A model generated the notes under the pieces. The model was given only the letters and a program-made list of their open reading frames with translations. It ran no database searches and was not told where the DNA came from. The position numbers were made by a program, and so were the translations under genes. DNA of 64,000 nucleotides from assembly GCF_000828055.2 (NCBI RefSeq), contig NZ_CP010523.2:62001-126000 (forward strand). The letters are read 5' to 3'. This stretch comes from Klebsiella variicola (GTDB taxonomy: Bacteria > Pseudomonadota > Gammaproteobacteria > Enterobacterales > Enterobacteriaceae). Of this stretch, positions 1 through 64,000 are shown one piece after another (within the stretch, counting starts at the first letter, position 1; each line of letters starts with the position of its first letter).

Positions 1-463
1 TTGCTGCGGGGCAGATGTCTGCGCATTATCGCATCCGCTAAGGAGAAATAATGCTGTCGCGATGGGAGCTATGATGTATTTCATTATATTTTCTCAAGAT
101 ATAAGACGTCCGCCCCGTTTATTTAAAAACGAGGGAATAGGTTGGGCGCTGAGGCATTTTCGGGTGAGCGAAAATGACAAAAAAGGAACACAGATGTTCC
201 TGAACGTGATTGTTATTGTGTCTCCGTTGAAGCCAACCTCTTCGGTCTTCAGGAGGTGAAAAGCGCATCTCCTCTGGTCTTTTGGTGAGAATGATCATTC
301 TCATTTTTATCCATTATACGATCCGTCGCGATAATGGAAAGGTTTTTTTGCTTACTTTTAGAACGCAAAAAATTAAGGCAAATAATCATGGAGAAAATAA
401 GAATATTTTGTGAAAGTGGAGTGGGAAAATAACCATTCGGCATCGCGATACTGGAGATAGTTA
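1..463. other. No convincing gene; leader region with one strong palindrome
   Basis: I find no supported coding sequence here. The short open frames on both strands have no good ribosome binding site and resemble no family I know. The sequence is fairly AT-rich and holds a Fur-box-like palindrome listed separately. It probably contains the promoter of the GNAT gene at 464 and the 5' or 3' flank of a gene outside the window. Confidence 0.5.
286..303. promoter_or_regulatory. Fur-box-like operator
   Basis: TGAGAATGATCATTCTCA is a perfect 18-bp palindrome. Its core is close to the classical enterobacterial Fur box, built from GATAAT/ATTATC hexamers. It lies 160 bp upstream of the GNAT gene, and no iron gene is visible downstream, so the regulated gene may lie to the left of the window. 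Function is inferred from the motif only. Confidence 0.55.
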
Positions 464-880
464 ATGACACTAATCATTACAAAAAGCATTAATCCCGACG
501 ATCAACAAGAATTGTTTGCCGGTCTGCGGCAGTATAATCAGCAGTATCTCGATGCGGCGCAGTTTGGCGATCTGGGGGTTTACTCCCGCGATGCGCAAGG
601 GGTGATGCAGGGCGGGCTGATTGCCAAACGCAAGGGCAACTGGCTGTGCATTGAGTATCTGTGGGTTAGCGAGGCGACGCGCGGGCGCGGGTTGGGGAGC
701 GAGCTGATGCAGGAGGCGGAACAGCAGGCGCGGGCGCTAGGCTGCAGCCATCTGCTGGTGGATACCTTTAGCTTCCAGGCGCTGCCGTTTTATCAGAAAT
801 TAGGCTATCAGCTGCAGATGTCGCTGCCCGACTTCCCCCACGCAGGCATGCAGCGCCACTATTTGTCGAAGGCGCTGTAA
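464..880 (+). CDS. GNAT family N-acetyltransferase
   Basis: A 138-residue cytoplasmic protein with the GNAT fold. Acetyl-CoA-binding motif A is visible as RGRGLG (residues 73-78) followed by a helix ([15 protein letters not shown]). The C-terminal motif PFYQKLGYQ is the usual motif B strand-helix. It would transfer an acetyl group from acetyl-CoA to an amine, but the substrate cannot be read from sequence. It stands alone: upstream is a region with a Fur-box-like palindrome and downstream are REP-type repeats. The ATG at 464 is preceded by GGAGATAG, a reasonable ribosome binding site. Confidence 0.85.
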
Positions 881-1501
881 CGATCCTGGTATCCCCGGGC
901 GGTCAGGTACCCTACCTGTGGTTGTGCCGGATGGCGGCATAAATGCCTTATCCGGCCTACGCAGTCCTCCCGTCGTTTCGCCCCACCCAGGACCGGCAAG
1001 CGCAGCGCCGCCGGGCAGGATATCAGGCACGGCACCAGTATTCTTGCCGGGTGGCGGCTGTCGCCTTACCCGTCCTGGGGTTCGTGCGACCTGTTGTTAA
1101 TTTAACCACATGCGCGACTGAAACTGCCGGTGCTGGCGGCCTCAAAATCGCTGAGACGTTCCCGGAAGGCCGGGGCAGCCCGCATGGATGCGGGCTGAGG
1201 GCCGTGTTTTGCACGGACGCTGCCTCGGCCCGACCCGAAGCCTGCAGGGATAAGTCGAAGGGACCGCGTAGCGGCGATTTTGCTGGCCGGAGCCCGGGGG
1301 TACAGGGGGCGGCGGCGACTGGCCGCCCCCTGTGCGCTCCCTGCGGCATAAGAGACATAACGCAGAAGATCAACCGGGAGCGCAATCTGCCGGGAATTAA
1401 CATAGAAGTTGTAGCCCTGCTAAGCGTAGCGCGAGCAGGGAAACTCCCGGATGGCGGCGCGTGGCGCCTTATCCGGGCTACAAAAGCGTCAAAACCACGC
1501 C
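881..1501. repeat. REP-like palindromes flanking a structured GC-rich segment
   Basis: No gene is supported. REP-type units (cores of the form CGGATGGCGGC...GCCTTATCCGG) lie near 928-965 and 1411-1482, with a related stretch near 1050-1080. Between them a very GC-rich block holds three strong hairpins (listed separately). Long open frames cross the block on both strands but look like a by-product of GC content. Confidence 0.6.
1177..1333. other. Highly structured GC-rich element (three hairpins)
   Basis: Three perfect stems are visible. An 8-bp stem AGCCCGCA/TGCGGGCT (1177-1196) has a 4-nt loop. A 5-bp stem CCGTG/CACGG spans 1202-1216. An 11-bp stem ACAGGGGGCGG/CCGCCCCCTGT (1302-1333) has a 10-nt loop. 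It is not a standard REP unit. It could be a structured RNA, an interspersed repeat of this genus or a fossil of a mobile element; I do not recognise it. Confidence 0.4.
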
Positions 1502-2149
1502 TTAACCTCCGACGCCGTGGCCCATTAACGCCAGCGCGTGGCTGATGATGGTCTGGCGGTTGACCGCCTGTAAACGCGGATCGCTGTGAATGCGTGAAAA
1601 TGGCACCAGCACCAGGCTAATCACCGTGGTAAACAGCAGCTCCGGCGACAGCGCCGGATTGATCTTGCCCTCCAGCTGCCAGCGACGCACCGTCTCCAGC
1701 ATCACCTGAAAACGCTCCTCGCCGAAGCGGGCATCCATATGCTGACGCAGGATCGGCATCTCGCCGATGATCTCCTGCATCCACAGCGGCGCAAACCAGG
1801 CGTTTTTCTCCGCCATATGCGCCAGCGTCTCGACCATCATCGTCAGCGCCAGCACCGGATCCTGCGGATGATCGACAAAAATGCGGCTGATGTGATTGCG
1901 CAGCGGCATAAAGCGCTCCTCAATCAGCTGGGTCACCAGCGCATCCCGGGAACTGAAGTAGTAATGCAGCATCGCCGGCGTCACCCCGGCCTCTTTGGCG
2001 ATGGCGTTCAACGATACGCGGCCCGCCCCGTCGCGGGCAAACAGCATCAGGGCAATGTCCATCAGCTGTTCGCGATTGGCAGTATCCGGTTTTTTACCGC
2101 GCGGCCGACCCGGGCGGCGGGGGGCATCCTGATCCTTTTGTGCTGTCAT
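1502..2149 (-). CDS. TetR/AcrR family transcriptional repressor
   Basis: A 215-residue regulator. After a basic N-terminal tail (RRPGRPRGKK), residues 25-75 form the TetR helix-turn-helix (SLNAIAKEAGVTPAMLHYYF). The C-terminal two thirds are helical and should form the ligand-binding dimer domain. It is divergent from the DHA2 efflux gene at 2230 with an 80-bp gap that contains a palindrome. The standard TetR/efflux arrangement suggests that it represses the pump and itself until a toxic ligand binds. The ligand is unknown. Confidence 0.9.
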   Translation of the reverse strand: MTAQKDQDAPRRPGRPRGKKPDTANREQLMDIALMLFARDGAGRVSLNAIAKEAGVTPAMLHYYFSSRDALVTQLIEERFMPLRNHISRIFVDHPQDPVLALTMMVETLAHMAEKNAWFAPLWMQEIIGEMPILRQHMDARFGEERFQVMLETVRRWQLEGKINPALSPELLFTTVISLVLVPFSRIHSDPRLQAVNRQTIISHALALMGHGVGG

Positions 2150-2190
2150 GGTATGGCGATCTCTTGACCCGACTCATTCTTTCACTAAAT

Positions 2191-2212
2191 ATTAATTATG
2201 CATTTAATTAAT
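2191..2212. promoter_or_regulatory. Candidate TetR operator
   Basis: ATTAATT-N8-AATTAAT is a perfect inverted repeat with 7-bp arms in the gap between the divergent TetR and efflux genes. Position and symmetry fit an operator for the TetR protein. This is inferred, as no consensus is known for this regulator. Confidence 0.45.
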
Positions 2213-2229
2213 TTCAAGCGAGCGTTGTA

Positions 2230-3723
2230 ATGACTTCTGAAGTCGCTAACCCACCGGTGCAGTCGATACGCCTGCTGTTCAGCGCATTGCTGTTGGTGAT
2301 GTTGCTCTCGGCGTTGGATCAGACCATTGTCTCCACCGCGCTGCCGACGATTGTCGGCGAACTGGGCGGGCTGGACAAGCTTTCCTGGGTGGTCACGGCC
2401 TATATTCTCAGCTCCACCATCGCGGTGCCGCTGTACGGGAAATTCGGCGATCTGTTCGGTCGCAAAATCGTGCTGCAGGTGGCGATTGGGCTGTTTCTCG
2501 TCGGCTCCGTGCTCTGCGGGCTGGCGCAGAACATGACCCAGCTGGTGCTGATGCGCGGCCTGCAGGGGCTCGGCGGCGGCGGCCTGATGGTGATCAGCAT
2601 GGCGGCGGTCGCCGACGTCATCCCACCCGCCAACCGCGGCCGCTATCAGGGGCTGTTCGGCGGTGTTTTTGGCCTGGCGACGGTGATCGGCCCGCTGATC
2701 GGCGGTTTTCTGGTGCAGCACGCCTCCTGGCGCTGGATCTTCTATATCAACCTGCCGCTCGGCCTGTTCGCGCTGCTGGTGATCGGCGCAGTATTCCACA
2801 GCAGCAATAAACGCAGCCAGCATCAGATTGACTGGCTGGGGGCGATTTACCTCAGCATGGCGCTGTTGTGCATCATTCTGTTTACCTCGGAAGGGGGCAG
2901 CGTCCACGCGTGGAATGACCCGCAGCTGTGGTGCATTCTGGCCTTCGGCATCGTGGGGATCATCGGCTTTATGTACGAAGAGCGGATCGCCATCGAACCG
3001 ATTATTCCGCTGGCGCTGTTCCGCAACCGCAGCTTCCTGCTGTGCAGCCTGATTGGCTTCGTCATCGGCATGTCGCTGTTCGGGTCAGTCACTTTCCTGC
3101 CGCTCTATCTGCAGGTGGTGAAGGAGGCGACGCCCACCGAGGCCGGGCTGCAGCTGATCCCCCTGATGGGCGGCCTGCTGCTGACCTCGATTATCAGCGG
3201 GCGGATTATCAGCCGTACCGGTAAATATCGCCTGTTTCCGATCCTCGGCACCCTGCTCGGCGTGACCGGCATGGTACTGCTGACCCGCATCACCATTCAC
3301 TCGCCGCTATGGCAGCTGTACCTGTTTACCGGTGTGCTGGGAGCGGGTCTGGGGCTGGTGATGCAGGTGCTGGTGCTGGCGGTGCAGAACGCGATGCCAG
3401 CGCAGATGTACGGCGTCGCCACCTCCGGCGTGACCCTGTTCCGCTCGATTGGTGGCTCGATCGGCGTGGCGCTGTTTGGCGCGGTGTTCACGCACGTGCT
3501 GCAGAGCAACCTGCAACAACTGCTGCCGGAAGGCGCGGTGCTGCCGCCGGGAATGAATCCGGTGGCGGTCCAGCACCTGCCCGCGGATATCCGCCTCGAC
3601 TACCTCGACGCCTTCGGCGCGGCGATCCACGCGGCGTTTCTGATGGCGGCCGGCATTATGGCGGTGGCGTTTGTCCTCTCCTGGCTGTTAAAGGAGGCAC
3701 CGCTGAAGACCGCGACGCATTAA
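2230..3723 (+). CDS. DHA2-family MFS multidrug efflux transporter (EmrB/QacA type)
   Basis: A 497-residue inner-membrane proton antiporter with about 14 predicted membrane helices. The family signatures are visible: LDQTIVSTALPTI in helix 1, the motif A loop GKFGDLFGRK between helices 2 and 3, and the motif C-like GPLIGGFLVQH...WRWIFYINLP around helix 5. It should export hydrophobic or cationic drugs in exchange for protons. It is divergent from its presumed repressor. Its stop overlaps the end of the convergent LysR gene by 4 bp. There is no EmrA-type adaptor next to it, so it probably works alone as QacA does. The exact substrate is unknown. Confidence 0.9.
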   Translation: MTSEVANPPVQSIRLLFSALLLVMLLSALDQTIVSTALPTIVGELGGLDKLSWVVTAYILSSTIAVPLYGKFGDLFGRKIVLQVAIGLFLVGSVLCGLAQNMTQLVLMRGLQGLGGGGLMVISMAAVADVIPPANRGRYQGLFGGVFGLATVIGPLIGGFLVQHASWRWIFYINLPLGLFALLVIGAVFHSSNKRSQHQIDWLGAIYLSMALLCIILFTSEGGSVHAWNDPQLWCILAFGIVGIIGFMYEERIAIEPIIPLALFRNRSFLLCSLIGFVIGMSLFGSVTFLPLYLQVVKEATPTEAGLQLIPLMGGLLLTSIISGRIISRTGKYRLFPILGTLLGVTGMVLLTRITIHSPLWQLYLFTGVLGAGLGLVMQVLVLAVQNAMPAQMYGVATSGVTLFRSIGGSIGVALFGAVFTHVLQSNLQQLLPEGAVLPPGMNPVAVQHLPADIRLDYLDAFGAAIHAAFLMAAGIMAVAFVLSWLLKEAPLKTATH

Positions 3724-4634
3724 GCGGCCCCGGCGATGCGCAGCAGTGCCTGACGCAGCGCCGGCGCGGCAAAATCGATAAATTTCCGCAGCTTAAGCGG
3801 CGCCAGATCCCGCGCGGTATACAGCAAATGGACCGGCGCCGGATCCGGCTCGACGTTTTCCAGCAGCAGACGGAGCTCCCCGTGGCGCAGGCCATCCAGC
3901 GCCTGATAGTGCAGTAAGCGGGCCACCCCCACCCCCAGCCGCGCGGCATCGGCGGCGCTCTCTGGCGTGGTGACGGATAGCACCGGCGGCAGGTTAATCA
4001 GCTGGTCCTCGCGCTCAGCGGCGCGAAAGCGCCAGCCGCGATAGGGCATCGGCGATTCAATGCGGATGATCGGCAACGCCGCCAGATCGCGCGGCCGCTG
4101 CGGCTCGCCGTATTTCGCCAGCAGCGCCGGATGGGCGCAGGCCACAATCCGCATGGTGCCGAGGCGGGTGGCCACCATGCTGCTGTCCGCCAGGTCGCCA
4201 ATCCGCACCGCCAGATCGACATGGTCGCTCACCAGGTCGGCATTGCGATCGCTGAGCAGCAAACGGACGCGAATTTGCGGGTAGCGGGCGATAAATTCAC
4301 TGATTACCGGAAGAACGTGCTGGCGTCCAAACATCGTTGGCGCGGAGATCACCAGCTCGCCTTTTGGCTCCTGATATTCGCCCGTCGCCTGGCGTTCGGC
4401 GTTTTCCACCTCCTCAAGGATCCGCCGGGCGGCAGCGACATAATCGACCCCGGCGTCGGTGAGCGTCAGTTTGCGGGTGGTTCGCGCCAGCAGGCGCACG
4501 CCCAGCGCGCTCTCCAGTTCACCAATATGGCGGCTGACGGTGGTCAACGGCATATTCAGCGCCCGCGCCGCCGCCGACATGCTCCCCAGCTCGGTCACTT
4601 TCACCAGCAGCGCCATCGCGCTTAATCGATCCAT
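3720..4634 (-). CDS. LysR-type transcriptional regulator
   Basis: A 304-residue regulator starting MDRLSAMALLV. Residues 1-60 carry the winged helix-turn-helix (GSMSAAARALNMPLTTVSRH). The rest is a periplasmic-binding-protein-like effector domain (GELVISAPTMFGRQHVLPV onward). A longer frame exists upstream, but the family's N-terminus fits the ATG at 4634. It is divergent, by 95 bp, from the pair at 4730 and 5359, so it probably controls that operon. The effector is unknown. The 3' end overlaps the efflux gene by 4 bp. Confidence 0.9.
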   Translation of the reverse strand: MDRLSAMALLVKVTELGSMSAAARALNMPLTTVSRHIGELESALGVRLLARTTRKLTLTDAGVDYVAAARRILEEVENAERQATGEYQEPKGELVISAPTMFGRQHVLPVISEFIARYPQIRVRLLLSDRNADLVSDHVDLAVRIGDLADSSMVATRLGTMRIVACAHPALLAKYGEPQRPRDLAALPIIRIESPMPYRGWRFRAAEREDQLINLPPVLSVTTPESAADAARLGVGVARLLHYQALDGLRHGELRLLLENVEPDPAPVHLLYTARDLAPLKLRKFIDFAAPALRQALLRIAGAA

Positions 4635-4729
4635 TATTCTCCCGTTTTTCGGAAAGATGATTGCCACTTTACCCGTATTATCATTCTTCACAGTACAGTC
4701 CATGATGGCGCCAGACAACAGGAGGCGCT

Positions 4730-5359
4730 ATGGCAGCAACCTTTCTCGATATCGCCATCACCCCGGACGTGATGGATGTGCAGCATGAAATGGGCAGCGA
4801 CTCGCTGTGGCAAACGCCGCACAGTCGCCGCCAGGCCGACCGCTTCGGCGACAGCGAAGCGGGGATGATCGCCACCCGCGACAGCTTTTATCTGGCGACG
4901 GTGTCGCAGAGCGGCTGGCCCTACATTCAGCATCGCGGCGGCCCGCCGGGGTTTCTGCATCTGCTGGATGACACTACCCTGGCGATGGCCGATTTCGGCG
5001 GTAACCGCCAGTACATCACTACCGGCAATCTGCGCGGCAGCGACCGGGCCTGCCTGTTTTTGATGGATTATCCGCGCCGTGCCAGGCTGAAAATCTACGC
5101 CACCGTCGAGGTCCTGGCGGCAGAGGACCATCCGCAGCTGCTGGCGCAGGTGGCGCCGGCCAACTATCGCGCCCGCATTGAACGTCTGTTTCTTTTTCAT
5201 TTGCAGGCGTTTGACTGGAACTGCCCGCAGCACATTACGCCGCGCTACAGCGCGCAGCAGGTGGCGGAGTACAGCCAGAACCTGCAGCAACGTATTCATG
5301 ACCTGGAGCAGGAGAATCAGCGCCTGCAGCAGCAATTAGCCTCAAAAGGAGACTCCTGA
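4730..5359 (+). CDS. Pyridoxamine 5'-phosphate oxidase-like flavin-binding protein
   Basis: A 209-residue cytoplasmic protein of the split-barrel FMN-binding fold. [26 protein letters not shown] is the typical first strands of this family, followed by [16 protein letters not shown]-like core strands. The last 30 residues ([21 protein letters not shown]) form a short coiled coil, which suggests oligomerisation. The family includes flavin oxidases and heme or F420 binders, so the reaction cannot be assigned. It shares one base with the following NTF2-fold gene and is divergent from a LysR regulator. Confidence 0.8.
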
Positions 5360-5829
5360 TGAATGAGCAACGTCCCCCGTTACCGCCGTTTACCCGCGAC
5401 AGCGCTATCCAGAAGGTCCGCGCCGCGGAAGATGGCTGGAACAGTCGCGATGCCGAAAAAGTCGCTCTGGCCTACACCGTGGACAGCGAATGGCGCAACC
5501 GCAGCGAATTTGTCCACGGCAGGGGGCAAATTGTGGAGTTCCTGCAGCGAAAATGGCGCAAGGAGCAGCAATACCGGCTGATTAAGGAGCTGTGGGCATG
5601 GCAGGAGAATCGCATTGCCGTGCGCTTCGCCTATGAGTGGTGCGACGACAGCGGCAACTGGTTTCGCTCGTATGGCAATGAGAACTGGGAGTTTGATAAG
5701 CACGGACTGATGCAGACGCGCTACGCCTGCATCAACGACCTGCCAATTAGCGAAAGCGAGCGCCTGTTCCACTGGCCCCAGGGGCGCCGCCCGGACGATC
5801 ATCCGGGGCTCAGCGATCTGGGGCTGTAA
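5359..5829 (+). CDS. NTF2-like (DUF1348, SnoaL-type) protein
   Basis: A 156-residue small alpha-beta barrel protein rich in Trp and Arg. The core [20 protein letters not shown]...W and the tail [21 protein letters not shown] are characteristic of the DUF1348 group. Related folds act as isomerases or binding proteins for hydrophobic metabolites, but no reaction can be assigned. Its ATG overlaps the stop of the preceding gene (TGATG), so the two are translationally coupled. The AGGAGA ribosome binding site sits inside the upstream gene. Confidence 0.8.
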
Positions 5830-5849
5830 AACCGGCGCGGCGCAACGGA

Positions 5850-6386
5850 TTAATCGGCTTTCGGGAAGTCGACCACCGTGTCGTTAACCCGGTTCACCAT
5901 GTTGGTGAACAGGATGGCGCTGATGGCGCTGATAATCTCAATCACCTGCTGGTCGCTAAAACCGGCGTTGCGCAGCGCGGCGACGTCGGCTTCCGGCAGC
6001 GTACCGGTGGTGGTCACCAGGGTCTGCGCGAATTTCACCAGCGCATCAAGCTGCGCCTCTTCCGCATACTCCCCGCGGCGCAGGGCGTGGATTTGTTCGC
6101 TGCTGAAGCCGGCTTTTTTCGCCATCAGGGTATGCGCGGCCAGACAGTAGTCACAGCCGGTGGCTTCGCTGACCGACAGGTTAATCGCTTCCAGCTGTTG
6201 GGCGCTGAGGCTGCCTTTATGGAGCATCGCATTGTGCGCCAGCGCCTGCTGCAGCGCCGCCGGCGAGTGGCCGCCGATGGTGAGATAGGCGTTCGGCACT
6301 TTGCCCATCGCTTTTTTGATCCCGGCGAAAATATCGGCGGCTTTGCCGGTGGCGTCTTGTTCACGGATATCTGCTAAACGGCTCAT
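5850..6386 (-). CDS. AhpD-like carboxymuconolactone decarboxylase family protein
   Basis: A 178-residue, mostly helical protein. The AhpD-type redox motif is present as CDYC...H (Cys78, Cys81, His85) after SVSEATG, matching the peroxidase-related subgroup rather than true carboxymuconolactone decarboxylases. It should act as a thiol-based peroxide or disulphide reductase in the cytoplasm. The gene stands alone, convergent with the DUF1348 gene and divergent from the AraC regulator at 6503, which may control it. Confidence 0.85.
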   Translation of the reverse strand: MSRLADIREQDATGKAADIFAGIKKAMGKVPNAYLTIGGHSPAALQQALAHNAMLHKGSLSAQQLEAINLSVSEATGCDYCLAAHTLMAKKAGFSSEQIHALRRGEYAEEAQLDALVKFAQTLVTTTGTLPEADVAALRNAGFSDQQVIEIISAISAILFTNMVNRVNDTVVDFPKAD

Positions 6387-6502
6387 GGTTAACTCCTGTT
6401 GTTATCGAGGGTGTGTTGGCAATGGGGTCATCTTAGGCGCTTGCCGCATGCTAGACTGGCGGTCTTCGTCTCACCTTTTTGTCTTATCGTCTCAGGAGAA
6501 GC

Positions 6503-7408
6503 ATGGACAGTCTCAGTCATCTGCTGGCGCTGCTGGCGCCGCGCTGCGAAGTGAACCTGCACTGTCGCTTCGGCGGCCGCTGGCAGGCCGGGCACCAGCA
6601 AATGCGCAGCGGCGTGGTGCCCTGGCACGTGGTGCTGCGCGGCGAGGGGCGGCTCAACGTCGGCGGCCAGACTCATCACCTGCGCGCGGGAGATGTGGTC
6701 CTCCTGCCGTACGGTTCGCCGCATCTGATGGAGAGCCTGGTGGAGTGGGGCCAGGTGCTGCCGGTAGCGCACCGGTTTAACGGCACGGTGACGGAAATGC
6801 GCGTCGGCCCGGCGGAGGGGGCGCTGGAGATGCTGTGCGGCGAATTCTATTTTGGTCCGCACGTCAGCTGGCTGTTCAGTGAAGCATCGACGCTGATCCA
6901 TCTCCATACCGATGCGCGTGAAGACTGCCAGGAGCTGGACGCGCTGCTTAATATACTGGTGCGCGAGAGCCTGGCGCAGCGTCCCGGCGGCAGCGCTATC
7001 GTGCGCAGCCTCGGCGATACGCTGCTGGTGCTCCTGCTGCGCATGCTGCTTGGTGAGCAACAGCCGCCCGGTGGACTGCTGCGTCTGATGAGCGATGAAC
7101 GCCTGATGCCGGCGGTGCTGGCGGTGATGGCGACCCCGGAGCAGCCGTGGACGCTGGAAACCATGGCCGCCCGTGCCTTTCTTTCGCGGGCCACCTTTGC
7201 CCGTCATTTTGCCCGCGTTTATCACCTGACGCCGCAGGCGTGGCTGTCGCAGCTGCGAATGGCGCTGGCCGCCCGGCTGCTGCGCCTGGAGCGTCAGACC
7301 AACCTCGAGGTCATTGCCGAACGCTGCGGCTTTCAGTCGCTGGCGTCCTTCTCGAAGCGCTTCAAAATGCGCTATGGCGTGACGCCGGGCGAGTGGCGAC
7401 GGGGCTAG
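6503..7408 (+). CDS. AraC-family regulator with N-terminal cupin domain
   Basis: A 301-residue regulator. Residues 1-170 form a cupin-like sensor (AGDVVLLPYGSPHLM). Residues 200-300 carry the two helix-turn-helix motifs of AraC proteins (ETMAARAFLSRATFARHFAR and IAERCGFQSLASFSKRFK). An in-frame TTG lies 24 bases upstream, but the ATG at 6503 has an ideal CAGGAGAAG site. It is divergent from the AhpD-like gene at 5850, the usual layout for an AraC activator and its target. The effector is unknown. Confidence 0.9.
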   Translation: MDSLSHLLALLAPRCEVNLHCRFGGRWQAGHQQMRSGVVPWHVVLRGEGRLNVGGQTHHLRAGDVVLLPYGSPHLMESLVEWGQVLPVAHRFNGTVTEMRVGPAEGALEMLCGEFYFGPHVSWLFSEASTLIHLHTDAREDCQELDALLNILVRESLAQRPGGSAIVRSLGDTLLVLLLRMLLGEQQPPGGLLRLMSDERLMPAVLAVMATPEQPWTLETMAARAFLSRATFARHFARVYHLTPQAWLSQLRMALAARLLRLERQTNLEVIAERCGFQSLASFSKRFKMRYGVTPGEWRRG

Positions 7409-7535
7409 CGCCTCGCGTTTCGCGAAGATGATTTTATTTCCAGTTGCGTGGTTTGCTGTTTATTACCCGACCCGAAAGTCGCTATAGTTTTGCACGAAAA
7501 AAACAATGACAGTCAGGACAGACAGGGTGAAGAGG

Positions 7536-8345
7536 ATGAGATTACGTTTACGGGCCGCCGCCGCAGTGATGCTGGCGGGTCTGGCGCTGGTCGGCTGCGA
7601 CCAAAAGGGTAATGAAGCGAAGCACATTAAGGTCGGCGTGATTAACGGCGCCGAGCAGGATGTGGCGGAAGTGGCGAAGAAGGTGGCCAAAGAGAAGTAC
7701 GGTCTGGACGTCGAACTGGTGGGATTCAGCGGCTCGCTGCTGCCTAACGAATCGACCAACGCCGGCGATCTGGACGCCAACGTCTTCCAGCATCGGCCTT
7801 TCCTTGAGCAGGACAATAAAGCGCATAACTATCATCTGGTGGCGATCGGCAATACCTTCGTCTTCCCGATGGCCGGCTATTCGCGCAAGATCAAGTCAGT
7901 CGCCGAACTGCAAGACGGCGCGACGATCGCCATCCCCAACGACCCGACCAATCTCGGGCGGGCGCTGCTGCTGCTGCAAAAAGAGAAGTTGATTACCCTC
8001 AAAGCCGGGACCGGCCTGCTGCCGACGGCGGTGGATATCACCGACAACCCGCGTAACCTGAAAATTATGGAGCTGGAAGGGGCGCAACTGCCGCGCGTAC
8101 TCGACGATCCCAAAGTCGATGTGGCCATCATCAGCACCACCTACCTGCAGCAAACCGGGCTGTCGCCGGTTCGTGACGGCATCTTTATCGAAGATAAAAA
8201 CTCGCCCTACGTGAACATCATCGTGACCCGGGAAGACAATAAAGACGCGGAAAACGTGAAGGAGTTTATGCAGTCGTACCAGTCGCCGGAGGTGGCGAAG
8301 GCGGCAGAGACTATCTTCAACGGCGGCGCGGTGCCGGGCTGGTAA
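7536..8345 (+). CDS. nlpA: Lipoprotein NlpA (MetQ-family substrate-binding protein)
   Basis: A 270-residue lipoprotein closely matching E. coli NlpA over its full length (AKHIKVGVINGAEQDVAEVA...IFNGGAVPGW). The signal peptide ends in LVGC with Cys21 as the lipidated residue. Asp22 follows, the +2 signal that keeps lipoproteins in the inner membrane. The fold is that of the methionine-binding protein MetQ. NlpA can act as an accessory binding protein for the MetNI importer, whose genes are not nearby. The start at 7536 gives a signal peptide of the expected length and has an AGGG site. An ATG 30 bases upstream lacks one. A plausible promoter is TTATTA-N17-TATAGT just upstream. Confidence 0.93.
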   Translation: MRLRLRAAAAVMLAGLALVGCDQKGNEAKHIKVGVINGAEQDVAEVAKKVAKEKYGLDVELVGFSGSLLPNESTNAGDLDANVFQHRPFLEQDNKAHNYHLVAIGNTFVFPMAGYSRKIKSVAELQDGATIAIPNDPTNLGRALLLLQKEKLITLKAGTGLLPTAVDITDNPRNLKIMELEGAQLPRVLDDPKVDVAIISTTYLQQTGLSPVRDGIFIEDKNSPYVNIIVTREDNKDAENVKEFMQSYQSPEVAKAAETIFNGGAVPGW

Positions 8346-8369
8346 GCCTACACACAGGGAGAGGCGCGT

Positions 8370-9224
8370 ATGGTACGCCAACGGCAGGCTGACCTGCTGC
8401 TGATTGCCGCGACGGTGATTGCCGCCTGCGGCTGGATTTTTTCCCGCGAGGCGATCGCCGGCATGCCGGTATTCGCGTTCCTTGGGCTGCGCTTTTTCTT
8501 CGCCGCGCTGCTTCTGCTGCCGTTCTGCCGCGGTTTTCGCCCGCAAAAGCAGCACTGGCCCAAACTCATCATCAGCGGACTCTGGTTTGCGCTCAACCTC
8601 TGCCTGTGGATCTATTCGGTCTCCACGACGGCGTCGCTCGGCGAAGGGGCGTTTATCATGAGCCTGTCGATGATGTTCGTCCCGCTAACCGCGTGGGTGA
8701 TGATGAAGGTGCGCCCGCCTCGCGCCTGGTGGGAGTGCCTGCCGATCGCGGTGGTAGGCCTGGGGCTGCTCAGTCTGCATATGCCGATAGCCTTCCACCC
8801 CAGCCAGGGCTGGTTTTTGCTGACGGCGCTGGTGCAGTCGATCTGGTTCTGTTACACCAGCCGCTGCGCGCGTGAAGTACCGCTGATCCCCCTGACCACC
8901 GTGCAGCTGGCGATCACCGGTATCGTCGGGTTGACCATCTCCGCTGCCGTTGAACGCTGGGACCAGCCGATGACCCTGCCGACTCTCGGCTGGCTGGTGG
9001 CCAGCATTGTCATCGCCACCAGCCTGCGCTTCGGTCTGCAGATGAAGGGGCAGAAGTACGCGGCGGTGGCCAGCGCCGCGATCATCATGGTGCTCGAACC
9101 GCTGCTGACGGTCATTGCCGCCGCGCTGTGGTACGGCGAACAGCTGCCGTTACAGAAGATTATCGGCGGCGTGCTGATCCTGGTGGCCCAGCTGTGGTTC
9201 CGCTGGCGGATGCTTAAGCCGTAA
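8370..9224 (+). CDS. DMT-superfamily permease (EamA family)
   Basis: A 284-residue inner-membrane protein with about ten hydrophobic helices arranged as two EamA repeats. The second repeat ends with the typical AAVASAAIIMVLEPLLTVIA segment and a short basic tail. It should be a metabolite or drug exporter, but the substrate cannot be read. It starts 24 bp after nlpA on the same strand and may be cotranscribed. It occupies the place of yicL in E. coli but is a different protein. The C-terminus overlaps the convergent Nudix gene by 11 bp. Confidence 0.85.
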   Translation: MVRQRQADLLLIAATVIAACGWIFSREAIAGMPVFAFLGLRFFFAALLLLPFCRGFRPQKQHWPKLIISGLWFALNLCLWIYSVSTTASLGEGAFIMSLSMMFVPLTAWVMMKVRPPRAWWECLPIAVVGLGLLSLHMPIAFHPSQGWFLLTALVQSIWFCYTSRCAREVPLIPLTTVQLAITGIVGLTISAAVERWDQPMTLPTLGWLVASIVIATSLRFGLQMKGQKYAAVASAAIIMVLEPLLTVIAAALWYGEQLPLQKIIGGVLILVAQLWFRWRMLKP

Positions 9225-9774
9225 GCGGGCCGCTTCGCCGCTGCGCCATCAGCTGCAGCAGCGGCACCAGCGACAGCCCGTCCGGCATCTCGCCGCGGGC
9301 GATCAGCTGGTTTATCTCGTCGAAGGTAAACCAGCCGGTCTCCATCACCTCATCCTGATCTGCATCCATCCCCACCCAGCGTAAACCGGTGGCCAGCCAG
9401 GTGATAAACAGCTGATCGCTGCTGCCGTAGGAGGGGTTGAAGCGAATGATCTCCTCGACGCGTTGCGCCTGCCAGCCGGTCTCTTCCCGCAGCTCGCGCA
9501 GCGCGGCGACCGCCGGATCTTCCCCTTCATCGACGCCGCCAGAGGGAATGGCCCACACCACCTGATCGATCAGATAGCGGTAGTGGCGAATCAGCAGTAC
9601 TTTCTCATCCTGGATAGCCACGATCCCCACCGCCGGGCGCGGGTAATGAATGGAATAAAAGTCGCGGCGCTCGCCGGAGGCGACATCAATCCCCACCTTA
9701 CGCATGCTGAACCACGGCGTCTCGGCGATGACCTGCGGGTCGTGCATATCGGCGGCGGTCAGTTTCTTTTTCAT
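9214..9774 (-). CDS. Nudix hydrolase, probably ADP-ribose pyrophosphatase-like
   Basis: A 186-residue cytoplasmic enzyme. The Nudix box is complete (GGVDEGEDPAVAALRELREE region, residues 79-101, with RELREETG at 93-100), giving the metal-binding glutamates. The N-terminal strands (VIAETPWFSMRKVGIDV) resemble the dimerisation segment of ADP-ribose and nucleotide-sugar pyrophosphatases. It hydrolyses a nucleoside diphosphate linked to another moiety; the substrate is only inferred. The start is clear, and the gene overlaps the preceding permease by 11 bp at the 3' end. Confidence 0.88.
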   Translation of the reverse strand: MKKKLTAADMHDPQVIAETPWFSMRKVGIDVASGERRDFYSIHYPRPAVGIVAIQDEKVLLIRHYRYLIDQVVWAIPSGGVDEGEDPAVAALRELREETGWQAQRVEEIIRFNPSYGSSDQLFITWLATGLRWVGMDADQDEVMETGWFTFDEINQLIARGEMPDGLSLVPLLQLMAQRRSGPLTA

Positions 9775-9941
9775 CCTGCCACTCCTGTCAAAAATTGAGC
9801 CTTAAGAACAACATAGCCGGAGGCGGATGGCAACCGCCGCAGGTTGGCCCGATTCCATCGATCATTGCCCAAATGCCCCTGTTGAGCCAAGTGCGGACTC
9901 AGTACGATGTTCGTCAGATGACCCCACTGAGGAACACCAAC

Positions 9942-10721
9942 ATGAACATCACCCACATCCGTAATGCGACCCAGAGGATTGACTACGCCGGGAAAAGATT
10001 TCTCATCGACCCGATGCTGGCTGACAAGGGCGCCTGGCCAGGTTTTCCTGGCACTGCGCGCAGCGAGCTGCGCAATCCGCTGGTCGAGCTACCGTTTTCC
10101 CGCGATAAAATTATCGATGTTGATGCGGTGATCGTCACCCATACCCATGACGATCACTGGGACGCGGCGGCGATCGCCGCGATCCCGAAAACCCTACCGG
10201 TGTTCGTCCAGCATGAGGCCGACGCCGCGCTGCTGCGCAGCCAGGGATTTCAGGATCTGCGCCTGCTGTCGGCAGACAGCGAATTTGCCGGCGTGCGCCT
10301 GCAGAAAACCACCTCCGGCCAACACGGCAGCGACCGGACCTACGCGGTGCCGGCGATGGCTGAGCGCCTGGGAGAAGCCTGCGGCGTGGTGTTTCGCCAT
10401 CCGCAGGAGAAGACGCTGTGGCTGATGGGGGATACTATCTGGCGTGATGACATTGCAGCCGACCTGCTGAAGCTGCGCCCGGACGTGGTGGTGTTGAACG
10501 CCGGCTACGCCCACGTCATCGGCTTTGGCCCGATAATCATGGGCAAGGAAGATCTTCTTAACGTGCACTTCGCCCTGCCGGAAGCGAAAATCATGGCTAT
10601 CCACCTCGAGGCGGTCAACCACTGTCTGGTGAGCCGGGAAGAGATGCGCCAGTATGCGCTGGATAATCAGATTGCCGATGTGGTGAGTATCCCGCAGGAT
10701 GGGGAAACCGTGGTTTATTAA
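9942..10721 (+). CDS. Metallo-beta-lactamase-fold hydrolase (UlaG-like)
   Basis: A 259-residue cytoplasmic hydrolase. The metal-binding motif THTHDDH (His67, His69, Asp71, His72) is intact. The downstream metal ligands are seen in LWLMGDTIW and MAIHLEAVNHC. The layout resembles the L-ascorbate-6-phosphate lactonase group and other MBL hydrolases of unknown substrate. A longer frame starts at 9795, but the ATG at 9942 has a CTGAGGA site at the right distance. The gene lies 21 bp upstream of the GlxA-type regulator on the same strand, so the two probably form an operon. Confidence 0.85.
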   Translation: MNITHIRNATQRIDYAGKRFLIDPMLADKGAWPGFPGTARSELRNPLVELPFSRDKIIDVDAVIVTHTHDDHWDAAAIAAIPKTLPVFVQHEADAALLRSQGFQDLRLLSADSEFAGVRLQKTTSGQHGSDRTYAVPAMAERLGEACGVVFRHPQEKTLWLMGDTIWRDDIAADLLKLRPDVVVLNAGYAHVIGFGPIIMGKEDLLNVHFALPEAKIMAIHLEAVNHCLVSREEMRQYALDNQIADVVSIPQDGETVVY

Positions 10722-10742
10722 CATGCGCAAGGGGAAAGGACG

Positions 10743-11696
10743 ATGAAACTCACCGACGTGGCGATTGTCGCTGTAGAGGGCTTTAGCCCGTTTCACTACG
10801 CCGTCCCCTGCATGCTGTTTGGCGATTCGGTCTCTGAAATCAAACGCTTTAATCTGCACATTTGCGCCGAGCGGCCGGGGCTGCTGCGCGCCCGCGATGG
10901 TTTTGCGCTGTACGCCACCGGCGATTTCGCCGCGCTGGAACAGGCGGATATCGTGGTGGTGCCTTACTGGGGCGAGGTCGATCGGCGTCCGCCGCAGGCG
11001 CTGCTTGATAGCCTGGTGCGGGCGCGGGATAACGGCGCGGAGATTGTCGGCCTGTGTCTCGGCGCGTTTGTCCTCGGCTACGCCGGGCTGCTGGACGGCA
11101 GGCGAGCGGCGACCCACTGGGAGTTCGAGCAGGATTTCCAGCGCCGGTTTCCGCAGGTGCAACTGGATATCAATGCCCTGTATGTCGATGACCAGCGAGT
11201 GATCACCTCGGCGGGCACCGCAGCGGCGCTGGACTGCTGCCTCTACCTCATCCGCCAGCGTTTCGGCAGCCTCGCGGCCAACCAGATCGCCCGGCGGATG
11301 ATTGTTTCGCCGCACCGCGAAGGCGGCCAGGCGCAGTTTATCGCCCAGCCGGTGCCGAAAAACACCCGCGATGCGCGGATTAACTGCCTGCTGGATTATC
11401 TCCAGCAGCATATTGCCGAGCCGCACAGTCTCGATTCGCTGGCCCGGGTGGTGGCGATGAGCCGCCGTACCCTGACCCGCCACTTCGCCCGGGCGACCGG
11501 GATGAGTATTACCGACTGGCTGACCGCGGAACGTCTGCGCCGCAGCCAGACTCTGCTTGAGGCGGGCGATCTGCCGGTCGAGCAGGTGGCGGAGGCGGTG
11601 GGTTATCTTTCAGCGGTCACCTGGCGCCAGCAGTTTAAAGCGCGCTTTGGCGTCAGCCCGGCGGAGTGGCGGCGCACCTTTCGCCGCGGCGCTTAG
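10743..11696 (+). CDS. GlxA-type transcriptional regulator (DJ-1/PfpI plus AraC domain)
   Basis: A 317-residue regulator. Residues 1-170 form a DJ-1/PfpI (glutamine amidotransferase-like) sensor domain with the nucleophile-elbow cysteine in GLCLGAF (Cys105). Residues 215-315 form the AraC DNA-binding domain (SLDSLARVVAMSRRTLTRHFAR and VAEAVGYLSAVTWRQQFK). It follows the MBL hydrolase gene by 21 bp and may autoregulate the pair. It overlaps the convergent yahK by 4 bp. The ligand is unknown. Confidence 0.9.
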   Translation: MKLTDVAIVAVEGFSPFHYAVPCMLFGDSVSEIKRFNLHICAERPGLLRARDGFALYATGDFAALEQADIVVVPYWGEVDRRPPQALLDSLVRARDNGAEIVGLCLGAFVLGYAGLLDGRRAATHWEFEQDFQRRFPQVQLDINALYVDDQRVITSAGTAAALDCCLYLIRQRFGSLAANQIARRMIVSPHREGGQAQFIAQPVPKNTRDARINCLLDYLQQHIAEPHSLDSLARVVAMSRRTLTRHFARATGMSITDWLTAERLRRSQTLLEAGDLPVEQVAEAVGYLSAVTWRQQFKARFGVSPAEWRRTFRRGA

Positions 11697-12742
11697 CCGG
11701 CGAGGGTCGCACTGTCGATTACGAAGCGGTATTTCACGTCACCCTTGACCATTCTTTCCCAGGCTTCGTTGATCTCATCGCCGCGGATCAGCTCGATATC
11801 GGCGACGATGCCGTGTTCGGCGCAGAAGTCGAGCATCTCCTGGGTTTCCGGGATACCGCCGATCATCGAGCCGGCAATTGACCGGCGGCGGAAGATCAGA
11901 TTGAACACTTCCGGCGACGGATGCGGCGTGGCCGGAGCGCCTACGAGGGTCATGGTGCCATCGCGTTTCAGCAGCGTGGTGAAGGCATCGAGATTGTGCG
12001 GCGCCGCCACGGTGTTGAGGATAAAATCGAAGCTTTTGACGTGGGCCGCCATTTCGTCGTCGTTGCGCGACACCACCACGTCATCGGCGCCCAGCGCTCT
12101 GGCCGCATTACGCTTGGATTCGGAGGTGGTAAAGGCCACCACGTGGGCCCCCATGGCGTGGGCCAACTTGATCCCCATATGCCCGAGGCCGCCGATGCCG
12201 ACCACGCCGACTTTTTTACCCGGCCCGACGTGCCAGTGGCGCAGCGGCGAGTATGTCGTGATCCCGGCGCACAGCAGCGGCGCGACGGCGGCCAGCTGCG
12301 CTTCGGGATGGGTTATCCGCAGCACGTAGTGTTCTTTGACCACGATCTGCTGGGAATAGCCGCCCAGAGTGTGGCCCGGCGCGTCCTGGGTCGGGCCGTT
12401 ATAGGTCAGCACCATGTGGTCGCAGTAGTTTTCCAGCCCCTCAGCGCACTCTTCGCACTGTTGGCAGCTATCGACCATGCAGCCGACGCCCACCAGATCG
12501 CCGACGGCGTAGCGCGAGACGGCGTTGCCGACCGCGGTCACCCGACCCACAATTTCATGCCCCGGCACGCAGGGATAGAGCGTTCCCGCCCATTCCGAAC
12601 GCGCCTGGTGGAGATCGGAGTGGCAGACGCCGCAGTAAGCGATGGCGATCTGTACATCCTGTGGCCCCGGCTCGCGGCGGGTGATGGCCATTGATTCCAG
12701 CGGCTGGCTGGCGGAGTAGGTACCAATAGCGTTGATCAGCAT
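11693..12742 (-). CDS. yahK: Zinc-dependent NADP-linked aldehyde reductase YahK
   Basis: A 349-residue enzyme of the cinnamyl-alcohol-dehydrogenase branch of the medium-chain dehydrogenases, closely matching E. coli YahK along its length. Catalytic zinc ligands are seen in YCGVCHSD (Cys37, Cys40) and PGHE. The structural zinc cysteines are in DSCQQCEECAEGLENYC. The nucleotide-binding loop is GVVGIGGLGHMG. It reduces a broad range of aldehydes to alcohols with NADPH in the cytoplasm. It stands alone, overlaps the GlxA-type gene by 4 bp at its 3' end, and faces an AT-rich gap upstream. Confidence 0.92.
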   Translation of the reverse strand: MLINAIGTYSASQPLESMAITRREPGPQDVQIAIAYCGVCHSDLHQARSEWAGTLYPCVPGHEIVGRVTAVGNAVSRYAVGDLVGVGCMVDSCQQCEECAEGLENYCDHMVLTYNGPTQDAPGHTLGGYSQQIVVKEHYVLRITHPEAQLAAVAPLLCAGITTYSPLRHWHVGPGKKVGVVGIGGLGHMGIKLAHAMGAHVVAFTTSESKRNAARALGADDVVVSRNDDEMAAHVKSFDFILNTVAAPHNLDAFTTLLKRDGTMTLVGAPATPHPSPEVFNLIFRRRSIAGSMIGGIPETQEMLDFCAEHGIVADIELIRGDEINEAWERMVKGDVKYRFVIDSATLAG

Positions 12743-13064
12743 AGCGAAACCTCTTCTTGATGAATGGACTCAATAGAACGGGAGGGGAAAGCGGGTGGTC
12801 AGTGGCATCGATAAGCGTAGCCTGGACTGGCCGAGATGCGAGGGGGAAAGCGGTTGAGAAACCCTCAGGCGCGGCGTTAGCCAGCGCAGTAAATAATAAG
12901 GTGGCCTTATCTTTATCGCCGCTAAGCCTTATAGGTATTTACGGCAAATAGTATTATTTATTCCTGTAGAATAAAGATAAATAGTTATTGCAGATAATGA
13001 TGCTTACACTCTTTTTATCCCCGTAACGTCTTGTCTTTTATTCGTTATTTCACCTGTTGATACT
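12743..13064. other. Intergenic region, AT-rich toward the regulator
   Basis: This lies between the divergent yahK and the IprA-like gene and has no supported gene. The right half is AT-rich (TATTATTTATTCCTGTAGAATAAAG) and probably holds the promoter of the downstream regulator. I see no clear palindrome or terminator. Confidence 0.4.
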
Positions 13065-13811
13065 ATGATTCTCAACGAATCACTTTTTCAACCTGACCGA
13101 TGGCATAAAACCATGTCGATACCTGCAGCCAGCCTCTCTACCGACCAGGCGTTACCGTCTTTTTATTACGGAAGACAGACAAAGCCGTTATTCGCGGTGG
13201 AATCCCTGTTATCAGCGTTCCTGCCCGCCAGCTCACCCTTTGCGCTGCCGCGATCGACCTATTATCGTTTTCCGCCGACCCAGGCTGAATCCGGATTAAT
13301 TCTGCTCGAAGAGGGGATTGCCTCGCTATGCCATGCGGAAAACAACATGGTGATATCAACGATATTTTCCCCTTCGCTATTGGGATTAATCGATGGTTAC
13401 GGCGTCTTTAACGGTATTCCGGAAAAACACCACTGCTCTCTGTTTGCTGAGACAGATTTGCGCGGACACTGGATAGCGCATCAGGCCGCGGTCGAGATCC
13501 TCAATGCGCAAAACTTGTGGCAGGAGATGGCCCATGTTCTGGCGCAGCGGCTGATGGTGTTGAGCATGCGTTCGCAGGAGATGATGGGGGTGGATTCTTA
13601 CCTGATGGTGCGAACCCTGCTAACAGAGCTGGCGGACTATCCGGAGGCATATCGTCGCCAAATCAACGTCCTGAGCTTTATTCAGCGCCGTACCAACTTG
13701 TCGCGTAGCCGCATTATGTCGATTCTGTCGGAGCTGCGTAAAGGTGATTATATTACGATCCATCGCGGTGTGCTGAGGACCATTGCTCACCCGCTTCCCG
13801 CCCACTTTTAA
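13065..13811 (+). CDS. Winged helix-turn-helix regulator, IprA-like
   Basis: A 248-residue protein. The N-terminal part resembles a cAMP-receptor-like sensor barrel without recognisable ligand residues. The C-terminus (NVLSFIQRRTNLSRSRIMSI, then LSELRKGDYI) matches the DNA-binding end of the YaiV/IprA group, regulators linked to oxidative stress. The frame begins at an ATG with a weak site; an alternative ATG lies 48 bases downstream. It is divergent from yahK, which is a possible target. The assignment rests on the C-terminal motif. Confidence 0.7.
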   Translation: MILNESLFQPDRWHKTMSIPAASLSTDQALPSFYYGRQTKPLFAVESLLSAFLPASSPFALPRSTYYRFPPTQAESGLILLEEGIASLCHAENNMVISTIFSPSLLGLIDGYGVFNGIPEKHHCSLFAETDLRGHWIAHQAAVEILNAQNLWQEMAHVLAQRLMVLSMRSQEMMGVDSYLMVRTLLTELADYPEAYRRQINVLSFIQRRTNLSRSRIMSILSELRKGDYITIHRGVLRTIAHPLPAHF

Positions 13812-13862
13812 GCCCGTGCGGCGGAGGGGCGTGATTTTCCCACCCCTCGTGAATCGAACCTG

Positions 13863-14153
13863 CTAAGGCTCAATCGCCGTCAGGTAGTCCAGCCGCAGCG
13901 GCTCAGCCAGCAGGGACTCCATTTGCGTCATAAACGCCTGAAAATAGGGCATCGCGACATGCGCATCGAGGGCGTCCTGTCCCTGCCACGCCTCGCGCAT
14001 GTAGAAGGTGTCCGGCGCGTCGCGCAGCTGAAACAGGGCGTAGTCGAGATTGCCCGGCACCTGTCTTGTCGGCAGGAGCAGCGCCTGCAGGGCCTGGCGC
14101 AGGGCGTCCGTCTGGCCCGGTTTCGCCTTGAGCACGGCGATAAGCGATATCAT
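13863..14153 (-). CDS. Antibiotic biosynthesis monooxygenase (ABM) family protein
   Basis: A 96-residue ferredoxin-like protein (ISLIAVLKAKPGQTDALRQA...YALFQLRDAPDTFYMREAW). The family contains small cofactor-free monooxygenases, such as quinol monooxygenase YgiN, that usually work as dimers. The ATG at 14153 has a strong GAGGGG site inside the end of the upstream gene and lies one base past its stop. This choice shortens a longer possible frame. It is cotranscribed with the quinone-reductase-like gene, so quinone or aromatic metabolism is a reasonable guess. Confidence 0.82.
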   Translation of the reverse strand: MISLIAVLKAKPGQTDALRQALQALLLPTRQVPGNLDYALFQLRDAPDTFYMREAWQGQDALDAHVAMPYFQAFMTQMESLLAEPLRLDYLTAIEP

Positions 14154-14154
14154 C

Positions 14155-15162
14155 TTAAAACCCCTCGAGCACAATCTTGCCGACGGCACGCCCGGTTTCC
14201 AGCTGGCGATGCGCTTTCTGCAGATTGGCGGCGGTGATGGCGCCGTAGTGTTCGCCGAGGGTGGTTTTGATCGTGTGGCTGTCGATCAGCGCCGCCACGC
14301 GGGTGAGCAACTGATGCTGGGCGATCATATCATCCGTCTCAAACATTGAACGGGTGAACATAAATTCCCAGTGCAGGGACAGGCTTTTCGCTTTCAGCGG
14401 CACCACGTCGAGGGTCTCCGGGTCATCAATCAGCGCCAGCTTGCCCTGCGGGGCGAGGGCGTCGATCAGCGCGTTGAAGTGCTGCTCGGTGTTGGTCAGG
14501 CTGGCGACATGGGTCACCGCGCTGATGCCAATGCGCGCCAGCTCGTTGGCGAGCGGCTTGCTGTGATCGATCACATGGTGCGCGCCCGCCTCGCGGACCC
14601 ACTGCTGGCTCTCCGGACGCGAGGCGGTGCCGATCACCGTCATGGCGGTCAGTTTGCTGGCCAACTGGGTCAGGATTGACCCCACGCCGCCCGCCGCGCC
14701 GACGATCAGCAGCGTGTCGCCCGCATTGCCGCCTTCCTTAACGCCGAGACGGTGAAACAGCAGCTCCCAGGCGGTGATCGCCGTCAACGGCAGCGCGGCG
14801 GCAGCGGCGTTATCGAGGGTGCGCGGTTTGTGCGCCACCAGGCGCTCGTCCACCAGCTGATATTCACTGTTGCTGCCGGCCCGGCCCAGCGCGCCGGCGT
14901 ACCAGACCTCATCACCCGGGGCGAACAACGTCACCTCCTCACCGACGGACTGCACCACGCCAACGGCGTCCCAGCCCAGCACCCGCGGTGTGTCGCCCTG
15001 GAAGCCGGCGCGCACTTTGGTGTCTACCGGATTGACCGAGATGGCTTTCACGGCGACCAGCAGGTCACGCCCGTGGGCGGTGGGGACCGGCAGGTCGATC
15101 TCAGTTAAAGAAGGGATGTTGTTGCCGTCAGCGGCGGCTTGAGTAATGGCGATAGCTTTCAT
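14155..15162 (-). CDS. Zinc-type alcohol dehydrogenase-like/quinone oxidoreductase family protein
   Basis: A 335-residue medium-chain dehydrogenase of the zinc-independent quinone oxidoreductase branch. No zinc-binding cysteine cluster is present. The NADPH-binding loop is IVGAAGGVGSILTQLA. The family reduces quinones or enones with NADPH in the cytoplasm. It is the first gene of a two-gene operon with the small monooxygenase. I cannot name the substrate. Confidence 0.88.
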   Translation of the reverse strand: MKAIAITQAAADGNNIPSLTEIDLPVPTAHGRDLLVAVKAISVNPVDTKVRAGFQGDTPRVLGWDAVGVVQSVGEEVTLFAPGDEVWYAGALGRAGSNSEYQLVDERLVAHKPRTLDNAAAAALPLTAITAWELLFHRLGVKEGGNAGDTLLIVGAAGGVGSILTQLASKLTAMTVIGTASRPESQQWVREAGAHHVIDHSKPLANELARIGISAVTHVASLTNTEQHFNALIDALAPQGKLALIDDPETLDVVPLKAKSLSLHWEFMFTRSMFETDDMIAQHQLLTRVAALIDSHTIKTTLGEHYGAITAANLQKAHRQLETGRAVGKIVLEGF

Positions 15163-15274
15163 AACTGCTCCGGTCTGTGATTCGGGTGAATGAAAAGATG
15201 ACGCGATAGTAGACCGCTGCCGGGAGGGGAAAAACGGGCTAACGGCAATAACAGTTATATGCAGAAAGTGAAAA

Positions 15275-15742
15275 TCAGCCCACCTGATAGAAATCGAGCA
15301 TTACCCCATCCTGGGTCCGGCCACCGGCGCAGATAAACAGCGAGGTGGTTAGCCAGCTGAGCGCGGGGGTATCCACCTCAAAGGTGGGCACGGTGCGAAA
15401 ATAGATGGCTTCTGGCGGAATATCGCTAAAAAAGCGCATATCGTCGGCGAATAGCTGGTCATGATACTGGGCCGGCACCCGGCGGATGCCATTGTTTTCC
15501 ACATAGACGGTCCCTTCCGCCACCTGCAGGGCATAGCGGGCGGACAGCCTGCAGGTGCCGTTGGGTTCGATTATCTGGCTGTCGACGCCGCCGGGCAGCA
15601 CGTGGCCGCGAAGCTGACCGCAGACGCTGCCGCCGATAATCGGGATCAGCTGGCGCTTACCGGTCTGCGGGCTGCGGGAGACAATTATCGGTTTATCAAC
15701 CTGGATGGTAATGGAAAAACAGTGTCTGAGTTCGGGGGTCAT
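15275..15742 (-). CDS. DUF3237 domain protein
   Basis: A 155-residue protein of the DUF3237 beta-barrel family: LRHCFSITIQVDKPI at the N-terminus, RQLIPIIGGSVCGQLRGHVLPGG-type core, and the closing NTSLFICAGGR-like strand. Members are small cytoplasmic proteins of unknown function, often next to oxidoreductases. It stands alone. It is the last ordinary chromosomal gene before the island, whose distal end lies about 170 bp upstream of its start. Confidence 0.8.
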   Translation of the reverse strand: MTPELRHCFSITIQVDKPIIVSRSPQTGKRQLIPIIGGSVCGQLRGHVLPGGVDSQIIEPNGTCRLSARYALQVAEGTVYVENNGIRRVPAQYHDQLFADDMRFFSDIPPEAIYFRTVPTFEVDTPALSWLTTSLFICAGGRTQDGVMLDFYQVG

Positions 15743-15909
15743 TATGGCTCTCCTGTTTCGGTTGGCAACGGCACGCGGCCACCGCGCCAGTGTAACGGGT
15801 TTGCGAGAGACAAAATAACGCAGGGTTTGGATGAAAATGATTGGCTGGGATGATGAGTTTGGGGGTGCTCAGGTTGGTATGGCGTGGCTTTGGGGGAGCA
15901 GAGGCAAAC

Positions 15910-15929
15910 TGGCGGAAGATCACAGGAGT
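15910..15929. other. Distal attachment site of the selC island
   Basis: A 20-bp copy of the selC 3' end (TGGCGGAAGATCACAGGAGT), identical to 24093-24112, lies 8.2 kb from the tRNA gene and marks the far boundary of the island. To its left is ordinary GC-rich chromosome; to its right AT-rich island DNA begins. Confidence 0.85.
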
Positions 15930-16066
15930 GGTTTTTGATGTGTAATTTATTGTATTTATTGATCATTATTGATTGGTGATTTATTTTTAATACGTATCTC
16001 TATACATATTTGCTTGACTGACAAGCTATCTATAGATAAAGCACCAGTGACCGAACTCATCTAAAA

Positions 16067-16168
16067 GACTTTTTTTGGAAAAAACTGTTCACACTGTTCA
16101 CTACGCATTTATGTCTAGTATTCATATGTTTATGTGGTTAATAGTTGGTGAACACTTTACTGTTCACC
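16067..16168. repeat. crr-like iteron repeat, left copy
   Basis: About 100 bp containing four copies of the P4-type iteron: TGTTCAC at 16086-16092 and 16095-16101, GGTGAACA at 16147-16154, and TGTTCACC at 16161-16168. The stretch TTATGTGGTTAATA followed by the iterons recurs in direct orientation at 18716-18817. In P4, the alpha protein binds such iterons in the origin and in crr, and crr is described as two direct repeats of about 120 bp. Confidence 0.7.
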
Positions 16169-16477
16169 TTCACAGGCTATAGGTACAAGCGCTATAGTCT
16201 GCTGTGAGCGAAAGCGGTAATTATCATATTTATTAGTTTATCTATCTACGACAGATGAGCCTTCGTGATCGAGATGCTAAGTTGCAGAAGATACCATGAG
16301 TTTCAACTTGCATTTATCACAAAATATTGGGATAGTTACTTTACTGTTCGAGTGCCAGTTTTGTTTAAAAGTGTTGCTTTCAATAATCTGTTTTCATTAT
16401 ATATTTTCACTTTATCGATAATATATTCTTAAACGATCCTCGACCAAAAGACTAAACATATATCGACAAGGCATATT

Positions 16478-17395
16478 ATGTCAGAAATCATCTCAACCTC
16501 TGCGGTTACAGTAGCATTGATATCTACAGGCACCACTATTGCTTTATTTATAGTTAAAGGAATTTGTACACCTTTTTGGAATAAATACTTTCTCAAATAC
16601 AAGATTAAAGTTGAGCACGACTATGAGCAAAAAAAGAAAATAAAAGAAGCAATTTCTAAGCATAAAATGCCCTTGCTTGACTCTGCTGAATCACTGAACC
16701 ACAGATTATGGAACTTCTCAGGTAATTGTATAAAAGGGTGGCACAACTTTAGCGATACTGATATTCTAAATGACAAATATTATCTACAATCTTTCTGCTA
16801 TCGCTTTTTAGCTTTTTATGCATGGTGTATCAAGTTCGAAAGAGAATTAATATATCTTGATGTTACCTTATCAGAAAAAAACGATTTATTTTTTGTTAAG
16901 TATATAAAAACGATGCAGAATGTATTCTGTGATGCGTCAATGTTGAACGGCACAGGTTATGACAATGAACAGGCAACTGATCATTTTTTCAAGGATGAAC
17001 TTATTAGCATGGTTGAGAATATGTATTCTGAGACAGGTGTTATTACCTTTCTGGAATTTAAGGAAAATAAAAACATGAATTATGAAGGGGTTCGCATTTA
17101 CATTTCTAAAATAATGAATGACAAATCATGTAATAAATGGCAGTTAGTCAACTGCTTTCATTACATCTTAATGGCTTTTTTGTCAAAGTATGGATATGAC
17201 TATCAAAAAACCGGATTATTCAAACTATTTAAACTACATCGTGCTGAGCCAAAAAATAAACTGATAAATAACTTCAAGTTATTAGTTTCTAATGCAAAAT
17301 TAAATAAGTGCAATGAGATAAAAAAAACGATAGCCATTCTAGAATGTAAATCCATCAGAGCAAATGTATGTAGCATATTGAAACTAATAAAATAA
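16478..17395 (+). CDS. Uncharacterised membrane-anchored protein, first gene of a cargo pair
   Basis: A 305-residue AT-rich gene that I do not recognise. Residues 8-30 form one hydrophobic helix (VTVALISTGTTIALFIVKGI). A basic, charged stretch (YEQKKKIKEAISKHK) follows, then a mostly helical cytoplasmic domain rich in Lys, Asn, Tyr and Phe. The layout, one N-terminal anchor plus a soluble domain, is common in membrane effectors of phage defence, but there is no known motif. It is followed after 91 bp by the PIN-like nuclease gene on the same strand. An AAGG site precedes the ATG. The pair sits at the distal end of a P4-like island, where satellites keep defence cargo. Role in defence is inference. 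Confidence 0.75.
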   Translation: MSEIISTSAVTVALISTGTTIALFIVKGICTPFWNKYFLKYKIKVEHDYEQKKKIKEAISKHKMPLLDSAESLNHRLWNFSGNCIKGWHNFSDTDILNDKYYLQSFCYRFLAFYAWCIKFERELIYLDVTLSEKNDLFFVKYIKTMQNVFCDASMLNGTGYDNEQATDHFFKDELISMVENMYSETGVITFLEFKENKNMNYEGVRIYISKIMNDKSCNKWQLVNCFHYILMAFLSKYGYDYQKTGLFKLFKLHRAEPKNKLINNFKLLVSNAKLNKCNEIKKTIAILECKSIRANVCSILKLIK

Positions 17396-17486
17396 GAAAG
17401 TATTATCGCTCAACTGAGAACGTATGCCCTGTAATTATTGAAGTCAAAGTATGCACCACTGAATTATTCGTAAGGATAATGACTAC

Positions 17487-18488
17487 ATGAGCTATCTCAT
17501 CTATTTAGACCAGAATACATTAAGCAATTTACGCCAACGAAAAATTGACGAAATGAAACTTGATGAGTACATAAAGATAAAAGCCGCTTTAAAATCATCC
17601 GAAATTATTACTGTTTATTCTTACGTAACACTTCAAGAAATATCTCAAATAAAAAATGATGAGTATAAAAAAGAACATATTGAACTATTGGCTGAACTCG
17701 ATGCAGCATACATCGAACCAAAATCTAACCAATTAACCGATATTGTTCCTGAAAAAATCTGGAAATCTTTTTTGCAAATTCAAAAAGAAAATTCCGAGTT
17801 GGGTATTGATTCAATAATTACTTCTGCAGAATTATTTTCGAGGAAAATATCAGGAATTAATGTGAGCGAAAGCTTTGATGATATAAATAATCAAGTCAAT
17901 GAAAGCTTAAATAATATGTTTGAGTGTGCCGGGAAACAATTAGACTCTATTGATGTGTTGACTTTGCCAAATGAACTACAACAAACAATTATTGATTTGC
18001 ATAGTAATTTCAAGAAGTTACTAGCAAACTCTTTACAGATTACACCCCCACTTGTTGCTTGTAATCAGCAGTTAGGTCCGATCCCTTTCCGCCAACTGCC
18101 CAAGATCAAAAGCTTAGATATTCTAAATGCAGATGTAAAAGATGTTGTTAATCTTATAGAGACTGCATTCCAAACTGAAAATAGCACCTTTAATCTAAAT
18201 GATTATTTTGAGAAAACGCCACAGTCTGATAGTGCACGTGCTTATTGTTTAATGAATTGGGCCGGATATTACTCTGATGATTTTACTAAGGTCACAGAGA
18301 AAAAGGACCGTTTTAAATCTTCGCATAACGACATGCAACATGTCGTTGCAGCCATTGGAGCAAACTTCTTAATTTCAGACGACGCAAGATTTTGCAGAAA
18401 AGCACAAGCATGTTATGCGTACATTGGAATATCTACAATAGTGTGTAGCGCAAAATATTTCATTGAAAATTATTGCAGATTTGATTGA
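17487..18488 (+). CDS. PIN-like nuclease domain protein, second gene of the cargo pair
   Basis: A 333-residue protein that appears to be a PIN-fold nuclease with a large insertion. The acidic residues expected of a PIN active site are in the right order: Asp8 in IYLDQN, Glu51 in VTLQEIS, Asp282 in HNDMQHVVAA, and Asp298/Asp299 in LISDDARF. The central 200 residues are helical and unrelated to anything I know. PIN domains cut RNA and serve as toxins or defence effectors. No small antitoxin gene adjoins it; its partner is the membrane protein upstream. The codon use is AT-rich, unlike the chromosome. The family assignment is by motif reading only. Confidence 0.7.
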   Translation: MSYLIYLDQNTLSNLRQRKIDEMKLDEYIKIKAALKSSEIITVYSYVTLQEISQIKNDEYKKEHIELLAELDAAYIEPKSNQLTDIVPEKIWKSFLQIQKENSELGIDSIITSAELFSRKISGINVSESFDDINNQVNESLNNMFECAGKQLDSIDVLTLPNELQQTIIDLHSNFKKLLANSLQITPPLVACNQQLGPIPFRQLPKIKSLDILNADVKDVVNLIETAFQTENSTFNLNDYFEKTPQSDSARAYCLMNWAGYYSDDFTKVTEKKDRFKSSHNDMQHVVAAIGANFLISDDARFCRKAQACYAYIGISTIVCSAKYFIENYCRFD

Positions 18489-18715
18489 CGTTAGGTCATA
18501 AAAACACGTTCTACTATTACGTTGTCAGACTGAAGCAACTGCAACTTAGAGTGAGAACAGTCAAGAACCCTCGTTGGTGGTAATCGCGGACCGGCAACTT
18601 TTGACAACCCACTCTCATTATAAACTGACTGATCTGTTCTTGGTCGATTAACACATTGTGATGTCAGCAAGGTTCGCTCCTGGTACTGAACGGTCTGATA
18701 ACTTTTGAGGGTAAA

Positions 18716-18817
18716 AAGTTTTTCCTGGGAAAACTGTTTGCTCGGTATTTTTATTGTTTATTTTCATGATGTTATGTGGTTAATACTCGGTGAACAGTGA
18801 ACACTTTACTGTTCACT
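18716..18817. repeat. crr-like iteron repeat, right copy
   Basis: A direct repeat of 16067-16168. It shares TTATGTGGTTAATA and the iterons GGTGAACA (18789-18796), AGTGAACA (18796-18803) and TGTTCACT (18810-18817). It lies immediately downstream of the alpha gene, as crr does in P4. The two copies now enclose 2.5 kb with the cargo pair rather than the short spacer described for P4. Confidence 0.7.
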
Positions 18818-18833
18818 CTGCCCGGTGTGCAGG

Positions 18834-18859
18834 TAAAAAAAGACCGGCAATGCCGGTCC
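18834..18859 (-). terminator. Rho-independent terminator of the alpha remnant
   Basis: On the minus strand the hairpin GACCGGCATTGCCGGTC is followed by seven T residues, directly after the stop of the alpha remnant at 18867. Confidence 0.8.
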
Positions 18860-18866
18860 GGGTAGG

Positions 18867-19856
18867 TTATGTTGCGGTGGGTTCATCGCACTTCGGCAGC
18901 CAGTCGGCGTTTCTTTCCTCCCTGAGGGCGAGATTGGTTTGCATACCCTGATTTGTGCGGCGTTTCTCATAATTCAGACCGTACTCTTTCAGCATGGCTG
19001 AGAGCCCCTTGCCGAACATGGTCAGGCTGAGCGCATTCCTGTAGCCGTGGGCCTCCATATACACCAGATAGGCGTGATACAGATACAGACGCGGCTGGCG
19101 CGGGATAATGTTCGCGTTCCCCATATACATCCCGTCGGGCTCCGGCAGTGCCTCCAGATAGCCGCAACAATCAAATGTCGGGTCAGCGTCGCGCTTGATG
19201 CTCAGCGCCTCGTCGGAGTTCTGCTGCGACTGGAGCAGGGCGCGGGCACTCATCGGGTTGCTGAACTGCTGCATTAACTGGCGCACAATCACGGCCAGCT
19301 CGCGGGCGATTTTATCCCTGAGCTGCGGGTCGCGCTCCTCCGGGGCTATCTGCTCCGGGAAGTGGATGATTACCCGTCGGCGTGACACGCCGCCGCTGCG
19401 GTCGGTGAAGCGCATCGGGTTATTGTTGACCGCCAGAATCACCGCCGGAATATGCGTCGAGTAGGGATTCTGGTATTTCGGGTCAACGGAGACCGCATCG
19501 CCACCGGTGATGGCCTTGAGTCCGGCACCGTCACCGCTCCATTTCTCCTGGTCAGGCAGACGAATAAGCGAGAAGCCAATCAGGGAGGCACGCTTGCGGG
19601 GGTCTTCCAGCGTGTCGATATCGGCTGACGTCGCGTTATCCTCTCCGGCCAGCATCGTGGCAATTTCGGCGAGAATACTTTTCCCGCTGCCGCCCGGCCC
19701 GGTCACTTCGAGAAAGAGCTGCCTGTCGTAGCGGTTCGCCAGCACCATAAACAGCGCGGCCAGGATCACGTCGCGTTTTGTCGGGTTGCCACTGGCCGCC
19801 CGGTCGAGTCAGCGCCAGAAGTTAGGCGCATGGGTTTCCAGCGTTTCCCTGTAAGC
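18867..19856 (-). pseudogene. P4 alpha replication protein, truncated 3' remnant
   Basis: The C-terminal third of the P4-type alpha protein (primase-helicase that also binds origin iterons). The helicase P-loop GPGGSGKS and the following KRASLIGFSLIRLPDQEKW segment are intact, and the reading continues to LPKCDEPTAT. The normal protein is about 780 residues; only about 330 codons remain. Codon TGA at 19809-19811 (minus strand) replaces an expected TGG in HAPNFWRWLDR, so the remnant also carries a nonsense mutation. Upstream, the gene is cut off by an IS3-family fragment near 19856. An internal ATG at 19769 leaves a 300-codon open frame that might still be translated, but autonomous replication is lost. 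Confidence 0.85.
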
Positions 19857-20450
19857 ACACCCGTTTTAGTTCCACGCATTTTTTGAGATTTCCGGGGTTT
19901 CAGCCATCAGTCGGTACTCTTCCGGTGTCAGGTTATTCAGGGATTCGTGGGGGCGCTCGCCGTTATATTCAGCCAGCCAGCGCTCTGTAATTTCCCGTGC
20001 TTCATTCAGTGTTCTGAACAGATAAAAATCCAGTATTTCTGTTCTGTATGTCCGGTTGAACCGTTCGATAAAGGCATTCTGCGTTGGCTTGCCGGGCCTG
20101 ATAAACTCCAGCATCACACCATGCTCTTTTCAATGCGCGGCACTCGAGACTCAGGTCCGCAAACATCTGTTTCAATCGGCGGTTTTCATCTTCGAGGTCC
20201 TTCATCTTTTTGATATCAGAGGCATCCATACCGCCGAACTTCGCTTTCCAGTTGTAGTACGAGGCCTCAGAAATCCCGGCTTCGCGGCACACATCTTTGA
20301 CGGTGCGTCCGGCTTCGACGGACTTCAGAACGGCAATGATCTGGTGTTCGGTGAATCGGGCTTTGCGCATGGCGATCTCCTCCAGGAGCATAATCAGTTA
20401 TGCAGGAAGATCTCTAAATGTGAATGGTCCGCTTTACCGGGATGCTTACA
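19850..20450 (-). mobile_element. Internally deleted IS3-family element (about 600 bp)
   Basis: The fragment contains an intact-looking orfA start fused to the last 85 codons of orfB. Short inverted repeats TGTAAGCA (19850-19857) and TGCTTACA (20443-20450) may be its ends, although the left one overlaps sequence that also reads as alpha. I see no target duplication. It separates the alpha remnant from the rest of the island. Confidence 0.65.
19866..20391 (-). pseudogene. IS3-family transposase orfA-orfB deletion derivative
   Basis: OrfA reads from about 20373 (MRKARFTEHQIIAVL, then the helix-turn-helix TVKDVCREAGISEASYYNWK and the leucine-rich LEDENRRLKQMFADLSLE). Just after ECRALK the sequence jumps to the end of orfB (GVMLEFIRPGKPTQNAFIER...TPEEYRLMAETPE). 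About 600 bases, including most of the DDE catalytic domain, are missing; only the last part with the terminal Glu region remains. The junction lies at a GAAAA/GAGCAT boundary. The normal orfA -1 frameshift product cannot form, so no active transposase is made. Confidence 0.85.
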
Positions 20451-21006
20451 AAAGCACTGCGCGCCAGCGGTAAAGTATTTATTTAATGATATTTAATTTG
20501 ACTGCCTGAGCGCGTCGCTGCGCTGCGCGGGTTCGCGGGAGTGTCGGTGGATGGTGCGTTGCTGTTCGAGGGCGTGGCGAGCCTCTGAGGCTGTCAGGTG
20601 AGGGATAAGAAAGCACAACACAGCGGATGAGGGAAATCAGTTATTTCGACGTTGATATTGTTGCCTCTTAAAGCACTTATCTCCTGTCCATGCATTCATC
20701 TGATGCATTCAGGCCTGTTGCAGCTTGAGCCACGCCATGCGCTTACATGAAAACAGACTCACGAAGCGTGCAGACGAGGAGGGAAAAACATTGCGTGCTG
20801 GTCATACATCTACTAACTTTGGGTTAAATTAAGTCACAGGGTCAATGAAAGCATTGTGAGACACAGATACACTATGATTACTGCAATTGTGAGTTAATCA
20901 ATCGGGATTAGCATTATTTTTTTTTGTGTAATATAAAATCTCGGTAAATTTACTCTGAAAGTACGTGAAGAAAATAATTATAACTCTATTCTTAGGAGGG
21001 CATATT
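20451..21006. other. Gap without genes inside the island
   Basis: No supported coding region. The left half is moderately GC-rich and looks like scrambled satellite remnants. The right half becomes very AT-rich and must contain the promoter of the HEPN gene. I see no clear repeat or RNA gene. Confidence 0.4.
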
Positions 21007-21645
21007 GTGTTGATTCCTGATGATTTGGACGAGGACGTTTATCCAGATTGTTGCTGGAGCTATATAGGTAAAAAGGATTATTTGAAACCTAATACATACT
21101 TACAAGATGCGATTGATGATTTGAATTCAGGAAGTGAGCGCCGAAATCTGAATAATGCCGTGCGAAATGCAAAATCGGCATTGCATATGAGAGTGGATAT
21201 TCTTTGTCGAGCTTTTTGTGGTGATGACTACTTCCAGAAAAATCTAAAGAACTTTCCAAAAAAGATGGATTTCCTAGAAGGAATTGGAATAGTCAGACCT
21301 AGAATAATAGATAAAATAAATAAAATAAGAAATGAAATTGAGCACGAGTATCGAGATGCAACTCTTGAGGAAGCAGAAGATTTCATAGATATAGTTTTAT
21401 TGTTTATGGAGGCAACTAGATATCTAAATTCAAGGTTTCCATGTGAAGCTGACTTCTATGTTTTGGCAGTTTCTAATGAAGTTTATTTAAGGAAGATAGT
21501 ATGTAATTGGGAAGGTGGGGAATTAATCTTTTACTATTCAAAGCAAGAGTCACACCGACTTGATAACGTGGAAACTTACTCAATAAAAGTAGGTGATTAT
21601 AGATATGCTCTGTGGGTAAAATTCATTCTAGATCATTGCGATTGA
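21007..21645 (+). CDS. HEPN-type protein, probable RNase or defence/toxin component
   Basis: A 212-residue AT-rich gene. I choose the GTG at 21007 because it has a perfect AGGAGG site 7 bases upstream; a longer frame starts with GTG at 20965. An N-terminal acidic segment is followed by paired helices (NLNNAVRNAKSALHMRVDIL and IIDKINKIRNEIEHEY). The RNEIEH sequence fits the Rx4-6H catalytic signature of HEPN RNases (Arg108, His113). The C-terminal 80 residues form a probable beta-rich domain of unknown role. HEPN proteins act as RNases in toxin-antitoxin and abortive-infection systems. No minimal nucleotidyltransferase partner is adjacent; the convergent neighbour is a ParA-like ATPase. Confidence 0.65.
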   Translation: MLIPDDLDEDVYPDCCWSYIGKKDYLKPNTYLQDAIDDLNSGSERRNLNNAVRNAKSALHMRVDILCRAFCGDDYFQKNLKNFPKKMDFLEGIGIVRPRIIDKINKIRNEIEHEYRDATLEEAEDFIDIVLLFMEATRYLNSRFPCEADFYVLAVSNEVYLRKIVCNWEGGELIFYYSKQESHRLDNVETYSIKVGDYRYALWVKFILDHCD

Positions 21646-21717
21646 TATGCTATTTATCCAAATTCACTAAATGAAATATTTTAGACCGAGCTAAAAGTAG
21701 CCTCGGTCTAAGTATTG

Positions 21718-22743
21718 TCAATTTGCCAACGTAGCAACTGAGCGAGCTAACTCGCTAAAATTATTTTTGAACTCTTCTCTGTTTTCTTTCATTGTATCCA
21801 GTATTACTCCATTTTGCTCTATTTGCGCATCTGATAGGGCAAATACCGGGGTGCTATGTTTTTGAGATTGAGCAATTAGTGAGTTAAAATCTGAAATATT
21901 CGCCAAATTAAAAGGCTCTTTTGTCGGACAGGCATTTTCAAAATCAGCAACTGAAATTGACATGTTGATAGGATTTAAAGCTGGTATTAATGTATTAGTG
22001 ACTTCATCTTTGATGATATCAATCCATCTTTGAAAAGATTTTACTGGTAAATTGTTCCTTGGACGATACTTCTGAGATATAAACCCGATGAATTTCGGAG
22101 GTTCAATAGGGAATGGATATAGTATTTTGCTATCTCTAAAACTATTTATCTCGCTGTTCCATCTGGGAAGAACTTGCGCGAGTGACTTTATTGCCTGAGC
22201 ACAGAAGAAATCTGGAGATGTAGGAACTATAAAATAGTCACTGCACATTAAGAGACATTCATTCAATGCACCAACGCTGGGGCTCATGTCAACAAGGACA
22301 TAATCAAATTCATGTTTCCGTGCTGTCTCACGCAAAAAAGCCCCTATACTGCCGGGGATATTTCTAATTGCGGGGATAGCAGCGCTGGTTGTTAGCGCAA
22401 CTCCAATCTGCGTTTCAATTTCTGATAAATAGATGCTACCACACAATAAACTTAAATTTGGATTTGTTGTGTCTAATGGGTCGGATGGTATAACTTTTCC
22501 TAAAGAACCATCTACAACAGGTTTGATGCAACTATAAATATCACAGTTCGGATTGTTTTTATAGATTTTATCAAAGTCATCAGTGGTCGAATAGCCCAAC
22601 GCTAAGGCTGTCAAATTACATTGTGGATCAGCATCAACTATTAAAACTTTATAGCCGAGATTAGCTAGCATCCACCCCATGTTAAAAGTCGTAGTTGTCT
22701 TGCTAACACCACCTTTATGATTAAATAAAGATATTATTTTCAT
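21718..22743 (-). CDS. ParA-family ATPase (island-borne)
   Basis: A 341-residue MinD/ParA-type ATPase. The deviant Walker A motif is HKGGVSKTT (residues 8-16), with Ser where most ParA proteins have Gly. The signature lysine at the motif's start is kept. Walker A' DADPQCN and a Walker B-like YVLVDMSPS follow. The C-terminal part (about residues 200-341) is longer than in minimal ParA. It lies 22 bp downstream of the broken integrase on the same strand. There is no ParB gene or obvious centromere repeats nearby, so it may be an orphan, an element-maintenance protein or part of a defence module. Function beyond ATP-dependent dimerisation is not readable. Confidence 0.82.
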   Translation of the reverse strand: MKIISLFNHKGGVSKTTTTFNMGWMLANLGYKVLIVDADPQCNLTALALGYSTTDDFDKIYKNNPNCDIYSCIKPVVDGSLGKVIPSDPLDTTNPNLSLLCGSIYLSEIETQIGVALTTSAAIPAIRNIPGSIGAFLRETARKHEFDYVLVDMSPSVGALNECLLMCSDYFIVPTSPDFFCAQAIKSLAQVLPRWNSEINSFRDSKILYPFPIEPPKFIGFISQKYRPRNNLPVKSFQRWIDIIKDEVTNTLIPALNPINMSISVADFENACPTKEPFNLANISDFNSLIAQSQKHSTPVFALSDAQIEQNGVILDTMKENREEFKNNFSELARSVATLAN

Positions 22744-22765
22744 TCTAATTCCTTAATGGAAATTA

Positions 22766-23930
22766 TTACTTTAAAAGATAGCTGCTATACCACTGAAGCA
22801 TTTCCCTTCTTCTTTCAAGGTATTGAGCATGGTTATATGTTCCTCGAATACTATTTTTATCCACATGCGCGAGTTGCATTTCAATCCATGCACTATCAAA
22901 TCCCTGTTCATGTAGTATAGTCGACATTGTGTGTCTAAATCCGTGACCTGTTGCACGTCCTTTATAACCAAGTCGCTCAATGACTTGTGTCACACTTTCT
23001 TTGCAAATTGGCTTACTGCGGTTATTCCTGCCGATAAAAATGTAAGTATAATTACTGGTAATAGGCTTTAGCTGCTTAAAGAGTTCAATCACTTGAGTAG
23101 ATAAAGGGACAATGTGAGGCCTACGCATTTTCATCCGTTCTGCTGGCATTTCCCAAATTGCCTTTTCTAAATCAATTTCATCCCACGTAGCAAAGCGCAT
23201 TTCCTGCGTTCTTACACCAGTAAGCATAACTATTTTAGTGGCATTTTTGGTGATGATGCTGCCGGTATAGGCTTCAAGATCTCTGATAAAATGAGGTAAT
23301 TCTTCGGCAGATAAAAAAGATGGTGCTTTTGCTTCGGCACGGCCAATGCGATAGCTAAATCAGGGGCAGGGTTGTATTCAGCTCGGCCAGTTATGATCGC
23401 GTAGCGAAAAACCTCTCCGCACCGCTGGCGTACCTTGCGTGTTTTCTCCAGTGCTCCACGTTTCTCTATTCGTCGCAGCACTTCAAGCAATTCTAAAGGT
23501 TTGATCTCACCGATAGGACGTTTGCCGATGAACGGGAAAACATCTTGTTCGAAGGTCTTAATGATTTCGTCTCGGTATGCCACTGTCCAGCGGTCGGCTT
23601 TGTTTGCATGCCATTCGCGGCTTATGGCTTCGAATGAGTTTTCTGTTGAAAGCTGCTGTGCCAGTTTTTCGCTTTCCGTTCCTCAACCGGATCAATGCCA
23701 TTAGCAACTTGCTTGCGGGCGACCTCGCGCTTTTCACGAGCTTCAGCGAGGCTTATCAAGTCGTAGCTGCCAAATGACATTAACCGCGCTTTTCCAGCAA
23801 GGCGAAAACGGAACCGCCAGCCCTTCGAATCATCGGGATTGATAAGCAATGACATGCCTTGTCCATCGTTCATTGTGTAGGGTTTGTCTTGAGGCTTTGC
23901 TCGTTTGATTTGTATGTCTGTCAGTGCAAT
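22766..23930 (-). pseudogene. P4-type tyrosine integrase, frameshifted
   Basis: A selC-specific P4-family integrase in pieces. N-terminal part: [20 protein letters not shown] and GWRFRFRLAGKARLMSFG. Middle: VAYRDEIIKTFEQDVFPFIG. C-terminal part: catalytic residues in VMLTGVRTQEMRF, HGFRHTMST and QLAHVD. Two single-base losses break the frame, one in an A run near 23672 and one in a T run near 23312. The expected ATG at 23928-23930 reads ATT. The catalytic Arg, His-x-x-Arg and final Tyr (GTYNHAQYL) remain in the 3' fragment, but no full enzyme can be made without frameshifting. The gene begins about 160 bp from selC, as usual for this family. Confidence 0.88.
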
Positions 23931-24092
23931 GTGTATAAGTCAAAAATGTGTATAAAAAATCTATACGCATCACAATACATATTTATCTTGGATTCAGTGA
24001 GAACTTGGCGGATGGTTACGGATGAGTTATTTACTTTGTATATTGAAAATAAATGGATTTTTATGCGTTCTTGGATAGCGGCGGAGCAATTT

Positions 24093-24112
24093 TGGCGGAA
24101 GATCACAGGAGT
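24093..24112. other. Attachment site at the selC 3' end
   Basis: The 20 bases that cover the CCA end, the acceptor strand and part of the T arm of selC recur exactly at 15910-15929. The break lies in the T arm, the usual crossover region of P4-family integrases. Confidence 0.85.
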
Positions 24113-24187
24113 TGAACCTGCCCGGGACCGCTGGCGGCCCCAACTGGATTTGAAGTCCAGCCACCTCACCGGAGATGACGATCTTCC
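24093..24187 (-). tRNA. selC: tRNA-Sec (selenocysteine), anticodon TCA
   Basis: A 95-nt gene nearly identical to E. coli selC. It has the long variable arm, the 8-bp acceptor stem GGAAGATC/GATCTTCC, anticodon TCA in GGACTTCAAATCC, and encoded CCA. It inserts selenocysteine at UGA codons of formate dehydrogenases. The T loop reads TTCAACT. Its last 20 bases (24093-24112) double as the attachment site of the island to its left, and integration kept the tRNA intact. Confidence 0.97.
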
Positions 24188-24479
24188 GCGCCTCGATTGC
24201 TACATGGAGGCGGGGCGCATTATAGCTACTTTCAGCCGTTTACCACATACCTAAACGCACTTTTTTACTGTTAAAACTGGACTTTACAGAACAGTCCTGG
24301 ACAAATCCTCACAAAATCCGTGAGTTACACTTTTTCACTCCCTGATTCCCTACCACGATCACAGAAAACAAGAAACGTAATCTGATAACGAGATATCGCA
24401 ATTCATCTTACTGCGGCAAAGGTTTACAAAAATCGTAACCGGTACCAATCCGCGGTGCCGCTAAGGGAATAGTGCGCAT

Positions 24480-25874
24480 ATGAAAGATCATATTTTGTCC
24501 GTCAAAGAGAAAATTGGCTACGGCATGGGTGACGCCGCCAGCCACATCATTTTTGATAACGTCATGTTATACATGATGTTTTTCTACACTGATATTTTTG
24601 GTATCCCCGCCGGCTTTGTAGGCACCATGTTCCTGCTGGCGCGCGCGCTGGACGCGATTTCTGACCCGTGCATGGGCCTGCTTGCCGACCGTACCCGCAG
24701 CCGCTGGGGTAAGTTCCGCCCATGGATCCTCTTCGGCGCCATCCCGTTCGGCCTCGTCTGCGTGCTGGCCTACAGCTCGCCGGATTTAAGCCACAACGGC
24801 AAGCTGATCTACGCCGCCGTGACCTACACGCTGCTGACCCTGCTCTACACCGTGGTGAATATCCCCTACTGCGCGCTGGGCGGCGTGATCACCGACAACC
24901 CGACGCAGCGCATCTCGCTGCAGTCCTGGCGCTTCGTGCTGGCGACGGCGGGGGGCATGCTCTCCACCGTGCTGATGATGCCGCTGGTCAACTTTATCGG
25001 CGGCGAAGACAAAGCGCTCGGCTTCCAGGGCGGCATCGCGGTGCTGTCGGTGGTCGCCTTCCTGATGCTGGCCTTCTGTTTTTTCACCACCAAAGAGCGT
25101 GTCGAAGCGCCGCCGAGCAGCACTTCGATGCGTGAAGACTTGCGCGATATCTGGCGCAACGACCAGTGGCGGGTGGTTGGCGTGCTCACCATCCTCAATA
25201 TCCTCGCGGTCTGCGTTCGCGGCGGCGCGATGATGTACTACACCACCTGGATCATGGGCTCGGCGGCGCTGTTCACCGTCTTCCTCACCACCTACTGCGT
25301 CGGCAACCTGATTGGCTCGGCGCTGGCGAAACCGCTGACCGACTGGAAATGCAAAGTCAGCGTCTTCTGGTGGACCAACGCCCTCCTGGCGGTGCTCAGC
25401 GTGGCGATGTTCTTCGTACCGATGGACGCCGAAATCACCATGTTCGTCTTTATCTTCATCATTGGCGTACTGCACCAGCTGGTGACGCCAATCCAGTGGG
25501 TGATGATGTCCGACACCGTCGACTACGGCGAATGGTGTAACGGCAAACGCCTGACCGGCATCAGCTTCGCCGGCACCCTGTTTGTGCTCAAGTTAGGGCT
25601 GGCGCTGGGCGGCGCGCTGATCGGCTGGATGCTGGCCGGCGGCGGCTATGACGCCGCCGCTAAAACCCAGAACAGCGCCACCCTCACCATCATTATCGCC
25701 TTGTTCACCCTCGTTCCGGCGGTGTGCTACCTGCTGAGCGCGGTGATCGCCAAACGCTACTACACGCTGAAAACGCCGTTCCTGAAAAAAATGATGGCCG
25801 AGCTGGCCGAGGGCGCGCGTCGCAACGAACAAGATTTCACCGCAGCCCCGATCGATAAAGAATGGCAAAACTAA
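24480..25874 (+). CDS. yicJ: GPH-family sugar (isoprimeverose/xyloside) permease YicJ
   Basis: A 464-residue inner-membrane symporter with about 12 helices, a close match to E. coli YicJ (MKDHILSVKEKIGYGMGDAASH). The GPH-family cation-site region (FYTDIFGIPAGFVGT) and the conserved cytoplasmic loop DRTRSRWGKFRPW are present. It should import alpha-xylosides for hydrolysis by YicI, whose gene follows by 12 bp in the same operon. The 300 bp upstream contain the selC promoter and an imperfect inverted repeat, GGTTTAC/GTAACC (24421-24441), that may be a regulatory site. Confidence 0.92.
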   Translation: MKDHILSVKEKIGYGMGDAASHIIFDNVMLYMMFFYTDIFGIPAGFVGTMFLLARALDAISDPCMGLLADRTRSRWGKFRPWILFGAIPFGLVCVLAYSSPDLSHNGKLIYAAVTYTLLTLLYTVVNIPYCALGGVITDNPTQRISLQSWRFVLATAGGMLSTVLMMPLVNFIGGEDKALGFQGGIAVLSVVAFLMLAFCFFTTKERVEAPPSSTSMREDLRDIWRNDQWRVVGVLTILNILAVCVRGGAMMYYTTWIMGSAALFTVFLTTYCVGNLIGSALAKPLTDWKCKVSVFWWTNALLAVLSVAMFFVPMDAEITMFVFIFIIGVLHQLVTPIQWVMMSDTVDYGEWCNGKRLTGISFAGTLFVLKLGLALGGALIGWMLAGGGYDAAAKTQNSATLTIIIALFTLVPAVCYLLSAVIAKRYYTLKTPFLKKMMAELAEGARRNEQDFTAAPIDKEWQN

Positions 25875-25886
25875 GAGGACGTTTTA

Positions 25887-28205
25887 ATGAAAATCAGTGA
25901 TGGAAACTGGCTCATTCAACCAGGGCTCAACCTGATCCAACCCGTACAGGTTTACGAGGTGGAACAGCAGGGGAATGAAATGGTGGTCTATGCCGCGCCG
26001 CGCGATGTTCGCGAACGTGCCTGGCAGCTGGATACGCCATTGTTCACCCTGCGCTTTTTCTCGCCTCAGGAAGGGATAATCGGCGTGCGCATGGCGCACT
26101 TCCAGGGCGCGCTGGATAACGGCCCGCACTATCCGCTGAACGTGCAGAAAGACGTCCATGTCGAAATAGAAAATACGGCCGGGTTCGCCGAGCTGAAAAG
26201 CGGCAACCTCAGCGTGCGCGTCACTAAAGGTGAATTCTGGGCGCTGGATTTTCTGCGCGACGGCGTGCGCATCACCGGTAGCCAGTTGAAAAACAACGGC
26301 TACGTGCAGGATAGTAAGACCCAGCGCAACTACATGTTTGAGCGCCTCGACCTCGGCGTCGGCGAAACCGTCTACGGCCTCGGCGAGCGCTTTACCGCGC
26401 TGGTGCGCAACGGCCAGACGGTAGAAACCTGGAACGAAGACGGCGGTACCAGCACCGAGCAATCCTACAAAAATATCCCCTTCTATCTGACCAACCACGG
26501 CTACGGCGTGCTGGTCAACCATCCGCAGCGCGTCTCCTTCGAGGTGGGCTCGGAGAAGGTCTCTAAAGTCCAGTTCAGCGTTGAAGGCGAATACCTTGAG
26601 TACTTCGTGATCGACGGCCCGACGCCGAAAGCGGTGCTTAACCGCTATACGCAGTTCACCGGCCGCCCGGCGCTGCCGCCGGCATGGTCGTTCGGTCTGT
26701 GGCTGACGACCTCGTTCACCACCAACTATGACGAAGCGACGGTAAATAGCTTTATCGACGGCATGGCTGAGCGCCATCTGCCGCTGCACGTCTTCCACTT
26801 CGACTGCTTCTGGATGAAGGCCTTCCAGTGGTGCGATTTTGAATGGGATCCGCTAACTTTCCCGGACCCGGAAGGGATGATCAAACGCCTGAAGGCGAAA
26901 GGGCTGAAGGTCTGCGTGTGGATCAACCCGTACATCGGCCAGCGCTCGCCGGTGTTCAAGGAGCTGAAAGAGAAGGGCTACCTGCTGAAGCGCCCGGACG
27001 GTTCGCTGTGGCAGTGGGATAAGTGGCAGCCGGGGCTGGCGATTTATGACTTCACCAACCCGGAAGCCTGCCAGTGGTACGCCGACAAGTTAAAAGGCCT
27101 GGTGGCGATGGGGGTCGATTGCTTCAAGACCGACTTCGGCGAGCGTATCCCGACCGACGTCCAGTGGTTTGACGGTTCCGATCCGCAGAAAATGCACAAC
27201 CACTACGCATTCATCTATAACGAGCTGGTGTGGAAGGTGCTGAAAGAGACCGTCGGCGAGCAGGAGGCGGTGCTGTTCGCCCGCTCCGCCTCGGTGGGCG
27301 CGCAGCAGTTCCCGGTGCACTGGGGCGGCGACTGCTACGCCAACTACGAATCGATGGCGGAAAGCCTGCGCGGCGGGCTGTCGATCGGCATGTCCGGCTT
27401 CGGTTTCTGGAGTCACGATATCGGCGGTTTCGAAAACACCGCGCCGGCCCACGTCTACAAGCGCTGGTGCGCCTTCGGCCTGCTCTCCAGCCACAGCCGG
27501 CTGCACGGCAGCAAATCCTATCGGGTGCCATGGGCTTACGACGAAGAGTCCTGCGACGTGGTGCGCCACTTCACGCAGCTGAAATGCCGCATGATGCCGT
27601 ATCTCTATCGCCAGGCGGCGCTGGCCAACGAGTTCGGCACGCCGATGTTGCGTGCGATGATGCTCGAGTTTCAGGACGATCCGGCCTGCGACTATCTTGA
27701 CCGCCAGTATATGCTCGGTGATTCGGTCCTGGTGGCGCCGGTGTTCTCCGAAGCGGGCGAGGTGCAATTTTATCTGCCGGATGGGCGCTGGACGCACCTG
27801 TGGCATAACGATGAATTACCGGGTAGCCGCTGGCATAAGCAGCATCACGATGCGCTGAGCCTGCCGGTCTACGTTCGTGACAACACCCTGCTGGCGCTGG
27901 GCAACAATGACCAGAAACCCGATTATGCCTGGCATGAGGGCACCGCCTTCCAGCTGTTCCACCTCGAGGATGGACGCGAGGCACGTTGTGACGTTCCGGC
28001 GGCAGACGGCTCGACGATTTTCACCCTGAAGGCCAGGCGCCAGGGCAACACCATCGCCGTGAGCGGCGAAGGCGAGGCCCGCGGCTGGACGTTGTGCCTG
28101 CGCAATATCCCGCAGGTCGCGGGCGTGCAGGGCGGGACTCAGGCCGGCAGCGAATGGGGTATGGTAGTGAGCGCCGAGGGCAATACGCTGACGATTACCC
28201 TGTAA
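25887..28205 (+). CDS. yicI: Alpha-xylosidase YicI (GH31)
   Basis: A 772-residue cytoplasmic glycoside hydrolase, the same length as E. coli YicI. The GH31 signature [11 protein letters not shown] holds the catalytic nucleophile at Asp416. The acid/base Asp482 is in [11 protein letters not shown]. It releases xylose from alpha-xylosides such as isoprimeverose and also transglycosylates. It is the second gene of yicJI, with a GAGGAC-type ribosome binding site in the 12-bp gap. A strong terminator follows. Confidence 0.95.
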
Positions 28206-28225
28206 AACACCATCTTAACGGCTGC

Positions 28226-28257
28226 AACCCTCTCCGCCAGCGGCGAGGGTTTTTTTA
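28226..28257 (+). terminator. Rho-independent terminator of yicJI
   Basis: The hairpin ACCCTCTCCGCC...GGCGAGGGT is followed by seven T residues, 21 bp after the yicI stop. Confidence 0.9.
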
Positions 28258-28262
28258 TTTCA

Positions 28263-28276
28263 TTTTTGTACAAAAA
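28263..28276. promoter_or_regulatory. Candidate RpiR-family operator
   Basis: TTTTTGTACAAAAA is a perfect 14-bp palindrome 87 bp upstream of the RpiR-type gene. The half-site TTTTTGTA recurs upstream of the PTS gene (32392-32399), the likely target of the regulator. This is inferred from symmetry and sharing only. Confidence 0.4.
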
Positions 28277-28363
28277 GTAACGTTCATTTCATAGTGGTGA
28301 CTCAGGCCGCAGACGCTGTCGCCGAACGGTGTTAGCGTATTCTGCCGTTGAGAGGAGCCCGCC

Positions 28364-29086
28364 ATGGACTTAGAAAATATCTTTCGTGACGTGAAGCTAA
28401 GCAAAACGGAAATGACCGTGCTGCGCTTTATTCAGAACGACCCGGAGCAGTGTATCCGCCAGGGAGTCCGCGCTGTGGCCGAACAGTGCTACAGCAACCC
28501 CTCTTCGCTGGTCCGGCTGGCGAAGAAACTGAAGTTCAGCGGCTGGCTGGAGCTGGTCTATTTCATCAAGTTCAATATCACCATGCCGAAGCTCGATGTC
28601 ACCAACGATATCGACTACATGAGCGTTCAGCCGGAAGAAGCGCTGACGCCGCTGCTGGCAAGCCTTAAACAGCAGCGCATCCTGATCCACGGCAGCGGCT
28701 TTTCGCAGCTAATCGCCCAGTATATTTACAACAAGTTCCTCGTCACCGGCGTGAATGCCAGCCTGGCGCTGTGGCCCGATTATGAAATCCTCGAACAGAA
28801 AAACGCCGCCCGCTTCGACTCCATCTGGATCGTTTCTAAATCCGGGCGCAGCAGCTCGGCGCTTAACTGGGTGAAGGCCCTGGAGGGGAAGGAGATTAAT
28901 CTGGTCTGCTTTACCGGCGACTATCAAAGCCCGCTGGCGCAGGCTGCGGATACGGCGTTTATTATTCACGACCCGCAGAAGTTCGACGATGATATTTACT
29001 GGAGCAACCCGTTTTTCGGCTACTGCATCTTAGGCTTTGAGCGACTGTTGAAGATGTGGTTTACCAGCCTACGTAGTAATAGTTAG
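28364..29086 (+). CDS. MurR/RpiR-family transcriptional regulator
   Basis: A 240-residue regulator. Residues 1-75 carry the RpiR helix-turn-helix (GVRAVAEQCYSNPSSLVRLAKK). Residues 100-230 form a SIS phosphosugar-binding domain (ILIHGSGFSQLIAQY and WIVSKSGRSSSAL). It probably senses a sugar phosphate made by the PTS/GH4 cluster 0.3 kb downstream, which it faces in convergent orientation. It is followed by a tandem BIME array. In E. coli, GlvR of the glv cluster is a comparable regulator, so control of the PTS operon is likely. Confidence 0.88.
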   Translation: MDLENIFRDVKLSKTEMTVLRFIQNDPEQCIRQGVRAVAEQCYSNPSSLVRLAKKLKFSGWLELVYFIKFNITMPKLDVTNDIDYMSVQPEEALTPLLASLKQQRILIHGSGFSQLIAQYIYNKFLVTGVNASLALWPDYEILEQKNAARFDSIWIVSKSGRSSSALNWVKALEGKEINLVCFTGDYQSPLAQAADTAFIIHDPQKFDDDIYWSNPFFGYCILGFERLLKMWFTSLRSNS

Positions 29087-29423
29087 CCCCCGCTAAGCGC
29101 GACGCGAGCGGGGGGAGTTCCCGGATGGCGGCTGGCGCCTTATCCGGGCTACCGGGTGATGCGGCTATTTTGCCGGGAGGCGGCTTACGCCTGACCCGGC
29201 CTACATCAAACACAAACCGCTCCGTTCGTAGCCCCGCTAAGCGCGGTGCGGGCGGGGGGAGTTCCCGAATGGCGGCTGGCGCCTTATCCGGGCTACCGGG
29301 TGATGCGGCTATTTTGCCGGGAGGCGGCTTACGCCTGACCCGGCCTACATCAAATACAAACCGCTCCGTTCGTAGCCCCGCTAAGCGCAGCGCGAGCGGG
29401 GGGAATCCCATCGGCAATGCGGG
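29087..29423. repeat. Tandem BIME array, period 144 bp
   Basis: Two full and one partial copy of a 144-bp unit. Each contains REP palindromes, for example AGCCCCGCTAAGCGC...GCGAGCGGGG and TGGCGGCTGGCGCCTTATCCGGGCTA. The copies differ at only a few positions (for example CCGGATG versus CCGAATG, and CAAACAC versus CAAATAC). It lies between the convergent ends of the RpiR gene and the GH4 gene and holds no gene of its own. REP arrays of this kind stabilise mRNA 3' ends and bind gyrase. Confidence 0.85.
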
Positions 29424-30803
29424 TTACTGCCAGGCGGCGAATTGCTCATCGTCGAGATAGGCTTCGACCAGGGTTTTCGCCAGCGAATAGGAACCGATCA
29501 GCGGGTGCGCCATCAGCGCCCGCACCGCCAGCGATTTATCCTGCTGCAGGATTGCCGCCACCGCCAGCCGCTCATACTCCTTCACGCAGGAAATCAAATT
29601 CTTCTGCGCCGTCGGCACCTTCACCGGCGTCACCGGCTTGAGGCCATCCCGGCTCAGGTCGCAGCTGATCTCGATCACGTCGTCAGGGCGCAAAAAGTCG
29701 AGCGTGTCGTGATTCTGGATCGATACCACGATACGCTTGGTGGTGGTGCTGTTCACCGCTTCCAGGATATCCAGCGCCACCCCGGCATAGCCGCCGGTGT
29801 CCGGCTCTTCGATAAACTGGCGCAGCGTCAGCGGTTCGCGGGTGTGGAATTTTTCCTGCTGCGACTCATTCTGCATATAGCTGTTTTCCCGGCGCAGGTA
29901 ATGCTGCATCCAGATGGTGAAAGCGGCTTCCGGTTGCGTTCTGGCATCCACAGTGCGCAGCGCTTCGCGCATCTCCTGATTGATACGGGCGATCTGCTCT
30001 CCGCGCGTCTCGCCGGCTTCCTGAATCGCCTTCAGCGCCACCTCTCGATAGTAGTAATAATAGAGATATTCATTGAGGAGCTGATTATCGCAAAGCCGCA
30101 CCAGCTCCGGGGAGAAGTACTGCATCGCCGTCTTCTGGTACAGTTCCGGGCTGGCGATCAGCCGTTCGGTTACCTCTTCCCCGCGTACGGTGAAGTGGGT
30201 AAACCATGAGAAATGGTTCAGCCCATAGCATTCCACGCTGAGGTCGCGTTCTTCACAACCAAGGATCGCCGGCAGTTCACGAATCAGCTCGGAGGGAGCA
30301 TCGCAGATCCCATAGACCCGGCGCTTAAAACCGGACTTGACGATCGCTTCCGTCACCAGGCCTGACGGGTTGGTAAAGTTAAACAGAATGGCGTCTTCGG
30401 CGGCATGTTCTTCGATCAGCCGGCAATAGCGAAGGATCGCCGGGATCGAACGCATGGCCATCGCGAAACCGCCGGCGCCGGTGGTCTCCTGGCCGAGGGT
30501 GTTATGCTGTAGCGCAATGCGTTCGTCGCGAATGCGGCTTTCGTCACCGCCAACCCGTAGGGTGGTAATGATATAGTTGGCATCCTGCAGCGCCGTGACC
30601 GGGTCGGTAGTGGTACTAAACTGAATATCCGGGCGAATAGTATTAAATACATAGCGGGCAATTTCACCAAATACCGCCAGATTATCAGCAGAGTTATCGA
30701 GAAAAACCACTTCTGTTAAACCAATGCGGTGAGCGTTATAGGCCAGAGATTTCGCTAAAAATGCAGAGCGAACGCCGCCCCCGCCTAATACGGTTAATTT
30801 CAT
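29424..30803 (-). CDS. Family 4 glycoside hydrolase (6-phospho-glucosidase)
   Basis: A 459-residue NAD- and Mn-dependent hydrolase. The N-terminal dinucleotide-binding loop is VLGGGGVRSAF. The metal-binding Cys and His of GH4 enzymes appear in YGICDAPSE and YGLNHFSWFT. GNPSGLV-type substrate residues are seen as FTNPSGLVTEA. GH4 enzymes split phosphorylated disaccharides by an oxidation-elimination mechanism; whether this one acts on alpha- or beta-linked sugars cannot be decided from sequence. It follows the PTS gene by 12 bp in a two-gene operon. Its product (glucose plus glucose 6-phosphate, or similar) would enter glycolysis. Confidence 0.9.
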   Translation of the reverse strand: MKLTVLGGGGVRSAFLAKSLAYNAHRIGLTEVVFLDNSADNLAVFGEIARYVFNTIRPDIQFSTTTDPVTALQDANYIITTLRVGGDESRIRDERIALQHNTLGQETTGAGGFAMAMRSIPAILRYCRLIEEHAAEDAILFNFTNPSGLVTEAIVKSGFKRRVYGICDAPSELIRELPAILGCEERDLSVECYGLNHFSWFTHFTVRGEEVTERLIASPELYQKTAMQYFSPELVRLCDNQLLNEYLYYYYYREVALKAIQEAGETRGEQIARINQEMREALRTVDARTQPEAAFTIWMQHYLRRENSYMQNESQQEKFHTREPLTLRQFIEEPDTGGYAGVALDILEAVNSTTTKRIVVSIQNHDTLDFLRPDDVIEISCDLSRDGLKPVTPVKVPTAQKNLISCVKEYERLAVAAILQQDKSLAVRALMAHPLIGSYSLAKTLVEAYLDDEQFAAWQ

Positions 30804-30815
30804 ACAAACTCCTCA

Positions 30816-32375
30816 TTAATTTTCTGCTAACCAGTTATCAACCCGGGAACGTACCTGTCCCACTTTGACGCCATAAATAACCTGAACTTCATTACGATTT
30901 CGTACGACGCCGTTGGCGCCGGTATTTTTTAATTGCGCGTCATCAACCCGCGCCATATCGCGCACGGCCACGCGCAGACGAGTAAAACAATTATCGACGG
31001 AGAGAATATTCTCCTTGCCCCCGAGGCCGCGGATAATGTCATCGGTGACCGACTGCGGTTGCGCGACTTTCAGGCGGTACTCTGCTTTGCTGTAAAGCTT
31101 CACGTTCTCGTCATCTTCCCGGCCCGGCGTTTTCAGATTCAGCTTCACCACCAGGGTGCGGAAAATCACGTAGTAGACGGCGAACTGGCCGATACCAATA
31201 AGGACATAGCCCGGCCAGCGCGTTAAGGAGACCGGCAGCGGCAGGTTATAGATCAGAAACTCGATCAGGCCCGATGCTCCCCAGGGACGTACGGTGAAAA
31301 TGTCGCAAATGGCTTGCGAGGCGGCGGTTAACGTCGCGTGGATCACCCACAGCAGCGGCGAGACAAACAAGAAGGTGAACTCGATCGGTTCGGTGATACC
31401 GGTCAGCATCGAGGTGATGATCGCTGGCAGCAGAATCGCCTTCGCCATCACTTTCTTCTCCGGTTTCGCGGTGTGGTAGAACGCCAGCGAGGCGCCTGCC
31501 AGGCCAAAGATAGTGGTCATCCCTTGCTGCGAAAAACGTAATGCGTCGTTCATGACCGGCGTCAGGTCGGGGTGGCGCATATAGGCGAGGAAAATGGCCT
31601 GGGTCCCGGAGACCACCTGACCGTCCACGTGCAGGGTGCCGCCAATCTGGGTGAGCTGGAAGGGGGACCAGACGAAATGGTGCAGGCCGGTGGGGATAAG
31701 GAATTTTTCAAAGAAACCATAGACGAAGACCCCGGCGACCCCGGCATTTTTCATAAAACCGGTGAGGGCGGAGATGCCGTGGGTCATAAAGGGCCAAATC
31801 CAGGTAAAGGCGATGGCGTAGAAGATAACCACCGGCGTCATCGCCACCAGCGTCAGCTTGGCGCCGCCGTACATCGACAGCGCGCCAGGCAGCTCAATGG
31901 CAGAGACTTTATTGTGCACCCACGCAATCGTGCAGCCGAGAATAATGCCCAGGAAAACGCCCATATCCACCACCACAAAGCCCAGCAGCTGGGTTTGCCC
32001 GGTGCCATAATATTCACCGTTAATTTTTTCGGCGAGTCCGTGGGTGTGTTCCAGCCAGGAGTGGTTGGCGCCAAGAAACATAATGAAGCACATCACTGCA
32101 ACCAGCGCGACTTCGGTTTTTTTATCCTTTGCCAGGCCATAGCTAATGCCGACGCAAAATAATAAGCCGAGGTTGCCAAATAAAGGCCAAAAGGTGTCGC
32201 CGAGCATTTGCCCAAGCTGATGTAAGAAACTGGTTTCAGCAATTAATGTCGGATTAGTTAATACTGAACTGAGGGCCAGAATTAAGCCAATGACCGGCAA
32301 GAACAATACGGCGCCGATCATGGCCCGGGAGAATTTTTGCATATTCTCCAGAATACGCTGACGTATTTCAGGCAT
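30816..32375 (-). CDS. PTS sugar permease, EIICB of the glucose/maltose (GlvC/MalX) type
   Basis: A 519-residue inner-membrane permease. The EIIC domain (residues 1-400) has about ten helices and the family segments FFEKFLIPTGLHHFVW and GITEPIEFTFLFVSP. The EIIB domain at the C-terminus has its phosphorylated Cys463 in VDNCFTRLRV. There is no EIIA domain, so it should use EIIA-Glc (Crr), as GlvC, MalX and AglA do. It brings in a glucoside as the 6-phosphate, which the GH4 enzyme encoded downstream then cleaves. A TAGGTACAG direct repeat upstream (32398-32406 and 32482-32490) and a half-site shared with the RpiR-gene palindrome may be control sites. Confidence 0.9.
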   Translation of the reverse strand: MPEIRQRILENMQKFSRAMIGAVLFLPVIGLILALSSVLTNPTLIAETSFLHQLGQMLGDTFWPLFGNLGLLFCVGISYGLAKDKKTEVALVAVMCFIMFLGANHSWLEHTHGLAEKINGEYYGTGQTQLLGFVVVDMGVFLGIILGCTIAWVHNKVSAIELPGALSMYGGAKLTLVAMTPVVIFYAIAFTWIWPFMTHGISALTGFMKNAGVAGVFVYGFFEKFLIPTGLHHFVWSPFQLTQIGGTLHVDGQVVSGTQAIFLAYMRHPDLTPVMNDALRFSQQGMTTIFGLAGASLAFYHTAKPEKKVMAKAILLPAIITSMLTGITEPIEFTFLFVSPLLWVIHATLTAASQAICDIFTVRPWGASGLIEFLIYNLPLPVSLTRWPGYVLIGIGQFAVYYVIFRTLVVKLNLKTPGREDDENVKLYSKAEYRLKVAQPQSVTDDIIRGLGGKENILSVDNCFTRLRVAVRDMARVDDAQLKNTGANGVVRNRNEVQVIYGVKVGQVRSRVDNWLAEN

Positions 32376-32526
32376 GATTGATCCTTTTATATTTTTGTAG
32401 GTACAGGGAGCGGTTTTTTATCGACTTCCAGTAATTTGGTTATAGCAATTCTGATATTTGAAAGGAACCTGTTGCGCTAAATAGGTACAGATAGCCGCGT
32501 ATTGCACACAGGTTTCAGGACTCGCA

Positions 32527-32622
32527 CCCTAACCCCCTCCCTGAAAGGGAGAGGGAGTGGCCAGAGCGGAGTTTGCCGGAAAGCATGCCCTCTCACCGTG
32601 GGGAGAGGGCCAGATAAGGGGG
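32527..32622. repeat. Palindromic intergenic repeat (CCCTCTC type)
   Basis: Two hairpins lie between the PTS gene and yicH: CCCTCCCTGAAAGGGAGAGGG and CCCTCTCACCGTGGGGAGAGGG, joined by a GC-rich linker. It resembles a class of enterobacterial interspersed palindromes seen between genes. It may act as a terminator or mRNA stabiliser for the flanking units. Confidence 0.6.
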
Positions 32623-32625
32623 GTT

Positions 32626-34323
32626 TTACTGCGGCGCGGCGGGGGCGGGGCTGACCTCGCCGTTGCGCATGATTTGCGCCACCTGCTGTTTCTCCATATT
32701 CACGGCGCTGAGCTGCCCGTTGACCGTCGGCTTGAGCGGGGCATCGGCCTGCACGCTGCCGCTGGCGGTCAGCTGGAGATTGCCATCCCCGCTTATCGGT
32801 AGCAACGGCCAGCCCCAGGCCTGCAGAATATTCAGCGGCACGCCGCGGCCGGTAAAGCTCAGATTGACCTGGCGCTGCGGCAGCTGGGATACCGCGGCAG
32901 TGGCCTGCAGAATGCCGCGCTCGGTGAAGGCGCTAAGCTCAGTGATATTGACCGTCGACGCTGTCGCGCTCAGCTTGAGTGACGGGCGGCGCACGTCGAT
33001 CCGGTTAAAAGTCGCCGCCGCGGCGTTCAGCGTCGCGCTGCCGTTCCATACTCCCCAGTTGCCGTTTTTCACCAGCTGTAGCTCGCCGCCATAGCCATCG
33101 AGGGCGGTAATTTGCCACGGGAAGGCAGGATCCACATCGATGATCAGGTTACGGCTGGCGCTGAATTTTTTCAGCGTCAGGCTTTGCAGCCAGGCTGGCA
33201 TCGGCGCCATCCACAGCTGTTTCCAGTTCGCCGGCAGCGTGTACTCCAGTCCGGCGAAGGCGGTGTCGTCGAGCACCAGCGCGTTACCAGCGCGCAGCCA
33301 GTTGCCGGAGGTGCGCACCATGCCGCCCTCCCAGCGCGAGGAGAACTGGCGCAGCGCAATGCCCTGGGGAGAGAATTCAGCATTCAGAATCGGGTCGAAG
33401 AAGTGCAGCGAGCCGTAGATAAATTCGCTGGCGTTCATCGACAGCGTGCCGTCCTGGCTCTGCCAGCCGCCGTGGCTGAGCGTCAGGTTGCGCAGGCTCA
33501 GGTCGAGGTCGGTTACCGCCCAGTCCGGCCCCTGCAGGCGGGCGTCGGTGATATCCAGGCGGCCAATCTGCAGAGAGGGGACCGTGGTTAACGGCGCGAA
33601 AAACTCGGCCAGCGAGGCGGGGCTCTGCAGTCGAATCTCATTGAGCTGGAGGTTATCCACCAGCCAGCTGCCGTCGGCGCTGCGTTTCGCATTGCCGGTT
33701 AAGGTGCCGCGGGCGACATCGGCGCCGAGGGTGGAGAGGGTCACTTCACCCTGATCAATCCTGCCCTGAATCAGAACGTTGCTGGCTTCGACGCCATTGA
33801 GCGTCATCGAGCCCGCGCTCATCTGGATCTGCGCCGTTTTCCCCAGCACATTGCCCGCTTCCGGCGTCCATGGACTGACGCCGCCGGTGACGCGCTGCGC
33901 GCTGAGCGCCCAGCCGGTTTCCGGGCTGTTGAAAGCCATGTTGCGCAACATCAGCCGGTCGGCAGCGAACGGCAGGTCTGCAGAGTGGGGTGACAGATTC
34001 AGAGTGCCGTCGTTAAGGACTATCTCATCCGCATGCAGCGGATCGCTAAACTGGCGGGTGCTGAAGCCAATATCGACCGTTTTTGCCACCAGGGTGGCCG
34101 GCTTGCCTTCCCGGCCAAAGGTGACGTTTTGCAACTGCACATGAAGAGGGGAGGAGAAATCGTGTTCCATCGCATCGAAGGAGACCTGCCAGCCGGTGCC
34201 ATTGCTGAGCCAGGCGCTGGCCTGGCGGGCGCCCCAGTGGGTTTGCAGCAGGAACCACGCGCCAACAATGACGAGCAGCAGAGCGACTAGCAGCCAGAGA
34301 ATCAGCTTTCCAAGAAATTTCAT
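32626..34323 (-). CDS. yicH: AsmA-family protein YicH
   Basis: A 565-residue protein with one N-terminal membrane helix (FLGKLILWLLVALLLVIVGA) and a long periplasmic beta-rich region of the AsmA/TamB type, matching E. coli YicH. AsmA-like proteins are thought to move phospholipids between membranes. The start at 34323 (MKFLGKL) corresponds to the E. coli start; the frame extends 8 codons upstream. It lies alone, with the xanP 3' end 140 bp upstream on the same strand. Confidence 0.9.
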   Translation of the reverse strand: MKFLGKLILWLLVALLLVIVGAWFLLQTHWGARQASAWLSNGTGWQVSFDAMEHDFSSPLHVQLQNVTFGREGKPATLVAKTVDIGFSTRQFSDPLHADEIVLNDGTLNLSPHSADLPFAADRLMLRNMAFNSPETGWALSAQRVTGGVSPWTPEAGNVLGKTAQIQMSAGSMTLNGVEASNVLIQGRIDQGEVTLSTLGADVARGTLTGNAKRSADGSWLVDNLQLNEIRLQSPASLAEFFAPLTTVPSLQIGRLDITDARLQGPDWAVTDLDLSLRNLTLSHGGWQSQDGTLSMNASEFIYGSLHFFDPILNAEFSPQGIALRQFSSRWEGGMVRTSGNWLRAGNALVLDDTAFAGLEYTLPANWKQLWMAPMPAWLQSLTLKKFSASRNLIIDVDPAFPWQITALDGYGGELQLVKNGNWGVWNGSATLNAAAATFNRIDVRRPSLKLSATASTVNITELSAFTERGILQATAAVSQLPQRQVNLSFTGRGVPLNILQAWGWPLLPISGDGNLQLTASGSVQADAPLKPTVNGQLSAVNMEKQQVAQIMRNGEVSPAPAAPQ

Positions 34324-34463
34324 GGTCTTCCATTCTGTGAGATGCACATCACCGTGTTATGCCCGATTTAGGCGCACTTCTCAAGGCGGGCGTGGTTTAT
34401 TTCCGTGATGAGGCAGGTCGTGGAAAGCGTCCCGGCCAATGGCGCGACCGGGAGCGCGTCAGA

Positions 34464-35855
34464 TCAGGCTTTTTCTGGCGGGAAAATTAAATTCAGAACA
34501 ATCGCTGTGATACCACCGGCGGCAATTCCCGAAGAGAGCAGGTTTTTCAGCCAGTCTGGGGCGAACTGCAGGATTAACGGCTGCTGCGACACGCCGAGGC
34601 CCACTGCCAGCGACAGGGCGATAATCAGGATCGCCCGACGGTTCAGCGGCTCACGGGAGACGATGCGCACGCCGGACGCGGCAATGGTGCCGAACATCAC
34701 CAGCGTGGCGCCGCCGAGCACCGGCTCAGGGATGTGCTGCACGAAGCCGCTCACCGCCGGGAACAGACCGAGGACGATCAGCATCAGGGCGACCACGAAA
34801 CCGACGTAGCGGCTGGCAACGCCGGTCAGCTGGATCACGCCGTTGTTCTGGCCGAAGCAGGAGTTCGGGAAAGTGTTGAAGACCGCGGAAACAAAGGAGT
34901 TCAGGCCGTTAGCCAGCACGCCGCCTTTCAGGCGCTTCATATACAGCGGACCGGAAACCGGCTGTTCGGAGACGTCCGAGGTGGCGGTGATATCGCCGAT
35001 GGTTTCCAGAGAGGTGATCATAAACACCAGCATCAGCGGCAGCAGCAGGCTCCAGTCGATGCCGAGACCATAGTAGAGCGGCGTTGGCACGGTGATGAGG
35101 CTGCTGTTGGTCGGGGCGGTATTGGCTGGCAGCATATCGAGGAACCATGCCGCCAGATAGCCCGCCGCCATGGCAATCACCAGCGAAGCAATGCGCAAAT
35201 AGGGATTACGCTGGCGGTTGAGAATAATGATCAGCGCCAGCACGATGCCCGCCAACAGCAGGTTCTTCGGCGCGCCGAAGGTGTGGTCGGCCATCGCCGC
35301 GTAGCCGCCGCCGATGGAAGTCAGTCCGACCTGAATCAGCGACAGGCCGATAATCATCACCACCACGCCGGAGACCAGCGGGGTAATGATGCGGCGCGCC
35401 AGGTGCAGGACGCGGGAGAGCACCATTTCCGTGCAGCTGGCCAGCATCAGGGTGCCGAACAGGGCGGCCATCATGGTGGGGACGTCGGCGCCGCCGGTTT
35501 TCAATGCGGTACCGCCCATGATCAGCGGGGCGACAAAGTTAAAGCTGGTGCCCTGGATGGAGAGCAATCCGGAGCCGACCGGGCCCCAGGCTTTGATCTG
35601 AATAATAGAGGCGACACCGGAAGCGAACAGCGACATGCTGATGATATGTTGGGTATCTTGCGCCGGGAGACCGAGAGCCTGGCAGATTAACAGCGCTGGA
35701 GTGATCACCGCGACAAACATCGCCAGCAGGTGCTGGAAGGCGGCGAACAGGGTTTGCGGTAGCGGTGGGCGATCTTCGAGGCGGTAGATTAATTCGCTAG
35801 CTGATTTATGCGCAACCGGTTGCGCATTTTCTGACTCTGCGGTGTTAACGGACAT
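34464..35855 (-). CDS. xanP: Xanthine permease XanP
   Basis: A 463-residue nucleobase-ascorbate transporter, the same length as E. coli XanP (YicE) and nearly identical in the core. The NAT signature [15 protein letters not shown] and the substrate-contact segment [13 protein letters not shown] are present. It imports xanthine with protons across the inner membrane. The start at 35855 is the ATG within TTGTGATGTCC; a TTG 15 bases upstream gives a longer frame. A PurR-type operator lies 55 bp upstream. It is divergent from gltS. Confidence 0.95.
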
Positions 35856-35909
35856 CACAAGCAATCCCAAGGTGGCAAAGCGGGAATTTTATCGGACTGT
35901 AGACCAAAA

Positions 35910-35921
35910 GCAAACGTTTGC
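35910..35921. promoter_or_regulatory. PurR-type operator
   Basis: GCAAACGTTTGC is the palindromic core of the PurR box (consensus ACGCAAACGTTTGCGT). It lies in the xanP-gltS gap, 55-66 bp upstream of the xanP start, so purine repression of xanthine uptake is likely. Confidence 0.6.
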
Positions 35922-36139
35922 CAGCATTTGGTCATAAAAATTTATGCCGTGAATATGCACAACGAGGTTATTAACATTTTGTATGCTAAATCGCATCATT
36001 AAGGATACAAAATATCTTTTTCTGTCATTTTTTCCGCCGTTCTGCGTAAAATCCCCTTCTGACTCCTCATGATGAGAAGCTAAAGACACCAGGAATTACG
36101 TCGCGTGTGAATGGATCATGCGCCCATAAGGAGCTTTTT

Positions 36140-37342
36140 ATGTTTCACCTCGATACCTTATCGACGCTCGTTGCCGCAACGCTTGTGCTATTGCTCGGCA
36201 GAAAACTCGTGCAAACCGTTCCCTTCCTCAAGAAATACACCATTCCTGAACCTGTTGCCGGCGGTTTGCTGGTAGCGCTGGCGCTGCTGGTGCTGAAGAA
36301 AAGCATGGATATCGAAATTGATTTCGATATGAGTCTGAAAGACCCGCTGATGCTGGCGTTCTTCGCCACCATCGGTCTTAACGCCAACCTCGCCAGCCTG
36401 CGGGCCGGCGGCAAGGTGCTGGGCACTTTCCTGATCGTGGTGGTTGGCCTGCTGCTGCTGCAGAATGCCCTCGGTATCGGCATGGCGACGCTGCTGGGGC
36501 TGGATCCGCTGATGGGCCTGCTGGCCGGGTCGATTACCTTATCCGGCGGCCACGGCACCGGGGCGGCGTGGAGCAAGCTGTTCGTTGAACGCTACGGTTT
36601 TGCCAACGCCACCGAAGTGGCGATGGCCTGCGCGACTTTCGGCCTGGTGCTGGGCGGCCTGATCGGCGGTCCGGTGGCTCGCTACCTGGTGAAGCACTCT
36701 TCCTCTCCGGACGGCACACCGGACGATCAGGTGGCGCCAACCGCCTTTGAAAAACCGGACGTGGGGCGGGTGATCACCTCGCTGGTGCTGATCGAAAGTA
36801 TCGCCCTGATCGCTATCTGTCTGACGGTGGGCAAGGTGGTTGCGCAACTGCTGGCGGGCAGCGTCTTCGAGCTGCCGACCTTCGTCTGCGTGCTGTTTAT
36901 CGGTGTGATCCTTAGCAACAGCCTGGCGCTGGCGGGGTTGTACCGGGTGTTCGATCGCGCGGTATCGGTGCTGGGCAACGTCAGCCTGTCGCTGTTCCTC
37001 GCCATGGCGCTGATGAGCCTCAAGCTGTGGGAGCTGGCCTCGCTGGCGCTGCCGATGATTATTATCCTGGCGGTGCAGGCGCTGGCGATGGCGCTGTATG
37101 CGGTGTTCGTTACCTACCGGATGATGGGCAAGAATTACGATGCCGCGGTGCTGGCGGCGGGCCACTGCGGGTTTGGTCTGGGCGCAACGCCGACGGCGAT
37201 TGCTAATATGCAGGCGATTACCGACCGCTTTGGCCCGTCACATATGGCCTTCCTGGTGGTGCCGATGGTGGGAGCGTTCTTTATCGACATCGTCAACGCA
37301 CTGGTGATTAAGCTATACCTGCTGCTGCCAATATTTGGCTGA
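36140..37342 (+). CDS. gltS: Sodium/glutamate symporter GltS
   Basis: A 400-residue inner-membrane transporter matching E. coli GltS (401 residues). The two re-entrant loop motifs typical of the ESS family are seen as SGGHGTGAAW and CGFGLGATPTAIANM. It takes up glutamate with sodium. The ATG at 36140 has an AAGGAG site and the E. coli N-terminus (MFHLDTL); the frame extends upstream to 36107 without support. It ends next to glpK, whereas in E. coli its neighbour on that side is recG. Confidence 0.96.
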   Translation: MFHLDTLSTLVAATLVLLLGRKLVQTVPFLKKYTIPEPVAGGLLVALALLVLKKSMDIEIDFDMSLKDPLMLAFFATIGLNANLASLRAGGKVLGTFLIVVVGLLLLQNALGIGMATLLGLDPLMGLLAGSITLSGGHGTGAAWSKLFVERYGFANATEVAMACATFGLVLGGLIGGPVARYLVKHSSSPDGTPDDQVAPTAFEKPDVGRVITSLVLIESIALIAICLTVGKVVAQLLAGSVFELPTFVCVLFIGVILSNSLALAGLYRVFDRAVSVLGNVSLSLFLAMALMSLKLWELASLALPMIIILAVQALAMALYAVFVTYRMMGKNYDAAVLAAGHCGFGLGATPTAIANMQAITDRFGPSHMAFLVVPMVGAFFIDIVNALVIKLYLLLPIFG

Positions 37343-37445
37343 TAAAAAACCCGGAGGCGGTGCTGCGCACCTGTCCGGGCTACAAGATCGTGCTGTTTGG
37401 GGTTTTGTAGCCCGGCTAAGGCGTTTACGCCGCAAGCAGGGAATA
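37343..37445. repeat. REP-like palindromes between gltS and glpK
   Basis: The gap between the convergent gltS and glpK has the hairpin CCCGGAGGCGGTGCTGCGCACCTGTCCGGG, followed by a second REP-type unit (TAGCCCGGCTAAGGCG...). These may end both transcripts. The site is also one junction of the rearranged glp block. Confidence 0.7.
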
Positions 37446-37456
37446 CCTCCACAATC

Positions 37457-38989
<1,533 letters not shown>

Positions 38990-39841
38990 TTACAGCGAAG
39001 CTTTATGTTGAGTGGTGGAAGAGGAGGGGCTCTGTTGCTCTTCCTCCACGCAGGTGTCGCAAGGCAGGTGACGGCCAATCAGCTTACGATAGCTGAATGC
39101 GCCCAGCGCCGCGCCGACCACCGGTGCGCACAGCGGCACCAGAAAATAAGGAATATCTTTGCCGCCGGTGAAGGCGACGTCGCCCCAGCCGGCCAGCCAG
39201 GCGAAAGCTTTCGGGCCGATATCACGCGCCGGGTTCATGGCGAAGCCGGTCAGCGGTCCCATGGAGGCGCCAATCACCGCAATCAGCAGGCCGATCAGCA
39301 GCGGAGCAAGCGGACCGCGCGGCACGCCGTTGCCATCGTCGGTCAGCGCCAGGATGACGCCCATCAGGATAGCGGTAATCACCATCTCTACCGCGAAGGC
39401 CTGCACAAAATTGATATGCGGGTTCGGATAGGTGGAGAAGATGCCGGCCAGATCGAGGCTTTCTACGCTGCCGCGGACCATATGGTGGGTAGTTTCATAA
39501 TCGAGGAAAAGATTGTAGTAAAGCCCGTAAACTAATGCCGCAGCGCAAAAGGCGCCAGCGAACTGCGAAATGATAAAAGGGACCACTTTGCGGCCATCGA
39601 AGCAGGCGAACAGCCACAGTGCGATAGTTACCGCAGGGTTAAGGTGCGCACCGGAGACCCCAGCGGTCAGGTAGATCGCCATGGCGACGCCCAGACCCCA
39701 GATGATGCTGATTTCCCATTGCCCGAAGCTGGCTCCCGCGACCTTGAGCGCAGCCACGCACCCAACGCCGAAAAAGATCAACAACCCGGTACCGAGGAAC
39801 TCTGCGATGCACTGGCCTTTTAAGGTTGATGTTTGGCTCAT
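38990..39841 (-). CDS. glpF: Glycerol facilitator GlpF
   Basis: A 283-residue aquaglyceroporin of the inner membrane with six helices and two half-helices. The pore motifs are HLNPAVTIAL and FAMNPARDIG. It lets glycerol diffuse in, where GlpK traps it by phosphorylation. The ATG at 39841 (MSQTSTLKGQC) agrees with E. coli; the frame extends 22 codons upstream. It is divergent from zapB across a 440-bp gap with a GlpR-like site. Confidence 0.96.
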   Translation of the reverse strand: MSQTSTLKGQCIAEFLGTGLLIFFGVGCVAALKVAGASFGQWEISIIWGLGVAMAIYLTAGVSGAHLNPAVTIALWLFACFDGRKVVPFIISQFAGAFCAAALVYGLYYNLFLDYETTHHMVRGSVESLDLAGIFSTYPNPHINFVQAFAVEMVITAILMGVILALTDDGNGVPRGPLAPLLIGLLIAVIGASMGPLTGFAMNPARDIGPKAFAWLAGWGDVAFTGGKDIPYFLVPLCAPVVGAALGAFSYRKLIGRHLPCDTCVEEEQQSPSSSTTQHKASL

Positions 39842-40529
<688 letters not shown>

Positions 40530-40539
40530 TCGCTTCGCG

Positions 40540-40562
40540 CCCTCTCCCGCCCGGGAGGGGGC
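40540..40562 (+). terminator. Probable zapB terminator hairpin
   Basis: The inverted repeat CCCTCTCCCGCCCGGGAGGGGG lies just after the zapB stop. No clear T run follows, so termination may be only partial. The site also marks the novel zapB/sbp junction. Confidence 0.5.
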
Positions 40563-40680
40563 AATCCTTATTCACCTCTTTATATCCACAAGTTATAGCC
40601 AATCTTTTTTTATTCTTTAATCATTGAATCGCTTTCTGGCACGCTTAGCCCATCACAACACACATAAAGAGAGCGGTGCG

Positions 40681-41670
40681 ATGAATAAGTGGGGCGTAGG
40701 GTTAACTCTGTTGCTGGCATCCGCCAGCGTTCTGGCAAAAGACATTCAGCTTTTAAACGTTTCTTATGATCCAACGCGCGAGCTGTACGAACAGTACAAC
40801 AAAGCGTTTAGCGCGCACTGGAAGCAGGAGACCGGCGACAACGTGGTGATCCGCCAGTCGCACGGTGGTTCTGGCAAACAGGCGACCTCAGTGATTAACG
40901 GTATTGAAGCGGATGTGGTCACACTGGCGCTGGCCTACGACGTAGACGCCATTGCTGAACGCGGCCGTATCGATAAAAACTGGCTGAAACGCCTGCCGGA
41001 TAACTCCGCACCGTATACCTCAACCATCGTGTTCCTCGTCCGCAAGGGCAACCCGAAACAGATCCATGACTGGAACGACCTGATCAAACCGGGCGTGTCG
41101 GTCATTACCCCGAACCCGAAAAGCTCCGGCGGCGCCCGCTGGAACTATCTGGCAGCCTGGGGCTATGCTCTGCATCAGAATCACGGCGACCAGGCCAAAG
41201 CCCAGGAATTCGTCAAGGCGCTGTATAAAAACGTGGAAGTGCTGGACTCCGGCGCGCGTGGTTCGACCAATACCTTCGTAGAACGCGGCATCGGCGATGT
41301 GCTGATTGCCTGGGAAAACGAAGCGCTGCTGGCGACCAACGAACTGGGCAAAGACAAGTTTGAAATCGTGACCCCGAGTGAGTCGATTCTGGCTGAGCCG
41401 ACCGTCTCTGTGGTCGACAAAGTGGTGGATAAAAAAGGCACGCGCCAGGTGGCGGAAGCGTACCTGAAGTATCTCTACTCGCCGGAAGGCCAGGAGATTG
41501 CGGCGAAGAACTTCTACCGCCCGCGCGATCCGAATGTGGCGAAGAAATATGCTAACGAGTTCCCGAAACTGAAGCTGTTTACTATCGATCAGGAGTTCGG
41601 CGGCTGGACGAAAGCGCAGAAAGAGCACTTCTCCAACGGCGGCACCTTCGACCAGATTAGCCAGCGTTAA
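40681..41670 (+). CDS. sbp: Periplasmic sulfate-binding protein Sbp
   Basis: A 329-residue periplasmic protein. The signal peptide ([19 protein letters not shown]) is cleaved before [16 protein letters not shown]. The sulfate-binding loops GGSGKQA and [18 protein letters not shown] match E. coli Sbp. It delivers sulfate to the CysTWA importer. The ATG at 40681 agrees with E. coli; the longer frame from 40624 lacks support. In E. coli pfkA lies upstream, here it is zapB. Confidence 0.95.
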
Positions 41671-41676
41671 TCCTCT

Positions 41677-41850
41677 TGTCCCTGCTTGCGCTACGCTTAG
41701 CAGGGCTACAGTTCTGCTTCGTCTGGTAGCCCGGGTAAGGCGGAACGCCGCGACCCGGGGAATCCCCGGCTTTCTCTGCGCTTAGCCGGGCTACTATTTG
41801 CACCGTCCGTAGCCCGGGTAAGGCGTCAGCCGCTACCCGGGATAACTCCC
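41677..41850. repeat. BIME (REP palindromes) downstream of sbp
   Basis: Four REP-type arms (for example TAGCCCGGGTAAGGCG and CGCTTAGCCGGGCTAC) alternate in orientation between sbp and cdh. They hold no gene and probably stabilise the sbp mRNA 3' end. Confidence 0.8.
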
Positions 41851-41916
41851 CGCCCGCCATCTGTTTTCATTTAGTCATCAAATTACGTTACTCTTCCGCT
41901 TCAGGCTTAACAGGGA

Positions 41917-42687
41917 ATGAAAATGAGAAGAGTAAGATACTTTTTGCTGGCGCTGCTGGTGGCGATCCTCGCGGCGCTGGCGGGCGGCTACTACTGGCTG
42001 CACTCCGGCAACCCGGACGCATTACGCAAGATTGTCCTGCAGCAGTGCGTACCCCATCAGCAACAGCAGCAAAATCCGTCGCCGTGCGCGGAAGTTAACC
42101 TCAAGGGCGGCTATGTGCTGTTTAAAGACCGTAACGGCCCGCTGCAGTATTTGCTAATGCCGACCTACCGCATTAACGGCACCGAAAGCCCGCTGCTGCT
42201 GGACCCGTTGACGCCGAACTTCTTCTGGCAGGCCTGGCAGGGACGTGAAATCATGAGTCAGCGTCACGGCGCGCCGGTTCCTGATAACGCGATATCACTG
42301 GCGATTAACTCGCGCAGCGGACGCACGCAAAACCATTTCCATATTCATATCTCCTGCCTGCGCCCCGATGTGCGCGCGCAGTTAGATAAGGATGCGGGCG
42401 CGGTCAGCAGCCGCTGGCTGCCGCTGCCGGGCGGGCTTCAGGGCCATGAATACCTGGCGCGCCGGGTGACGGAGGCCGAACTGGCCCAGCGCAGCCCGTT
42501 CCTGATGCTGGCGGAAGAGGTGCCGGAGGCGCGCGAACATATGGGACGCTTCGCGCTGGCGATGGCGCAGCAGAGCGACGGCTCGCTGGTGCTGCTGGCG
42601 ACGGAGCGTAACCTGCTGACCCTGAACCGGGCTTCAGCGGAAGAAATTCAGGATCATCGCTGCGCCATTCTTAACGCAAGCCACTAG
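41917..42687 (+). CDS. cdh: CDP-diacylglycerol pyrophosphatase Cdh
   Basis: A 256-residue membrane-anchored enzyme with an N-terminal helix ([20 protein letters not shown]) and a HIT-like active site, HFHIHISC. It cleaves CDP-diacylglycerol to phosphatidate and CMP, facing the periplasm. It matches E. coli Cdh over its length ([17 protein letters not shown], then [19 protein letters not shown]). Two ATGs lie close together (41917, 41923), and AACAGGGA precedes them. Confidence 0.92.
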
Positions 42688-42751
42688 TTCTGGCGTTTAC
42701 CTGTCTTACCTGTCGTCGTATTCTTGCTGAAAAAAACGACAGGAGACAGGC

Positions 42752-44056
42752 ATGTCGCTCTGGCTTACCCACCCGCTGTTCCTTCCTTCATTGATTGTCG
42801 GCGTCACCATTGTGCTCTGGGCGACGTCGCTGCTGCCGGAATTTATCACCGCGCTGCTGTTCTTCGCAGCGGCGATGATGGCGAAAATCGCTCCACCGGA
42901 GGTGATCTTCGGCGGCTTTGCCTCTTCGGCGTTCTGGCTGGTGTTCAGCGGCTTTGTGCTCGGCATCGCGATCCGTAAAACCGGGCTGGCAGACCGGGCG
43001 GCGCAGGCGCTGTCTGCGCGGCTCACTGACTCCTGGCCGCGGATGGTCGGCAGCGTGGTGTTGCTGAGCTACGCGCTGGCGTTTGTCATGCCTTCCAACA
43101 TGGGACGTATCGCGCTGCTGATGCCGATCGTGGCGGCGATGGCCCGCCGCGCGGGCATTGTCGATGGCAGCCGCGGCTGGTTCGGCCTGGCGCTGGCGGT
43201 GGGGTTCGGCACCTTTCAGCTTTCGGCGACGATTTTGCCCGCTAACGTGCCAAATCTGGTGATGAGCGGCGCGGCGGAAGGCTCGTACGGTATCCATCTG
43301 AATTATGTTCCCTATTTGCTGCTGCATACGCCGGTGCTTGGCTGGCTGAAAGGGGCGGTGCTGGTGGCGCTGATTTGCTGGCTGTTTCCCGGCAAGCCGC
43401 ATCCACCTCGTGACCTGGCGCCGCTGCCGCCGATGAGCCGCGACGAGAAACGTCTGGCGTGGCTGCTGGCGGTAGTCCTTACGCTATGGGTGACCGAGAG
43501 CTGGCACGGCGTCGGCCCGGCGTGGACCGGCCTGGCGGCGGCAGTGGTCACGCTGCTGCCGCGGGTGGGCTTTATCAACGGTGAGGAGTTTGCCAGCGGG
43601 GTGAATATGCGCACCTGCATTTATGTTGCCGGGATTCTGGGACTGGCGATCGCCGTTACCCAAACCGGAATTGGCGGTGCGGTGGGCAATGCGCTGCTGC
43701 AGGTGATGCCGCTGGATAAAGACAATCCGTTCACCAGCTTCCTCGCCCTGACCGGGATAACCAGCGCGCTGAACTTTATTATGACCGCCAACGGCGTGCC
43801 GGCGCTGTATACCACTTTTGCGCAGAGCTTTGCCGACGCGACCGGCTTTCCGCTGCTCAGCGTGATCATGATTCAGGTGCTGGGGTATTCCACGCCGCTG
43901 CTGCCCTATCAGGCGTCGCCGATCGTGGTGGCGATGGGGTTAGGCAAGGTCCCGGCGAGGGCGGGGATGCAACTGTGTCTGGCGCTGGCGGCGGTGAGTT
44001 ATCTGATTTTACTGCCGCTGGACTACGCGTGGTATCAGCTGTTGGGGAAACTGTAA
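42752..44056 (+). CDS. SLC13/DASS-type anion permease
   Basis: A 434-residue inner-membrane protein with about 12 helices. It resembles dicarboxylate and sulfate carriers of the DASS/SLC13 family: VMPSNMGRIALLMPIVAAMAR in the first half and the pseudo-repeat SALNFIMTANGVPALY in the second are the usual substrate-loop regions. The substrate (a dicarboxylate, phosphonate or sulfate) cannot be told. It lies 64 bp after cdh on the same strand with an AGGAGACAG site. In E. coli cdh is followed directly by tpiA, so this is an extra gene. Confidence 0.85.
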   Translation: MSLWLTHPLFLPSLIVGVTIVLWATSLLPEFITALLFFAAAMMAKIAPPEVIFGGFASSAFWLVFSGFVLGIAIRKTGLADRAAQALSARLTDSWPRMVGSVVLLSYALAFVMPSNMGRIALLMPIVAAMARRAGIVDGSRGWFGLALAVGFGTFQLSATILPANVPNLVMSGAAEGSYGIHLNYVPYLLLHTPVLGWLKGAVLVALICWLFPGKPHPPRDLAPLPPMSRDEKRLAWLLAVVLTLWVTESWHGVGPAWTGLAAAVVTLLPRVGFINGEEFASGVNMRTCIYVAGILGLAIAVTQTGIGGAVGNALLQVMPLDKDNPFTSFLALTGITSALNFIMTANGVPALYTTFAQSFADATGFPLLSVIMIQVLGYSTPLLPYQASPIVVAMGLGKVPARAGMQLCLALAAVSYLILLPLDYAWYQLLGKL

Positions 44057-44065
44057 CGGCAAAAG

Positions 44066-44104
44066 AAAGCCCGGCTTGCGCTGTGCTAAGCCGGGCTCCC
44101 GAGT
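44066..44104. terminator. Bidirectional terminator between the SLC13 gene and tpiA
   Basis: The inverted repeat AGCCCGGCTT...AAGCCGGGCT has a 10-nt loop and an A-rich flank on one side, with TTTTGT near the other. It sits between the convergent SLC13 and tpiA genes. Confidence 0.7.
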
Positions 44105-44148
44105 TTTGTCAGTCACCCCGGTCGCGTTTCGCCACCGGGAAAAGCGAA

Positions 44149-44916
44149 TTACGCTTTTTTCGCTGCTTCTGCTGCTTTAACGATCACCGCGAAAGCGTCA
44201 GCTTTCAGGGAGGCGCCGCCAACCAGCGCGCCGTCGATGTCCGGCTGGGTGAACAGCTCTGCTGCGTTGCCAGCGTTAACGGAACCACCGTACTGGATGA
44301 TCACTTGCTCAGCGATTTTCGCGTCAGCTTTAGCAATGTGGTCACGGATGAATTTGTGCACCGCCTGAGCCTGAGCCGGGGTCGCGGATTTGCCGGTACC
44401 GATAGCCCATACCGGTTCGTAAGCGATAACCACGCCTTCGAAAGCGGCAGCGCCCTGCGTTTTCAGCACGGCGTCGATCTGACGTGCGCAAACTTCTTCG
44501 GTTTTGCCCGCTTCGTTTTCTGCTTCGGTTTCACCGATGCACAGTACCGGGGTCAGACCCTGCTCTTTCAGCACAGCGAATTTCTTCGCGATCAGCTCGT
44601 CGGATTCTTTGTGGTAGGTACGACGCTCGGAGTGGCCGATGATGATGTACTGTGCGCCGATATCTTTCAGCATTTCGGCGGAGGTTTCACCGGTGAATGC
44701 GCCGGACAGGTTCACGTCAACGTTCTGCGCGCCCAGGTGAATGTGGCTGCCTTCTGCCGCACGTTTAGCCAGGTCCAGATACATTTCCGGCGGGGCGATG
44801 GCAACTGCACAGCCGCTTACGCCAGCCAGTTCGGTACGCAGGTTCGCAACCAGTTCGTTTACCATGTGGCGGCTGCCGTTCAGTTTCCAGTTACCCATCA
44901 CTAAAGGATGTCGCAT
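44149..44916 (-). CDS. tpiA: Triosephosphate isomerase TpiA
   Basis: A 255-residue cytoplasmic TIM-barrel enzyme that interconverts dihydroxyacetone phosphate and glyceraldehyde 3-phosphate. Catalytic residues are in MGNWKLNG (Lys), IIGHSERR (His) and [10 protein letters not shown] (Glu). Length and sequence match E. coli TpiA. It lies in the order tpiA-yiiQ-yiiR-fpr as in E. coli. Confidence 0.97.
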
Positions 44917-45025
44917 TTTAATTCTCCACGCTACTTAAGCGAATTAAGGAATATAGCCGCCCCAGAGGGCAGCATGGTCTGTGAAACAGTATAGAGACTC
45001 GTCACTGGAAAGGCTTTGCTTTTTG

Positions 45026-45625
45026 TCATTTATTGTTGCCTTCCAGCGTTTCAGATAACGCCAGCTTAATCGGTTCAATGGCGAAGGTCAGACCCTTTTC
45101 GCCATGATCTGCCACCACATAGCGTACAGCGCCTTCGGTATCGGCAAAGTAGCGTTTGCCCTTGCCGGCGGTCAGCAGTTTCTGCAGCTTTTGCTGGCTT
45201 TGCGCCGGGCTAAGGGTGGGGACAAAGGCGCGGATCATGGCGCTCATATACTCCAGCGCTTTGGCTTTCGCCGCCTTTTGCTCCGGCCCCTGGATCGGCA
45301 GCCAGGTGATCTGCATGGATTTGATCTTCAGCGTGCCGCGCTCCAGCGCGGTCGAGGCATAGAGATTTTCATTAATTTTGCTGGCGGCGCGGGTCAGATT
45401 AGCCTGATCCCGGCTGGTGGCGATGGAACGGAATTCGTTCAGGGGCAGCTTCGGGTTATCGGCGTTAAATTTTTCCCGGAACTGGCTGATCGACAGGTCA
45501 AAACTCGGGGCGCCAGAGAGCAGATAGGGCGCCGCTGTCGCCGATTCGCTTTCTGCGGACAACGCGTGCGGGCCGACGGTCAGGCCCATCAGCCCACTTA
45601 AACACAAGATTGTCCACTTCTTCAT
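45026..45625 (-). CDS. yiiQ: DUF1454 periplasmic protein YiiQ
   Basis: A 199-residue protein with a cleavable signal peptide (LCLSGLMGLTVGPHALSA) and the DUF1454 domain. It is a close match to E. coli YiiQ (PSFDLSISQFREKFNADNP). Function is unknown. The gene is 109 bp upstream of the tpiA start, on the same strand, and divergent from yiiR. Confidence 0.9.
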   Translation of the reverse strand: MKKWTILCLSGLMGLTVGPHALSAESESATAAPYLLSGAPSFDLSISQFREKFNADNPKLPLNEFRSIATSRDQANLTRAASKINENLYASTALERGTLKIKSMQITWLPIQGPEQKAAKAKALEYMSAMIRAFVPTLSPAQSQQKLQKLLTAGKGKRYFADTEGAVRYVVADHGEKGLTFAIEPIKLALSETLEGNNK

Positions 45626-45737
45626 GCCCGTCGTTCCTTTTTTTGCCTGCTGACGATTAAATCGGGAAGCGCGGCGCTTGTCAAAAAGTCACGACGCCAG
45701 GGTAAACTACGCAGACGATGATGATAAGGAAAAACGC

Positions 45738-46166
45738 ATGACCCTACAGCAGTGGTTATTCTCAATTAAAGGGCGCATTGGCCGCCGCGATTTCTGGATC
45801 TGGATTGCCATTTGGCTGGTGACCATGAGCGCCCTGTTTACCCTGGCAGGCAGCAATCTTCTCAACCTGCAGACGGCGGCGTTTATTATCGTCTGCCTGC
45901 TGTGGCCGACGGCGGCGGTGGTGGTCAAGCGGCTGCACGATCGCGGCAAATCCGGACTGTGGGCGCTGCTGATGATTCTGGCGTGGATGCTGCTGGCGGG
46001 GAACTGGGCGATGTTGCCGCAGGTCTGGCAGTGGGGCGTCGGGCGCTTTGTGCCGACGCTGATTATCGTCATGATGTTGATCGACCTGGGGGCGTTTGTC
46101 GGCACCCAGGGCGAGAATAAGTTCGGCAAGGAGACCCAGGACGTGCGCTGGAAAGCGGACGCCTGA
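45738..46166 (+). CDS. yiiR: DUF805 inner-membrane protein YiiR
   Basis: A 142-residue protein with four membrane helices and the DUF805 start SIKGRIGRRDFWIWI, then VVVKRLHDRGKSGLWALL. It matches E. coli YiiR. The start at 45738 (MTLQQW) agrees with it; a longer frame begins at 45678. Its function is unknown. Its stop is directly followed by the stop of the convergent fpr gene, with no gap. Confidence 0.9.
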   Translation: MTLQQWLFSIKGRIGRRDFWIWIAIWLVTMSALFTLAGSNLLNLQTAAFIIVCLLWPTAAVVVKRLHDRGKSGLWALLMILAWMLLAGNWAMLPQVWQWGVGRFVPTLIIVMMLIDLGAFVGTQGENKFGKETQDVRWKADA

Positions 46167-46913
46167 TTACCAGTAGTGCTCCGCTGTCATATGGCCCGGC
46201 CGGCGACGCAGATGTTTGGTCATCTGCCGGGTCTCTTTTAACAGCTGTTGGGTATCGCGCACCATTTGCGGGTTGCCGCACAGCATGACGTGGCTGGTGT
46301 CGGTGTTCATCGCCAGCCCGACCGCCTCTTCCAGCGCGCCGGTTTCAATCAGGAACGGTACCCGGCCGGTCAGCGAGCCTTCCACTGTTTCGCGACTGAC
46401 CACGGTCTGGATGCGTAGTTTACCGGCATAGCGCTGCTCGAGTTCGCGCATCAGCGGCAGATAGCTCAGGTCCGCGGCGTAGCGGACGGCGTGGACCAGT
46501 ACCAGGTTGTTAAAGCGTTCAAGATCTTTGCCTTCCTGCAAAATTGACAGGTACGGCCCGAGGGCAGTGCCGGTCGCCAGCATCCACAGGGTATCGCAAT
46601 CCGGTACCTCCTCGAGGACGAAGAAACCTGCCGCTTCACTCACCACCAGGACTTCATCGCCCGGCTTCAGCGCCGCCAGACGCGGGCTCAGCTTGCCTTC
46701 CGGGACGGTGACCAGATAGAACTCGAGATCGGGATTGCCGGGGGCATTGACGTAGGAGTAGGCGCGCTGCACGCGTTCTCCGTCGATTTCCAGTCCGAGC
46801 TTGGTAAACTGCCCGGCGGTAAACGGATGAACAGGCGCCCGCACGTATAAACTGAACAAGGCATCCGTCCAGTACTCCACTTTTGTCACTTTGCCGCTAA
46901 CCCAGTCCGCCAT
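46167..46913 (-). CDS. fpr: Ferredoxin/flavodoxin-NADP+ reductase Fpr
   Basis: A 248-residue FAD enzyme of the plant-type reductase family. FAD-binding RAYSYVNAP and the NADP-binding loop LATGTALGPYLSIL are present, and the C-terminus ends in EHYW as in E. coli (a C-terminal Trp). It passes electrons from NADPH to flavodoxin or ferredoxin. In E. coli it belongs to the SoxRS regulon; I could not identify a SoxS site with confidence. It lies downstream of glpX, separated by a 150-bp gap. Confidence 0.95.
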   Translation of the reverse strand: MADWVSGKVTKVEYWTDALFSLYVRAPVHPFTAGQFTKLGLEIDGERVQRAYSYVNAPGNPDLEFYLVTVPEGKLSPRLAALKPGDEVLVVSEAAGFFVLEEVPDCDTLWMLATGTALGPYLSILQEGKDLERFNNLVLVHAVRYAADLSYLPLMRELEQRYAGKLRIQTVVSRETVEGSLTGRVPFLIETGALEEAVGLAMNTDTSHVMLCGNPQMVRDTQQLLKETRQMTKHLRRRPGHMTAEHYW

Positions 46914-47020
46914 CGTCTTCTCCTGTTGCCAAGCGATGCCTTATCTTCGGTCCAGACGAGCAAGATTTCCACCCCGAAGGTACAAGAAAGCTCTATTGAT
47001 CAAATATAAACGAAGAACAG

Positions 47021-47044
47021 GGCAACCGCCTGCGGACGGTTGCC
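47021..47044 (-). terminator. glpX terminator hairpin
   Basis: GGCAACCG...CGGTTGCC is an 8-bp inverted repeat 20 bp after the glpX stop. It is followed on the minus strand by a moderately T-rich stretch. Confidence 0.6.
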
Positions 47045-47063
47045 TGGGAGAGAAAAAGCGGTA

Positions 47064-48074
47064 TTACAGGATGTGCTGCTGGATGTCCGGATCTTTACGG
47101 TCGAGGTAATGAATCGACTGAATACGACGGATAGTGCGCGACTTGCCACGGATCAGCAGCGTCTCGGTGGTGGCCATGTTGCCCTTGCGGGTGATGCCGT
47201 CCAGCAGATCGCCTTTGGTGATCCCGGTGGCGGAGAAGACGACGTTATCGCTGCGCGCCATTTCATCCAGACGCAGCACTTTGCCTGCTTCAATGCCCAT
47301 GGTTTTGCAGCGCGCCAGCTCGTTTTCACCGATGCGGCGGTTCTCTTCGTTATCGCCCTTCACGTGGTGGCGAGCCAGCAGACGCCCCTGCATATCACCG
47401 TCGAGGGCGCGGATCACCGCGGCGGAAACCACCCCTTCCGGCGCGCCGCCGATGCCGTACAGTACGTCGACTTCGCTATCCGGCATGCAGGTGAGAATAG
47501 AGGCCGCGACGTCGCCATCGGGAATCGCGAATACACGCACGCCCAGCTGCTGCAGCTGGGCAATGACCGCGTCGTGGCGCGGTTTCGCCAGCACGGTGAC
47601 GGTCAGCTCGCCCAGCGGCTTGTTCAGGGCGCGGGCGATATTGTGCAGGTTCTCTTCCAGCGGCAGATTGAGATCGATAGCGCCTTTAGCACCCGGGCCG
47701 ACGATCAGCTTTTCCATATACATATCCGGCGCGTTGAGGAAGCAGCCCTTATCGCCGACCGCCATCACCGCCAGGGCGTTGGCCTGGCCCATCGCCGTCA
47801 TGCGGGTGCCTTCGATGGGATCGACAGCGATATCTACCGCATCGCCCTTGCCGGTACCCACTTTTTCGCCGATATAGAGCATCGGCGCTTCATCGATTTC
47901 GCCCTCGCCGATGACGATGGTGCCGTCGATATTGACGAGGTTAAGCATAATGCGCATGGCGTTAACCGCTGCGCCGTCGGCGGTATTCTTATCGCCGCGG
48001 CCCAGCCATTTATAGCCCGCCAGCGCGGCGGCTTCGGTGACACGCGAAAATTCGATGGCCAGTTCTCGTTTCAT
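47064..48074 (-). CDS. glpX: Fructose-1,6-bisphosphatase class II GlpX
   Basis: A 336-residue cytoplasmic enzyme that dephosphorylates fructose 1,6-bisphosphate in gluconeogenesis. The metal and substrate motifs of the class II/inositol phosphatase fold are GEGEIDEAP, VDPIEGT and GIGGAPEG. In E. coli it is the third gene of glpFKX. Here it is 10 kb from glpFK and starts 50 bp after the recG stop on the same strand. It may thus be read from the rpoZ-spoT-trmH-recG transcript or from a promoter within recG. No GlpR site is seen in the 50 bp. Confidence 0.96.
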   Translation of the reverse strand: MKRELAIEFSRVTEAAALAGYKWLGRGDKNTADGAAVNAMRIMLNLVNIDGTIVIGEGEIDEAPMLYIGEKVGTGKGDAVDIAVDPIEGTRMTAMGQANALAVMAVGDKGCFLNAPDMYMEKLIVGPGAKGAIDLNLPLEENLHNIARALNKPLGELTVTVLAKPRHDAVIAQLQQLGVRVFAIPDGDVAASILTCMPDSEVDVLYGIGGAPEGVVSAAVIRALDGDMQGRLLARHHVKGDNEENRRIGENELARCKTMGIEAGKVLRLDEMARSDNVVFSATGITKGDLLDGITRKGNMATTETLLIRGKSRTIRRIQSIHYLDRKDPDIQQHIL

Positions 48075-48124
48075 AATCCACTCGTTGTGTAGAAAAATTG
48101 CCCGCAGCGCGGCAAAAGCGCGCG

Positions 48125-50206
48125 CTACGCGTTGGAATAGCGTTCGGTTTCCGGCATCCAGCGCTCGATAAGCGCCTGGGCCTGCAGCGGATAGCGTTCA
48201 TGAATATGGCGAGCAATGCGTTGAACGTCGGGGATCATCGCCTGATCGCGCAGCAAGTCCGCTACTTTAAATTCGGCGTTGCCGGTCTGGCGGGTGCCGA
48301 GCAGCTCGCCGGGACCGCGGATTTCGAGGTCTTTCTGGGCGATGACGAAACCGTCGTTGCTGTCGCGCAGGACCTGCAGGCGTTTCTGAGCCGTTTTGGA
48401 GAGCGGCGATTTATAGAGTAGCACGCAGTGGGAAGCGACCGCGCCGCGCCCGACGCGCCCTCTGAGCTGGTGCAGCTGCGCCAGACCCAGACGTTCCGGG
48501 TTTTCGATAATCATCAGGCTTGAGTTAGGCACGTCAACACCGACTTCAATCACCGTGGTGGCCACCAGCAGATGCATCTCGCCCTGCTTGAAGGCCTGCA
48601 TTACCGCCTGCTTCTCGGCCGGTTTCATCCGCCCGTGGACGAGGCCGATATTCAGTTCCGGCAGCGCCAGTTTGAGCTCTTCCCAGGTCGCTTCCGCCGC
48701 CTGGGCTTCCAGCAGATCGGACTCTTCAATTAGCGTACAAACCCAATAGGCCTGGCGCCCTTCGTGGGTGCAGGCGTTGCGTACGCGGTCGATAATATCG
48801 CTGCGCCGGGTGTCCGGGATGGCGACGGTGGTCACCGGGGTTCGGCCCGGCGGCAGCTCGTCGATAATCGAGGTGTCCAGATCGGCGTAGGCGGTCATTG
48901 CCAGGGTGCGGGGGATAGGCGTGGCGGTCATGATCAGCTGATGCGGGTGGAACCCCTGCTGCTGACCTTTTTCCCACAGCGCCAGCCGCTGATGCACGCC
49001 GAAGCGGTGCTGTTCGTCGATAATCACCAGCGCCAGGCCGTTAAACTGCACCTGCTCCTGGAAGATGGCGTGAGTGCCGACAATCATCTGCACTTCGCCG
49101 CTGGCGATAGCCTCCTGCTGCGCCTGACGGGCTTTGCCTTTCTGTTTGCCCGCCAGCCAGCCGACTTCTATGCCCAGCGGTTCAAACCAGCTGCGGAAGT
49201 TATTGGCGTGCTGTTCGGCAAGTAGTTCGGTGGGCGCCATCAGCGCCACCTGTTTGCCGTGGGCGATAGCGCGCACGGCGGCCAGCGCGGCGACCAGCGT
49301 TTTACCGGAGCCAACATCGCCCTGCACCAGGCGCATCATCGGCACGTCCAGCGCCATATCGTGTTCGATCTCGGCGGTAACCCGCGCCTGCGCGCCGGTG
49401 GGCTTAAAGGGCAGGGAGGCCAGCAGCTGGTTTTTCAGGGTATCGTTGGCGCCGAGCGGCAGGGCGTGATAGCGCTGGGCGCCTGCCCTCAGCGCCAGCA
49501 TGCTGAGGTTATGCGCCAGCAGCTCTTCCAGAATCAGACGCTGCTGCGCCGGGTGCTTGCCGCTTTCCAGCTCGCTAAGTTGCAAGGAGGGAGGCGGACG
49601 GTGCAGCGTACGCAGCGCTTCCGGCAGGCTCATCATCCCCTGCGCCAGCTCCGGTGGGAGGAGTTCGCTAATCGCGCAGGTTTCCAGGAGCTCAAGCGCC
49701 TGGTCGGTGAGCTTGCGCAGGGTCGCCTGCTTGATGCCTTCGGTGGTCGGATAGACCGGAGTTAACGTTTCCTGAAGCTCCGGGGTGCTCATATCGCCCT
49801 GGACGCGGTATTCCGGGTGGATCATCTCGGCGCCGTACTTCCCGCGTTTGGCTTCACCGTAGGCCAGCACCCGACGACCAGTCGCGAGGCTGTTTTTCAT
49901 CGCCGCGTTAAAGTTGAAAAAGCGCATGGTGAGGATGCCGGTGCCGTCGCTGATCTGGCAGGTCAACATCCGCCGGCCGCCGAAGGTGATATTGCTGTTG
50001 AGCACTTCGCCTTCCACGGTGGCATAAACCCCGGGAAGCAGCTCGGCTATCGGGTAAAGATGGGTGCGATCTTCGTAACGCAGCGGCAGGTGCAGCAGCA
50101 GGTCCTGAACCGTATGCAGGCCGATCTTCGCCAGTTTACTGCTTTGCGCAGCGCCCACACCGGTGAGTGAGCTGAGCGGAACGGCATCGAGCAGGCGGCC
50201 TGACAT
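48125..50206 (-). CDS. recG: ATP-dependent DNA helicase RecG
   Basis: A 693-residue helicase, the same length as E. coli RecG. It has a wedge domain at the N-terminus, Walker A LVQGDVGSGKT, a DEQH-type Walker B (IIDEQHRF), motif III MTATPIPRT and a C-terminal helicase domain with LHQLRGRVGRG. It reverses stalled replication forks and processes branched DNA. The start at 50206 (MSGRLLDAVPLSS) matches E. coli; the frame extends 12 codons upstream, overlapping trmH. The trmH stop is 5 bp away. Confidence 0.96.
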   Translation of the reverse strand: MSGRLLDAVPLSSLTGVGAAQSSKLAKIGLHTVQDLLLHLPLRYEDRTHLYPIAELLPGVYATVEGEVLNSNITFGGRRMLTCQISDGTGILTMRFFNFNAAMKNSLATGRRVLAYGEAKRGKYGAEMIHPEYRVQGDMSTPELQETLTPVYPTTEGIKQATLRKLTDQALELLETCAISELLPPELAQGMMSLPEALRTLHRPPPSLQLSELESGKHPAQQRLILEELLAHNLSMLALRAGAQRYHALPLGANDTLKNQLLASLPFKPTGAQARVTAEIEHDMALDVPMMRLVQGDVGSGKTLVAALAAVRAIAHGKQVALMAPTELLAEQHANNFRSWFEPLGIEVGWLAGKQKGKARQAQQEAIASGEVQMIVGTHAIFQEQVQFNGLALVIIDEQHRFGVHQRLALWEKGQQQGFHPHQLIMTATPIPRTLAMTAYADLDTSIIDELPPGRTPVTTVAIPDTRRSDIIDRVRNACTHEGRQAYWVCTLIEESDLLEAQAAEATWEELKLALPELNIGLVHGRMKPAEKQAVMQAFKQGEMHLLVATTVIEVGVDVPNSSLMIIENPERLGLAQLHQLRGRVGRGAVASHCVLLYKSPLSKTAQKRLQVLRDSNDGFVIAQKDLEIRGPGELLGTRQTGNAEFKVADLLRDQAMIPDVQRIARHIHERYPLQAQALIERWMPETERYSNA

Positions 50207-50211
50207 CAGGT

Positions 50212-50901
50212 TTACCTCGTTGCCTGCATGGTAGCCCACCATGCGTCATCGGCTTCCACTTCGCCCTGCTCGTTGACGTGGGGGTAAGGCAGACCTTTTT
50301 GTCGGGCGACGCGGGCCAGCACCGGATAACCGCCTTCGAACAGCAGGCGCTGCTGCTCTTCCGGCGGCAGCATGCTGTTGGCGCGTTGATACATCCCGGC
50401 GTTCTGCCGCTGGCGCTGCGCCTCGTAAAGGATCAGCGCCGAGGCGACGGAGACGTTCAGCGACTGCACCATGCCGATCATCGGGATAATGATGTCCTGA
50501 TCGGCCAGCGCCAGCGCTTCCTGGGTGATGCCGGTTTTCTCCTGGCCCATCAGGATGCAGGTTGGACGCGTATAGTCGATTTCACGAAAATCGATGGCTT
50601 TGTCGGAAAGGTGAGTGGCGAGAATTTGCATGCCCTGGCCTTTCAGGTGGCCGACGGCATCTGCGATGGTGCGGTGGGTTTTCACCTGCACCCAGCTGTT
50701 GCTGCCCGCGGCGGCGGAGGCCATGGTACGCATCCGGCTGCTTGGCCAGACGGCATGCACTTCGTGTACGCCAACGGCATCTGCGGTCCGAATGACCGCA
50801 GAGACGTTATGAGGCTTATGGACCTGCTCCATGCAGACCGTCAGGTCAGGCTGACGCCTGGCGAGCATCTCGCAGATACGCTCGTAGCGCTTTGAGTTCA
50901 T
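50212..50901 (-). CDS. trmH: tRNA (guanosine-18-2'-O)-methyltransferase TrmH
   Basis: A 229-residue SPOUT methyltransferase. The three family motifs are NVSAVIRTADAVG, LMGQEKTGI and MVQSLNVSVASALILYEAQR, which form the AdoMet-binding knot. It methylates the ribose of G18 in tRNA. It lies 4 bp after spoT and 5 bp before recG, in a tight operon as in E. coli. Confidence 0.96.
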   Translation of the reverse strand: MNSKRYERICEMLARRQPDLTVCMEQVHKPHNVSAVIRTADAVGVHEVHAVWPSSRMRTMASAAAGSNSWVQVKTHRTIADAVGHLKGQGMQILATHLSDKAIDFREIDYTRPTCILMGQEKTGITQEALALADQDIIIPMIGMVQSLNVSVASALILYEAQRQRQNAGMYQRANSMLPPEEQQRLLFEGGYPVLARVARQKGLPYPHVNEQGEVEADDAWWATMQATR

Positions 50902-50905
50902 AAAG

Positions 50906-53026
50906 CTAGTTTCGGTTACGGGTGACTTTAATCACGTCCGGCATGACGCGGATTTTGCGCATGATATTCGCCAGATGCACGCGGTCACGCGCGGTCAGGC
51001 GGATAAAGGCGCTGTATACGCGGCCATCTTTCTCTTCCGTATTCAGGCTCTGGATATTGGAAGACGCGGTGTTGATCGCCGCCGTCAGGTTAGCCAGCGC
51101 GCCCTGGTGGTTAAACATGTCCACCTTAATTTCGGTGATGAACTCCTGAGCGGTCTCTTTATCCCACTCAACCGCCATAAATTTCTCCGGCTCTTTCTGG
51201 TAGCCGCGAATGTTACGACAGGATTCATGGTGGATAACCAGCCCTTTACCCGGACTGACGTGGGCGATAATCGGGTCACCTGGGATCGGGCGACAGCACT
51301 TGGCGAAGGTGATCAACACGCCATCGGCGCCTTTGATCGGCAGATGGCCGTGGTTCGACGCGTTAGCCGGTACCGGCGCCGCAGCGGCTTCGCCCTGCTG
51401 CAGGTTTTTCGCCACCACGACGCTCATGGCGTTGCCCAGACCGATTTCCGCCAGCAGATCGTCAAGCGTGGCCAGCTTCATGCGATCAAGTTCGCGCTGG
51501 ATATTCTCCGGCGGGATCTCGGCGAGTTTGCGGCTTCCGCCCAGCGCGTGATTGAGCAGACGACGGCCAAGGCTGACCGAATCGTCGCGCTTAAGGTTTT
51601 TCAGCAGCTGACGGATCTTGGCGCGCGCTTTCGAGCTGACGACAAAGTTCAGCCAGGCGGCATTCGGGCGTGCGCCCGGCGCGGTGATAATTTCGACAGT
51701 CTGGCCGCTGGAGAGCGGCTGCGACAGCGGATAAGGCTGGCGATCGACGCGCGCGCCAACGCAGGCATGGCCGATATCGGTATGCACCGCGTAGGCGAAG
51801 TCCACCGGCGTGGCGCCAGCGGGCAGTTCGACAATGCGACCTTCCGGGGTGAAAACGTAAATCTCATCCGGGAACAGATCGGATTTTACGCTCTCGATAA
51901 ATTCAAACGAGCTGCCGGCGCTCTGCTGCAGCTCCAGCAGGCTTTGCATCCAGCGCTGAGCGCGGATTTGCGCGGTGGTGCTGCTTTCGCCGCCGTGCTC
52001 TTTATAAGCCCAGTGCGCCGCAACCCCCATCTCCGCCATCTGGTCCATGTCTTCGGTACGAATTTGTACCTCGACCGGGACGCCGTGGGGGCCGATCATC
52101 GAGGTATGCAAAGACTGATAGCCGTTCGCTTTCGGAATGGCGATGTAATCTTTGAAACGACCTGGACGCGGTTTGTAGAGGCTGTGCATCTGGCCGAGCA
52201 CGCGATAGCAGATATCGGCATCATGGACGATAACGCGGAAGGCGTAGATATCCATGATCGAGTGAAAACGCTGCTCTTTAAGCACCATTTTGCAGTAGAT
52301 GGAGTACAGATGCTTTTCGCGACCGCTGACGCGGCAGGGGATCCCCGCTTCCTGCAAACGCCCTTCGATTTCAGAGAGGATCTTTTGGATCATCTCCTTA
52401 CGGTTGCCGCGCGCCGCTTTGACCACCTCTTTAATGACGCGGTAGCGGTTAGGGTACAGCGCTTCAAAGCCCAGCTCTTCGAGCTCGGTCTTGATGTGAT
52501 GGATACCTAAACGGTGCGCCAGCGGGCTGTAAATTTCCAGCGTTTCGCGGGCGATGCGGCGGCGTTTATCCGGGCGTAACGAGCCCAGAGTACGCATGTT
52601 GTGGGTGCGGTCGGCAAGCTTGATGAGGATGACGCGGATGTCCTGCACCATCGCCATGATCATTTTGCGAAAGTTTTCGGCCTGCGCCTCTTTCTTATCG
52701 CGAAACTTGAGCTTATCAAGTTTCGACACCCCCTCTACCAGTTCGGCAACGCTTTTACCAAAAAGCTGTTCCATGTCCTGGTAGGTGGCGGGGGTATCTT
52801 CAATCACATCATGCAGCAGCGCGGCCATCAGCGTTTCATAGTCGAGCTTCATCTCGGCCAGAATGCAGGCTACCGCGACCGGGTGCGTGATATAGGGTTC
52901 ACCGCTTGAACGTGTCTGACCCTCGTGAGCGTCACGTGCAACGAGATACGCCTGCCGAAGGCGCTTGATTTGCTCTTCCGGCAGGTAGTTTTGAATCAGC
53001 TGATTCAGGCTTTCAAACAGATACAA
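50906..53026 (-). CDS. spoT: Bifunctional (p)ppGpp synthetase/hydrolase SpoT
   Basis: A 706-residue cytoplasmic enzyme that degrades and weakly makes (p)ppGpp in response to starvation. Domains in order: HD hydrolase (LLHDVIEDT, ADRTHNMRT), synthetase (RFHSIMDIYAFRVIV, PNGYQSLHTS-like), TGS (EIYVFTPEGRIVELP) and C-terminal ACT. It is 4 residues longer than the E. coli protein. It follows rpoZ by 18 bp. Confidence 0.97.
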   Translation of the reverse strand: MYLFESLNQLIQNYLPEEQIKRLRQAYLVARDAHEGQTRSSGEPYITHPVAVACILAEMKLDYETLMAALLHDVIEDTPATYQDMEQLFGKSVAELVEGVSKLDKLKFRDKKEAQAENFRKMIMAMVQDIRVILIKLADRTHNMRTLGSLRPDKRRRIARETLEIYSPLAHRLGIHHIKTELEELGFEALYPNRYRVIKEVVKAARGNRKEMIQKILSEIEGRLQEAGIPCRVSGREKHLYSIYCKMVLKEQRFHSIMDIYAFRVIVHDADICYRVLGQMHSLYKPRPGRFKDYIAIPKANGYQSLHTSMIGPHGVPVEVQIRTEDMDQMAEMGVAAHWAYKEHGGESSTTAQIRAQRWMQSLLELQQSAGSSFEFIESVKSDLFPDEIYVFTPEGRIVELPAGATPVDFAYAVHTDIGHACVGARVDRQPYPLSQPLSSGQTVEIITAPGARPNAAWLNFVVSSKARAKIRQLLKNLKRDDSVSLGRRLLNHALGGSRKLAEIPPENIQRELDRMKLATLDDLLAEIGLGNAMSVVVAKNLQQGEAAAAPVPANASNHGHLPIKGADGVLITFAKCCRPIPGDPIIAHVSPGKGLVIHHESCRNIRGYQKEPEKFMAVEWDKETAQEFITEIKVDMFNHQGALANLTAAINTASSNIQSLNTEEKDGRVYSAFIRLTARDRVHLANIMRKIRVMPDVIKVTRNRN

Positions 53027-53044
53027 GGGCGACCCGCTGTGTGA

Positions 53045-53320
53045 TTAACGACGACCTTCAGCAATCGCGGTAACGGCTTGTAATTCAGCGGCTTCCTGCT
53101 CTTGCTGTTCCTGGCGCTCACGTACGTCGAGGATCTGGTTGTTGATCAGACCTTCTTCGATTTCGCGCAGTGCGATAACGGTGGTTTTATCGTTTTCTTC
53201 CGGTACCAGCGGATCCTTTCCGCCTACCTGCATCTGACGAGCGCGACGCGCGGCGACCAGTACCAGGTCAAAACGGTTACCAATTTTCTCTACAGCGTCC
53301 TGAACAGTTACGCGTGCCAT
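53045..53320 (-). CDS. rpoZ: RNA polymerase omega subunit RpoZ
   Basis: A 91-residue protein identical in length to E. coli omega ([20 protein letters not shown]). It helps assemble RNA polymerase by holding the beta-prime subunit and forms part of a ppGpp site. It is the gene before spoT, 55 bp after gmk, in the same operon. Confidence 0.97.
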
Positions 53321-53374
53321 ACTTAAAATGCTCCACAGGTGAAGAAATGACTGGGCATGATACTGAATGTGGGT

Positions 53375-55932
<2,558 letters not shown>

Positions 55933-55937
55933 GGCGG

Positions 55938-56555
55938 TTAGTGGCTATCATGGGTGTAGTGGAAGACCGGTAGCCCCAGTTTCCAGCGCAGTGCCAGCAT
56001 GCGGGCGGTAAAGCCGAACAGCAGCGTAGCCAGCACCACCACATCGTGGCTGCTGACGTAATGTTGCAGGGCAATATAGAGTACGGCTGCGGCAAACGAG
56101 ATCCCGGCGTACAGCTCTTTCTGGAAGACCAGCGGAATGCGTTTGCAGAACATATCGCGCAGTACGCCGCCAAAAACGCCGGTGATGACCGCGGCGATAG
56201 AGGCGATGATCGGACCTTCGCCCATATCCAGGGCGATCTGCGCGCCGATGATGGAAAACACGATCAGCCCCAGCGCGTCCAGCACCAGAAACAGCCGGCG
56301 AAGGTGAGGCATCACTGGAGCGGCAATGGTGGTGAGGACGGCGGCGACAGCGACAATAATGACATATTCCGGATGTTTCACCCAGCCGAGAGGATAATGT
56401 CCCAGCAGGATATCGCGAACGGAACCCCCGCCCAGCGCGGTCGCGGTGGCGATAATGATGACGCCAAACGTGTCCATCCGCCGGCGCCCGGCAGCCAGCG
56501 CGCCGGTCATGGCTTCCGCGGTGATACCGATTAAATACAGAACATGAAGCAGCAT
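55938..56555 (-). CDS. yicG: TRIC-type cation channel family protein YicG
   Basis: A 205-residue inner-membrane protein with seven helices and the duplicated motif GGGSVRD and GGVLRD of the TRIC/UPF0126 family. Homologues are trimeric channels for potassium or glycine, and the substrate of YicG is not settled. It matches E. coli YicG. It is convergent with ligB and divergent from the ClC-type gene. Confidence 0.92.
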
Positions 56556-56830
56556 AGATCCCCCCAGATAATGGCGGGCAGGTTAACGATTTGTGCGCAG
56601 GATCACGATTGAGATTTTCTAAAGCGAATCATTTACGCCAGGAAAAATTAATGGAAGTAGTATCTGTGATGGCTTGATTTAAAGGTTTATTGATTTTTTA
56701 GGTGTTTTTATTGATTAGAAAAAGTAATGCTAAGTGAAGCGACGGGTATCACTATCGAAGACACTATGATTACGCAATGTTTAAGTCTCGTCCTTTATTC
56801 TTTTATTTTTCCTTTTCAAGGGCTGAGAAA

Positions 56831-58081
56831 ATGAGCGTCGCCGCCGGGAATAAAAACAATCTGACCCGCCTGATAGCCGTGGTATTAACCGGGATTCTGG
56901 CTGGCCTGGCCGGCATGGTGCTGGCGCTGATTTTACATGCGATACAGCACCTGGCTTTTGGCTACAGTGCCGGGCAGATCGTCGGTTCGGTGTCATTTTT
57001 ACAGGGCGTCACGGAGTCGTCCTGGCCACGCCGCATCGCGGCAATCGTGGCCGGCGGCGTCGTCGCCGGATTTGGCTGGTGGCTGCTTGGTCGCTATGGG
57101 CAGAAGCGGGTTTCCATTGCGGCGGCGGTGGCCAACCCTTCCGTACCCATGCCAGCAGGCACCACGACGATCCACGCCCTGCTGCAGATCGTCACCGTAG
57201 CGCTGGGTTCCCCGCTTGGCCGCGAAGTGGCGCCCCGGGAAATGGGCGCGCTGGGGGCGGGGATGGTGGCGCGTAAGCTGGGCCTGCTGGAAGATGAAAC
57301 CCGCACCCTGATCGCCTGTGGGGCGGGCGCCGGTCTGGCGGCGGTCTATAACGTCCCGCTGGCAGGGGCGTTGTTCAGCCTTGAGGTCATGCTGCTGTCG
57401 TTTAGCTGGGAAAAAACGCTGGCGGCGATAATGACCTCGGCGATTGCCGCGTGGACGGCTACCCTGGGGTTAGGGGATGAATCGCAATACCATTTTGTTT
57501 CCAGCACGCTTCCGCATTCCTTTCTCTGGTGGGCGATTCTGGCGGGCCCGATTCTTGGCACCGGCGCCTGGCTCTTTCGTAAAGCGACCAGCGCAGCGCG
57601 TTCACGCGTCCGAAGTAACTGGCAGATGCCGGTGTTCTGTCTGCTGGGGTTTTCCCTTCTTGCCATCCTGAGCCTTTATTTCCCGGAACTTCCGGGCAAC
57701 GGCAAGGGACCAATGCAGCTGGCGCTCAGCGACGGGCTGCCTCTCTCTATGGTCGCTATCCTGTTAGTGTTGAAGATGGTGGTGATCCTGGCGGTGCTGC
57801 GCGGCGGCGCGGAGGGTGGATTGTTAACCCCGGGGCTGGCGGTAGGCGGACTGGTCAGTCTGCTGCTCTGCGCGCTCTGGCAGCTCGGCTTCCCTGGCGG
57901 AGATAAAAGCAGCTTCGCTCTGGTGGGGGCGGCCGCGTTTCTCGCCGCCTCCATGCAGATGCCGCTGACTGCGGTGGTGCTGGTGATGGAGTTCACCCAC
58001 ATGGATCACAGCTATCTGGCTCCGGCGCTGCTGTGCGCGGCAGGGGCGTTTTTAACCTGCCGGGCGCTGGACAAAAAATAG
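56831..58081 (+). CDS. ClC-family chloride channel-like protein
   Basis: A 416-residue inner-membrane protein with 10-12 helices of the ClC fold. The usual GREGP signature is replaced by GSPLGREVAPREMGA. The later segments PLAGALFSLEVMLLSFSW and ALVGAAAFLAASMQMPLTAV match the family. It may be a chloride channel or a proton-coupled antiporter; the gating glutamate cannot be assigned with certainty. The ATG at 56831 has an AAGGG site; an upstream ATG at 56777 lacks one. It stands alone and is absent from this place in E. coli. Confidence 0.85.
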   Translation: MSVAAGNKNNLTRLIAVVLTGILAGLAGMVLALILHAIQHLAFGYSAGQIVGSVSFLQGVTESSWPRRIAAIVAGGVVAGFGWWLLGRYGQKRVSIAAAVANPSVPMPAGTTTIHALLQIVTVALGSPLGREVAPREMGALGAGMVARKLGLLEDETRTLIACGAGAGLAAVYNVPLAGALFSLEVMLLSFSWEKTLAAIMTSAIAAWTATLGLGDESQYHFVSSTLPHSFLWWAILAGPILGTGAWLFRKATSAARSRVRSNWQMPVFCLLGFSLLAILSLYFPELPGNGKGPMQLALSDGLPLSMVAILLVLKMVVILAVLRGGAEGGLLTPGLAVGGLVSLLLCALWQLGFPGGDKSSFALVGAAAFLAASMQMPLTAVVLVMEFTHMDHSYLAPALLCAAGAFLTCRALDKK

Positions 58082-58138
58082 GTTTACCGAGCCGCAGTGA
58101 AAGTGAACAGGGAGGGGCCCTTCATCCGGGAAGTAAAA

Positions 58139-59203
58139 TCAGCCGCATTTTTCCCTGATGGTTGCCTCATGGTTAATAAGCCATTTTTTACGTGCAACGC
58201 CGCCGCCGTAACCGGTCATCGAACCATCTTTGCCGATAATTCGATGGCAGGGGATGATAATCGCGACGCGGTTAGCGCCGTTTGCTGCAGCCACCGCGCG
58301 CGTGGCCGTTGGTTTACCTATATCCATCGCAATCGATTGATAATGCGTCGTCTCACCGAAGCTAACGTACTGTAAATGGCGCCAGACCGCTCGCTGGAAT
58401 TCGCTGCCTGGGGTATCAAGCGCCACCTCGAACGATTGACGCCGCCCGGCAAAATACTCCGTTATTTCCTGTTGCGCCTGCCGGGTGTGGGCGTTTTCAC
58501 CAGCGATGATGCTGGCGTCGAACCGTCGCTGCAGGTCGCTGAATTCTGTCTCCAGCGCTCGTCTGTCGACAAACTCCAGCAGACAAATCCCCCGCTGCGT
58601 TGCACAAACAAACATTGGCCCTAACGGGGTGGTAAAACGATGAATTAAAACAACCTGGCGTTGCGCGCTGGGTGCGGAACCGGTCAATTTTTTGCAGGTA
58701 TAGCCGAAACCGCTTAAGGACTCATAGCCGCTATCGAAAGCGACATCGGTGGTTGATCGGCCTGCTTTCAGCTCCTGAAGCGCCATATTAACGCGCTGCA
58801 TCCGTTGAAAAGCCTGAAAGGTGATCCCGTGGTTTTGCAGGAACCAGCGGCGAACGCGTTCCGGGCTAATATCGTGCTGACGTAGTTCGCTATCACTGAG
58901 GCGAACCTTCGGGTCTTCTCGCAGCAGGCGGAGCGCTTGCTCAACAAAGGCGGGGGCTGTCCGGGCATTCTCCGTCGGGCGACAGACTTTGCATGGCCGG
59001 AACCCGGCATCCAGCGCGGATTTAACGTCATTATAGAATTCGACGTTTTCCCGCCTGGGTTTTCGCGCCCGACAGACCGAGATACAAAATACGCCGGTGG
59101 TTTTCACGCCAACGAAAAAGACGCCGGTAAACTCCACAGCGCGTTCAAGCAGCGCCTGATACCAGATATCGCACTGGATGCTGTCGGTAATTTTCATGGT
59201 CAA
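58139..59203 (-). CDS. Ada-like DNA alkylation repair/transcription activator
   Basis: A 354-residue fusion. Residues 30-75 form the Ada zinc domain with Cys40, Cys44, Cys71 and Cys74 (GVFCISVC and RPCKVC), where one cysteine accepts methyl from phosphotriesters. Residues 80-175 form an AraC-type DNA-binding region (ISPERVRRWFLQNHGITFQ). Residues 190-354 form the O6-methylguanine methyltransferase with active Cys319 in IIPCHRIIG. Methylation should turn it into an activator. Its ATG overlaps the stop of the PEP-mutase-family gene by 4 bp, a tight coupling. Confidence 0.92.
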   Translation of the reverse strand: MTMKITDSIQCDIWYQALLERAVEFTGVFFVGVKTTGVFCISVCRARKPRRENVEFYNDVKSALDAGFRPCKVCRPTENARTAPAFVEQALRLLREDPKVRLSDSELRQHDISPERVRRWFLQNHGITFQAFQRMQRVNMALQELKAGRSTTDVAFDSGYESLSGFGYTCKKLTGSAPSAQRQVVLIHRFTTPLGPMFVCATQRGICLLEFVDRRALETEFSDLQRRFDASIIAGENAHTRQAQQEITEYFAGRRQSFEVALDTPGSEFQRAVWRHLQYVSFGETTHYQSIAMDIGKPTATRAVAAANGANRVAIIIPCHRIIGKDGSMTGYGGGVARKKWLINHEATIREKCG

Positions 59204-59946
59204 AAAACACCCGAGAAAGAGTAGTTAGCTTGCACCTGACATAATAAGTCTTTCAGTCTGGCCTGTGTGGCAGCATGAATAAAATTGCCCATCGAAATTC
59301 GTTTTACGCCCAGTGCCGATAAGGTACTGAAGTCCGCCAGCTCAGGCATACACATTACGTTTAAGGGTAAAGGCACGTGGCGGACAATGGCGGTAATATC
59401 TTCCGCGCGGGTGACGCAAGGCACAAAAAAACCGCATCCGCCATGGTTAGCGTATAACTGACCGCGATAGAGCGTCTCATCCAGTGCATTTGGTACGTTG
59501 AGAAGAAAGGTATCGGTGCGGACATTAACAAACATATCGGGACAAGCGTGGGTGATTTCCTGGATTTTGGCGGCAAAGACCACGGCATCGTCAAGACGAC
59601 GCGTATTATTCACCACATGACTATCCTCGAGGTTTATTCCGCTCACGCCGAGATGCGCCAGACGCTGGATATTGTCAATGATGTGGCTGGTTGTGGCGCT
59701 GTAGCCCGCCTCTAAATCGACGCTTAACGGCAGTTCGCTAACAGCTTTGATGCGTGAGACGATATATAACAGCTCGTCAAAACTCATCTCTTCGCCATCT
59801 TCATACCCTAACATTGCGGCGATAGCAGCGCTGGAGGAGCCCAGCGCCTGATAACCGGCCTGCTGAGCGGCCTGAGCGCTGCTGGCATCCCAGGCGTTGG
59901 CAAGCAACAACGGTTGGTTTTGCTGGTGAAGCGCGTTGAAGTTCAT
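59200..59946 (-). CDS. Isocitrate lyase/PEP mutase family enzyme
   Basis: A 248-residue TIM-barrel enzyme. DLEAGY (Mg-binding Asp and Glu) and INLEDSHV are typical of the 2-methylisocitrate lyase/phosphoenolpyruvate mutase superfamily. However, the catalytic Cys loop of true isocitrate lyases is not found, so it may cleave another 2-hydroxy or oxaloacetate-like acid. The ATG at 59946 has a GGGAG site; a longer frame is possible. It lies upstream of the Ada-like gene and overlaps it by 4 bp, an unexpected pairing of carbon metabolism and DNA repair. Confidence 0.82.
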   Translation of the reverse strand: MNFNALHQQNQPLLLANAWDASSAQAAQQAGYQALGSSSAAIAAMLGYEDGEEMSFDELLYIVSRIKAVSELPLSVDLEAGYSATTSHIIDNIQRLAHLGVSGINLEDSHVVNNTRRLDDAVVFAAKIQEITHACPDMFVNVRTDTFLLNVPNALDETLYRGQLYANHGGCGFFVPCVTRAEDITAIVRHVPLPLNVMCMPELADFSTLSALGVKRISMGNFIHAATQARLKDLLCQVQANYSFSGVF

Positions 59947-60067
59947 TCTTTTCTCCCGCGGTGGTGTGTCCCCAGACTGTGCCGCGTTGGGCTCATTTGC
60001 CACAACCGAAAACTGGACGACTATTTTTATACGTAGATTCTTATCGTCAGCCGGCGGGAGAGATAAA

Positions 60068-60098
60068 TAAAAAGGCCATGATTGATCATGGCCTTTTA
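60068..60098 (-). terminator. Rho-independent terminator of yicC
   Basis: AAAAGGCCATGATTGATCATGGCCTTTTAT is a perfect 12-bp stem with a short T run, 30 bp after the yicC stop. Because of its symmetry it may work in both directions. Confidence 0.85.
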
Positions 60099-60128
60099 TA
60101 CGGTAGTGCCTGGATGGGTGAGAAAGCG

Positions 60129-60992
60129 TTACTCGATATTCTGTATCTGTTCGCGCATTTGCTCGATCAGTACCTTCAGCTCAATCGCGGAGTTGGTGAC
60201 CTCGGCGTTAATCGATTTTGACGCCAGGGTGTTCGACTCACGGTTGAACTCCTGCATCATAAAGTCGAGACGGCGACCCACAGCCTCTTTCTTTTTCAGA
60301 ATGTTGTAGGTCTCTTTAACGTGCGCTTCGAGGCGGTCCAGCTCTTCGGCAACGTCGATACGCTGCGCCATCAGCACCAGCTCTTGCTCAAGACGGTTAT
60401 TTTCCAGCTGCACTTCCGCGTCTTCCAGTTTGGCAACCAGACGCTCGCGCTGCCACTGGAGGATTTCCGGCATATGGGCGCGAACTTTGGTCACTTCGCC
60501 GCTCACCCCTTCAAGCCGCTGCTCGATAAGCGCTTTCAGGGCCTGGCCTTCCGTTTCGCGGGCGACGATGAAGTCGTCCAGCGCGCCATCAAGAGCGGCC
60601 AGAATGTCGGCGGCGATGGCGTCGAGATCCTGCTCTTTGGCGGCCATCACGCCCGGCCAGCGCAGGATATCAACCGGGTTGATTTCCCCTTCATCGCTCT
60701 GCATTTTCACCCAGTTGGCAGCGTTGACCAGCTGTTTAGCCAGCTTTTCGTTGAGGATAAGTTCACCCTGAGCGCTGGGATCTTGTTCAAAACGCAGGGT
60801 GCATTCGACTTTACCGCGAGTCAGGCGGGCGCGAATGCGCTCGCGTACCACGGGCTCCAGACTACGGAACTGCTCCGGCAGGCGGAAGTACGTTTCCAGA
60901 TAGCGCTGGTTTACCGAGCGCAGCTCCCATGCGGCGCTACCCCAGTCACCCTTGATTTCACGGCGGGCATAGGCGGTCATACTGCGGATCAT
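60129..60992 (-). CDS. yicC: Endoribonuclease YicC
   Basis: A 287-residue protein of the YicC family, reported in E. coli as an endoribonuclease that helps decay some small RNAs. The N-terminus RSMTAYARREIKGDWGSAAW and the C-terminal DUF1732 core GRRLDFMMQEFNRESNTLASK match. In E. coli it lies next to rph, divergently. Here the upstream DNA is AT-rich and rph is absent from the window. Confidence 0.94.
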   Translation of the reverse strand: MIRSMTAYARREIKGDWGSAAWELRSVNQRYLETYFRLPEQFRSLEPVVRERIRARLTRGKVECTLRFEQDPSAQGELILNEKLAKQLVNAANWVKMQSDEGEINPVDILRWPGVMAAKEQDLDAIAADILAALDGALDDFIVARETEGQALKALIEQRLEGVSGEVTKVRAHMPEILQWQRERLVAKLEDAEVQLENNRLEQELVLMAQRIDVAEELDRLEAHVKETYNILKKKEAVGRRLDFMMQEFNRESNTLASKSINAEVTNSAIELKVLIEQMREQIQNIE

Positions 60993-61635
60993 AGACGTTC
61001 CTGTTTTCGTAATAATGAATGCAAGGATTATAGCTATGCGGGCGGTGACTTAACAGGAATAGTGATGAAATACCTGGATGGCGATTGTTTTGAGGGGCAT
61101 AGCCACAATCTATTTCATGCAATTACTAAGTTAAGCGAGCGGTATGCTTCTGTTGTGGATAAAAATAAGACGTTTTGTATTGGCAATTTTACGTCCATGA
61201 TGCTGTTAAGTCATATGTGGTTAATTATTTTGGCTTACTGAAGAAATAGTTTTTCTGCGCTTTGTTGACCGCGGGGAGATATTACTTTTTGCTGTAGTTA
61301 ATGGTTTTATGTTATTTGGCGTGAGCATCAAATACAGATGATGCTATACGAGCTAGTTTCTTGGCGGAAAATCTGATCAGAGTGATGCTTTCGTGCCAAA
61401 TATAACCACTGGAAATACTATGGTCTATTATCTTTAAGTATTATGTATGCTTTTTTTGAATTTATTACGGCGAATATATTAAACCTGCTATTGTTTATAT
61501 TGTCTTCATGAATATTATCACTTCAACTATATTCATTAATTTTGTATTAGTGGGTTTTCATTTTGGGCGGTATTGTCCGACAGAAGGATCACGAGTATAG
61601 TCGTTTTAGATTAGTTCTATAAAAAGGATTTTAAT
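60993..61635. other. AT-rich gap upstream of the acyltransferase gene
   Basis: A 643-bp AT-rich stretch without a supported gene. A 58-codon frame (61065-61241) starting MKYLDGDCFEGHSHNLF is open, but I see no ribosome binding site of note and no family. The rph gene expected next to yicC is missing. The base composition changes at about 61050, suggesting a boundary of acquired DNA. Confidence 0.5.
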
Positions 61636-63336
61636 ATGAACGCTATCTTTGACAGAGTCATTAGAGAGTTTTTCCCGGATACCAATATTCCACACTGGAA
61701 AAAATGGGTTTTCAGAGCCGCATTTGGCAATAAGATATTCTCTCGTTTAATAAACGACGAACGGTTAATTGATAAAAATGGTGTGCATTGGGTTAGTTCG
61801 GTCGTTGATTTTTTTAACGTCCGATGTGAAACGGAATGCTCTGACTTTAATAATATACCCCGACAGGGTGCTACAGTTGTTATTTCAAATCATCCGACGG
61901 TAATGGATGGTATTGCTTTAATACATACTATCGCTCAGGTCAGGAAAGATATAAAAATAGTGGCTAACCATATTTTGCCAATGATATTCCCACAGGTGGC
62001 AGAACTTACCATTGGTATTGAGAATATGGCTGGTAAGATGAGCCATAAGAAATTCAGGGAAATGAACGATCACCTGAAGAACGGTGGTGTGTTGATTATT
62101 TGTCCTGCAGGTAAGTTGGCTAGCTGGTCTCTTTCAGGTTTACAGGAACATCAATGGAATCCCGGTTTTTTACAGCTGGCGATGAGAAACAACGCGGCGC
62201 TGGTACCTGTTCATATTACGGGATCAAACAGCAAAACTTATTATTTAGCTGCGACGGTCTGGCGGCAACTGTCAAATATAATGATTATTCGTGAAGCGCT
62301 ACGCCATCGTGGTAAGACCATGAAAATCAAAGTAGGGCAGCAAATAGCCTTATCCTCGTTTAATCGATTTAATAAAGATCTGTCTGCCGCGTCAAGTGTA
62401 TGCTTGATGCATCTCCAGAGCATCGGAGAGAATGGCCCGGCGCTGGTAGATACGGTTTCTCCGCAACAATTAACAGGTAGTCGAGAGAGTTTAATAAACG
62501 CAATAGAAGAGTGCGAAGTATTAAGACAATTTGATGATGGTAGAAAATTATTGATATTTCGCTGCAATACCCTCGGAGACTCACCCATTATTGATGAGCT
62601 AGGGCGCTTACGCGAGCGCTGTTATCGCGATATTGGCGCCGGATCCGGTAAAGACAGAGATAATGATGTTTTTGATGAAACCTATTACCATGTCATTTTA
62701 TGGGATCCTTCTGATGAAGAAATACTGGGTGCCTATCGTCTAATACCCGTTGGTGAGCAGTTAGCGCAACATGGAATAACAGGCCTCTATAGCAACAGCC
62801 TGTTCAAGTACCATAATAATGCCTATTCCTGTTTAAGCCAGTGTGTGGAAATCGGCCGTGGATTTATCCAGAAGCCTTATCAAAAAAGTAATGTTCTTGA
62901 TTATTTATGGCGCGGGATATTTGATTTTATAAAAAGATATCCAGACTATAAATATTTGTTAGGTGTGTTGACGATTCCCGGCTCTTTTCCTGAAGAGGTA
63001 CAGAAACTCATTGTAAGCTTTTATAATATGTACTTTCCCAGTTCGGTTAACTTTTGTACGCCAATTCAATTATTCACTGCAGAAGGTGCACAAAGTGATA
63101 GCCCATTTTCCGGAAATGATTTTAGAGACGACTGGCGTGTGCTTAACGATTTACTGAGAGAAAAAGGTTATGAACTACCATGGCCTTTTAAACAGAGCGC
63201 TAAATGGTTTTCTCCAGGCGGGTCGTCGATTCTTGCATTCACAAAAGATGATGCTTTTCACTCGATCGCTGGTTTAAACCTGAGTGCTCTCGATAAATTG
63301 AATGAAATATACTTTAAGCATTATTTAAAGGATTAA
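61636..63336 (+). CDS. Fused two-domain acyltransferase, OlsF-like (ornithine/amino-acid lipid synthase)
   Basis: A 566-residue protein. The N-terminal half is a PlsC-type acyltransferase: catalytic NHPTVMD (His86, Asp91) and PAGKLASWS (157-165), then VPVHITGSN. The C-terminal half (about 290-566) resembles the N-acyltransferase (OlsB-like) fold: ELGRLRERCYRDIGA, ILGAYRLIPVGEQ, CVEIGRGFIQ, then YLLGVLTIPG. The order, O-acyltransferase first and N-acyltransferase second, is that of OlsF, described in Serratia, which makes ornithine lipids. The gene is AT-rich and has an AAAGGA ribosome binding site. The next gene, 86 bp later, encodes an HlyD-type lipoprotein. The amino-acid substrate is not determined. 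Confidence 0.75.
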   Translation: MNAIFDRVIREFFPDTNIPHWKKWVFRAAFGNKIFSRLINDERLIDKNGVHWVSSVVDFFNVRCETECSDFNNIPRQGATVVISNHPTVMDGIALIHTIAQVRKDIKIVANHILPMIFPQVAELTIGIENMAGKMSHKKFREMNDHLKNGGVLIICPAGKLASWSLSGLQEHQWNPGFLQLAMRNNAALVPVHITGSNSKTYYLAATVWRQLSNIMIIREALRHRGKTMKIKVGQQIALSSFNRFNKDLSAASSVCLMHLQSIGENGPALVDTVSPQQLTGSRESLINAIEECEVLRQFDDGRKLLIFRCNTLGDSPIIDELGRLRERCYRDIGAGSGKDRDNDVFDETYYHVILWDPSDEEILGAYRLIPVGEQLAQHGITGLYSNSLFKYHNNAYSCLSQCVEIGRGFIQKPYQKSNVLDYLWRGIFDFIKRYPDYKYLLGVLTIPGSFPEEVQKLIVSFYNMYFPSSVNFCTPIQLFTAEGAQSDSPFSGNDFRDDWRVLNDLLREKGYELPWPFKQSAKWFSPGGSSILAFTKDDAFHSIAGLNLSALDKLNEIYFKHYLKD

Positions 63337-63422
63337 ACTGACGATAACGTTAGGGTTTGGAATGAGAATAATTCAATCCAGACATCAGTAATGAAAAACT
63401 CTATGCGTACGGATGCGTTTTA

Positions 63423-64000
63423 ATGCAAAAACCAGTAAATATATTTATTGTTGTGATAGCGATGCTGATGATAACGGGGTGTGATAACAAACCGGAGAAC
63501 AGGTTATCTGGTTATTCACATGGCGAATTTGTCTATCTTTCTTATTCTTCCACTGCAAAAATTGAACAGCTATTCATTAAGAAAGGAGATAATGTCACGC
63601 CTGGACAAGAGTTAGTGAAAATTGAGTCCTTTGATGCGCAAAATATTTTCCTGCGAGCTGAGGAAAAACTTTCTGCAGAGAGCGCATTATTGCGAAATCT
63701 GGAGTCGGGAGAACGGCCTGAAGAGCTGGATATTATTCGTGCCCAGATTAAAAAAGCGCGATCGGCGGAATCCCAGGTAAAGCGTCAGCTTGAGCGGTAT
63801 CGTAATCTTTACGCCAGTCGCGCCATCTCACTCGCAGAATGGGAGGATATCCGGGATGAGTTAACGCAAAAAGGCGCGCAGGTTGAAGAGTTAATTAATC
63901 AACTCAAAGCGCGGCAACTGCCTGCCCGTCAGGATGAGATTAGCAAACAGCTCTCGATGGTGGCCGCGGCAAAACTCGAACGTGATAAGGCGCTTTGGGA
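63423..64000 (+). CDS. HlyD-family membrane-fusion lipoprotein (partial)
   Basis: The first 192 codons of a gene that runs off the window. A signal peptide (IFIVVIAMLMITGC) ends in a lipobox with Cys20 as the lipid-anchored residue. Then comes a biotinyl-lipoyl-like segment (AKIEQLFIKKGDNVTPGQELVKIES). A long helical hairpin follows (EKLSAESALLRNLE..., then IKKARSAESQVKRQLERY). These are the parts of a periplasmic adaptor for an ABC or RND-type exporter, similar to YhiI/EmrA. It follows the acyltransferase gene by 86 bp on the same strand, so an exporter operon probably continues downstream. Confidence 0.85.
   Translation, partial: MQKPVNIFIVVIAMLMITGCDNKPENRLSGYSHGEFVYLSYSSTAKIEQLFIKKGDNVTPGQELVKIESFDAQNIFLRAEEKLSAESALLRNLESGERPEELDIIRAQIKKARSAESQVKRQLERYRNLYASRAISLAEWEDIRDELTQKGAQVEELINQLKARQLPARQDEISKQLSMVAAAKLERDKALW

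Follow-up and report, generated by a model that had tools for sequence, protein, structure and literature searches.

The island at selC and its genes

The window, a 64,000-nucleotide stretch of Klebsiella variicola DNA, contains an island at the tRNA-SeC gene (selC; positions 24093–24187, minus strand). The island spans positions 15910–24112, as judged from the tRNA call, a repeat search and a drop in GC content. The 20 bases at the 3' end of the tRNA gene (24093–24112) recur as an exact copy at 15910–15929, giving one att-like repeat at each border (both listed on the plus strand) and bearing out the original prediction that a distal attachment-like site lies beside the cargo. Between the repeats the GC content is 30–47% per kilobase, with one exception (a 60% kilobase containing a helicase remnant), while outside the island it is mostly 53–65%; the two kilobases within 16001–18000, in the cargo genes, stand at 33.4% and 30.0%.

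The order within the island is: an integrase gene in three frames, a ParA-like ORF, a HEPN-looking ORF, an IS3-type remnant, a helicase remnant and, beside the distal repeat, two cargo genes. The cargo genes are as first described: two AT-rich genes on the plus strand, 91 bp apart. The first (16478–17395) encodes a 305-aa protein, P0001, with one N-terminal membrane helix, seen as a single hydropathy peak at residues 8–26 and also present in all three homologs examined; its structure model was unusable (pLDDT 37). The second (17487–18488) encodes a 333-aa protein, P0002, a predicted split PIN-fold nuclease.

The claim that the satellite genes around the cargo are broken proved true of several of them: the integrase gene (22766–23873, minus strand) lies in three separate frames (22766–23227 and 23230–23583 by Pfam, 23622–23873 by eye), the helicase of P4-alpha/D5 type (18867–19769, minus strand; Pfam Pox_D5 and DUF5906) has been cut to 300 aa, and an IS3-type remnant (family assigned by eye and HTH_Tnp_1) adjoins it. 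Two further island ORFs (20965–21645 and 21718–22743), however, are open. No psu, delta or sid gene was recognised in the island, which is best described as the remnant of a P4-like satellite at selC.

Several smaller features accompany these genes. The open 226-aa ORF at 20965–21645 (plus strand) contains the stretch RNEIEHEY, which resembles a HEPN RNase motif, and matches DUF4145 only at E 0.05; from its sequence, it looks like a second candidate RNase cargo gene. Positions 20710–20798 and 20451–20614 match, in swapped order, the DNA that separates a relative of the 333-aa gene from gpQ in P2-like phages and that holds cos. These positions may be a decayed cos-like site, one that adjoins the HEPN-like and ParA-like ORFs rather than the cargo pair. 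Direct repeats containing GGTGAACA boxes lie on both sides of the cargo pair (16108–16167 with 18750–18809, and 16064–16089 with 18713–18738); to our eye they resemble P4 replication iterons, and they may have a role in cargo exchange. The only Rfam match was tRNA-Sec, no special RNA fold was found between or downstream of the two cargo genes, and promoter-like sites numbered 9 against 13.4 in shuffles, giving no evidence for promoters.

A predicted PIN domain split by an insertion

Searches of Pfam, PADLOC, NCBIfam and PHROGs gave no accepted match for P0002. Weak matches in the library searches as a whole—SEN1_N, DUF2120, Cyclase, a PHROG (E 0.0035), DUF4404 (one member), NFACT-C and Bcl-2 (one member)—were rejected as chance. 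Comparison of the AF2 model (pLDDT 84.1, pTM 0.82) with known folds placed PIN domains in the top rows, with Z scores of up to 10.7. PIN proteins cut RNA with metal at an acidic site, and the corresponding residues can be followed through the family. When P0002 is aligned with 16 relatives, Asp8, Glu51, Asp282 and Asp299 are invariant in all 17 sequences, as are Y6, N10, S45, G123, G260 and H285; D8 and E51 align to the D and E of VapC. A truncated row (L026) makes D8 and E51 only nearly invariant in a 20-row alignment. The PIN site had been rightly spotted from raw sequence, save for the choice between residues 298 and 299: Asp298 is variable, so that "Asp298/299" resolves to Asp299.

The large insertion that had been proposed to split the PIN domain is likewise seen in the alignment and model. 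It is mostly helical and covers residues about 88–259 (17748–18263, plus strand), i.e., about 170 residues and not 200; E51 and D282 are 230 residues apart. The model thereby supports P0002 as a PIN-fold protein with a large insertion. A PIN_12 profile comparison was negative.

Relatives of P0002 are sparse. Besides its own genome, they occur in 7 of 394 genomes of the order (E up to 1e-5) and 3 of 369 of the class; none of the other genomes among 392 sampled from the family has the gene (E up to 0.001). Searches with the single P0002 sequence gave no match in plasmids, genome contigs or viral contigs; against phages they gave a short match at E 7 and a full-length, weak one (E 0.2) to a P2 record that appears under two accessions. 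The latter match led to relatives in P2-like phages; in all, the viral-contig search yielded eight contigs with nuclease relatives, and two plasmid relatives were found. Since the P2 group is only ~20% identical to P0002, the unity of the family was tested with non-circular profiles, run over 2384 ORFs of 92 sequences: (i) a profile built from the 11 non-P2 rows recovered the P2 group at E 1e-47 to 3e-35, (ii) a profile of the six P2-group rows alone recovered P0002 at E 4e-13, and (iii) a profile of P0002, L029 and L030 recovered the P2-phage copies at E 8e-9 to 5e-6. Outside the family, no match was better than E 0.004. None of the 17 members has an accepted match in Pfam or PADLOC 2023, and a DNA search of E. 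coli genomes with the L030 gene came back empty.

A VapC-type fold and active site, even if predicted, raise the possibility that the island is kept stable by a toxin-antitoxin pair in which the 333-aa protein is the toxin. Carriage of the family on mobile elements would fit, as would one relative (L050) in line with Xre and ImmA/IrrE-like genes. Against this, VapC toxins (PF01850) are about 130 aa, contiguous and accompanied by a VapB antitoxin, while P0002 is 333 aa and split, and no ORF of at least 60 aa that could encode a VapB-type antitoxin lies between the two cargo genes (17396–17486) or just after them (18489–18866). Nor did inspection by eye reveal a constant small neighbour beside the relatives. 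We regard a VapC-like role as quite improbable.

Pairing of the two cargo genes

The original prediction treated the two genes as a unit. Their shared strand, 91-bp spacing and open frames in a decayed island would all suit a two-gene defence system, one that couples a sensor or executor at the membrane, the 305-aa protein, with the PIN nuclease. To look for recurrent pairing, family profiles were run over all ORFs of other loci. None of 23 nuclease loci outside the window (L011, L021–L036, L050–L053, L090, L091) carries the membrane-protein family, and none of nine membrane-protein loci (L002–L005, L008–L010, L048, L049) carries the nuclease. These counts include non-independent loci: L011, L033, L034, L090 and L091 share one near-identical gene, as do L031/L032 and L035/L036, and a single E. 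coli type accounts for six of the nine membrane-protein loci. Flanks are limited for L026, L050 and L025 (short contigs or near contig ends) and for L009 and L010 (one side only); the L048 copy follows a transposase and is without its N-terminus.

DNA homology likewise stops between the genes. L029, whose nuclease is 77% identical to P0002 and which has no membrane-protein gene in 12.2 kb, matches the window only at 17472–18550 (82%; 17444–18550 with softer scoring), and the E. coli membrane-protein gene matches only at 16544–17392 (16450–17392 with softer scoring). On these grounds, the nuclease block (17444–18550) and the membrane-protein block (16450–17392) look like two separate cassettes, the nuclease being mobile as a single gene. 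The lack of recurrent pairing is also the outcome that the original prediction had itself named as refuting. The pair as a unit was therefore dropped as the main reading, and a two-gene system now appears unlikely; as a practical matter, the earlier reading would have sent experimenters to clone both genes as one system.

The membrane-protein family does, in other places, lie near predicted nucleases, a point in favour of a two-gene system. In E. coli, a relative and a HEPN/Toprim gene share a 2.9-kb block (6114–9017) that is 99.76% identical between two different sites (L002 and L004) and is all that these have in common within the 16.9 kb compared; the block is, by its sequence, a candidate two-gene defence system in itself. 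In G306, a relative belongs to a P4-like satellite, where it comes after the psu and Ogr/Delta genes, with an HNH_2 gene facing it. The orientation of the membrane-protein gene to the neighbouring nuclease varies over the three cases (same strand, divergent and convergent), which speaks against a two-gene system. Because of the E. coli cassette and the G306 neighbour, we retain as a doubtful alternative that the membrane protein is a common module with interchangeable nucleases: PIN in the window, HEPN/Toprim in E. coli and HNH in G306. If so, the window pair would be one combination of a membrane-plus-nuclease defence class.

Other searches with the membrane protein added little. P0001 matched nothing in plasmids or phages, its family alignment gave no confirmed match in genome contigs and only E 0.15 in a PDB sequence search, and a viral scan with the G306 relative was empty. 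One of eight family members matches RTasTM (PADLOC DRT) weakly, at E 1e-4; P0001 itself has no PADLOC match, RTasTM included, and no reverse transcriptase was recognised by eye among the neighbours of the window gene. Just 3' of the nuclease gene, positions 18609–18691 are 73% like a reversed stretch of 86 bases upstream of the E. coli membrane-gene cassette (L002 5830–5915); RNA folding of this stretch gave nothing beyond chance.

Where the nuclease relatives sit and what the nuclease may do

In six of six P2-like contigs examined (L030, L031, L033–L036; L032, matched at the position seen in L031, is outside the count), the nuclease relative lies between a 757–785-aa gene and an opposite-strand 340–344-aa gene. 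By likeness to annotated E. coli copies, these flanking genes would be gpA and gpQ. Among 5426 E. coli genomes, four have the L034-type gene, and the two loci examined read replication endonuclease–hypothetical protein–phage portal protein. The P2-like slot of L030 (3759–9002) holds genes for an AAA_21 ATPase, an HNH protein, a PIN_12 protein and the split PIN in a row, of which the first two are presumably Septu-like. Elsewhere, nuclease copies have type I restriction genes (L022 and L052, by eye) or a TIR gene (L021) in their vicinity, and no defence gene was recognised by eye near those of L023, L025 and L051. In L050, the array of nuclease relative, Xre-like and ImmA/IrrE-like (Peptidase_M78) genes (303–2536) is possibly a regulated operon.

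The P2 gpA–gpQ slot is described as carrying old and tin, and resistance is reported from systems cloned out of it (PMC9122126, PMC9519451). Nuclease relatives occupy this same slot, and the G306 membrane-protein relative, following psu and Ogr/Delta, fits the P4 psu–int cargo site of the same description (PMC9122126). Unlike that arrangement, the window has no recognised psu or delta, and between its cargo and the cos-like stretch comes the helicase remnant. Sections 8 and 10 of PMC9122126 name no PIN system among P2/P4 cargo; in the cited parts of the three papers, a split PIN is described only in PMC13092281. There, DS-3 (DefensePredictor) is a single protein whose PIN ribonuclease domain is split between the N and C terminus; changes to its catalytic residues abolish defence, it lacks a cognate antitoxin, and the authors propose that it inhibits itself until a phage infects (PMC13092281). 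P0002, by its model and alignment, is like DS-3 as described in that text: one protein, a PIN domain split N- and C-terminally, and no antitoxin gene. The likeness is one of architecture by description, with defence demonstrated for DS-3 and inferred for P0002; P0002 differs also in its setting, a P4-like satellite remnant with a membrane-protein gene next to it.

Position, together with the relatives in the P2 gpA–gpQ slot, supports P0002 as satellite cargo with a likely defence role. Our main reading, to which we give a probability of about 0.7, takes the 333-aa gene for a split-PIN anti-phage gene, comparable to DS-3, that works on its own and is cargo of a decayed P4-like satellite; a defence role for its protein is probable. 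From the shared architecture we suggest a PIN ribonuclease that gates itself and becomes active on infection. The PIN halves (about residues 1–80 and 265–333) would fold into one metal-dependent acidic site of D8, E51, D282 and D299, with the helical insertion between them most likely holding the nuclease off or reading a phage cue. On infection, the enzyme would cut RNA, probably tRNA or rRNA, and so keep the phage from growing, which would also cost the cell. The 305-aa membrane protein would be a second passenger, acquired separately.

A PIN nuclease might instead have a housekeeping or element-internal role (RNA processing or helper-phage control) and not serve in broad defence. The patchy spread given above and the gene's place as interchangeable cargo at a defence slot make such a role unlikely. 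The stand-alone anti-phage reading links an uncatalogued split-PIN family to P2 and P4 cargo sites; with the family alignment and its invariant active site to hand, the nuclease is the gene to test alone.

Selection on the cargo, which had been read from its intact state, finds a measure for the nuclease. Between P0002 and its L029 relative, dN is 0.135 and dS 0.57, a dN/dS of 0.24 (bootstrap 0.16–0.35) that speaks for purifying selection since the two split but says little on the time spent inside the decayed island. Saturated dS precluded a ratio for P0001 against L010 (dN 0.158) and for P0002 against L030. Elsewhere, the window's own genome encodes two further PIN proteins, one PIN_12 (G000:C1:3116682-3117185) and one VapC-type (G000:C1:5443317-5443637).
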